IMG/VR virus record: IMGVR_UViG_3300031227_006990
Location: 1 to 30,689 of that record
Length of the DNA: 30,689 nt
Source of the DNA: a virus
Strand: one strand, 5' to 3'
Every line of letters starts with the position of its first letter. Positions within the stretch are counted from its first letter, which is position 1. A program made the translations under genes and the position numbers. A model generated the notes under the pieces. The model was not told where the DNA came from and did not search any database. It saw only the letters and a list, made by a program, of their open reading frames with translations. Of the stretch, positions 1-30,689 are shown in pieces.

Positions 1-145
1 AAGATGCCCAATTGTATTTTTCTTCTTTAAATAATTTCTTAACTAAATCAACATCTTCAATACCTTCTAGTTCATTAGAGGTAAAATACTCAATGCCTTC
101 TTCACAAGTGTTTTTCTCTTCTAGCCACGTTAGTTTAATCTTCAT
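1..145 (-). CDS. Small phage protein, partial at window edge
   Basis: This open frame starts at ATG 143-145 on the minus strand and runs off the left edge after 48 codons ([20 protein letters not shown]...). It overlaps the csrA stop as ATGA, so the two are probably translationally coupled. The pattern W-L-E-E-K-N-x-C-E-E-G-I-E-Y-F followed by [12 protein letters not shown] resembles a family of small phage hypothetical proteins of unknown function with an 'NAC.EG..WF' start and a 'WANWL' ending; that resemblance is from memory. No function can be given. Being downstream of csrA in one transcript suggests a joint early or host-takeover role, which is inference. Confidence 0.7.
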
Positions 146-324
146 GATTGACTCCCCTGTCTTTCTAATTGAATACGTTTATAGACTTCTTGACGATGTA
201 CTGATATCTCTTGAGGGGCATCAATCCCTACGCGTATTTGATTACCTTTGATTCCTAATATCTGAACTTCAATATCATCATCTATAATAAGAATTTCTCC
301 GACTCTTCTCGTTAGTATCAACAT
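142..324 (-). CDS. csrA: CsrA/RsmA-family RNA-binding translational regulator
   Basis: The 60-residue protein starts [14 protein letters not shown] and continues with [14 protein letters not shown] and [12 protein letters not shown], matching bacterial CsrA over its whole length. CsrA is a homodimer that binds GGA motifs, often in hairpin loops near ribosome sites, and represses or stabilises mRNAs. The RNA-contacting residues known from the family are present: L4 and R6 in strand 1 and the Arg of VHR (about residue 44). Its ribosome site GGAGG sits in the context ACAACGGAGGATAT, itself close to a CsrA-type site, so autorepression is plausible. It heads a leftward unit with the partial gene at the edge. 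The match to gammaproteobacterial CsrA is the best host clue in the window. Confidence 0.96.
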
Positions 325-363
325 CTCATATCCTCCGTTGTATGTAATTTCTTTATACTCTCA

Positions 364-392
364 TTGACAAGTATAGATGATATAAGTAGAAT
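364..392 (+). promoter_or_regulatory. Sigma70-type promoter of the first rightward operon
   Basis: TTGACA (364-369), 17-base spacer and TAGAAT (387-392) give a near-consensus promoter in the divergent gap between csrA and the gene at 448. The predicted start near 399 leaves a leader of about 50 bases with GAGGAG before ATG 448. No equally good promoter was found for leftward csrA in the same gap. Confidence 0.75.
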
Positions 393-447
393 TTCAATAT
401 AATTGGATAAAAGAATTAGAAAAAGTTTATAACAGAGGAGAATAGAT

Positions 448-678
448 ATGACATTTGATCAATATTTCAGCAAAGTTCCATTTGGAACAAAGGTAGCTTG
501 GTTGAGATTACTATCTGAGCATTTAGACATGAGTTTAGCGATGATGAGGTGTTGGGCTTATAGGGACATGCGGATCATCAGGAAGCATTGGAAAGATATT
601 AGTCAGTTTACGAGAGAAGATGAGAGCGTGAAAGGCCTTATATCTGTAAAGGACCTTGAGAGGGCGTATCCAGAGTAG
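448..678 (+). CDS. Small protein, possible HTH DNA-binding protein
   Basis: The 76-residue protein has a clear ribosome site (GAGGAG) and starts MTFDQYFSKVPFGTKVAWLR. Residues about 10-55 contain K-x-A-W-L-R-L-L-S-E-H-L-D-M-S, then M-R-C-W-A-Y-R-D-M-R, then W-K-D-I. This layout resembles the helix-turn-helix of small Cro/YdaS-like phage repressors, where one helix is followed by a turn and a recognition helix. I do not recognise a specific family. It is the first gene behind a strong promoter, which fits an early regulator. A structured RNA element follows it directly. DNA binding is inference. Confidence 0.65.
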   Translation: MTFDQYFSKVPFGTKVAWLRLLSEHLDMSLAMMRCWAYRDMRIIRKHWKDISQFTREDESVKGLISVKDLERAYPE

Positions 679-687
679 TGTCTGTTG

Positions 688-780
688 TTAGTTAAAAGCT
701 CGTAGGGGTTACTTGTGGGTAGTAAAGTTTTTTTTCGCCAAGACATCCATGAGATATGTCATCTACGGGCTTTTAATTAG
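688..780 (+). ncRNA. Structured RNA element: long closing stem with two inner hairpins
   Basis: Bases 688-705 pair with 763-780 over 18 positions with no mismatch, using three G-U pairs (688-780, 691-777, 700-768), and 706-762 adds a fourth. The loop holds TTACT 709-713 with AGTAA 721-725, a run of eight T, and GACAT 742-746 with ATGTC 756-760. Because the non-Watson-Crick pairs work as G-U only in the plus transcript (they would be A-C on the other strand), the fold probably acts in the rightward mRNA. It lies between the genes at 448 and 802, 5 bases before the ribosome site of the latter. It could be an attenuator or processing site, a weak terminator (ending TTTTAATTAG), or a stable small RNA. 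Confidence 0.6.
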
Positions 781-801
781 GTTAAAGGAGAAATAAGATC
801 G

Positions 802-1137
802 ATGTTTAAGTTCTTAAGGAAAAAACATCAAAATGTGATCAAGATGGAATTTCCAAAAAAACCTGAAGAAGAAGAAGAAGATAAAGAAACGCAACCGAGC
901 GATATTAAACTCATTTGTAATTTTATGAATGATAATCCACATTTTTATAATAAACCCTGCTGTTCTGATATGAAGGTTAAAATATCAAATGACAATGGGA
1001 TTACATGGTCAAGATGCCTTAGCTGTGGAAAAATGGAGATTTGGGATACTAATACTGTCTTAAGACTTGCTAAAGAAGCGCTAACTAACAAGAATGTCCA
1101 AAATAGTTCCAATGTTTACAGATTTAAGGAGAAATGA
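802..1137 (+). CDS. Cys-rich (zinc-binding) protein of unknown function
   Basis: The 111-residue protein has a basic start (MFKFLRKKH), an acidic run of five Glu near residue 25, then Cys at about 39, a Cys-Cys pair near 53 and C-L-S-C at about 72. The Cys pairs suggest a structural zinc site of the ribbon type. AGGAG lies 11 bases before ATG, slightly far. The stop at 1135-1137 is followed one base later by the next ATG, so the genes are co-transcribed and probably coupled. I do not recognise the family. Confidence 0.75.
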   Translation: MFKFLRKKHQNVIKMEFPKKPEEEEEDKETQPSDIKLICNFMNDNPHFYNKPCCSDMKVKISNDNGITWSRCLSCGKMEIWDTNTVLRLAKEALTNKNVQNSSNVYRFKEK

Positions 1138-1138
1138 G

Positions 1139-1429
1139 ATGAGTTATGGATTAATAATAAACAACGTAAATGTATTAGATATTAGTAAGGATGAGGTAGA
1201 GGATAGGATTGAGAATGATACGTATCGGATGGCAAAGTTAGTTGAAGAGATTATGATTCATGCGTTCACCCCACTTCCTAGCACCTTAAAGTATCATGAG
1301 TATGAAGAATATCGGTTTAATAAGTCAAAGAATGTACACGAGATAATAGAGGAATTAATAACCACCTATCATCAGAGGTCTTTATTAGAGATAGCTAGAG
1401 ATAATCCAGAAGATGTAGAGGAGAAGTAA
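1139..1429 (+). CDS. Acidic alpha-helical protein of unknown function
   Basis: The longer open frame begins at 1094 inside the previous gene, but AAGGAG at 1126-1131 places the start at ATG 1139, giving 96 residues (MSYGLIINNVNVLDIS...). The product is acidic and rich in helix-forming residues, with no Cys cluster, no membrane segment and no recognisable motif. It follows the gene at 802 by one base and precedes the next by one base, so it belongs to a compact operon. Confidence 0.75.
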   Translation: MSYGLIINNVNVLDISKDEVEDRIENDTYRMAKLVEEIMIHAFTPLPSTLKYHEYEEYRFNKSKNVHEIIEELITTYHQRSLLEIARDNPEDVEEK

Positions 1430-1430
1430 T

Positions 1431-1619
1431 ATGAAATGTCCGCAATGTTTAAAAGAAGGGAAAAAAAGCACTATTAGTATCGGTCCACGAATGACTACCT
1501 TAGTGTGTTGTAACCCTTACTATGATGAGGATGGAAATTTAATTTATCCAGACGATCCTAATACTACGAGTACTAGTTATATATGTTCAAATGGTCATAA
1601 ATGGACTGAGGAAACTTAA
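1431..1619 (+). CDS. Small zinc-ribbon protein
   Basis: The 62-residue protein begins MKCPQCLKEGKKST and ends with C-S-N-G-H-K-W. The N-terminal C-P-x-C plus the later Cys-Cys (about residues 26-27) and C-S-N-G-H make a zinc ribbon likely. Similar short proteins with 'CPxC..EGKKST', 'PYYDEDG' and 'CSNGH' occur in many phages, from memory, without known function. GAGGAG lies inside the end of the previous gene and one base separates the genes. Confidence 0.8.
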   Translation: MKCPQCLKEGKKSTISIGPRMTTLVCCNPYYDEDGNLIYPDDPNTTSTSYICSNGHKWTEET

Positions 1620-1621
1620 TT

Positions 1622-1825
1622 ATGAAATGTGCAGCTTGTGAGTATGAAGATGAAGAAAAAAATATCCTCTATTCTCCAATATTGGAAAAACGGGATGCTA
1701 TTAAAAAATACGGGAAGTTTAAACCATTATGGATTAATGTAAGTGTATCCCCAGAAAATGAAATGAAAGTTGAAAATTTACACATTTGTCCAAGGTGTGG
1801 AACGGTTAGATTTGAGGAGAAGTAA
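1622..1825 (+). CDS. Small zinc-ribbon protein, paralogue of the next gene
   Basis: The 67-residue protein begins MKCAACEYEDEEKN and ends H-I-C-P-R-C-G-T-V-R-F-E-E-K. Two C-x-x-C pairs at the ends form a likely zinc ribbon. The C-terminal C-P-[RK]-C-G-T-V-R-F-E-E-K is shared with the next gene at protein and DNA level, so the two are related by duplication or recombination. The last codons (GAGGAGAAG) also form the ribosome site for the next start. Confidence 0.8.
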   Translation: MKCAACEYEDEEKNILYSPILEKRDAIKKYGKFKPLWINVSVSPENEMKVENLHICPRCGTVRFEEK

Positions 1826-1826
1826 T

Positions 1827-2153
1827 ATGAAGTGTTTATGTGGGTATGATGATGATTTTGAAGGACAACACATATGTTTACGGTGTAAATATTATAATCA
1901 ATCTATGATTATGAATGAAAAATCATATTGTGAGAAAATGAAGGGGTGGTTTTTTACTGGTGATAACTGTGAAAATTATATTTATATGAATTTTGACGAA
2001 CAACTTGGGAAGTTTAAAATAAAAAGAATGTTAGTGAGAATAGAGGATGCTATTCCTCCAATAACTGGTCCTTGTGATGAACCGTTATTAGAAAATCAAA
2101 TATTTTACATATGTCCTAAATGTGGAACCGTTAGATTTGAGGAGAAAGAATGA
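1827..2153 (+). CDS. Zinc-ribbon protein, paralogue of the previous gene
   Basis: The longer frame opens at 1770 within the previous gene, but GAGGAG and the MKCLCGYDD start put ATG at 1827 (108 residues). Cys pairs occur near residues 3-5, 17-20 and 34, and in the C-terminal I-C-P-K-C-G-T-V-R-F-E-E-K-E, which copies the end of the protein encoded at 1622. The middle is longer than in the paralogue and carries extra Cys. Function unknown; structural zinc is inferred. The end again contains GAGGAGAAAGA, followed by an overlapping ATGA that opens only a six-codon frame. Confidence 0.78.
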   Translation: MKCLCGYDDDFEGQHICLRCKYYNQSMIMNEKSYCEKMKGWFFTGDNCENYIYMNFDEQLGKFKIKRMLVRIEDAIPPITGPCDEPLLENQIFYICPKCGTVRFEEKE

Positions 2154-2170
2154 AAGCATTAACCTCGTGA
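2150..2170 (+). other. Six-codon micro-ORF (MKALTS), leader or gene remnant
   Basis: An ATG overlaps the previous stop (ATGA, 2150-2153) behind a good GAGGAG. The frame encodes only MKALTS before TGA 2168-2170. The same junction after the gene at 1622 leads to a real paralogue, so this may be the 5' remnant of a deleted gene or a short translated leader ahead of the RNA region. Confidence 0.35.
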
Positions 2171-2240
2171 GCACTATTTCTTTTATTATTCAATAAGTTA
2201 ATTAAACCTTGCGAGCTTCTGATTACATAACCTTGTGATG
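2161..2240. repeat. Three degenerate 12-bp direct repeats
   Basis: AACCTCGTGAGC (2161-2172), AACCTTGCGAGC (2205-2216) and AACCTTGTGATG (2229-2240) share AACCTYGYGA. The core CTYGYGAG is nearly palindromic. They lie just upstream of the promoter at 2267-2294, which would suit operator sites. Spacings of 44 and 24 bases are irregular in helical phase, so this is tentative. Confidence 0.4.
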
Positions 2241-2266
2241 TTATAAAAAAATAACCCCCTAACCGT

Positions 2267-2294
2267 TTGCCTGTTTACAAATATGTGGTATTAT
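2267..2294 (+). promoter_or_regulatory. Extended -10 promoter for the small RNA
   Basis: TTGCCT (2267-2272), 16-base spacer and TATTAT (2289-2294) with an upstream TG at 2286-2287 form an extended -10 promoter. The predicted start is about 2301, exactly where the first long helix of the downstream RNA begins, which mutually supports both calls. Confidence 0.6.
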
Positions 2295-2299
2295 GTTGG

Positions 2300-2440
2300 T
2301 TCTTTCCAAGATAATTTAGCAGATTATGAAAGCAAAACAGAGAGAGCCCGAGTTGGTAGAGTAGATGCAAGATACCCTTGGTGCTTATTGCTTTGGCTAA
2401 ATCTTGGAAAGACATCGAAATACCAACTTGGGCTTTTTTA
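2300..2440 (+). ncRNA. Probable ~140-nt RNA with two interleaved long helices (pseudoknot topology)
   Basis: Helix 1: 2301-2310 pairs with 2403-2412 and 2314-2320 with 2396-2402 (17 bp, 3-base bulge 2311-2313). Within it AAAGCAA 2329-2335 pairs with TTGCTTT 2388-2394. Helix 2: AGCCCGAGTTGGTA 2345-2358 pairs with TACCAACTTGGGCT 2421-2434 (14 bp, one G-U), extendable outward to 2341/2438 with two more G-U, and ends in six T (2434-2439). The 5' arm of helix 2 lies inside helix 1 and its 3' arm outside, so the helices cross. Both can form at once because they use different bases. Promoter and T-run fit a free-standing transcript. No plausible plus-strand protein lies here. The class is not one I recognise. 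Confidence 0.7.
2341..2440 (+). terminator. Intrinsic-terminator-like end of the small RNA
   Basis: The 3' arm TACCAACTTGGGCT is followed directly by T-rich sequence (2434-2439), as in an intrinsic terminator. The loop between the arms is about 62 bases, far longer than usual, and contains the 3' arm of helix 1. Formation of helix 1 would bring the arms closer, so termination could depend on that fold. Confidence 0.45.
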
Positions 2441-2448
2441 TGCCTAAA

Positions 2449-2723
2449 ATTATTGAGTTTGGCGCATCGCACCTCGGCTCAATAAACGTAAAAGATAGAG
2501 TGGGGAATGTAGCGCAATCTTTAGGTACTTGTTAAGCAGAGGCCGAGCTACTGGAGAAAAAGACTTCTTCATTAAGCAGTTGCTATCTCAGACAGTCTAA
2601 TTTGATCTGAGGGCTCATGAACGAAGAATGGCTCCGAAGGGGTTAGAATGGGCATCAAGATTATTCCATTTTTTTGGAATTAATCCTTGGTGCCCAAAAA
2701 CTCTGACTTCACCAAAGGGGTTA
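2449..2723 (+). ncRNA. Hairpin-rich non-coding region, possible second or extended structured RNA
   Basis: No credible gene is present. Stems seen: TTATTGAG 2450-2457 with CTCAATAA 2478-2485; AAAGAT 2491-2496 with ATCTTT 2517-2522; GGAGAA 2553-2558 with TTCTTC 2565-2570; CTCAGA 2587-2592 with TCTGAG 2606-2611; and a long hairpin with 2650-2659 pairing to 2686-2695, then AUUA/UAAU and UUCC/GGAA around an eight-base loop, extended outside by GGTTAGA 2641-2647 with TCTGACT 2702-2708. CTCGGC 2473-2478 can also pair with GCCGAG 2542-2547. All wobble pairs are G-U on the plus strand. AAGGGGTTA is repeated at 2637-2645 and 2715-2723. About half of 2461-2520 is G or C, against roughly a fifth near 2900. 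Ends are not defined. Confidence 0.5.
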
Positions 2724-2940
2724 AGCAATATACATATAACGTTATTACTTATTGAATTTATTGTTAGTTAAATGAGGTGATAGTGGTAGAACTATGAAGA
2801 TGCTTACTATTAGTAGGATATAGGTATAGTAAATAGGTATACTAGTCACATTATTGGTATAGTTTTAAGCAAATTATATCTAAACAAACCATCATATAAC
2901 CTATATAATATGATCTTCTAATAACAGTGTAGATTAAAAT
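2724..2940. other. AT-rich intergenic stretch with GGTATA repeats and a weak promoter
   Basis: No gene is supported here. GGTATA occurs three times (around 2823-2861). TAAACA 2881-2886 and TATAAT 2904-2909, spaced by 17 bases, could be the promoter for the gene at 2941. The -10 box is consensus, the -35 is weak. Confidence 0.35.
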
Positions 2941-3276
2941 ATGAAGTGTGAGACACCGAATCAAAAATGGGTTGGACTTCTTGATGGGAATATAGAGAGT
3001 GTAGATCTGCCTCCTATGGATGAATGTCCTATCATGGAAATAGGCAATAAAGGACGTAATATTCTGAAAATTAACCCAGACGGAAGCATTGAGTGGACAC
3101 CCTTTAAAGACAAGCCACCAATCATCTTAAAGGATCATGAGGAACTAGCCATGGCTTTTGTTCATTTGGTTGCAAATTTCCAAAAAGATGAACAGAAGAT
3201 TTTAAATAGAATGCAGCAAAGATGGCCAGATCTTATGGATAAATACATTAAGCTATTCGGTGAGGAGAGTAAATAA
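2941..3276 (+). CDS. Protein of unknown function
   Basis: The 111-residue protein starts MKCETPNQKWVGLL. An in-frame stop at 2935-2937 limits the upstream extension, and no clear ribosome site is visible, which is unusual among these genes; a short leader from the TATAAT at 2904 could explain it. The middle contains I-L-K-I-N-P-D-G-S-I-E-W, a phrase common in small phage hypothetical proteins, followed by a helical half rich in charged residues. It overlaps the next gene by one base (TAATG) and starts a four-gene operon. Confidence 0.75.
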   Translation: MKCETPNQKWVGLLDGNIESVDLPPMDECPIMEIGNKGRNILKINPDGSIEWTPFKDKPPIILKDHEELAMAFVHLVANFQKDEQKILNRMQQRWPDLMDKYIKLFGEESK

Positions 3277-3500
3277 TGAAGCGATTCGATGTAAAAGTGT
3301 GTCTTTATTGTATTGACGAAGATGATCTTGCGCCTGAAGCTAATGAAGTTAACATAAACCTTGGTGATGAGGATCAAAATGCCATTCTACACGCATTAGA
3401 AGAGAAAATTATACGGCTTTTTATAGACGAAAATATTTCTATAAGAAAAAGTGAGGTATTGTTAAAAAGAATAGATGAACAAAAACAGGAGATTAAATAA
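3276..3500 (+). CDS. Small acidic protein of unknown function
   Basis: The 74-residue protein starts MKRFDVKVCLYCIDEDDLAP. GAGGAG lies within the end of the previous gene and the start overlaps its stop (TAATG). The N-terminal half reads like beta strands with an acidic loop, the C-terminal half like a charged helix. No family is recognised. It overlaps the next gene by one base. Confidence 0.75.
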   Translation: MKRFDVKVCLYCIDEDDLAPEANEVNINLGDEDQNAILHALEEKIIRLFIDENISIRKSEVLLKRIDEQKQEIK

Positions 3501-3763
3501 TGAAATATACTGATGAGAAGTGTGGAAATTGTGAATATTATTATCAGAGATCCAGTATGTTAGGTGGGATGGGTCAATGTAGGAAGCGTGTTACTTCTAC
3601 AAAAAGATATGAAGAGGTTTTTTCAAACGACCATTGTATTGAATATGAACAGGAGACAATGATGTTCCCAATAGATGATATCGATACAGATACAGATACA
3701 GAGTCAGTGGATACACAGGCGGATGATCAAATAACAGTTGTGGCGTCAGAAAGAGGAGATTAA
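3500..3763 (+). CDS. Small Cys-rich (zinc-binding) protein with acidic tail
   Basis: The 87-residue protein has C-G-N-C-E-Y-Y-Y (residues 8-15), then G-G-M-G-Q-C-R-K and H-C-I-E-Y-E. The four Cys in C-x-x-C...C...C spacing suggest one zinc site in the first 50 residues. The rest is acidic, with a D-T-D-T-D-T stretch encoded by a GATACA triplet repeat near 3683-3700. It is coupled to the previous gene by TAATG. Function unknown. Confidence 0.75.
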   Translation: MKYTDEKCGNCEYYYQRSSMLGGMGQCRKRVTSTKRYEEVFSNDHCIEYEQETMMFPIDDIDTDTDTESVDTQADDQITVVASERGD

Positions 3764-3766
3764 ATA

Positions 3767-3892
3767 ATGATCACAGGATTTGAATTTAACTGGATGGACC
3801 TAGCGTCTGTCGTGATAGGAGCTATCGTTGGATATTTCTTTAAAGGTATAAAGAAACAAAAACCTATGGCTACTACAAAGAAGAAGAAATAG
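3767..3892 (+). CDS. 41-residue single-pass membrane protein
   Basis: The frame MITGFEFNWMDLASVVIGAI... encodes 41 residues ending in a Lys-rich tail. Residues about 11-25 (LASVVIGAIVGYFF) form one membrane segment, and the basic tail suggests a cytoplasmic C-terminus. AGAGGAG lies just upstream at the end of the previous gene, and the start follows that stop by three bases. Small phage membrane proteins can be holins, spanins or exclusion factors; nothing here decides among these. Confidence 0.6.
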   Translation: MITGFEFNWMDLASVVIGAIVGYFFKGIKKQKPMATTKKKK

Positions 3893-3936
3893 ATGGAAAA
3901 TGGATCATTTTAAATTGATTTATAACAAGCTATAAT

Positions 3937-3972
3937 ACAGTTTGTAACACAGTTTGTAACACAGTTTTAACT
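3937..3972. repeat. Three 12-bp tandem repeats
   Basis: ACAGTTTGTAAC occurs at 3937-3948 and 3949-3960, with a third degenerate copy ACAGTTTTAACT at 3961-3972. The array sits in the gap between converging genes and runs into the 3' end of the minus-strand gene. It may bind a protein or simply mark slippage. Confidence 0.7.
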
Positions 3973-4176
3973 AAGACGAGTTACGCCCTTAAATGGAATC
4001 ATCCAACAATGGCCAAATTTCTTAGCTCCTGGCCATCTACCTTTAGCAAGCTGCTTAGATACAGATTGAGGACTAATGTTTAAGTATTGAGCAATCTCTG
4101 CTCTTGTGTAGCAGTAATATATTTCGTAGCTTTCTAAACGATGTTCTCTTATTTCGTCATTTTGTTTATTGCTCAT
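3967..4176 (-). CDS. Excisionase/MerR-type HTH DNA-binding protein
   Basis: The 69-residue protein has Y-T-R-A-E-I-A-Q-Y-L-N-I-S-P-Q-S-V-S-K-Q-L (about residues 23-43), a typical winged helix-turn-helix start, then W-P-G-A-K-K-F-G-H-C-W-M-I-P as the wing. This layout is that of small excisionase-like or AlpA-like regulators. AAGAAGG lies 8 bases before ATG. It is the last gene of a leftward three-gene operon and might act on the palindrome in that operon's promoter or as a phage excisionase, but no integrase is in the window. Confidence 0.75.
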   Translation of the reverse strand: MSNKQNDEIREHRLESYEIYYCYTRAEIAQYLNISPQSVSKQLAKGRWPGAKKFGHCWMIPFKGVTRLS

Positions 4177-4190
4177 TATTTATACCTTCT

Positions 4191-4544
4191 TTAATCTGCA
4201 TCATTCAGCCCAAACATGCTAAGTTCTTCGTATTCCTGTGAATTCTTACAGTCGTTATGCACTATAAGATCACCAGACCTTTTTTGTATGATCTGATAAT
4301 CTTGATCATCTTCTTCTACTATTTTCCCACAGATTGCGCAGTATTCTTTCTCATCTTCCTCTAAAATAACCCATGTTCCGTCAATTTCTGCATCTGAAAT
4401 ATAAAACAACGATTCCATATTTGGAAGATGCGGATAATCTTGATCATCTTCTGGTGTTTTAAATTCACGATTAGAGACCATTGATTTAATTGATGCATAT
4501 TCTTTGAATGCTTTAAAAGCTTCATTGAAATTTCTTTCTTTCAT
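4191..4544 (-). CDS. Zinc-binding protein of unknown function
   Basis: A longer frame opens at GTG 4553, but GAGGAG touches that codon; ATG 4544 is correctly spaced (8 bases), giving 117 residues (MKERNFNEAFKAFKEYASIK...). Near residues 69-100 it has Y-C-A-I-C-G-K and later V-H-N-D-C, a C-x-x-C...H-x-x-C treble-clef-like zinc site. The N-terminal part is helical and the rest acidic. Middle gene of the leftward operon; its stop overlaps the ribosome-site region of the next gene. Confidence 0.75.
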   Translation of the reverse strand: MKERNFNEAFKAFKEYASIKSMVSNREFKTPEDDQDYPHLPNMESLFYISDAEIDGTWVILEEDEKEYCAICGKIVEEDDQDYQIIQKRSGDLIVHNDCKNSQEYEELSMFGLNDAD

Positions 4545-4558
4545 GGTAAACACTCCTC

Positions 4559-4762
4559 TTATCCTATTAATCTCAGTGGATTGTGAAATTTTTTATCTAA
4601 GTAGTTATTTATTGCACCATCCAATGTATCGCTTGCAGCTACATTTTTATTTCCTATTTGAACTGTGTTACCGTGCTCGTATATAGCGACATATTCATCA
4701 AAAGAATTTAAATAAATCTCTATCCCTTTTGGTAATCTTTTGTCTTTAAATACTTTGTTCAT
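4559..4762 (-). CDS. Small protein of unknown function
   Basis: AAGGAG sits 8 bases ahead of ATG 4762, so the start is here and not at the upstream ATG at 4795. The 67-residue protein begins MNKVFKDKRLPKGIEIYLN. It has beta-strand-like segments (I-E-I-Y-L, Y-V-A-I-Y, T-V-Q-I-G) and a C-terminal helix. No family is recognised. It is the promoter-proximal gene of the leftward operon. Confidence 0.7.
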   Translation of the reverse strand: MNKVFKDKRLPKGIEIYLNSFDEYVAIYEHGNTVQIGNKNVAASDTLDGAINNYLDKKFHNPLRLIG

Positions 4763-4799
4763 AATGTGTACTCCTTTTGTTTCCCTTACTCTCAACTTA

Positions 4800-4843
4800 A
4801 CTATAGCATAGTAGTTGCGTTCTCACAACCATTAAAGTATAAC
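4800..4843. promoter_or_regulatory. Back-to-back promoters sharing one palindromic operator
   Basis: Palindrome GTTGCG-TTCT-CACAAC at 4814-4829 (half-site GTTGYG). Leftward: TTGTGA (4828-4823), 17-base spacer, TATAGT (4805-4800). Rightward: TTGCGT (4815-4820), 17-base spacer, TATAAC (4838-4843). Each -35 box lies in one half of the palindrome, so one dimeric protein could control both directions. Candidate binders in the window are the HTH proteins at 448, 3967 and 5824. Confidence 0.65.
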
Positions 4844-4878
4844 TTTACCTATTCTTTTAGTAATGCGAAAATACAAAA

Positions 4879-4995
4879 ATGATTAAGAATACACTCAATA
4901 AAATCTTCACTCTAAGCTTTGACTGGACAACAGCACTAACGATCATAGTGATTAGTTCTTTGTTGATCTACCTGGGTTACAGGGTGTTGCAGTGA
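4879..4995 (+). CDS. 38-residue single-pass membrane protein
   Basis: The frame MIKNTLNKIFTLSFDWTTAL... encodes 38 residues with one membrane segment at about residues 19-33 (LTIIVISSLLIYLGY). It lies about 30 bases downstream of the predicted start of the rightward operator-linked promoter. No ribosome site is visible, so this gene is less certain than its neighbours. If real, it is the first product of that switch-like promoter; an exclusion or lysis role is possible but unsupported. Confidence 0.5.
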   Translation: MIKNTLNKIFTLSFDWTTALTIIVISSLLIYLGYRVLQ

Positions 4996-5008
4996 GTAAG
5001 GATAAATT

Positions 5009-5215
5009 ATGAGTGATGATAAGATATAATTATGTGATGGAACAGTCACTTTAAGCATTAAACCAAAGTTTAGATGCAAAATACACGGCGATGATGTTCC
5101 ATATATGGCATATAAAGATCTTAAATCCTCTGATTGGCAATATTATTGTTCCCTATGCATACGGGATTTTTGGGAGGAGAAATTTGGTCAACTAGAAAGA
5201 ATTGAGGAAAAATGA
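5009..5215 (+). pseudogene. Small Cys-containing protein gene with an in-frame TAA
   Basis: AAGGA precedes ATG 5009. The frame reads MSDDKI, TAA (5027-5029), then continues open for 61 codons as LCDGTVTLSIKPKFRCKIHG... to E-R-I-E-E-K and TGA 5213-5215. The second part has the features of a real phage protein: C-K-I-H-G, W-Q-Y-Y-C-S-L-C and an acidic helix. It has no ATG/GTG start near its beginning. The gene is therefore probably broken by one nonsense change, or read through. TAA is used as an ordinary stop elsewhere, so recoding of the code is unlikely. Confidence 0.6.
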
Positions 5216-5216
5216 G

Positions 5217-5606
5217 ATGAGTTTTAAACCTCAAAATAAATCTGTAAAGGATCACATAAGATACTATAAAAGACCAAAACACACCAAATGCAAGATATGT
5301 AAAAAGTGCATAAGTTATACGATAAGAATGTTGAATTTTCAGTTATGCCCCTCCTGTAAATTAAAGTTAAATCTTTCATATTTAGATCAAGGAAAATTGG
5401 ATCTGATGAAACCTATCTTTTGCTGGGATGTCGTAAAAGATTTTGATTATAAGACAATCGTGCATATCCATAACGCATTGATAAAATATTATGCAAAATA
5501 TAGAAAGCAGAAGGAAGATAATTATTGGAATCGGATAAAAGAGGCAAAACAACCTCTAAAAGGAAGATCTACCTTTGAAAAGGTCTCTAAGTACGGAAGA
5601 GTATAA
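5217..5606 (+). CDS. Basic zinc-binding protein of unknown function
   Basis: The longer frame begins at 5202, but GAGGA and the one-base distance from the preceding stop place the start at ATG 5217 (129 residues, MSFKPQNKSVKDHIRYYKRP...). C-K-I-C-K-K-C near residue 25 and C-P-S-C near 44 make a zinc ribbon, followed by a helical, strongly basic region. This suggests nucleic-acid binding. The C-x-I-C...C-x-x-C plan recurs in the next gene. Confidence 0.75.
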   Translation: MSFKPQNKSVKDHIRYYKRPKHTKCKICKKCISYTIRMLNFQLCPSCKLKLNLSYLDQGKLDLMKPIFCWDVVKDFDYKTIVHIHNALIKYYAKYRKQKEDNYWNRIKEAKQPLKGRSTFEKVSKYGRV

Positions 5607-5625
5607 AACAAGGAGCGTAAGAAGC

Positions 5626-5793
5626 GTGAGGACTCTATTAAAAGGATTATTCAAATGCAAGATCTGTGGTCAAATTAAAGACAAAAGAAAATTTGGCAAG
5701 TCAAAAACAATCTGTCTGAAATGTAGAGACAAGTTGAACAAAATTTATGCAGAAAGAAAAAGTAAATGCAGACCTCTCCTCCCACTCTTTTGA
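5626..5793 (+). CDS. Short basic zinc-ribbon protein, GTG start
   Basis: A TTG-started frame overlaps the previous gene, but AGGAG at 5611-5615 favours GTG 5626, giving 55 residues. C-K-I-C-G and C-L-K-C-R form a zinc ribbon with 16 residues between pairs, surrounded by Lys and Arg. It resembles the Cys region of the protein encoded at 5217, perhaps a duplicated ribbon. Its stop codon lies inside the -35 box of the next promoter. Confidence 0.65.
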   Translation: MRTLLKGLFKCKICGQIKDKRKFGKSKTICLKCRDKLNKIYAERKSKCRPLLPLF

Positions 5794-5818
5794 ATTATCT
5801 ATCGTTTTAGCTTACAAT
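5790..5818 (+). promoter_or_regulatory. Sigma70-type promoter giving a leaderless mRNA
   Basis: TTGAAT (5790-5795), 17-base spacer and TACAAT (5813-5818). The predicted start falls at 5824-5825, on the ATG of the HTH gene. No ribosome site precedes that ATG. Confidence 0.7.
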
Positions 5819-5823
5819 ATATA

Positions 5824-6060
5824 ATGATTAATGAAACTTTACCAAGACATGATAAGTGGATAAAACTCTACAGAAAAGCTTTAGGTATTACGATTAAACA
5901 ACTGGCAAAAAGAGCAAAAGTTAGTCCATCTAGAATTGTTAGGATTGAACATGATGAACAAAAAAAATCTATTACATTGAAAACATTAAGAAAAATGGCA
6001 ACCGCAATGAACGCTGATCTTATGTATGCAATTGTACCATTAGAAAAAGGTAAGGAATGA
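5824..6060 (+). CDS. XRE-family HTH regulator, leaderless
   Basis: The 78-residue protein has a helix-turn-helix at about residues 20-45: I-T-I-K-Q-L-A-K-R-A-K-V-S-P-S-R-I-V-R-I-E. It continues with I-T-L-K-T-L-R-K-M-A-T-A-M-N-A-D-L-M-Y-A-I-V-P. That end is typical of the HTH part of 'mobile mystery protein A' and related antitoxin-like regulators, from memory; the protein is shorter than that family. The promoter lies so close that the mRNA should start at the ATG, as in lambda cI from PRM. A repressor-like regulator is therefore likely; its operators are not proven. Confidence 0.8.
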   Translation: MINETLPRHDKWIKLYRKALGITIKQLAKRAKVSPSRIVRIEHDEQKKSITLKTLRKMATAMNADLMYAIVPLEKGKE

Positions 6061-6066
6061 GAAGAA

Positions 6067-6243
6067 ATGATCTTTAGCAAATGCTGTCATGCTCCAATGA
6101 CCGCTAAAGGAAATGATGATTTCACAGACAAACAGTGTACTTTTTACTACGTCTGTAATAAATGTGAAAAACCATGTGATATAATTGATAATGAAGCAAA
6201 CCTTGGTAAAACATGTAAAGAATGGATTGATGATAATAAATGA
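6067..6243 (+). CDS. 58-residue Cys-rich zinc-binding protein
   Basis: The frame MIFSKCCHAPMTAKGNDDFT... ends TGA 6241-6243. Cys at C-C-H-A, then Q-C, C-N-K-C-E-K-P-C and T-C-K-E-W give eight Cys in 58 residues. The pattern 'CCxA..Y-Y-V-C-x-x-C-x-x-P-C' recurs in small phage and environmental proteins, from memory, with unknown function. It follows the HTH gene by six bases, with AAGGAATGAGAAGAA as a loose ribosome site, so the two may be co-expressed. Confidence 0.75.
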   Translation: MIFSKCCHAPMTAKGNDDFTDKQCTFYYVCNKCEKPCDIIDNEANLGKTCKEWIDDNK

Positions 6244-6284
6244 ACATTGTTTATACACTAATACTTTAACAAATGGTTAAATAA

Positions 6285-6611
6285 ATGACACATTCAGGAC
6301 AGATAAAAAAAGGTGAAGTTAGAAACCCAAAGGGAAGACCTAGGCTATCAGGGGACATCAGACGTGAATTCAATAGATACGTAGACCCATACAAACCTGA
6401 TCTGTTTGAGACAGGAATCAAAATGGCTTTGAATGGTAATCCTAGAATGCTAGAGCTTTTTATCAGTAGATTTAGTCCTAAACCTCCTAAAGATGAGTAC
6501 GATGAAGCATTAGTCGATGCACAGATTAACTCTCTGATCGTTAGAGCTGCTACAGATGAGAAACTCTTGGATAGAATAGAAACACTTTGGAAGGAAAGAC
6601 ATAAGAAGTGA
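6285..6611 (+). CDS. DUF5681-like protein, candidate small terminase subunit
   Basis: The 108-residue protein starts MTHSGQIKKGEVRNPKGRPR. The K-K-G-E-x-R-N-P-K-G-R-P-R phrase is the signature of DUF5681 proteins, often found ahead of phage terminases. The rest is helical, ending in R-I-E-T-L-W-K-E-R-H-K-K. Small terminase subunits bind the packaging site and present DNA to TerL. The position before terL fits, but three small genes intervene. The ribosome site is weak. Its stop overlaps a GTG start (GTGA). Confidence 0.6.
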   Translation: MTHSGQIKKGEVRNPKGRPRLSGDIRREFNRYVDPYKPDLFETGIKMALNGNPRMLELFISRFSPKPPKDEYDEALVDAQINSLIVRAATDEKLLDRIETLWKERHKK

Positions 6612-6751
6612 ATGATAAAAATGAGAGATTACTTTTACATGAAATTGACGAAATGTTGCTCAGAGACATAAAAAAGTATAAAGCTCTGGAGAAGAAAAGA
6701 GCATCTAATCATCCATGGTATAAACAGGGGAATAGGACAATATATGGTTAA
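6608..6751 (+). CDS. 47-residue basic protein, GTG start
   Basis: GTG 6608 overlaps the previous stop (GTGA). The product, (M)NDKNERLLLHEIDEML..., ends N-R-T-I-Y-G, is helical and Lys-rich. AAGGAAAG lies about 10 bases upstream. Function unknown. The overlaps with both neighbours support it. Confidence 0.6.
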   Translation: MNDKNERLLLHEIDEMLLRDIKKYKALEKKRASNHPWYKQGNRTIYG

Positions 6752-6905
6752 TTTCAATTATCCAATTCTAGATATATTGGGGTTTTTGTTTTTCCCTCGC
6801 ATCACAGGGGCAATACTATTTCTGTGTATTTTTCCTAACCATATGGGTATAGGTATAGTGTTGCTGATAATTTCCGTTTATTTAGATTTACGTAGGATAG
6901 CTTAA
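6744..6905 (+). CDS. 53-residue two-segment membrane protein
   Basis: ATG 6744 overlaps the previous stop; AGGA lies 6 bases upstream. The protein, MVNFNYPILDILGFLFFPRI..., has hydrophobic stretches at about 10-33 and 36-47 and a basic end (L-D-L-R-R-I-A). Similar small phage proteins with 'FxPRxTxxIL' are widespread, from memory. Two membrane segments and a position by the packaging genes leave a holin possible, but there is no endolysin in the window to support that. Confidence 0.65.
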   Translation: MVNFNYPILDILGFLFFPRITGAILFLCIFPNHMGIGIVLLIISVYLDLRRIA

Positions 6906-6908
6906 CAA

Positions 6909-7196
6909 ATGCAGCCGATAATATTCTGTAATCAATGTGGATGGAAAAGCCATGAAGGCGATTTCGTGGAGCTCGTTGATAGAAAGCATGTGATCTGTGC
7001 TCAATGCGGATTTCATATCCCTGTCACTTCTGATTCAAAGCTATTCCAGAACGTGAGTGATCTTGAGCCATTACCTGTTTGTGCAAAACATGGACGAATG
7101 AAAACAGTCTATGAACTCTTGGGTATTGAATATTGTCCGATATGTATGATTGAGTTCATTGATAGACATGTCTGTAGATTAGAGAGAATGAAATAA
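6909..7196 (+). CDS. Protein with two zinc ribbons
   Basis: The 95-residue protein carries C-N-Q-C-G-W (about 7-12) with C-A-Q-C-G-F (about 30-35), and C-A-K-H-G (about 58) with C-P-I-C (about 76). These form two likely zinc sites. AGGA lies upstream and the gene begins 3 bases after the previous stop. Function unknown; zinc ribbons next to terminase genes often bind DNA or proteins, but that is only a possibility. Confidence 0.8.
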   Translation: MQPIIFCNQCGWKSHEGDFVELVDRKHVICAQCGFHIPVTSDSKLFQNVSDLEPLPVCAKHGRMKTVYELLGIEYCPICMIEFIDRHVCRLERMK

Positions 7197-7205
7197 ACGA
7201 GAGTG

Positions 7206-7496
7206 ATGAGAAGCAGTTGGATGAACAAGTATATGAATGATGATGAAATAGCAAATGATGATGAAATAGCAAAGGAAGTTGTTGGGGCTTTGTTTAAGAC
7301 AGAAGATGCTATATTAGATTTGTTTGCACGTGATTTATGTCTTTCAGGTGAGGAAAGGCGTGTTTTTAAGAAAGATTATCATGAAAATTCAGCATTGGAA
7401 GCTGACACAAGAGCCATGGATTTATGCTTTCAGAACGCCGATAAATTGGAAGAAATTAGTACAGAGAATGCAAAAAGACATACAGAACAAGATTGA
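7206..7496 (+). CDS. Acidic protein with an 18-bp tandem duplication
   Basis: ATG 7206 follows a GTG; the site ACGAGAG is weak, so the exact start is uncertain (ATG 7221 is also possible). The product of about 96 residues is acidic and helical and holds N-D-D-E-I-A twice in a row, encoded by two perfect 18-bp copies at 7236-7253 and 7254-7271. It overlaps terL by 29 bases. By position it might be a terminase-associated or true small terminase subunit, but no motif shows this. Confidence 0.65.
   Translation: MRSSWMNKYMNDDEIANDDEIAKEVVGALFKTEDAILDLFARDLCLSGEERRVFKKDYHENSALEADTRAMDLCFQNADKLEEISTENAKRHTEQD
7236..7271 (+). repeat. Perfect 18-bp tandem duplication inside a gene
   Basis: AATGATGATGAAATAGCA occurs twice without a gap, adding six in-frame residues. 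It looks like recent slippage. Confidence 0.9.
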
Positions 7497-9486
7497 ACAG
7501 TTATGGGAAGAACGAGACGAAAAGAAAAAAGGCGTTAAAACGTTCGATCTTGAATTCTATGACTGGCTGAAAGAAAGTACGCCAACCTTTAATTGGGATT
7601 GGATACATCTTCAATACATTCAAAAATACATCAACAAAATCCTAGATAAGAAAATAAATAGGTTGATGATATTCTGTCCACCTCGTCATGGTAAGTCAGA
7701 AATGACTACAATACGATTTCCTATTTACTGGCTTTGTCGTAATCCAACGCATCGAATTATTGTAGGTGCTTACAACCAAACATTAGCGGATAAGTTCTCA
7801 AGAAGTAGTAGGCGTATTGGTAGAGAATATCTCAAGCTTAATCAAGAGCGCACAGCTGTTCAGGATTGGGAGACCATCCAAGGCGGTGGCTATAGAGCTG
7901 TTGGTGTTGGTGGTGGCATTACAGGTCAAGGTGGTCATTTAATAGTCATTGATGATCCAGTAAAAAGCCGAGAGGAAGCGAACAGTCCGACATATCGGGA
8001 CAAAGTATGGGATTGGTTTAGAGACGATCTATACACACGTCTTGAACCTGATGGTGCTATGATTCTTATCATGACTCGCTGGCATGAATCCGATCTTGCT
8101 GGACGTATACTTGAGAGTGATTTTGCTGATGATTGGAATATCATTAATCTACCTGCTTTGGCTGAAGACAATGACGTGCTTGGTCGATCAGTTGGAGATG
8201 CTCTATGTCCTGATAGATTCCCTCGTAAAACACTCCTTAAGATAAAAAACGTTATTGGCTATAACTTTGAGGCATTGTATCAACAAAGACCATCTATACA
8301 GGAAGGACAAATAATACCCGTAAAAGATTTGGTTGATTATGAGGAACTACCCAAATTCGACTTCATTCTTCAATCGTGGGACACAGCATTTAAGACGAAA
8401 CAAGAGAATGATTTCAGTGTTGGGACAACATGGGGAGTAACATCAACTGGATATTATTTGATCGATAGATATAAGAATAAGGTGATGTTCCCTGATCTAA
8501 AGCAAGAGGTTAAGAGATTAGCGTATCAATACAATCCAAACATCATATTGATTGAAGACAGAGCTAGTGGTCAAAGTTTGATCCAAGAACTTAGATGTGA
8601 TTCAAAATTACCCATCTCTGCTGTTAAGGTAGATACGGATAAAGGCAGTAGAGCAAATGCTTGTACTCCAACAATAGCATCAGGAAGTGTGTTTATTCCA
8701 AAACGAGCTTCGTGGCGAAATGATCTTATCCACAACTTAGCTGTATTTCCTAACGGCATGTATGATGATGATGTAGACTCAGTGACTATGGCTCTTAATT
8801 ACCTAACAAAGAGATTCTCCAATTCATTCTCTATCTACCCAGAATACAATGATTTAATTCATACCCATGAGATAGACTTGAAGGAATTCAATATAGTCTC
8901 CGCATTTATAGGGATATATGTTGAGCGATATTGCTCAGCTGTGATTGTTGGTGTGACAGAATTCAATCAAATGATCATTCTCAAAGAGTTCATTAATGAA
9001 AGTGGTCTTGATTCATTATTGATCAATCATGTTTTATTATATTTGGAAAGGTTTGATAACTTCACACCTTTATTCAACCTCAAACTAGATCGTAAGGATA
9101 TTGGATGGATGGATATCTGTGATGGTCATCTATTGGACTATCAGAATCTATCTAAAATCGAATCGAATGAATTGATCGAGAATGTTAAGGAATGTCTTAC
9201 AAAACTAGATATGGGATTACCGACATTAGTTCTATCAAAAGACGAATGCCCTGTTCTTCGTGAAGGATTCAGAGGTGGATATAATTACAAACCGCGCAGT
9301 GATAGAGCTGATATAGACTTTCAGGACAAGCCAATCAAGAACAGATATTCTCGTCTACACATTGCATTGCAGCTTGCAGTTTATTCGTTTAAAACTTATA
9401 CTTATAATCAGAAACATCCTGATACTATTATGCCAGATGAACTGGATTACTATGAGGATGATAAAAGCCAAGTAGGTGGCTACTAA
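7468..9486 (+). CDS. terL: Terminase large subunit with extra C-terminal nuclease-like region
   Basis: The frame opens at 7324, but the conserved part begins later; ATG 7468 (M-Q-K-D-I-Q-N-K-I-E-Q-L-W) gives 672 residues, closer to a natural start. ATPase: Walker A F-C-P-P-R-H-G-K-S-E (about 69-78), Walker B L-I-V-I-D-D (about 158-163), coupling motif M-T-R-W-H (about 202). Nuclease: S-W-D-T (305), L-I-E-D-R (363) and D-D-D-V-D-S (433-438), the RNase H-like triad of psiM2-type terminases. TerL cuts and pumps DNA through the portal. Residues about 452-652 continue with a second nuclease-like C-terminus of another terminase type, whose acidic positions seem lost. A total of about 450-500 residues would be usual. 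Confidence 0.93.
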   Translation: MQKDIQNKIEQLWEERDEKKKGVKTFDLEFYDWLKESTPTFNWDWIHLQYIQKYINKILDKKINRLMIFCPPRHGKSEMTTIRFPIYWLCRNPTHRIIVGAYNQTLADKFSRSSRRIGREYLKLNQERTAVQDWETIQGGGYRAVGVGGGITGQGGHLIVIDDPVKSREEANSPTYRDKVWDWFRDDLYTRLEPDGAMILIMTRWHESDLAGRILESDFADDWNIINLPALAEDNDVLGRSVGDALCPDRFPRKTLLKIKNVIGYNFEALYQQRPSIQEGQIIPVKDLVDYEELPKFDFILQSWDTAFKTKQENDFSVGTTWGVTSTGYYLIDRYKNKVMFPDLKQEVKRLAYQYNPNIILIEDRASGQSLIQELRCDSKLPISAVKVDTDKGSRANACTPTIASGSVFIPKRASWRNDLIHNLAVFPNGMYDDDVDSVTMALNYLTKRFSNSFSIYPEYNDLIHTHEIDLKEFNIVSAFIGIYVERYCSAVIVGVTEFNQMIILKEFINESGLDSLLINHVLLYLERFDNFTPLFNLKLDRKDIGWMDICDGHLLDYQNLSKIESNELIENVKECLTKLDMGLPTLVLSKDECPVLREGFRGGYNYKPRSDRADIDFQDKPIKNRYSRLHIALQLAVYSFKTYTYNQKHPDTIMPDELDYYEDDKSQVGGY

Positions 9487-9514
9487 TTTTTAATTCTATT
9501 TAATAGGTTAGAAA

Positions 9515-11782
9515 ATGGCCAACTACGCGGTTTCCGAGCAAGGATTATCCTCACAACCTCCTCAATACAAAATACCTGAAAGACTTCAGTCTTTTATTAA
9601 ATCACCAAACATTGCTTCAAGTTTAGATGATGAAGAGCTTTTAAAGATTGGTGAAAAGGTATGTAAGGGAGTTAAGACAGACGAAGATAGTCGTGAAGAA
9701 TGGATGAAGCAACTTAACGAGGCAATGAAGATTGCCAAGCAAGTTAAGGAACGCAAGAATTCTCCATGGCCAGGTGCTGCTTGTGTTAAATATCCTGGTG
9801 TTCTCACAGCCTGTATTCAATTCAATGCTCGAACTAATCCAGAAGCAACAAAAGACGATAAAGCTGTCTTTGTTGATAATATGAAACCAAATCCAACCGA
9901 AGATGAAGAGAATTTAGCCAGACGATTAAGCTCCCACATGTCATATCAACTTCTTGGTGTAAGTGATCATTGGAGAAGTGATACAGATAGATTGCTCATG
10001 ATTCTACCAATGGTTGGAACTGTATTCAGAAAGTCTTATTGGAACGAATTAGATCAATTACCAGATACAGAGCTATGTATTCCTGATGATATTGTGGTTA
10101 ATAATAAAGCAAAGAGTTTAGAGAGCGCTCAGCGTATTACTCATAAGATGTATTTTACCGATAATGATTTGGTAGAGAGAATGCGATTAGGTGTTTATAC
10201 AACCATCGATTTGGAAGATCTTGATGAAGAAATGCCAGATCATGAGCAAAAGATGAATCCGGATGAAGATAGAAGTGGAAAAGAAGAAGATGGTGATGAA
10301 CTTGGTGGATCAGATAAATTACACTTAATATACGAACAGCATCGTTTTTTAGATCTTGATGGTGATGGATATGCCGAACCGTATATTGTTGTTGTTCATG
10401 CTCCGACCAGAAAGGTATTAAGAGTTGTTGCTAGGTATAACACAACCAGTTTTATATTTAGTGAGAAAAGTAAGAAGTTCGTAAAGATCAAACCAATTCA
10501 TTATTTCACTGATTATCATTTTATTCCTTCTCCAGATGGAGATTTCTATAGTTTAGGCTTTGGTCGCATCATCTATCCATTGAATGAAACGATCAACACG
10601 ATTCTCAATCAACTATTAGATGCTGGAACATTAGCAAACAGACCATCTGGATTTATTGGCAAACAATTACGTCTACGAAAACAGAAAATTCAAGTAGCAC
10701 CAGGTGAATGGAAACAACTTGATGCAACTGGAACTGATATTAAAAACAATATTGTTCCATTGCCTATAAAAGAACCATCGGCTGCATTATTTCAATTATT
10801 AAGCTTAATGATGAAGACAGTAGAAGAGATATCAACAGTTAGTGATGTTATGCAGGGACAATCTCCTGGTGCTAATACCTCACCAACGACTGTTTTGAGC
10901 TTGATTGAACAGGGAAATAAGGTATTTAGCGCAATTCTCTATCGTCTTTATGAAGCATTTAAGAAGGAATACGAAAAGCTATTTTGGCTTAATCGAACCT
11001 ATTTACGTTCATCACAGTTCTATAAGAGCTCGATCGGCTCTGGGATGATTGATCCAGGTGATTATTTAATTGATGAAGTTGGTATCTTTCCAATAGCTAA
11101 CCCTAATATGTCTACAGAAGCTCAGAGAATTGCTAAAGGACAGGCATTGATGCAATTAAAGGGTGAACCAGGTGTAAATAACTATGAAATTACCAAACGA
11201 TGGTTGGATACATTAAGAATACCAGATCCTGATAAAATAATTCAAAAGCCCAATCCTAATGCTCCACCTCCTCCAGAAGCACAAAAGATGATGGCAGAAA
11301 TTGAAAAAATCAAGATGGAATCATCAGACTTACTTACTCAAAGAGAATTAGAAGCGATACGTTTAGAGCTCGACGAAAAGAGATTAGAATTAGAGAAAGT
11401 AAATGTGGATTCGAACTCAAGAGCTCAAGAAGTTAGTTCAGTTGTTCAACTATCGCAATTAGGACAAACAGCTTCAGAAGGAGATATCCAAAAAGGAGTT
11501 TCATTGGATCAATCAATTTCTCAATTAGTGGAGATGCTTGATTCAGCAAATGATCTTGGTGATGATGATAAACAGAAGTTATTACAGCTAACAGATCTTT
11601 TTGGAAAGAAGATGGGATTGCAACAACCAGAAGCACCTGGTGGCGCACCTCCATCTGAAGAGCAATTAATGCAAGAAATGCATCAAGGTATGCAAGGAGC
11701 ACCAGAAGGAGGCCAACCAGAAGGAGGCCAACCAGAAGGAGGACCTCAAGGAGCTCCACAAGAACAACCGCCTCAAGAATAG
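9515..11782 (+). CDS. Portal protein
   Basis: The 755-residue protein follows terL and has the signatures of podophage portals: S-P-W-P-G-A-A-C-V-K-Y-P near residue 83, I-Q-F-N-A-R, and S-D-H-W-R-S-D-T-D-R-L-L with M-V-G-T-V-F-R-K. These rings of twelve subunits form the DNA channel at one vertex and dock terminase and tail. The middle has acidic inserts (about 240-270). The C-terminal third has a coiled coil (about 595-640) and a tail of Gly, Pro and Gln with a 15-bp repeat. The length is close to P22 portal (725). The weak site AATAGGT precedes ATG. Confidence 0.9.
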   Translation: MANYAVSEQGLSSQPPQYKIPERLQSFIKSPNIASSLDDEELLKIGEKVCKGVKTDEDSREEWMKQLNEAMKIAKQVKERKNSPWPGAACVKYPGVLTACIQFNARTNPEATKDDKAVFVDNMKPNPTEDEENLARRLSSHMSYQLLGVSDHWRSDTDRLLMILPMVGTVFRKSYWNELDQLPDTELCIPDDIVVNNKAKSLESAQRITHKMYFTDNDLVERMRLGVYTTIDLEDLDEEMPDHEQKMNPDEDRSGKEEDGDELGGSDKLHLIYEQHRFLDLDGDGYAEPYIVVVHAPTRKVLRVVARYNTTSFIFSEKSKKFVKIKPIHYFTDYHFIPSPDGDFYSLGFGRIIYPLNETINTILNQLLDAGTLANRPSGFIGKQLRLRKQKIQVAPGEWKQLDATGTDIKNNIVPLPIKEPSAALFQLLSLMMKTVEEISTVSDVMQGQSPGANTSPTTVLSLIEQGNKVFSAILYRLYEAFKKEYEKLFWLNRTYLRSSQFYKSSIGSGMIDPGDYLIDEVGIFPIANPNMSTEAQRIAKGQALMQLKGEPGVNNYEITKRWLDTLRIPDPDKIIQKPNPNAPPPPEAQKMMAEIEKIKMESSDLLTQRELEAIRLELDEKRLELEKVNVDSNSRAQEVSSVVQLSQLGQTASEGDIQKGVSLDQSISQLVEMLDSANDLGDDDKQKLLQLTDLFGKKMGLQQPEAPGGAPPSEEQLMQEMHQGMQGAPEGGQPEGGQPEGGPQGAPQEQPPQE
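11702..11746 (+). repeat. 15-bp tandem repeat in the portal C-terminus
   Basis: CCAGAAGGAGGCCAA occurs at 11702-11716 and 11717-11731, then CCAGAAGGAGGACCT at 11732-11746. It encodes P-E-G-G-Q repeats in a flexible tail. Confidence 0.85.
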
Positions 11783-11814
11783 GCTTTTAACATTAGAGTT
11801 AAGGATATATATAT

Positions 11815-12093
11815 ATGATCGAGAGAGATCTTTTTAATTTATGGTTACAAAACGATGTTACCAAAGAAGTCTTCAGACTTATCGAACGTCGTCGTGATGA
11901 ACTTCGCGATCTAATCCATTCCTCTTCAGAAATGAGCAATCCAGCCTATACAAAAAACATGTGTTGTTGGGTTGGAAGACATCTCGAACTCAATGATTTA
12001 TTTAATATTGAATTTGATGATTTTAATGAATTAGTGGATGAAATAGAAATTAATGAGAATGAAGAGGAGAATGAAAATGTCATCAAAATGTAA
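11815..12093 (+). CDS. Small virion-module protein of unknown function
   Basis: The 92-residue protein contains L-W-L-Q-N-D-V-T-K-E-V-F-R-L-I-E-R-R-R-D-E-L, then G-R-H-L-E-L-N-D-L, and an acidic end. Proteins of this size and pattern often sit just after the portal gene in phages, from memory, with unknown role. AAGGAT precedes ATG. It overlaps the GroES-like gene by 17 bases and its acidic codons form that gene's ribosome site. Confidence 0.75.
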   Translation: MIERDLFNLWLQNDVTKEVFRLIERRRDELRDLIHSSSEMSNPAYTKNMCCWVGRHLELNDLFNIEFDDFNELVDEIEINENEEENENVIKM

Positions 12094-12430
12094 GCTAGTT
12101 CCTATTTTGCATAGAGTTCTTATAAAAGCAGATAAAGACAAAGAGGGTAAGGTTGGAAGATTTATTATGCCTAAAGATTCAAGTGATCAAAAATTAAAAG
12201 GATTCTCTAGTGGAGAGATCATTGATATTGGTCCGCTTGCTTTTAATTTCCCTGATTTAGAAAATACTGTCCTACCTAAAATAGGGGATAGAGTACATTT
12301 CGTTAAATATGCTGGTGTAACATTAGCAGAAAAAGGCGGCTATTCTGTTGATAATAATGAAGAAAATGAAGAATCACAATACAGAATAGTTAATGATGAA
12401 GATATTTTAGCAATTGAAATGACGGAGTAA
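12077..12430 (+). CDS. GroES-like (Cpn10-fold) protein
   Basis: AGAGGAG at 12063-12069 selects ATG 12077 over upstream ATGs, giving 117 residues. It has L-H-R-V-L-I-K-A-D (about 10-18), G-E-I-I-D-I-G-P (about 46-53), K-I-G-D-R-V-H-F (about 69-76) and D-E-D-I-L-A-I-E at the end, matching the GroES layout (HDRVIVK, GEVLAVG, VGDIVIF, ESDILAIV). The GroES mobile-loop region is replaced by K-D-S-S-D-Q-K. It may help capsid protein folding with host GroEL, as T4 gp31 does; that role is inference. It stands between portal and scaffold genes. Confidence 0.75.
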   Translation: MSSKCKLVPILHRVLIKADKDKEGKVGRFIMPKDSSDQKLKGFSSGEIIDIGPLAFNFPDLENTVLPKIGDRVHFVKYAGVTLAEKGGYSVDNNEENEESQYRIVNDEDILAIEMTE

Positions 12431-12434
12431 TTAT

Positions 12435-13496
12435 ATGGAATCAGAAATAAACTCTGATATGACGAGTAAGAAAGAAGAAACGATTAAATTGCCCACTCCA
12501 GAAGAATTAGGGCTGGTGAATAAAGAAGAAACACCTGAACAAAAACCAAACACTGATATAGAAAATACTGAAAAAGAATCAGAAGCGTTTGATGAGGTTG
12601 CGGATTCATTAGAAGAGTTGGCCCCTCCAAAACATACAAAGAAAAAGAAGCAGTATAGCGAAGTAGAACTAAAGGCGATGGAACGTGGGTGGAAACCAAA
12701 AGACTATTTTAAAGGAGATGATGCAACATGGAGGGATGCACGGGAGTTTGTTGATCGTGGTGAGTTATTAGAGACAATCACAAAGCAAGGAAGAGAACTA
12801 AGATCATTGAATTGGTCAATGAAGCAGCTTTCTGATCATTTCCAAAAACAGGCAACATATGGTCAAAAAAGAGACTATGATGATCTCTTAAGCAGAAGAA
12901 AAGAGGCGATCGAACGTGGTGATGTTCCCGCTGTTGAAGCATTCGATAAGCATATAATCGATTTAAATCAATCATTTACGAGATCGAACGAACAGTCTGA
13001 ACAACAGATGCCAAATGAAATGGCACCTCAAACGCCCCAAAACATGAATCAACCACCGCCAAATATGCAAAATGGTCAATTAGAAGAGGCATTAGTTGAT
13101 TTTCAAGAAGAAAATGGTGATTGGTTTAATGGCACATCCCCTGAAACACGCGCAATGATGAATTATGCGATTGATCAGGACAATGTTTTACAACAAAAAT
13201 ACCCACATCTATCGACATCAGATAGATTACATCGTGTTAAAAAACATGTCGTTGATTATTTCCCGAGGTTTTTTAATAAAAATCAAAGACGAGATGTAGA
13301 TCAACCATACGAAACTGTTGAACGTTCAATTGCTGAGAATAAACCCGTTCAATCTAATAATAGAAATAAGTTTAGTGATCTTCCAAAAGGTGCTCAAGCA
13401 GTATTTAAACGATTAGCCCGACATAACCCAAAATTAGATAAAGAGAAATATGCACGAGAATTATTTAATATGGATAAGAGCTTACAAGAGGAATAG
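12435..13496 (+). CDS. Scaffolding protein
   Basis: The 353-residue protein is acidic at its start, then has Y-S-E-V-E-L-K-A-M-E-R-G-W-K-P-K and W-R-D-A-R-E-F-V-D-R-G-E-L (about 74-112), a signature of phage scaffold proteins in this gene position. Coiled-coil-like sequence (about 115-175) and a Gln/Pro/Met stretch (about 185-215) follow, with a basic C-terminus that would contact coat protein. Scaffold directs coat assembly and leaves before or during packaging. It lies after portal and before capsid genes, as in P22. ACGGAG precedes ATG. Confidence 0.8.
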   Translation: MESEINSDMTSKKEETIKLPTPEELGLVNKEETPEQKPNTDIENTEKESEAFDEVADSLEELAPPKHTKKKKQYSEVELKAMERGWKPKDYFKGDDATWRDAREFVDRGELLETITKQGRELRSLNWSMKQLSDHFQKQATYGQKRDYDDLLSRRKEAIERGDVPAVEAFDKHIIDLNQSFTRSNEQSEQQMPNEMAPQTPQNMNQPPPNMQNGQLEEALVDFQEENGDWFNGTSPETRAMMNYAIDQDNVLQQKYPHLSTSDRLHRVKKHVVDYFPRFFNKNQRRDVDQPYETVERSIAENKPVQSNNRNKFSDLPKGAQAVFKRLARHNPKLDKEKYARELFNMDKSLQEE

Positions 13497-13502
13497 TAGA
13501 TT

Positions 13503-14051
13503 ATGACTGAAAATGATTTGAACAAACAAAAAAAAGAGATTAAACTTGAATCAATTGTACGAAAAGTAAAACGTACGTCTTCTGGGACCAATATGGTCAA
13601 AGAAAGAGCAAGGAAGTTTAAGAGAATACCGATAAAGGATCAGAAATCGATCGGAATCAAGCAAGACCCTGGATATTTTTACAGGCTTGTTAATGATGTA
13701 GGTGATCGAATAACTAAGTTCAAAAATGCCGGTTATGAGCATGTCAAAGAAAGAATCTTAGAGGGTGAAGAGCGCTCTAAAGATGCCAAACAAGTTGGAT
13801 CAGTTGCTAGCCAGTCAGTTGGCGGTGGAATTACTGGTTATTACATGAGAATAGATGCAGACCTGTATAAGGCTGATCAACTTGCAAAAAAACGTGAGAT
13901 TGACGATAGAATTTCTAATATTGCACAGAGTTCTATTGATTCAGCTATTAAAAAATACAAATCGAAGAATTCTTCTGCTTCAAATTTTCATGGAAAGATT
14001 AAAATTGATGATGAATTAATTACTGAAGTAGATTTACATAAAAAAGATTAA
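13503..14051 (+). CDS. Capsid-adjacent phage protein of unknown function
   Basis: The 182-residue protein is basic at the start and has P-G-Y-F-Y-R-L-V-N-D-V-G-D-R-I-T-K-F-K-N-A-G-Y (about 56-78). That 'GYxYRwvND.gdRi..f..AGYE' phrase recurs in phage proteins encoded between scaffold and coat genes, from memory; the role is unknown. The rest is helical. GAGG lies upstream in the end of the scaffold gene. Confidence 0.75.
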   Translation: MTENDLNKQKKEIKLESIVRKVKRTSSGTNMVKERARKFKRIPIKDQKSIGIKQDPGYFYRLVNDVGDRITKFKNAGYEHVKERILEGEERSKDAKQVGSVASQSVGGGITGYYMRIDADLYKADQLAKKREIDDRISNIAQSSIDSAIKKYKSKNSSASNFHGKIKIDDELITEVDLHKKD

Positions 14052-14151
14052 TTTATCTATTTGCCACAATTCCTCCCTTAAATATGTGATTTCTTTTAAG
14101 AAATTACGGATTTTTATATAATTTTTTTATATTTTAATAGGAGACATTGAC
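14052..14151 (+). promoter_or_regulatory. AT-rich leader of the capsid genes with a palindrome
   Basis: ATTTCTT-TT-AAGAAAT (14089-14104) is a perfect inverted repeat. It is followed by T-rich sequence including TATAAT at 14117-14122, then TTTTAATAGGAGA before ATG 14152. No good -35 box stands 16-18 bases upstream, so a promoter is uncertain; the palindrome may end the previous transcript. A TTTAATAGGAGA start context recurs at 14740-14752. Confidence 0.4.
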
Positions 14152-14727
14152 ATGGCAAATGTTGATTCAATTTTTGGCGCACGTCTAGTTAATTCTGTAG
14201 GTGGTTATGTTCCGCAGACAATGACATGTATTGTCACTGCTGCGGTAGATGCGACTACAGATATTTTTCTTGGTGATTTCGTTACTTCTCAGGGTACATC
14301 CTCATTAAGTGGAGATTTAGATATTTATTTAACTTCAGTAGCACAAGCTGCTGCGAGTGATAAAATTTTAGGTTTCGTGACTGGTGTTCAACCAAGTCGC
14401 ACTTATGAAAATCAAATTTATCGTACACAAGCTACGGAACGAGTATTAACTGTTTGTGTTGACCCTTATGCTTTATTTGAAATTCAATGTAGTGGCACGT
14501 TTGCTGTTACAGATTTTGGTAATAACGCTAATATTACAGTTGGTACGGGAAGTACTGTCACTGGTTTATCCGGTATGGAATTAGACCAATCCACTATAAC
14601 AACGACCGAGACCTTACCATTGAAAATTATTGGCATGATTCCTCGTGCTGATAACGAAATGGGAGCTCATGCGAAATTACTTTGTATGATGAACTACTGT
14701 TCATTCAAAGATACAACGGGTCAATAA
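14152..14727 (+). CDS. Head decoration-like protein
   Basis: The 191-residue protein begins MANVDSIFGARLVNSVGGYV and lies directly before the coat gene, a common place for decoration or cement proteins that clamp the capsid lattice. It is rich in Thr, Ser and Val with few charges, beta in character. The N-terminal 185 residues of the protein encoded at 28427 are its paralogue (shared F-G-A-R, G-D-F-V, Y-R-x-A-x-T-x-R, D-P-Y, F-E-x-Q, N-A-N-I-x-x-G). Ribosome site AGGAG lies 8 bases upstream. Decoration is inferred from position and composition. Confidence 0.65.
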   Translation: MANVDSIFGARLVNSVGGYVPQTMTCIVTAAVDATTDIFLGDFVTSQGTSSLSGDLDIYLTSVAQAAASDKILGFVTGVQPSRTYENQIYRTQATERVLTVCVDPYALFEIQCSGTFAVTDFGNNANITVGTGSTVTGLSGMELDQSTITTTETLPLKIIGMIPRADNEMGAHAKLLCMMNYCSFKDTTGQ

Positions 14728-14754
14728 TAGTAATTTTTAATAGGAGATAAGCAA

Positions 14755-15666
14755 ATGGCAGGTGTAATAACTCGTGGATCGTTACCTAAATTGCTATGGC
14801 CCGGTCTTAATCAGATTTGGGGCGCAGCATATAACGAATATATTTCAGAATGGAAAGACGTATTTGAAATCAATATGTCTGACAAGGCATATGAAGAAGA
14901 TGTTGGTCTAGTCGGAATGGGATTAGCACCACAAAAACCTGAAGGTCAAGCTATTCAGTATGACACAATGAAACAGAACTATGTTTCACGTTATACCAAC
15001 TTAGCGTATGCATTGGGTTTTGTGATCACCCGTGAAGAACTAGCTGACTGTCTATATCCAAAATTTGGTACTGATCGTTCGAAAGCGTTAGCGTTTTCAA
15101 TGCATCAAACTAAAGAAAATATAGGCGCTAACGTTCTTAATCGTGCGTTTGACACTGAATATACTGGTGGGGATGGTGTTACTTTACTGAATAGCTCTCA
15201 TCCAACAGATGGTGGCACTTTATCAAATACACTTTCTGCTGCAGCAGATTTATCTGAAGCGGCATTAGAAACAGCATGTATTGATATCGCTAATTTCCGA
15301 GATAATCGTAACAATCGTATTGCGATTCGTCCTAGTAAATTAATCGTACCAGTCAATGTTATGTTTGATGCAGAACGTATTCTTAAGAATCCATTCCAAC
15401 CAGATACAGCAGAGAGAAATATCAACTCTTTGTATCAAATGGGAATGATACCTGAGGGATATCGCGTTAATCATTATCTTTCAGATAGTGATGCATGGTT
15501 CATTATGACTGATTGTCCAAATGGTTTACGTTATTTTGAACGTGAAGCACCAAGATTTGAAGATGATAATGACTTTGATACTAAAAATGCGAAATTCAGT
15601 GCATATGAGCGTTATAGCTTTGGTTGGACTGACTGGCGCGGTATTTATGGTAGCCCAGGTGCCTAA
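14755..15666 (+). CDS. Major capsid protein
   Basis: The 303-residue protein starts MAGVITRGSLPKLLWPGLNQ. Signatures of HK97-fold coats of this family: T-N-L-A-Y-A-L-G-F-V-I-T-R-E-E-L, H-P-T-D-G-G-T-L-S-N (about 143), D-L-S-E-A-A-L-E, a K-L-I-V-P stretch, and A-W-F-I-M-T-D near the end, then F-D-T-K-N-A-K-F-S-A-Y-E-R-Y-S-F-G. It is shorter than P22 coat (430). The T=7-type head would use several hundred copies, which fits the strong AGGAG and AT-rich leader. A hairpin structure follows the gene. Confidence 0.9.
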   Translation: MAGVITRGSLPKLLWPGLNQIWGAAYNEYISEWKDVFEINMSDKAYEEDVGLVGMGLAPQKPEGQAIQYDTMKQNYVSRYTNLAYALGFVITREELADCLYPKFGTDRSKALAFSMHQTKENIGANVLNRAFDTEYTGGDGVTLLNSSHPTDGGTLSNTLSAAADLSEAALETACIDIANFRDNRNNRIAIRPSKLIVPVNVMFDAERILKNPFQPDTAERNINSLYQMGMIPEGYRVNHYLSDSDAWFIMTDCPNGLRYFEREAPRFEDDNDFDTKNAKFSAYERYSFGWTDWRGIYGSPGA

Positions 15667-15684
15667 ATAGGAACATTAAAATTG

Positions 15685-15762
15685 GGAAGTTGCAGCTGGA
15701 TAAAAAAATAAATAAAGGGAGTAAGTCCCTAATAATTAAAATACGCCATGCTGCAATTTTCC
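15685..15762 (+). promoter_or_regulatory. Two-level hairpin after the coat gene
   Basis: TTGCAGC 15690-15696 pairs with GCTGCAA 15750-15756, extended by GGAA 15685-15688 with TTCC 15759-15762. Inside, AGGGA 15716-15720 pairs with TCCCT 15726-15730. TTTT follows the outer stem. It could be a leaky terminator or mRNA end-protection that sets coat expression above its downstream genes. Confidence 0.5.
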
Positions 15763-15786
15763 TCTTATCATATTTAGGAGAATGAA

Positions 15787-15957
15787 ATGGTTCATAGAAA
15801 ATTGCAATTAAAGTCTCAGCGAACAACTGGAAGAAAATTGGTTAAAACCACTGGTTCGCGACCTTTAAATGCACCAGCAATGAATCTTGAGAAATATGCA
15901 ACAGACAAACAGGAAAAAGAACAGTTGTCATATATCAAGAAAACTAAGAAAAGATAA
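15787..15957 (+). CDS. 56-residue basic protein of unknown function
   Basis: AGGAG at 15776-15780 selects ATG 15787 (MVHRKLQLKSQRTTGRKLVK...). The product is very basic, with Lys/Arg-rich ends and no Cys. It sits between the coat gene and the parS-like palindrome. A DNA-binding or head-completion role is possible but unshown. Confidence 0.7.
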   Translation: MVHRKLQLKSQRTTGRKLVKTTGSRPLNAPAMNLEKYATDKQEKEQLSYIKKTKKR

Positions 15958-15973
15958 TGTTCCACGTGGAACG
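15958..15973. promoter_or_regulatory. parS-like palindrome
   Basis: TGTTCCACGTGGAACG contains the perfect 14-bp palindrome GTTCCACGTGGAAC one base after a stop codon. It closely matches bacterial chromosomal parS (TGTTTCACGTGAAACA) and, from memory, the GTTCCACGTGGAAC sites of Pseudomonas. No parA or parB is in the window. Confidence 0.7.
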
Positions 15974-16010
15974 TTTAACAATAGTTCTTAATTATGAAAA
16001 TAATTTCGAA

Positions 16011-16051
16011 CTGTATAGCTCCCGAAAGGGCGGTAAACACGTATACAGGAG
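16011..16051 (+). promoter_or_regulatory. 5' hairpin that partly covers a ribosome site
   Basis: CTGTATA 16011-16017 pairs perfectly with TATACAG 16042-16048; inside, CCC-GAAA-GGG (16021-16030) is a GNRA-capped hairpin. The ribosome site AGGAG is 16047-16051, so its first two bases are in the outer stem. ACAGGAG also resembles a CsrA target. The gene starts at 16061. Confidence 0.55.
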
Positions 16052-16060
16052 ATTAGTCTA

Positions 16061-18091
16061 ATGGCTAGAGGTCCAAATAAAAATCGTTCAGCTTATCCGC
16101 ATGGATTTGCACATGGACATACATCGTATGAAATCCCTTTAATTGATAGTCAAGCAAAAGACGGTAATGTTTTTTGGGTTGATTCAACAAAAGGAACAGA
16201 TTCTTATAAAGGTACTTTCCAAAATCCTTTTGGAACAATTGATTACGCTATTGGTCGTTGCGAAACAGATAATGGCGATAAAATCATGGTTGCTGAAGGT
16301 CATGCTGAAAGTGTAACAGCAGCAGGCGGAATTGCAGTTGATGTTGCTGGTATTCGCATTATTGGTATGGGTGTCGGTGATAATCGTGGAACAATTAGTT
16401 TTGGTACGGCTGCAGCAGCATCTGTAACTGTATCTGTCGCAGATACTATGATCGAAAATTTACGTTTTGTTTGTAATATTGCAAGTCAAACGATGATGAT
16501 CGATGTTAATTCCTCAGGTACATTAATCAAAGATTGTGAGTTCTTAGAAGGAACAGCAACAGGTCTTACGATGATTGATGTGAATGGTGGTGGTGCAAAT
16601 GTCTGTGATGATACTTACATTATTAATAACAAATTCTATTCAACAACAGCTGGTAATTACGATCAGTTGATTGAATTGGGTGAAGTCGCAGATAACGTCA
16701 GAATCATTGGAAATGACATGATCGGTGATTGTGATGATGCAATCATTCATAATCCAACTGGTAAAGTTTTTACCATGTTGCAGATTAATGATAATACAAT
16801 AAAGAACTTACTGACGAGCGTTCATGCTGTTGAAATTGTTTCAGCTTGTACGGGTTGGTTTGTTAATAACGTATTGTATACGGATGCATATGCGACCACT
16901 TTAGATCCCGGTTCATTAAAATGCGCTGGAAACTTATCTGTTAATGCAGTTGATTCTGAAGGGACACCTGTTCCTGCTATGCAAGATTATCCATCAAACT
17001 ATATTGGTACAGATAGTGCTAATAACGAAGCTGCGACAACTGCTGTTGTAGCAAATGCTGATGGTTCAGTCTTAGAGCGTTTAGAGTTTGTTCAAGAAAA
17101 CTTGATACCGGATGTTGGCGGACTAGTATTTAGCGGAACATGTGATACCGGAATGGGTGCAAGTCAAACTACAATCGTATGCGCACATTTATCTGGAAAG
17201 ACAGATGACTTCTTTAATACTAAGTATTACATGCAAGTTATCAAAAATACCAATTCAGTGGGAGCTTCACCAGAACCAGAAGTACGTCAAATCACGGACT
17301 ATGTATCAGCGACAGGAACTTTCACAGTAACTGCCTTTGGTGCAAACGTTGAAGCAACCGATAAGATTATGGTTCTTCATGAGTCATTGGTTATTATTGG
17401 TCGAAATGATGCTGATAATACTATTGTAACAACAGCTGTTGTGGCAAATGCAGATGGTTCGGTTGTTGAACGTCAAGAGTATATGCAGGGTCAAGTAAAT
17501 AAGATTGATGCTGTTACTTTAGCAGCTGATCCTGTAGCTAACTCATTGGCAGCATATATTGCTTCCGGTGGGACTGCTCTAGGAACTGAACTTGCTGATA
17601 GTAAGTCTCTCGTTGATGCAATTGGATCAACTGGTGGTGCATTAGCTTATGGTTCAGGTTCGGCATTAGGTGCGATCGGTACAGTTCATGTGATAACTAA
17701 ATCATTAACTTCTTCAGCTATTTTACAGGATGGTGTGAATACAGTTGATGTAACTGGTGACTCATCTGGTGGTGATTTGATTATTGAAGAAGTAACAATG
17801 AACACTGATGCTACAGGTCTTGCTGCTGGTACTAACTTCCAGTTAGAAATCAGTGGTAATACTTATGGAACAGCAGCGGCAATTATGTCTGAGGCTGTTG
17901 CTAATTTAGGTGCAACTGCAACTGTTGGAGGAACTTCAGCTTCTGTTACAGCTCTATCTGGAGCAGTACTGGAAACTGGTTCGAAAATAGTTGCATCAAG
18001 TACGGTAGCAGCATGTACAGGCGTAGGTGTTATTACGATGCAAATCAAGTTCAGACGTGTAGCAGCTGGCGCAACTGTAGCCGCAGCGTAG
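16061..18091 (+). CDS. Beta-helix virion surface protein
   Basis: The 676-residue protein has K-G-T-D-S-Y-K-G-T-F-Q-N-P-F-G-T-I-D-Y-A-I (about 43-63), then repeated short beta strands of the right-handed parallel beta-helix type (R-I-I-G-M-G, G-T-L-I-K-D-C-E-F, Y-I-I-N-N-K-F-Y, V-R-I-I-G-N-D-M-I) to about residue 270. The T-T-A-V-V-A-N-A-D-G-S-V-[LV]-E-R phrase occurs twice, near 325 and 457. The Ala/Gly/Thr-rich C-terminus lacks motifs. Such proteins beside coat genes are surface or head-fibre proteins; enzyme activity is not shown. The start is after AGGAG, in a structured leader. It ends in TAGTAG. Confidence 0.75.
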   Translation: MARGPNKNRSAYPHGFAHGHTSYEIPLIDSQAKDGNVFWVDSTKGTDSYKGTFQNPFGTIDYAIGRCETDNGDKIMVAEGHAESVTAAGGIAVDVAGIRIIGMGVGDNRGTISFGTAAAASVTVSVADTMIENLRFVCNIASQTMMIDVNSSGTLIKDCEFLEGTATGLTMIDVNGGGANVCDDTYIINNKFYSTTAGNYDQLIELGEVADNVRIIGNDMIGDCDDAIIHNPTGKVFTMLQINDNTIKNLLTSVHAVEIVSACTGWFVNNVLYTDAYATTLDPGSLKCAGNLSVNAVDSEGTPVPAMQDYPSNYIGTDSANNEAATTAVVANADGSVLERLEFVQENLIPDVGGLVFSGTCDTGMGASQTTIVCAHLSGKTDDFFNTKYYMQVIKNTNSVGASPEPEVRQITDYVSATGTFTVTAFGANVEATDKIMVLHESLVIIGRNDADNTIVTTAVVANADGSVVERQEYMQGQVNKIDAVTLAADPVANSLAAYIASGGTALGTELADSKSLVDAIGSTGGALAYGSGSALGAIGTVHVITKSLTSSAILQDGVNTVDVTGDSSGGDLIIEEVTMNTDATGLAAGTNFQLEISGNTYGTAAAIMSEAVANLGATATVGGTSASVTALSGAVLETGSKIVASSTVAACTGVGVITMQIKFRRVAAGATVAAA

Positions 18092-18140
18092 TAGTTAAAA
18101 TATTAGGTGGGCGTCTTCATGGCGCTCACCTACTTAACTA
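18092..18140 (+). promoter_or_regulatory. Strong intergenic hairpin
   Basis: TAGTTAA 18092-18098 pairs with TTAACTA 18134-18140, and TAGGTGGGCG 18104-18113 pairs with CGCTCACCTA 18123-18132 (one G-U), with a nine-base loop. No T-run follows, so it is more likely an mRNA stabiliser or processing site than a terminator. It sits between stop 18091 and the ribosome site AAAAGGAT. Confidence 0.65.
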
Positions 18141-18154
18141 AAAGGATATAAAAA

Positions 18155-18553
18155 ATGGTAGGTACAGTTACAGTTCAAAAATTAGAAGATGGTGTTCATA
18201 ACAGTGTTATTAAAGTAAGTATTGCTGGTGATGCTGATTTATCAGCCGGAATAATTTATAACGCTTCTGCATATATTGGCGCTATCACAACCAATAAATT
18301 AAAGAAAATTCAGTACACAACCAGTGGATTGTCAGCAATTTTATATTGGGATGCAACAACAAATGTTCAGCTGCTTTCATTACCAACAGATCATTCTGGT
18401 GAATTTGATTTCAGTGATGTTGGTGGAATTATTAATAATGCTGGGACAGGAATAACAGGCGATATTTTAATAACAACCTCTGGTTTAACGGCTGGAGATA
18501 CGGCAGAAATTATTTTATGGGTACAAAAGAAAGATGTCCCAATAACACGATAA
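18155..18553 (+). CDS. Small virion structural protein of unknown function
   Basis: The 132-residue protein (MVGTVTVQKLEDGVHNSVIK...) is beta-rich with few charges and has G-D-A-D-L-S-A-G-I-I-Y-N-A-S and a run of hydrophobic strands near the end (A-E-I-I-L-W-V-Q-K-K). Proteins of this type occur in phage structural clusters near coat genes, from memory. AAAAGGAT precedes ATG. No exact role is supported. Confidence 0.65.
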   Translation: MVGTVTVQKLEDGVHNSVIKVSIAGDADLSAGIIYNASAYIGAITTNKLKKIQYTTSGLSAILYWDATTNVQLLSLPTDHSGEFDFSDVGGIINNAGTGITGDILITTSGLTAGDTAEIILWVQKKDVPITR

Positions 18554-18562
18554 GTTATTATT

Positions 18563-18808
18563 ATGGTTCAAAGACATTACAAGCAGGGGGATTATTTATT
18601 TATCTGTGACCAATGTGGTCACTGGACATATGGCAGTGATGGAAGAATGCAGTGGAATAACTTGTTCGTTTGTAATTCTTGTTATGAAGAAAGACAGCCT
18701 CAAGATTTTGTACGAGGTTTACCAGATGATACACGCGTACCTATAGCGCGCCCTAGACAGACAGATAGTTTTTTAAGCGCCGGTGATGTGACGCCAGAAG
18801 ATTTATAA
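18563..18808 (+). CDS. Zinc-ribbon protein of the tail-factor cluster
   Basis: The 81-residue protein has C-D-Q-C-G-H-W and, after W-N-N-L-F-V-C-N-S-C-Y-E-E-R, a Pro/Arg-rich end with R-G-L-P-D-D-T-R-V-P-I-A-R-P. The two C-x-x-C pairs form a zinc ribbon. Proteins with 'CD.CG..W....vC..CyEeR.P.DF.rG..D....ARP' occur beside gp4-like genes in podophages, from memory. No ribosome site is visible before ATG 18563; coupling is possible. Confidence 0.75.
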   Translation: MVQRHYKQGDYLFICDQCGHWTYGSDGRMQWNNLFVCNSCYEERQPQDFVRGLPDDTRVPIARPRQTDSFLSAGDVTPEDL

Positions 18809-18823
18809 TAATAGGATTTTAAA

Positions 18824-19789
18824 ATGACTACGAGTGGTTCGACGAATTATTCGCAAACGCGAAATGAAATTATTTATGATGCTCTATATATGATTAATGC
18901 AGTAGCATCAGAAGAAACTCCTGAAGCTGATGATATTGCTGTCGCTAATAGACAGTTAAATAGGATGATAAAAGCATGGGAAGCTCAAGAAATTCATTTA
19001 TGGACTTATGCTACGGCTATTTTATTTCCTCAATATAATACTGTCGAATATCAAATATACTCTACTGGTGCTCATGCTACCGAAACATGGTTTAGGACTG
19101 CTCTAAGTGCGGCTGAATCAACAGGTGATAGCAGTCTTGCCGTCACAAGTTCTGCTGATTTTACTGTTGGTGATTATATTGGAATTGTTCAAGATAATAA
19201 CACTCTATATTGGTCTACGATTGCTACTATTCCCGATTCGACTACTATCACTATTAACGCTGTTCTCACTGATGACTGTGCTTCTGGTAATCTTGTATTT
19301 GGTTATACTACCCGATTAAGTCAACCATATAAGATTCTATCAGCCAATAGAGTTGTCGTTGAGACAGATATAAAAGATGATAGAGATATCCCATTAAACG
19401 AACTTTCTTATCAAACATATTTCGAATTACCTAATAAAACTCAACGAGGAACACCTGTTTCTTTTAATTACACAAAATTAAGAGATTATGGTCTTATTAG
19501 CTTATGGCATGTTCCTCAGAATATTGAAAATCTCATTAGATTTACATTTATGAGAAAGATTGATGATTTTGATACAGCCAGTAACACAGCCGATTTCCCA
19601 CAAGAATGGTTAGATTGTTTAACGATTAATCTTGCTTATAGGTTATGTAAGTTTTTTGGTAAGAATGTTGGAAATTCCTATGTAACATTAAAGGCAGAAG
19701 CTGAAGAAATATTAGATGAAATGCTTAAATCAGATAATGAAATGGGTTCTATATTCATTCAGCCTGATTATGAAGGGGGCTATAGATGA
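18824..19789 (+). CDS. P22 gp4-like tail accessory / DNA-stabilisation protein
   Basis: The 321-residue protein starts MTTSGSTNYSQTRNEIIYDA and has L-N-R-M-I-K-A-W-E-A-Q-E-I-H-L-W (about 48-63), typical of gp4-like connector proteins that bind under the portal. It is longer than P22 gp4 (166) because of a beta-rich middle (about 80-170). It overlaps the next gene as ATGA (19786-19789), so the two are made in step. gp4 starts the closing of the packaged head. Confidence 0.8.
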   Translation: MTTSGSTNYSQTRNEIIYDALYMINAVASEETPEADDIAVANRQLNRMIKAWEAQEIHLWTYATAILFPQYNTVEYQIYSTGAHATETWFRTALSAAESTGDSSLAVTSSADFTVGDYIGIVQDNNTLYWSTIATIPDSTTITINAVLTDDCASGNLVFGYTTRLSQPYKILSANRVVVETDIKDDRDIPLNELSYQTYFELPNKTQRGTPVSFNYTKLRDYGLISLWHVPQNIENLIRFTFMRKIDDFDTASNTADFPQEWLDCLTINLAYRLCKFFGKNVGNSYVTLKAEAEEILDEMLKSDNEMGSIFIQPDYEGGYR

Positions 19790-21558
19790 AGCAACCCATT
19801 CCATTTGTTGGACAATCCTATTCTATGCCTTCATTGAATATTGATGCTCAAAACTGCATTAATTGGTATGTTACGCATGATCAGACTGGTAAATATCCAA
19901 CTGCTTTATTACCTTGTCCAGGATTAAAGGTTTTTAGGGCTGGTGATACCGAAAAAATTGTTCGTGGTATGTATGTTTTAAATAACAAACTCTATGCCAT
20001 GATAGATGATATTTTATATAAAATTAATCAAAATGGTCAAAGTGAGTCATTAGGGACTTTTCCAACATCAATCGGTAATGTTCGTTTTGTTGCTAATGAT
20101 TGGCAACTAATGATGTCAGATGGAGTAGCCGCTTATATCTATCAAATAAAAGATAGCGATCCGGATGCAAAAGTATCAAGAACGAAAGGTGATTTCTTTC
20201 AAATTACTGCAGCTTCATCAAATATTGGAGATGTTACTTTTACGGGTACTGGCATAAGTGATATGACAACAGGTGGAACTTATTCTGGAGATTCGGATAA
20301 AAGTTATATTGTTATCATTCAAAGCGCAGCAACACCAGATACATTTAAATGGTCTGATGATAATGGAGCAACTTATACTCAAGACGTTACTGTTACTGGA
20401 AATGCTCAAACATTATCGAACGGTATAACGATCACTTTTACAAATACGACTGGACATACAAAAGATGATCGTTGGGATTTTGATATTACCGTTGATGATA
20501 TCTTTTATGTTCCACTTATTCCTACGACGATAGATTCTTATGGGATCTTTCCTCGTCAGAATTCAAATATTTGGTATATCAGTGATGATAATCCATATGA
20601 TTTTTCTCAAATAAATACGCTTCAATTTGCTAGAGCTGCTGCATTTCCAGATGATTTAGTAGCAACTGTAGCGATTAGAGAAGAATTATGGCTAATTTGC
20701 GAACAAACAACAGAAATATGGTATGACACAGGCGCTTCTCCGTTTCCATTTGAGAGAAGAGAGAACGTTTTAGTTAATTATGGTTGTGAGGCACCTTATT
20801 CACTTGCTGTTGCAGATAACAACATCCTATTTTGGTTAGCAAATAATGAGAATGGCGATCGTGTTATTGTCATGAACACAGCATATGAACCACAAATTGT
20901 ATCAACTGAACCAATAAATAGAGCTATTCGTGGCTATTCAAAGGTAGATGATGCGATTGGATTCTCATATCAGTGGGAAGGACATATATTTTATACGATT
21001 ATATTTCCAACTGCTGATAGAACATGGGAATTTGATGTTACGACGAAATCTTGGCATGAAAGACGTTCAACTTTAACAAATGTTGATCCAGCAACATCTG
21101 ATACAAGACAAGGAAGATGGATTGCTAATTGCTATGCTAATTTTGCTGGAAAACGATTAGTTGGAGATTTCCAATCTGGAAATATCTATGAATTATCATC
21201 CGAAACATATGATGAAAATGGAACAAGATTGATTTGTGAAAGAACGGGACAACATTTACAAAGTAATTTAAACAGGCTTTTCTGTAATTCATTCCAAATA
21301 GATGTTCAAGCTGCGACAGGATTAGTGTCAGGTCAAGGAAGTGATCCACAATTGATGCTGACTGTTTCTAGAGATGGTGGTCATCATTTTGGTAATGAAA
21401 GATGGAGAAGTGCTGGAAAGGTTGGTGAATACAGACATCGAGCAAAATGGAATCGATTGGGTCAGGCAAGAAATTTTACATTTAGGTTAAGAATAAGTGA
21501 CCCTGTTTACAGAGTTGTATTAGGAGCGGTCGCTGACATGGAGGCAACAAGCGTATGA
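19786..21558 (+). CDS. P22 gp10-like packaged-DNA stabilisation protein
   Basis: The 590-residue protein starts MKQPIPFVGQSYSMPSLNID and has A-Q-N-C-I-N-W-Y, C-P-G-L-K-V-F, R-G-M-Y and D-S-Y-G-I-F-P-R-Q-N-S, with W-Y-I-S-D near residue 260, all found in P22 gp10-type head-closure proteins. It exceeds P22 gp10 (472) by a beta-rich insert at about 140-235 (T-F-T-G-T-G-I-S and S-D-D-N-G-A-T-Y). Six copies bind gp4 and hold the needle. The stop overlaps the next start (ATGA). Confidence 0.85.
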   Translation: MKQPIPFVGQSYSMPSLNIDAQNCINWYVTHDQTGKYPTALLPCPGLKVFRAGDTEKIVRGMYVLNNKLYAMIDDILYKINQNGQSESLGTFPTSIGNVRFVANDWQLMMSDGVAAYIYQIKDSDPDAKVSRTKGDFFQITAASSNIGDVTFTGTGISDMTTGGTYSGDSDKSYIVIIQSAATPDTFKWSDDNGATYTQDVTVTGNAQTLSNGITITFTNTTGHTKDDRWDFDITVDDIFYVPLIPTTIDSYGIFPRQNSNIWYISDDNPYDFSQINTLQFARAAAFPDDLVATVAIREELWLICEQTTEIWYDTGASPFPFERRENVLVNYGCEAPYSLAVADNNILFWLANNENGDRVIVMNTAYEPQIVSTEPINRAIRGYSKVDDAIGFSYQWEGHIFYTIIFPTADRTWEFDVTTKSWHERRSTLTNVDPATSDTRQGRWIANCYANFAGKRLVGDFQSGNIYELSSETYDENGTRLICERTGQHLQSNLNRLFCNSFQIDVQAATGLVSGQGSDPQLMLTVSRDGGHHFGNERWRSAGKVGEYRHRAKWNRLGQARNFTFRLRISDPVYRVVLGAVADMEATSV

Positions 21559-22370
21559 GTGCACCACGTCGACATCCGGCAATTCTTCAGCCACCTACTA
21601 GAAAACTTTTGTCTAATCCAGATGAAGCTTCTCGTTATCATGAGGCTATTTGGAAAAGATCTGGTGGTTATACCGCTAATATGCCTGATTTAAAGGGTTT
21701 AGAAGCATCAGTTTCTGAATTAAATACATTAGTTGGTATTAAAACTACTGATAATTCAACTGTTCAAAAACAATTAGATTTAAAAGCAGATTCAGCTGAT
21801 ATTGGAACAATTGCATCCCAAGATGCTGATAGTGTTGCGATCACAGGTGGTACTATTTCTGGTGTTACCATATCTGGTAGCTCAATCACTATTCCAGTTG
21901 GTACTTCAACAAGTAATATTCAATTAGGTGGAACATTAAATGTTAATACAACGGCTGCTTCAAATACTGGTGGTGCTGAAACAAATTTAATTTCTTATTC
22001 ATTACCAGCAAATAGTTTAACTGCTAATGGAGATTGTTATGAAGTTTTAGCATGGGGAACAGTTGCTGCTAATGCTAACAACAAAAGAATTAGATTGAAG
22101 TATGGTGCAACAACGATATATGACACAGGTGCTGTTGCTGCTAATTCAGGTAGTTGGTGTCTTAAATCAACGATTATTAGAACAGGTGCTGCTACTCAGA
22201 CTGTAGTATCCGTAATGATTTCTAGTAATAATTTAATTGCAGAAAGTAGTGAAGTTTCAACACCAACAGAAACATTATCTGGGGCAGTAACATTAGTTTG
22301 TACAGGATTAGGTGTTGCGACAAATGATATTACGCAGAGTAGTTTAATTGTTAAATGGTTTAAAGCATAA
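21555..22370 (+). CDS. Tail needle or small fibre-like protein
   Basis: The 271-residue protein takes the place of P22 gp26 (needle) after gp10. The N-terminus M-S-A-P-R-R-H-P-A-I-L-Q-P-P could be the tip that fits gp10. Residues 45-80 have heptad-like spacing and could be a trimeric coiled coil. The C-terminal part (about 120-271), with N-L-I-S-Y-S-L-P-A-N-S-L and R-L-K-Y-G-A-T-T-I-Y-D, is beta-rich like knob domains. A needle is inferred mainly from position; it could also be a short fibre. It overlaps gp10 by four bases. Confidence 0.55.
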   Translation: MSAPRRHPAILQPPTRKLLSNPDEASRYHEAIWKRSGGYTANMPDLKGLEASVSELNTLVGIKTTDNSTVQKQLDLKADSADIGTIASQDADSVAITGGTISGVTISGSSITIPVGTSTSNIQLGGTLNVNTTAASNTGGAETNLISYSLPANSLTANGDCYEVLAWGTVAANANNKRIRLKYGATTIYDTGAVAANSGSWCLKSTIIRTGAATQTVVSVMISSNNLIAESSEVSTPTETLSGAVTLVCTGLGVATNDITQSSLIVKWFKA

Positions 22371-22381
22371 GGAGAGAGATC

Positions 22382-23152
22382 ATGGGTTTATTTGATGGCG
22401 GAAGTGGTGCAGCTGATAAGGCTCAAGGTGCATACGAAGGTTGGATGAATAAAGCTGTTCAGAATTACCAAGACTTTTGGAAACAAGGTCGCGGTGACAT
22501 CATGGGAATGTATGGTCAAGGATTGGGTTTTTTAAATCCTTATATGAAAGCTGGTCAACAAGCATTAGGAGATTATCAATCTTCATTAGGTGAAGGCGGT
22601 GGTCAACCTGGTGTACCTGGTGCTCCGCAAGGACCAGGAGAGGCTCAGCAAGGCGTTTTAAACAAATTTAAATCATCACCAGGCTATCAATTTCAATTAC
22701 AGCAGGGATTGGGAGCAATTAACAGACAATCCGATGCAAAAGGCTTAGGTGGCTCAGGAGGCACATTAAAAGCGCTTCAACAGTATGGTCAAGGAATGGC
22801 TAATCAAGACTATGGTAAATACCAACAACAATTAGGTGGATTAGCCGGAATGGGTCAGCAAGCAGCTGGTCAAGCATTTCAGGGTGCGTTAGGAACAGGT
22901 CAAGAGTTGGGTCAGCTGGGTGCCCAGTATGCAGGTGATATTGGTGGCGCATACGGTGGTATGGGCACCTCAGCTGCAAATTCAATTATGGGCGGTTATG
23001 GAGCTGATCAAGCACAACAATCAAATTGGATGAATCAATTAGGAATGCTTGGTGGCGCTGGATTAGGTTTCATGGCTGGTGGTCCTATGGGTGCTTATTA
23101 TGGCGCTGGTATAGGTGGTGCCGCCGGTGGTGCAGCGGGTAGTTGGTTTTAA
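22382..23152 (+). CDS. Candidate DNA-ejection protein, Gly/Gln-rich
   Basis: The 256-residue protein has S-S-P-G-Y-Q-F-Q-L-Q-Q-G-L-G-A-I-N-R-Q-S (about 98-117), then G-G-S-G-G-T-L-K-A-L-Q-Q-Y-G-Q-G, a pattern common in internal virion or DNA-transfer proteins of podophages. A hydrophobic Gly/Ala-rich stretch lies at the end (about 218-256), consistent with entering a membrane. By order it matches the P22 gp14-gp7-gp20-gp16 group. AAGGAGAG precedes ATG. Confidence 0.7.
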   Translation: MGLFDGGSGAADKAQGAYEGWMNKAVQNYQDFWKQGRGDIMGMYGQGLGFLNPYMKAGQQALGDYQSSLGEGGGQPGVPGAPQGPGEAQQGVLNKFKSSPGYQFQLQQGLGAINRQSDAKGLGGSGGTLKALQQYGQGMANQDYGKYQQQLGGLAGMGQQAAGQAFQGALGTGQELGQLGAQYAGDIGGAYGGMGTSAANSIMGGYGADQAQQSNWMNQLGMLGGAGLGFMAGGPMGAYYGAGIGGAAGGAAGSWF

Positions 23153-23166
23153 TAGGAGAATATAAA

Positions 23167-24681
23167 ATGCCACAAGTAATGACCCCAAATTATGGATTGT
23201 TGAGAAATCTTCCTCAACCACAACCAGTTAGTAGTGCACTGGCTGGTTATCAAACATTAGAAAAAATTAAGTCTATGCATAGTGACAATCTAATGAAGCA
23301 AAAAATGCTAGGTATGCAGCAACAGAATCTTCAATTACAAGGAATGAAAACATTAGCTGCTTTACATCAAATGCAGGTTGGAAAAACATTACCGCAGGAG
23401 GCATTGTGGAAAGAATTTCAGCAATCTTATGCTCAAAATCCTAGAAGTGCTCATACTCAATATTTATCTTCTGTCTTACAAAAACAAATGTCTTCAGGTA
23501 AAGGGATATCTTATACCAGTCCAGGTGGTGCAACTTTACAAATTGGAGGAACACAACCTGCTGGAGCGCCTCAACCACAAACAGCAATAGCACAAGCTCC
23601 TCAACAACAAATGCAACAGCCAATGCAACAACAAATGCAACAGCCAATGCAACAGCCAATGCAACAACAAATTCCACAGATAGTTCAAGGTATGCAACCA
23701 GGTATGCAGCAACCACCTCAACAGTTACCTCAACAGTTACCTCAACAAGGTATGCAACATATTGGCAGAGGATCTAATTTATTAACTGACATAACACAAG
23801 CTCATCAACAAGGTATGCAGCAACCACCTCAACATCCAATGCAACCACCACCTCCTTCGATGAATCAGCTTTTATTTCCACCAGGACAACCTCAATTAAC
23901 ACCTGGACAAAAGCAATATCAAATTGAAGAAGCAAAAGCTAATACTACTTATAAAACATCAATTATTAATGATGCCGGACAGCAACAGCAAATAAAAGAT
24001 GATGTAAATAATATTCAAGCAAGTTTATATAGAGGACATTCAGGTATTATAGGACAAGCTGGAAATTTCTTCTCTAAAGAAGGTGCACCATTAAGAAAGC
24101 AAATTAATCAATTAGTCTTAGATCGTTTTAATACTATGCAACATATTGGACGAGGATCTAATTTATTAATTAACATTATTAAAGGATCAAAACCATCATT
24201 ATGGATGCCTAAAGCTTCTATTCAACAAGTATTAGACATTGTCTATGGTATTAGTAATAGAGCTGTTGAACATGAACGATTTATGCATTTTTTAGGGAGT
24301 CAGGGAGTTCATGATAGAGGAGCAGTTTCTAATTTATGGAATCGTTATGATGACGCTTACAGGATAGCTGATCCACGAACAGGGAAGGTTAATTTTGATA
24401 ATCAAAACAAATGGGCTGACTTTTTAGTAAAAAATGCAAATACAATTCAAGGATTAACGCCACAACAGCGTAAACAATTTGCTCAAAATTCCAGTCAAAT
24501 GATTGGGGTTGAACATCAATTTAATCGTGAAACTAAAATGTTAGGAACCCCATATTCTTTACCTGAATTGAAAGCTATGGCAAATAAATATAGAGGAAAT
24601 GTTTCATTAACAAATGCACTTACTCAGTTAATTAGTAATGTTAGAAAGAAATTTGGTTCTCAAGAAGTTCCAGGAGTTTAA
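23167..24681 (+). CDS. Candidate ejection protein with Gln-rich middle
   Basis: The frame opens at 23143, but AGGAG before ATG 23167 (M-P-Q-V-M-T-P) gives 504 residues. The N-terminal 50 residues are helical. Residues about 140-235 are Gln/Met/Pro-rich with tandem M-Q-Q-P/M-Q-Q-Q units. A helical region then ends in A-L-T-Q-L-I-S. The phrase M-Q-H-I-G-R-G-S-N-L-L occurs twice, in-frame and 128 codons apart. Position in the P22-like ejection group and low complexity suggest an internal virion protein. No direct motif proves it. Confidence 0.6.
   Translation: MPQVMTPNYGLLRNLPQPQPVSSALAGYQTLEKIKSMHSDNLMKQKMLGMQQQNLQLQGMKTLAALHQMQVGKTLPQEALWKEFQQSYAQNPRSAHTQYLSSVLQKQMSSGKGISYTSPGGATLQIGGTQPAGAPQPQTAIAQAPQQQMQQPMQQQMQQPMQQPMQQQIPQIVQGMQPGMQQPPQQLPQQLPQQGMQHIGRGSNLLTDITQAHQQGMQQPPQHPMQPPPPSMNQLLFPPGQPQLTPGQKQYQIEEAKANTTYKTSIINDAGQQQQIKDDVNNIQASLYRGHSGIIGQAGNFFSKEGAPLRKQINQLVLDRFNTMQHIGRGSNLLINIIKGSKPSLWMPKASIQQVLDIVYGISNRAVEHERFMHFLGSQGVHDRGAVSNLWNRYDDAYRIADPRTGKVNFDNQNKWADFLVKNANTIQGLTPQQRKQFAQNSSQMIGVEHQFNRETKMLGTPYSLPELKAMANKYRGNVSLTNALTQLISNVRKKFGSQEVPGV
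23752..24178 (+). repeat. 43-bp imperfect direct repeat within one gene
   Basis: Copies at 23752-23794 and 24136-24178 differ at about five positions and are spaced by 384 bases. Both are in-frame and encode M-Q-H-I-G-R-G-S-N-L-L. Confidence 0.9.
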
Positions 24682-24683
24682 TA

Positions 24684-26669
24684 ATGGCAGATAATTCACA
24701 GTTAGAACAAATTGCTTCTCAGACCTTTGGAGGTGGTAATTATCCAAATGTGTCTATGGCGCCTACTCAATCTCAAGATACACCAAATGCATTGGAACAA
24801 ATAGCATCTCAAACTTTTCAAAAGAGAGGAGATACAGGTGGTGAACAAGATGCTAGTGATAAATTATCTACATTAGGCTCTTTATTGCAGGGTGGAAAAC
24901 TCGGTATTGAAGAATTTATGGGTCGATTAGGTCAATTAGGCTGGAAGGGTGGCGAAAAATTGAATTTATTAAAACCAGGAACTGCTGCATATTATACGCG
25001 TTCGTGGAATAAAATAATAAAATCAGATAAGGATTATCAAGAAGCGTTACAAAAACATCCTTGGGCTGTTAAAATAGGTGAATTCGCTGGTGGAATTCTC
25101 CCTTTAATGGCAACTCCAGTAGGAGAAGCTGGTGAAGCGGTAGCGGGTGTGTCTAAATTAATTGGCGGTGGTGAAAAATTATCAAAATTTCTTAAATTAT
25201 TAGGTACAGGATTTGCGGTTGGAGAAACAAATTTTGATCCAACAGGTCATCATATTTTATCTGCTGTTCCTGGGGTTGGCGGAGCTGCTGCCTCATTAAT
25301 TCCAGGATTAGGATATAAAGGGATAGAGGCATTAGGACGTCCTACTGCAGAAATGTTAAGTGGAATGGCTGATAAAATAGGCGCTAAACTAACACCTTAT
25401 CCGAAATTACAGCAATATTTATCTTACTTACCCTTTAATTCATTAAAACCTCAAGGTGAAGAAATAGCCGAGGGCTTAAGAAAATCAGGCGATAACATTA
25501 TTGAAGAAGCGGGTGGTCCAGATAGTTATAAAAATAATTTATCCGGGGAATTAGAGAATTCTTATAAAACTCATAATAAATTATATAAAGAGAACAATAA
25601 AAAAATATTAGATAAAATATCTGAAAATCCTGAAAACGTTAAATTAAAGAATTTTAGACAAAAATTATTAGATAAAAAATCTGAATTATCTTTAATGCCA
25701 TCTAGCCATCAAGATCCTGAGTTAATGTCAGATATTGATCGTCATTTATCATTACCTGATTTACCTTATGCTCAAACTGATAAAATAAGACGTGATATCG
25801 GAATGGACGTTGGTAATTATAATAAAGGATTTACGCGTGGTTCAGTTAGTCCAGAGAAAAATAATCTTTGTAAAGGGCTTTATGGCTCTTTAAATGAAGA
25901 CTTAAAAACACATTTAAAAAGCACTAGCCCAGCGTTATCAGAAGCATTTGAAAAAAATCAAGAGATGTATAAAAATAAAGTAATTCCATTTAATCATGGT
26001 TCATTAAGTAAATTTAAATTAGCAAATTTTGACGCAGATAAAATTGTTGGACAGTTTTTAAGAAAAGATCAGAATAAAACAGCTGAGCAATTATTAGATA
26101 CATTACCAGAAGGAAATGTAAAAGGACGAGCATCGGCTCAAGCAGCTTTAATGCATAACGCTTTAGAGGCTGGAAGAATAGGTGATTTAGGAATGAATGC
26201 TAAAAAAGTAGTTAATAGAGCATTAAAATTAGATGAAGAACATCCAACAATATTTTCTAGTGAACAGAAAGAAACATTAAAAGGATATAACAATTTAATA
26301 AATTATATTGAAGATATAAAACCGGGTTCTACAAATAGTGCAAAAATAACACCTCCTGGATGGTTAACAAAAAAAGGAATTACCGGAATCGGTGTTGGGG
26401 GTGGTGCTATGGGGTTAGGTGTACATGCTGGTTTTAGTCCAATATTAATGGGTTCTTTAGTATTAGCCGGCCCTGTTTTTGGAAAAATTATTGGTTCAAA
26501 AGTAGGGATAAATGCATTAAGACAACTTTCTAAGTTTGGCATAAAAGCAGCTGACGCAAAAAAGAATGTTATAGTTCAAAGATTAATGAAAATAGCAACA
26601 AAAGGATCTGCATTTGCAGGCGCTAAAGCATATAGCAACCCAGATATTTCTTTTGGTAAAACAGAATAA
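24684..26669 (+). CDS. Candidate large ejection protein
   Basis: The 661-residue protein begins MADNSQLEQIASQTFGGGNY and repeats L-E-Q-I-A-S-Q-T-F at about residues 7-15 and 37-45. It has hydrophobic Gly-rich stretches at about 134-158 (I-G-E-F-A-G-G-I-L-P-L-M) and at 568-605, long charged helices between, and a basic end. This suits a membrane-penetrating ejection protein of the P22 gp16 type, by position and shape only. The start lies three bases after the previous stop, with weak AGGAG in the end of that gene. Confidence 0.6.
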   Translation: MADNSQLEQIASQTFGGGNYPNVSMAPTQSQDTPNALEQIASQTFQKRGDTGGEQDASDKLSTLGSLLQGGKLGIEEFMGRLGQLGWKGGEKLNLLKPGTAAYYTRSWNKIIKSDKDYQEALQKHPWAVKIGEFAGGILPLMATPVGEAGEAVAGVSKLIGGGEKLSKFLKLLGTGFAVGETNFDPTGHHILSAVPGVGGAAASLIPGLGYKGIEALGRPTAEMLSGMADKIGAKLTPYPKLQQYLSYLPFNSLKPQGEEIAEGLRKSGDNIIEEAGGPDSYKNNLSGELENSYKTHNKLYKENNKKILDKISENPENVKLKNFRQKLLDKKSELSLMPSSHQDPELMSDIDRHLSLPDLPYAQTDKIRRDIGMDVGNYNKGFTRGSVSPEKNNLCKGLYGSLNEDLKTHLKSTSPALSEAFEKNQEMYKNKVIPFNHGSLSKFKLANFDADKIVGQFLRKDQNKTAEQLLDTLPEGNVKGRASAQAALMHNALEAGRIGDLGMNAKKVVNRALKLDEEHPTIFSSEQKETLKGYNNLINYIEDIKPGSTNSAKITPPGWLTKKGITGIGVGGGAMGLGVHAGFSPILMGSLVLAGPVFGKIIGSKVGINALRQLSKFGIKAADAKKNVIVQRLMKIATKGSAFAGAKAYSNPDISFGKTE

Positions 26670-26683
26670 GAGGATAAATAGAT

Positions 26684-28408
26684 ATGTCAACATTATTACC
26701 AGCACCGAGGATACAATTTATTGATGAGAATGGTGAACCATTAGAAGGGGGTAAGGTTTATACCTATACTGCTGGCACCACAACCAATAAAACAACATGG
26801 AAAGGTCAGGGAGAATCGGTTGCAAATACCAATCCTATTATATTAGATTCTGAAGGAAAAGGTGATATTTGGGGTAATGGAAGTTATAAGATAGTTGTTA
26901 AAACATCAGCTGATATAACTGTTTCAACAACCGATTCTGTTAATCTTTATAATCCTGTTGATTGGACTGGATTAACTGCTTCTGTTGCTGATCTAAATTC
27001 AACTACAACTACTTATGTTCAAAAAGCAGCTGATTATTCGATTGTTTTAGGTGATAGAGGTAAAACACTTGCTGGAAATGCTACTTCTGCAGCTGTTACT
27101 TTTAATTTATTAACATCCGCAACAGCGGGCAATGGATATAGAATAACTTTTAAAAAAGTAGAAAGATCTAATAATGCAGTCATAGTAAGTCCACATGGAT
27201 CAGAGAAAGTTGACGATTATGATACTTTTACGCTGTATGATTTTGAAGATTTTTGTGAAATTTTATGTGATGGTTCTAATTGGAGAGTGGTGGCAGCTAG
27301 AATTCGTGGAACAACGGAACTCATTACAACAGATTTAACAGTTGATTTAGGTGATATTGAAAAAACTATATTAGGAGATGCAAGTAGTGCAGATATTACT
27401 GTTAACTTACCGGCGATATCAGGATTAGCAAAAGGATTTAGATTAAATGTCAAAAAGACAGATTCTTCTTCAAATGCAGTTACTTTAGATGCAGCAGGTT
27501 CTGAAACAATTGATGGTGCTGCAACTTTATCATTATCAAATCAATATGCAGCTGCTTCTGTTGTTGCAGATGGAAGTGATTGGCAAGTTTATTCAGAATT
27601 CGGATCTTCAGCAAGTTCGCCTTATATGCGTGGATATATTAGTGGGATGCTTCCTTCTAATGATACGGACACAGATCATGATATTTCTTTTTCAATTGGA
27701 AAATGTCGAGATTCAACTGATGCTGGAAACATGAGTCTTTCATCAGCATTAGTTAAACAAATAGATTCTGACTGGGTTGTAGGAACTGGAAATGGTGGTT
27801 TTCCGAGCGGACTAAGCATCGCCATTGATACCTGGTATCATTTATTTATTATAGCTAAAACTGATGGCACAACTGATGCTGGATTTGATAGTAGCATAAC
27901 TGCTACTAATTTATTAACGGATGCAACTGGATATACTTTATATCGTCGTGTTGGATCAGTAAGAACTGATGCTACATCTAATATTCTAAAATTTTTTGCA
28001 GTTGATAAAGGAATTTCATATAGGGAATTCCTTTGGTATTTTGTTCCGAATGCTGATGGAACTGCTGAAATTTCAGATTTAACGACTGGAGCGACTGCAA
28101 ATACAGGAACATTAACACATGTTCCAACTGGAATTACTGTTTTTGCATTATTATATGCATCACTTGATAGAAGTCATACTGGTTTAACAGAGGATAGAAT
28201 TCTTTTATATGTTTCTGCATTAGAAAACAATGATCAAGCCGCAGGACTTCATATATGTCAAATAGGTATAGGTCTTCCAGGATCTGGAACTTTAACAGCA
28301 GCAGCATTAATAGAAGTTAAAACTAACACATCAGCTGCGTTTAGATATAGGACTAGTTTCACTGGAATATTTACGTGTAGTTCAAAAGGATGGATAGATC
28401 CCTTATAA
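26684..28408 (+). CDS. Tail fibre/appendage protein
   Basis: The 574-residue protein begins MSTLLPAPRIQFIDENGEPL and continues G-G-K-V-Y-T-Y-T-A-G-T-T-T-N-K-T-T-W, the start domain of many phage tailspikes and fibres that bind the tail. Two tandem beta modules follow, about 112-210 (V-L-G-D-R-G-K-T-L-A-G-N-A-T) and 217-312 (D-L-G-D-I-E-K-T-I-L-G-D-A-S). A beta-rich C-terminal domain may bind the host. The domain order suggests a receptor-binding protein; no enzyme motif is seen. GAGG precedes ATG. Confidence 0.75.
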   Translation: MSTLLPAPRIQFIDENGEPLEGGKVYTYTAGTTTNKTTWKGQGESVANTNPIILDSEGKGDIWGNGSYKIVVKTSADITVSTTDSVNLYNPVDWTGLTASVADLNSTTTTYVQKAADYSIVLGDRGKTLAGNATSAAVTFNLLTSATAGNGYRITFKKVERSNNAVIVSPHGSEKVDDYDTFTLYDFEDFCEILCDGSNWRVVAARIRGTTELITTDLTVDLGDIEKTILGDASSADITVNLPAISGLAKGFRLNVKKTDSSSNAVTLDAAGSETIDGAATLSLSNQYAAASVVADGSDWQVYSEFGSSASSPYMRGYISGMLPSNDTDTDHDISFSIGKCRDSTDAGNMSLSSALVKQIDSDWVVGTGNGGFPSGLSIAIDTWYHLFIIAKTDGTTDAGFDSSITATNLLTDATGYTLYRRVGSVRTDATSNILKFFAVDKGISYREFLWYFVPNADGTAEISDLTTGATANTGTLTHVPTGITVFALLYASLDRSHTGLTEDRILLYVSALENNDQAAGLHICQIGIGLPGSGTLTAAALIEVKTNTSAAFRYRTSFTGIFTCSSKGWIDPL

Positions 28409-28426
28409 ATTTAGGAGTATTTTAAA

Positions 28427-30689
28427 ATGGCAAATGTAAATAATCCATTTGGTGCAAGAATAATTAGATCGCTTTTTTCTGATGAAATTAGCAGTGAAAA
28501 GTATGTCACGGCTTCGTCTGATGCTACTCCTATTTATATGGGTGATTTTGTATCAACGACAGGTGCTTTTGATAGTGATGGTAATCCTGTTTGTACTAAA
28601 GCAAACACTTATGATCCAATGGTAGGTATTGTAATAGGTTTTGAACAACAATATACAGCTTCTGGTCAAAACATTACTTATCGTAAAGCAAGCACTACTA
28701 GAACTGTCTATGTTTGTGATGATCCATATATTGTATTTGAAATGCAAGTTAATGGTACTTTAACAGCAGCAGATGCTAGACAAAATGCTAATATCGTATT
28801 AGGAACACCTAATAATGCTATTGGAAAATCAGGAACTCAGATTAATCTAAATACATTAACGACTCAAACAGCTCAGTTAAAGATTTTAGGATTATCTCCT
28901 AAAGTAAATAATGAATTAGGTCAATATTCAGTTGTTTTAGCAATGATTCATGAACATGAATTACAGCATGCAACAAGTTCATCTATTCCTGATACAATTT
29001 GGCAAGATAAAGTTAATTCAGAAACTAATTTTACAACTTCAGAACCTGCTTCTCCAACAATTCATGATAGATACATCAATACCACTACAGGAACAAGTAG
29101 TGTTACCAGTCAATCAGTAACAGCTGATTATATATACGAATGGGGTGGTAGTCGTTGGGATGAGACAGCTGCTGAAGAAGGAATGATGACTTATATTGAT
29201 GACACAAATCTTTATGAATCATTTGATGGAACTACTTGGAGTGATACAGGTGGTTTTGTTAATCATAATTCTACTTTAAATAAACAAGGTGGAACAGCGA
29301 CTGAATATTATCATTTAACAGCGACAGAACATGGTTATGTAAGTGGAGCAAATGCGCAATCGCTTTTAACGACTGCTTCTCCTACTTTTGTTAATGGGCA
29401 TTTCACTGGTAAATTAACGGTAGATGGGGCAATTGATCCAACTGCTTTACTTTTAGATGCTCAAGCTTCAGCGCCTTTTACAGATAATGGAACTATTTAT
29501 TATAGTAGTGCAACCAATAATTTTCAATTTAGAGAGAATGGTGCTTGGACAACTTTAACAACTTATAGCACTTTTGCCGCATTAACAGATGTTACAGGTG
29601 CGTATACTACAGCAAATGCGCTTTATCGTACGAATGCAGCAGCAAATGGTTATGAGGAAACAACCACCTTATTAACTGAATCTGTTGAGGAGAATCAATT
29701 TACATTTTCTCGTGGTACGATTGACTTAGTAGTCAGTACTGATTGTACGATTAATCAAGATTTATCAAATTCATCTGATGTTAGTTTTAATTCTATTGTT
29801 TTACCAATTAATGGGACTATTTTATTTAATCTTACCACAGGAACGATTGGTGGTTATGGTGGTGCGGCTGCACTGGGTCTTACCTTTACTTTTGGCGATT
29901 TAATGCCGGGTTTGACTGAGATTAATGTTGCCCCTTATGGTGGCGCTTTAAGCATTGATTGGGAATTATTAAATAGTATTACTGTTGCAGGTACGTCAGG
30001 TGCAACCACAGATTTCTTAACATTCAATAATTCAACTGCTGCTATAACTAGTAGTGGAACTGGAATGCTGTTTAATTTTACAGCTTCTGATACGAATGTT
30101 TATGATGCAGCTAGGATTGCAGCGATTGCGGAAGGTACATGGACTGGTACTGCTGCAAGTCAAGATTCTTATTTATCTATACAAACAGCACTTAACGGAA
30201 CAGTTTCTGAGAAGTTAAGAGTGGATCCTAATGGAGCGCTTTTAGCAACTGGTGGAACATTAACTATTGGCGGTGTTGGTGGATCTAATAATGAAAATCT
30301 AGTTTTTGATTTTGAGACAGGTCCTAATTCTGTCACCGTTACTTCTACAACTGGAACAGCATTGATTTATTGGAATGAACTTTTACCACAAATAACATTG
30401 ACAGGGACAGTTGAAAATACAGTGGATTTTATTATTTTCGATAATATTGTTACTCATGCTGCTATGACTAATACTGGAACTGGTATTCAGTTCTTACAAA
30501 GAGCACTCGGAGGTTCAACTTCTATTGAATCTGGTCGACTTGGTATTTATACCGAAGGAAATTGGGTGCATGGAACTCCTTCTAGTATAGATTCTTATAT
30601 GAGTTTTCAGACCTGTCTTAATGGTACTGTTGCTGAAAAAATGAGAATAAGTTCTGCTGGAAAAATAACTAATGCAGCACAAGCACCAA
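28427..30689 (+). CDS. Fibre-like protein with decoration-like N-terminus, partial
   Basis: AGGAG lies 9 bases before ATG 28427, and the frame stays open for 754 codons to the window end. Residues about 1-185 are a paralogue of the 14152 protein. A linker (about 188-300) and beta-rich fibre modules follow, with two similar units: E-G-T-W-T-G-T-A-A-S-Q-D-S-Y-L-S-I-Q-T-A-L-N-G and, later, E-G-N-W-V-H-G-T-P-S-S-I-D-S-Y-M-S-F-Q-T-C-L-N-G, each followed by E-K-[LM]-R-[VI]. These are typical of long phage fibres. The decoration-like start may hold the fibre to the capsid or the tail. The C-terminus is outside the window. Confidence 0.8.
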   Translation, partial: MANVNNPFGARIIRSLFSDEISSEKYVTASSDATPIYMGDFVSTTGAFDSDGNPVCTKANTYDPMVGIVIGFEQQYTASGQNITYRKASTTRTVYVCDDPYIVFEMQVNGTLTAADARQNANIVLGTPNNAIGKSGTQINLNTLTTQTAQLKILGLSPKVNNELGQYSVVLAMIHEHELQHATSSSIPDTIWQDKVNSETNFTTSEPASPTIHDRYINTTTGTSSVTSQSVTADYIYEWGGSRWDETAAEEGMMTYIDDTNLYESFDGTTWSDTGGFVNHNSTLNKQGGTATEYYHLTATEHGYVSGANAQSLLTTASPTFVNGHFTGKLTVDGAIDPTALLLDAQASAPFTDNGTIYYSSATNNFQFRENGAWTTLTTYSTFAALTDVTGAYTTANALYRTNAAANGYEETTTLLTESVEENQFTFSRGTIDLVVSTDCTINQDLSNSSDVSFNSIVLPINGTILFNLTTGTIGGYGGAAALGLTFTFGDLMPGLTEINVAPYGGALSIDWELLNSITVAGTSGATTDFLTFNNSTAAITSSGTGMLFNFTASDTNVYDAARIAAIAEGTWTGTAASQDSYLSIQTALNGTVSEKLRVDPNGALLATGGTLTIGGVGGSNNENLVFDFETGPNSVTVTSTTGTALIYWNELLPQITLTGTVENTVDFIIFDNIVTHAAMTNTGTGIQFLQRALGGSTSIESGRLGIYTEGNWVHGTPSSIDSYMSFQTCLNGTVAEKMRISSAGKITNAAQAP

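Follow-up and report, generated by a model that had tools for sequence, protein, structure and literature searches.

An intergenic candidate small RNA with two long crossing helices in an uncultured tailed phage

Early in an uncultured tailed phage contig, a non-coding gap contains two long helices whose arms follow each other in pseudoknot order, with a promoter-like site directly before the first helix and a T-run at the end of the second. What the sequence shows directly is a pair of helices that cross and are statistically strong, a promoter-like site with repeats upstream of it, and an absence of coding. The explanation we tentatively favor, while giving it slightly less than an even chance, is a structured small RNA of approximately 140 nt that the phage encodes and that is transcribed on its own, extending from position 2299/2301 to approximately 2440.

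The window analyzed was the whole contig of 30,689 nt with a G+C content of 36% (IMG/VR record IMGVR_UViG_3300031227_006990), on which genes for terminase, portal, capsid, and head closure are identifiable. The closest terminase relative is 45% identical and the closest portal relative 41%, with isolate phages at about 40% over the portal protein. Two further genes were noted: a CsrA homologue is encoded at 142–324 on the minus strand (Pfam PF02599, E 1.5e-23), with a related gene in 84 phage records, and a GroES/Cpn10-like protein, possibly a phage co-chaperonin, is encoded at 12053–12430 on the plus strand adjoining the head genes (Pfam PF00166, E 3e-9). The gap of 787 nt (2154–2940) is located between blocks of small rightward genes, with the last stop of the upstream operon at 2153 and the start of the next gene at 2941. 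Its plus strand has no open reading frame of at least 60 amino acids, and a 65-amino-acid frame on the minus strand gave no Pfam match. Two short open reading frames of the gap have a Shine-Dalgarno-like motif, and neither overlaps the RNA, while a 12-codon frame lying within it (2326–2364) has no Shine-Dalgarno sequence. The RNA is intergenic and no credible frame runs through it; a conserved protein read across the region had been named beforehand as the finding that would speak against an RNA. At the upstream edge of the gap, a six-codon frame (MKALTS; 2150–2170, plus strand) with a good Shine-Dalgarno sequence overlaps the end of the preceding gene.

The coordinates of all features are given in Table 1. 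In helix A, 12 perfect pairs (2301–2312/2401–2412) are followed across the 3-nt bulge by five more (2316–2320/2396–2400), so that all 17 of 17 pairs are Watson-Crick pairs. Helix B comprises 19 uninterrupted pairs when the plus strand is read, 15 of them Watson-Crick and four G-U; its core is a 14-bp repeat (2345–2358/2421–2434), and the outer five pairs draw on the T-run, which is therefore part of the stem. With the arm order A5′-B5′-A3′-B3′ and without a common base, the two helices form a true crossing of the H-type. These results bear out the preliminary description, which had proposed two long helices in pseudoknot order, a second helix ending in a T-run, and wobble pairs of the G-U kind on the plus strand only: no pair would be a wobble solely on the minus strand. 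Loop L2 also contains alternative partners for both inner arms, namely 2373–2386 for B5′ and 2364–2373 for A3′. The folding energy of the 141-nt RNA corresponds to a z-score of −4.45.

Table 1. Features of the candidate RNA and its surroundings in the non-coding gap (positions in the window)
Feature	Position	Strand	Remarks
Three direct AACCTYGYGA copies, candidate operator sites	2161–2170, 2205–2214, 2229–2238	+	Upstream of promoter-like site
Sigma-70-type promoter-like site, TTGCCT-16-TATTAT, extended −10 TG (TGGTATTAT)	2267–2294	+	Rank 10 in weight-matrix scan
Helix A, 5′ arm	2301–2320	+	12 bp, AAU bulge, 5 bp; starts at predicted transcription start
Loop L1	2321–2339	+	19 nt, A-rich, without predicted structure of its own
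Helix B, 5′ arm	2340–2358	+	19 pairs, 4 of them G-U
Loop L2	2359–2395	+	37 nt; small predicted hairpin, −5.1 kcal/mol alone
Helix A, 3′ arm	2396–2412	+	
Helix B, 3′ arm	2421–2439	+	Runs into T6 (2434–2439); terminator-like end, 62-nt loop
Long, nearly continuous rod hairpin	2628–2733	+	z = −5.44 (2625–2740)
Three direct GGTATASTW copies (at 2823, 2836, 2856)	2823–2864	+	Upstream of promoter-like site 2881–2909
Second promoter-like site, TAAACA-17-TATAAT	2881–2909	+	Before gene at 2941; 10/12 consensus matches; weight-matrix rank 82

For an estimate of the distance from chance, stems were scored in the contig and in shuffled sequences. Helix B is the top-scoring ungapped stem of the whole 30.7 kb. 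When the gap was shuffled (n = 300), the best crossing pair reached at most 26.8 for its weaker helix, compared to 28 observed, a value that leaves out the extension across the bulge. Block-wise dinucleotide shuffling of the whole contig (n = 160) yielded no crossing pair at the observed scores (28, 40). Since the score of helix B alone was matched in 4 of these 160 shuffles and crossing pairs with both helices at 28 or above occurred in 11, it is the combination of A and B that is exceptional. Other structures on the plus strand were recorded as well. The second-best stem of the contig (688–780; 19 bp with a 55-nt loop) lies between a gene end at 678 and a gene start at 802, a long-range stem with an inner AGGGA/UCCCU hairpin (15684–15762) directly follows the capsid gene, and the most unusual folding energy of the contig (14281–14400; z −5.78) is found within the open reading frame 14152–14727.

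Among all sites on both strands, the promoter-like site before helix A is placed 10th by the weight matrix, in a list whose ranks 1 and 3 are two clear intergenic promoters; a consensus scan of the contig showed no excess of promoter-like sites over shuffles. Its predicted start at about 2299–2301 agrees with the earlier proposal that transcription begins at the first helix base. The AACCTYGYGA motif has only the three listed matches in the contig (0.10 expected), and three copies were seen in 0 of 100 shuffles. Likewise, GGTATASTW has only three matches (0.78 expected), with three copies in 2 of 100 shuffles. This arrangement suggests that the RNA and the operon at 2941 have separately controlled promoters. 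Because the operon has a promoter-like site and a repeat triplet of its own, the RNA need not be its leader. At the other end, helix B offers a GC-rich stem and the T6 of an intrinsic terminator but lacks the short loop of 3–8 nt, and a terminator scan with short loops gave no match at the RNA. Loops of 62 nt are rare in intrinsic terminators.

Searches for relatives covered both the RNA and its neighborhood. The preliminary description could not place the RNA in a known class, and this held when Rfam covariance models were run (riboswitches, tmRNA, large phage RNAs, 6S, and others): none matched at the gathering threshold or at permissive thresholds, where only sub-threshold chance matches appeared. 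A tRNA/tmRNA search found none, blastn against phages and plasmids found no relative, and helix-arm pattern scans of viral contigs gave no convincing one. Covariance models R1 and R2, whose power is low because they rest on one sequence, found nothing beyond chance in related loci, 12 related virus records, four genomes with a related terminase, and 398 genomes of one phylum. A DNA search of 274 genomes yielded two matches of 28–43 nt (E 4e-4 and 1e-3 per genome), as expected by chance over 274 genomes. Searches with the flanking proteins led to one distant locus (L047), which is without the RNA. Several candidates were discarded: pattern matches L020–L030 have one helix A arm only in common and no matching second arm, L036 and L037 are GC-rich chance matches without the RNA, and L044 (13975–14107), a near-perfect fold-back at the end of a virus contig, is probably an assembly artefact. 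Crossing stems in relatives were also of no use as evidence, since such pairs are frequent in the many relatives with high G+C. The collections searched may omit near-identical records, so the absence of relatives here is not evidence of absence.

Two nested folds compete with the crossing structure. One combines A with the inner helix B5′/2373–2386 (−34.2 kcal/mol for 2301–2414), the other combines B with the inner helix A3′/2364–2373 (−43.3 kcal/mol). In nested ensembles, growing transcripts as far as position 2430 show A (92%) with its inner helix (99%), and B reaches 92–99% once 2434–2441 are present. This shift, together with the second partners available to the B5′ and A3′ arms, argues for a cis-acting attenuator, in which the first fold would form early and sequester B5′, thereby allowing read-through, and B would terminate when the first fold is blocked by a ligand, a protein, or an RNA in trans. 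Such an element would decide whether transcription that began at 2301, or in the upstream operon, continues through 2441, and the lack of a terminator-like hairpin with a T-run between the stop at 2153 and the RNA fits this. Attenuators and riboswitch expression platforms likewise have a terminator-like helix with an earlier alternative partner for its 5′ arm; here, however, the alternative pairing is no better than random and no regulated gene adjoins. Shuffled L2 sequences gave equally stable folds in 154 of 500 cases (31%) for 2299–2416 and in 174 of 500 (35%) for 2299–2441. The inner helices are thus no better than random loops, and they are no evidence of a designed switch. Also, about 500 non-coding bases and the second promoter-like site precede the next gene, and the 12-codon frame has no Shine-Dalgarno sequence, both of which argue against attenuation; we regard it as possible but unlikely. 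The preliminary suggestion of a switch between two folds retains its competing folds but little of its support, since the loop shuffles led us to downgrade a bistable switch. A and B have no base in common and can coexist, so both could have been kept because both form. The energy of the pseudoknot is estimated at about −40 without and about −45 with the small L2 hairpin, versus −43.9 for the best nested fold of 2299–2441, a difference within the error of this rough Dirks-Pierce-type estimate. With the helices side by side, loops of 19, 37, and 8 nt appear sterically feasible.

RNase III-type processing hairpins occur between genes in phage early mRNAs of the T7 type, and long intergenic hairpins recur in the phage studied here. 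Intergenic DNA makes up about 7% of the contig yet accounts for 5 of the 15 best stems, the top two among them, which makes selection on intergenic stems likely. The long closing stems (688–780, 2340–2439, 15684–15762) might accordingly act as RNase III sites or decay barriers, and the z-scores of −3.95 (676–790), −3.58 (15667–15800), and −5.44 (2625–2740) are consistent with such a role. The other stems, however, are closely enclosed by two genes and immediately precede a ribosome-binding site, whereas A/B lies in a 787-nt gap and combines a promoter-like site at the first base with a T-run behind it and a second, crossing helix, and hence we consider hairpins for processing or mRNA stability rather improbable as the explanation. 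A still smaller probability is assigned to the gap serving as a replication origin or control region at the DNA level, or to A/B being a domain of a larger non-coding RNA of about 430 nt or more over 2301–2740. The length of the non-coding gap, its two direct-repeat triplets, the AT-rich stretch 2741–2940 (25% G+C), and further structure at 2628–2733 would suit either. No replication initiator was recognised among the proteins tested, and G-U pairs on one strand only favor RNA over a role of the DNA; regarding a larger RNA, the T6 after helix B favors an end at that point, and the Rfam families of large phage RNAs did not match. Least probable of all is that two unrelated inverted repeats without function lie side by side by chance. 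That only one sequence is at hand and that the score of helix B recurs in a few contig shuffles would allow it; the complete pairing (17/17 and 19/19), the agreement with promoter and T-run, and the failure of contig shuffles to produce the crossing combination speak against it.

The small-RNA explanation draws on a helix pair stronger than chance yields, the likely selection on intergenic stems, the restriction of G-U wobbles to the plus strand, the rank of the promoter-like site, its predicted start adjacent to helix A, and a repeat triplet specific to this promoter. That the RNA is transcribed and terminated, that A and B form at the same time, and that it regulates in trans is our inference, along the following course. 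A sigma-70 promoter would start the RNA, probably regulated via the three upstream repeats. Helix A would pair the first transcribed bases and so cover the 5′ end; helix B, with T6, would terminate transcription and, as it contains the last bases, cover the 3′ end. Nucleases would thus be kept from both ends. Together, A and B would form an H-type pseudoknot leaving L1 and L2 exposed as likely pairing or binding sites for host or phage partners. The preliminary description had also suggested a host-directed regulatory RNA; within the phage, no arm or loop pairs with translation-start regions better than shuffled controls. A CsrB/RsmZ-type sponge for the phage CsrA was considered and rejected, as such sponges carry many GGA motifs in their hairpin loops and the RNA has one GGA only, and this is inside helix A.

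Phage-encoded trans-acting small RNAs are a known kind, for which a review gives PreS of lambda (~88 nt), SprY of phi12 (~125 nt), and VpdS of VP882 (~50 nt) as examples and a size range of 20–786 nt (PMC12197685). Like these, the RNA described here is short, intergenic, phage-encoded, and within this range, with a promoter of its own presumed; it has no sequence relation to them, it is without a family, and two crossing helices of 17–19 bp are not described for them in the parts of that review consulted (PMC12197685). The same review lists OOP, sar, c4, and IsrK as cis-acting or antisense phage RNAs (PMC12197685), which are likewise small RNAs in phage regulation, but the RNA here has no antisense gene and no target in the contig above shuffled controls. 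From processing hairpins of the T7 type it differs by the promoter-like site at its first base, the T-run, and the crossing helix. A further possibility, which we regard as doubtful, is that it is the first sequence of a phage RNA class not described before, functional as a very long H-type pseudoknot (17 + 19 bp) locking both ends of an independent transcript.

If expressed, the RNA would enlarge the small set of regulatory RNAs known from phages by a structured member that has no relatives. Building a stable small RNA from two crossing, end-locking helices this long would be unusual. Since a CsrA gene is present as well, post-transcriptional control may be a recurring feature of the virus.
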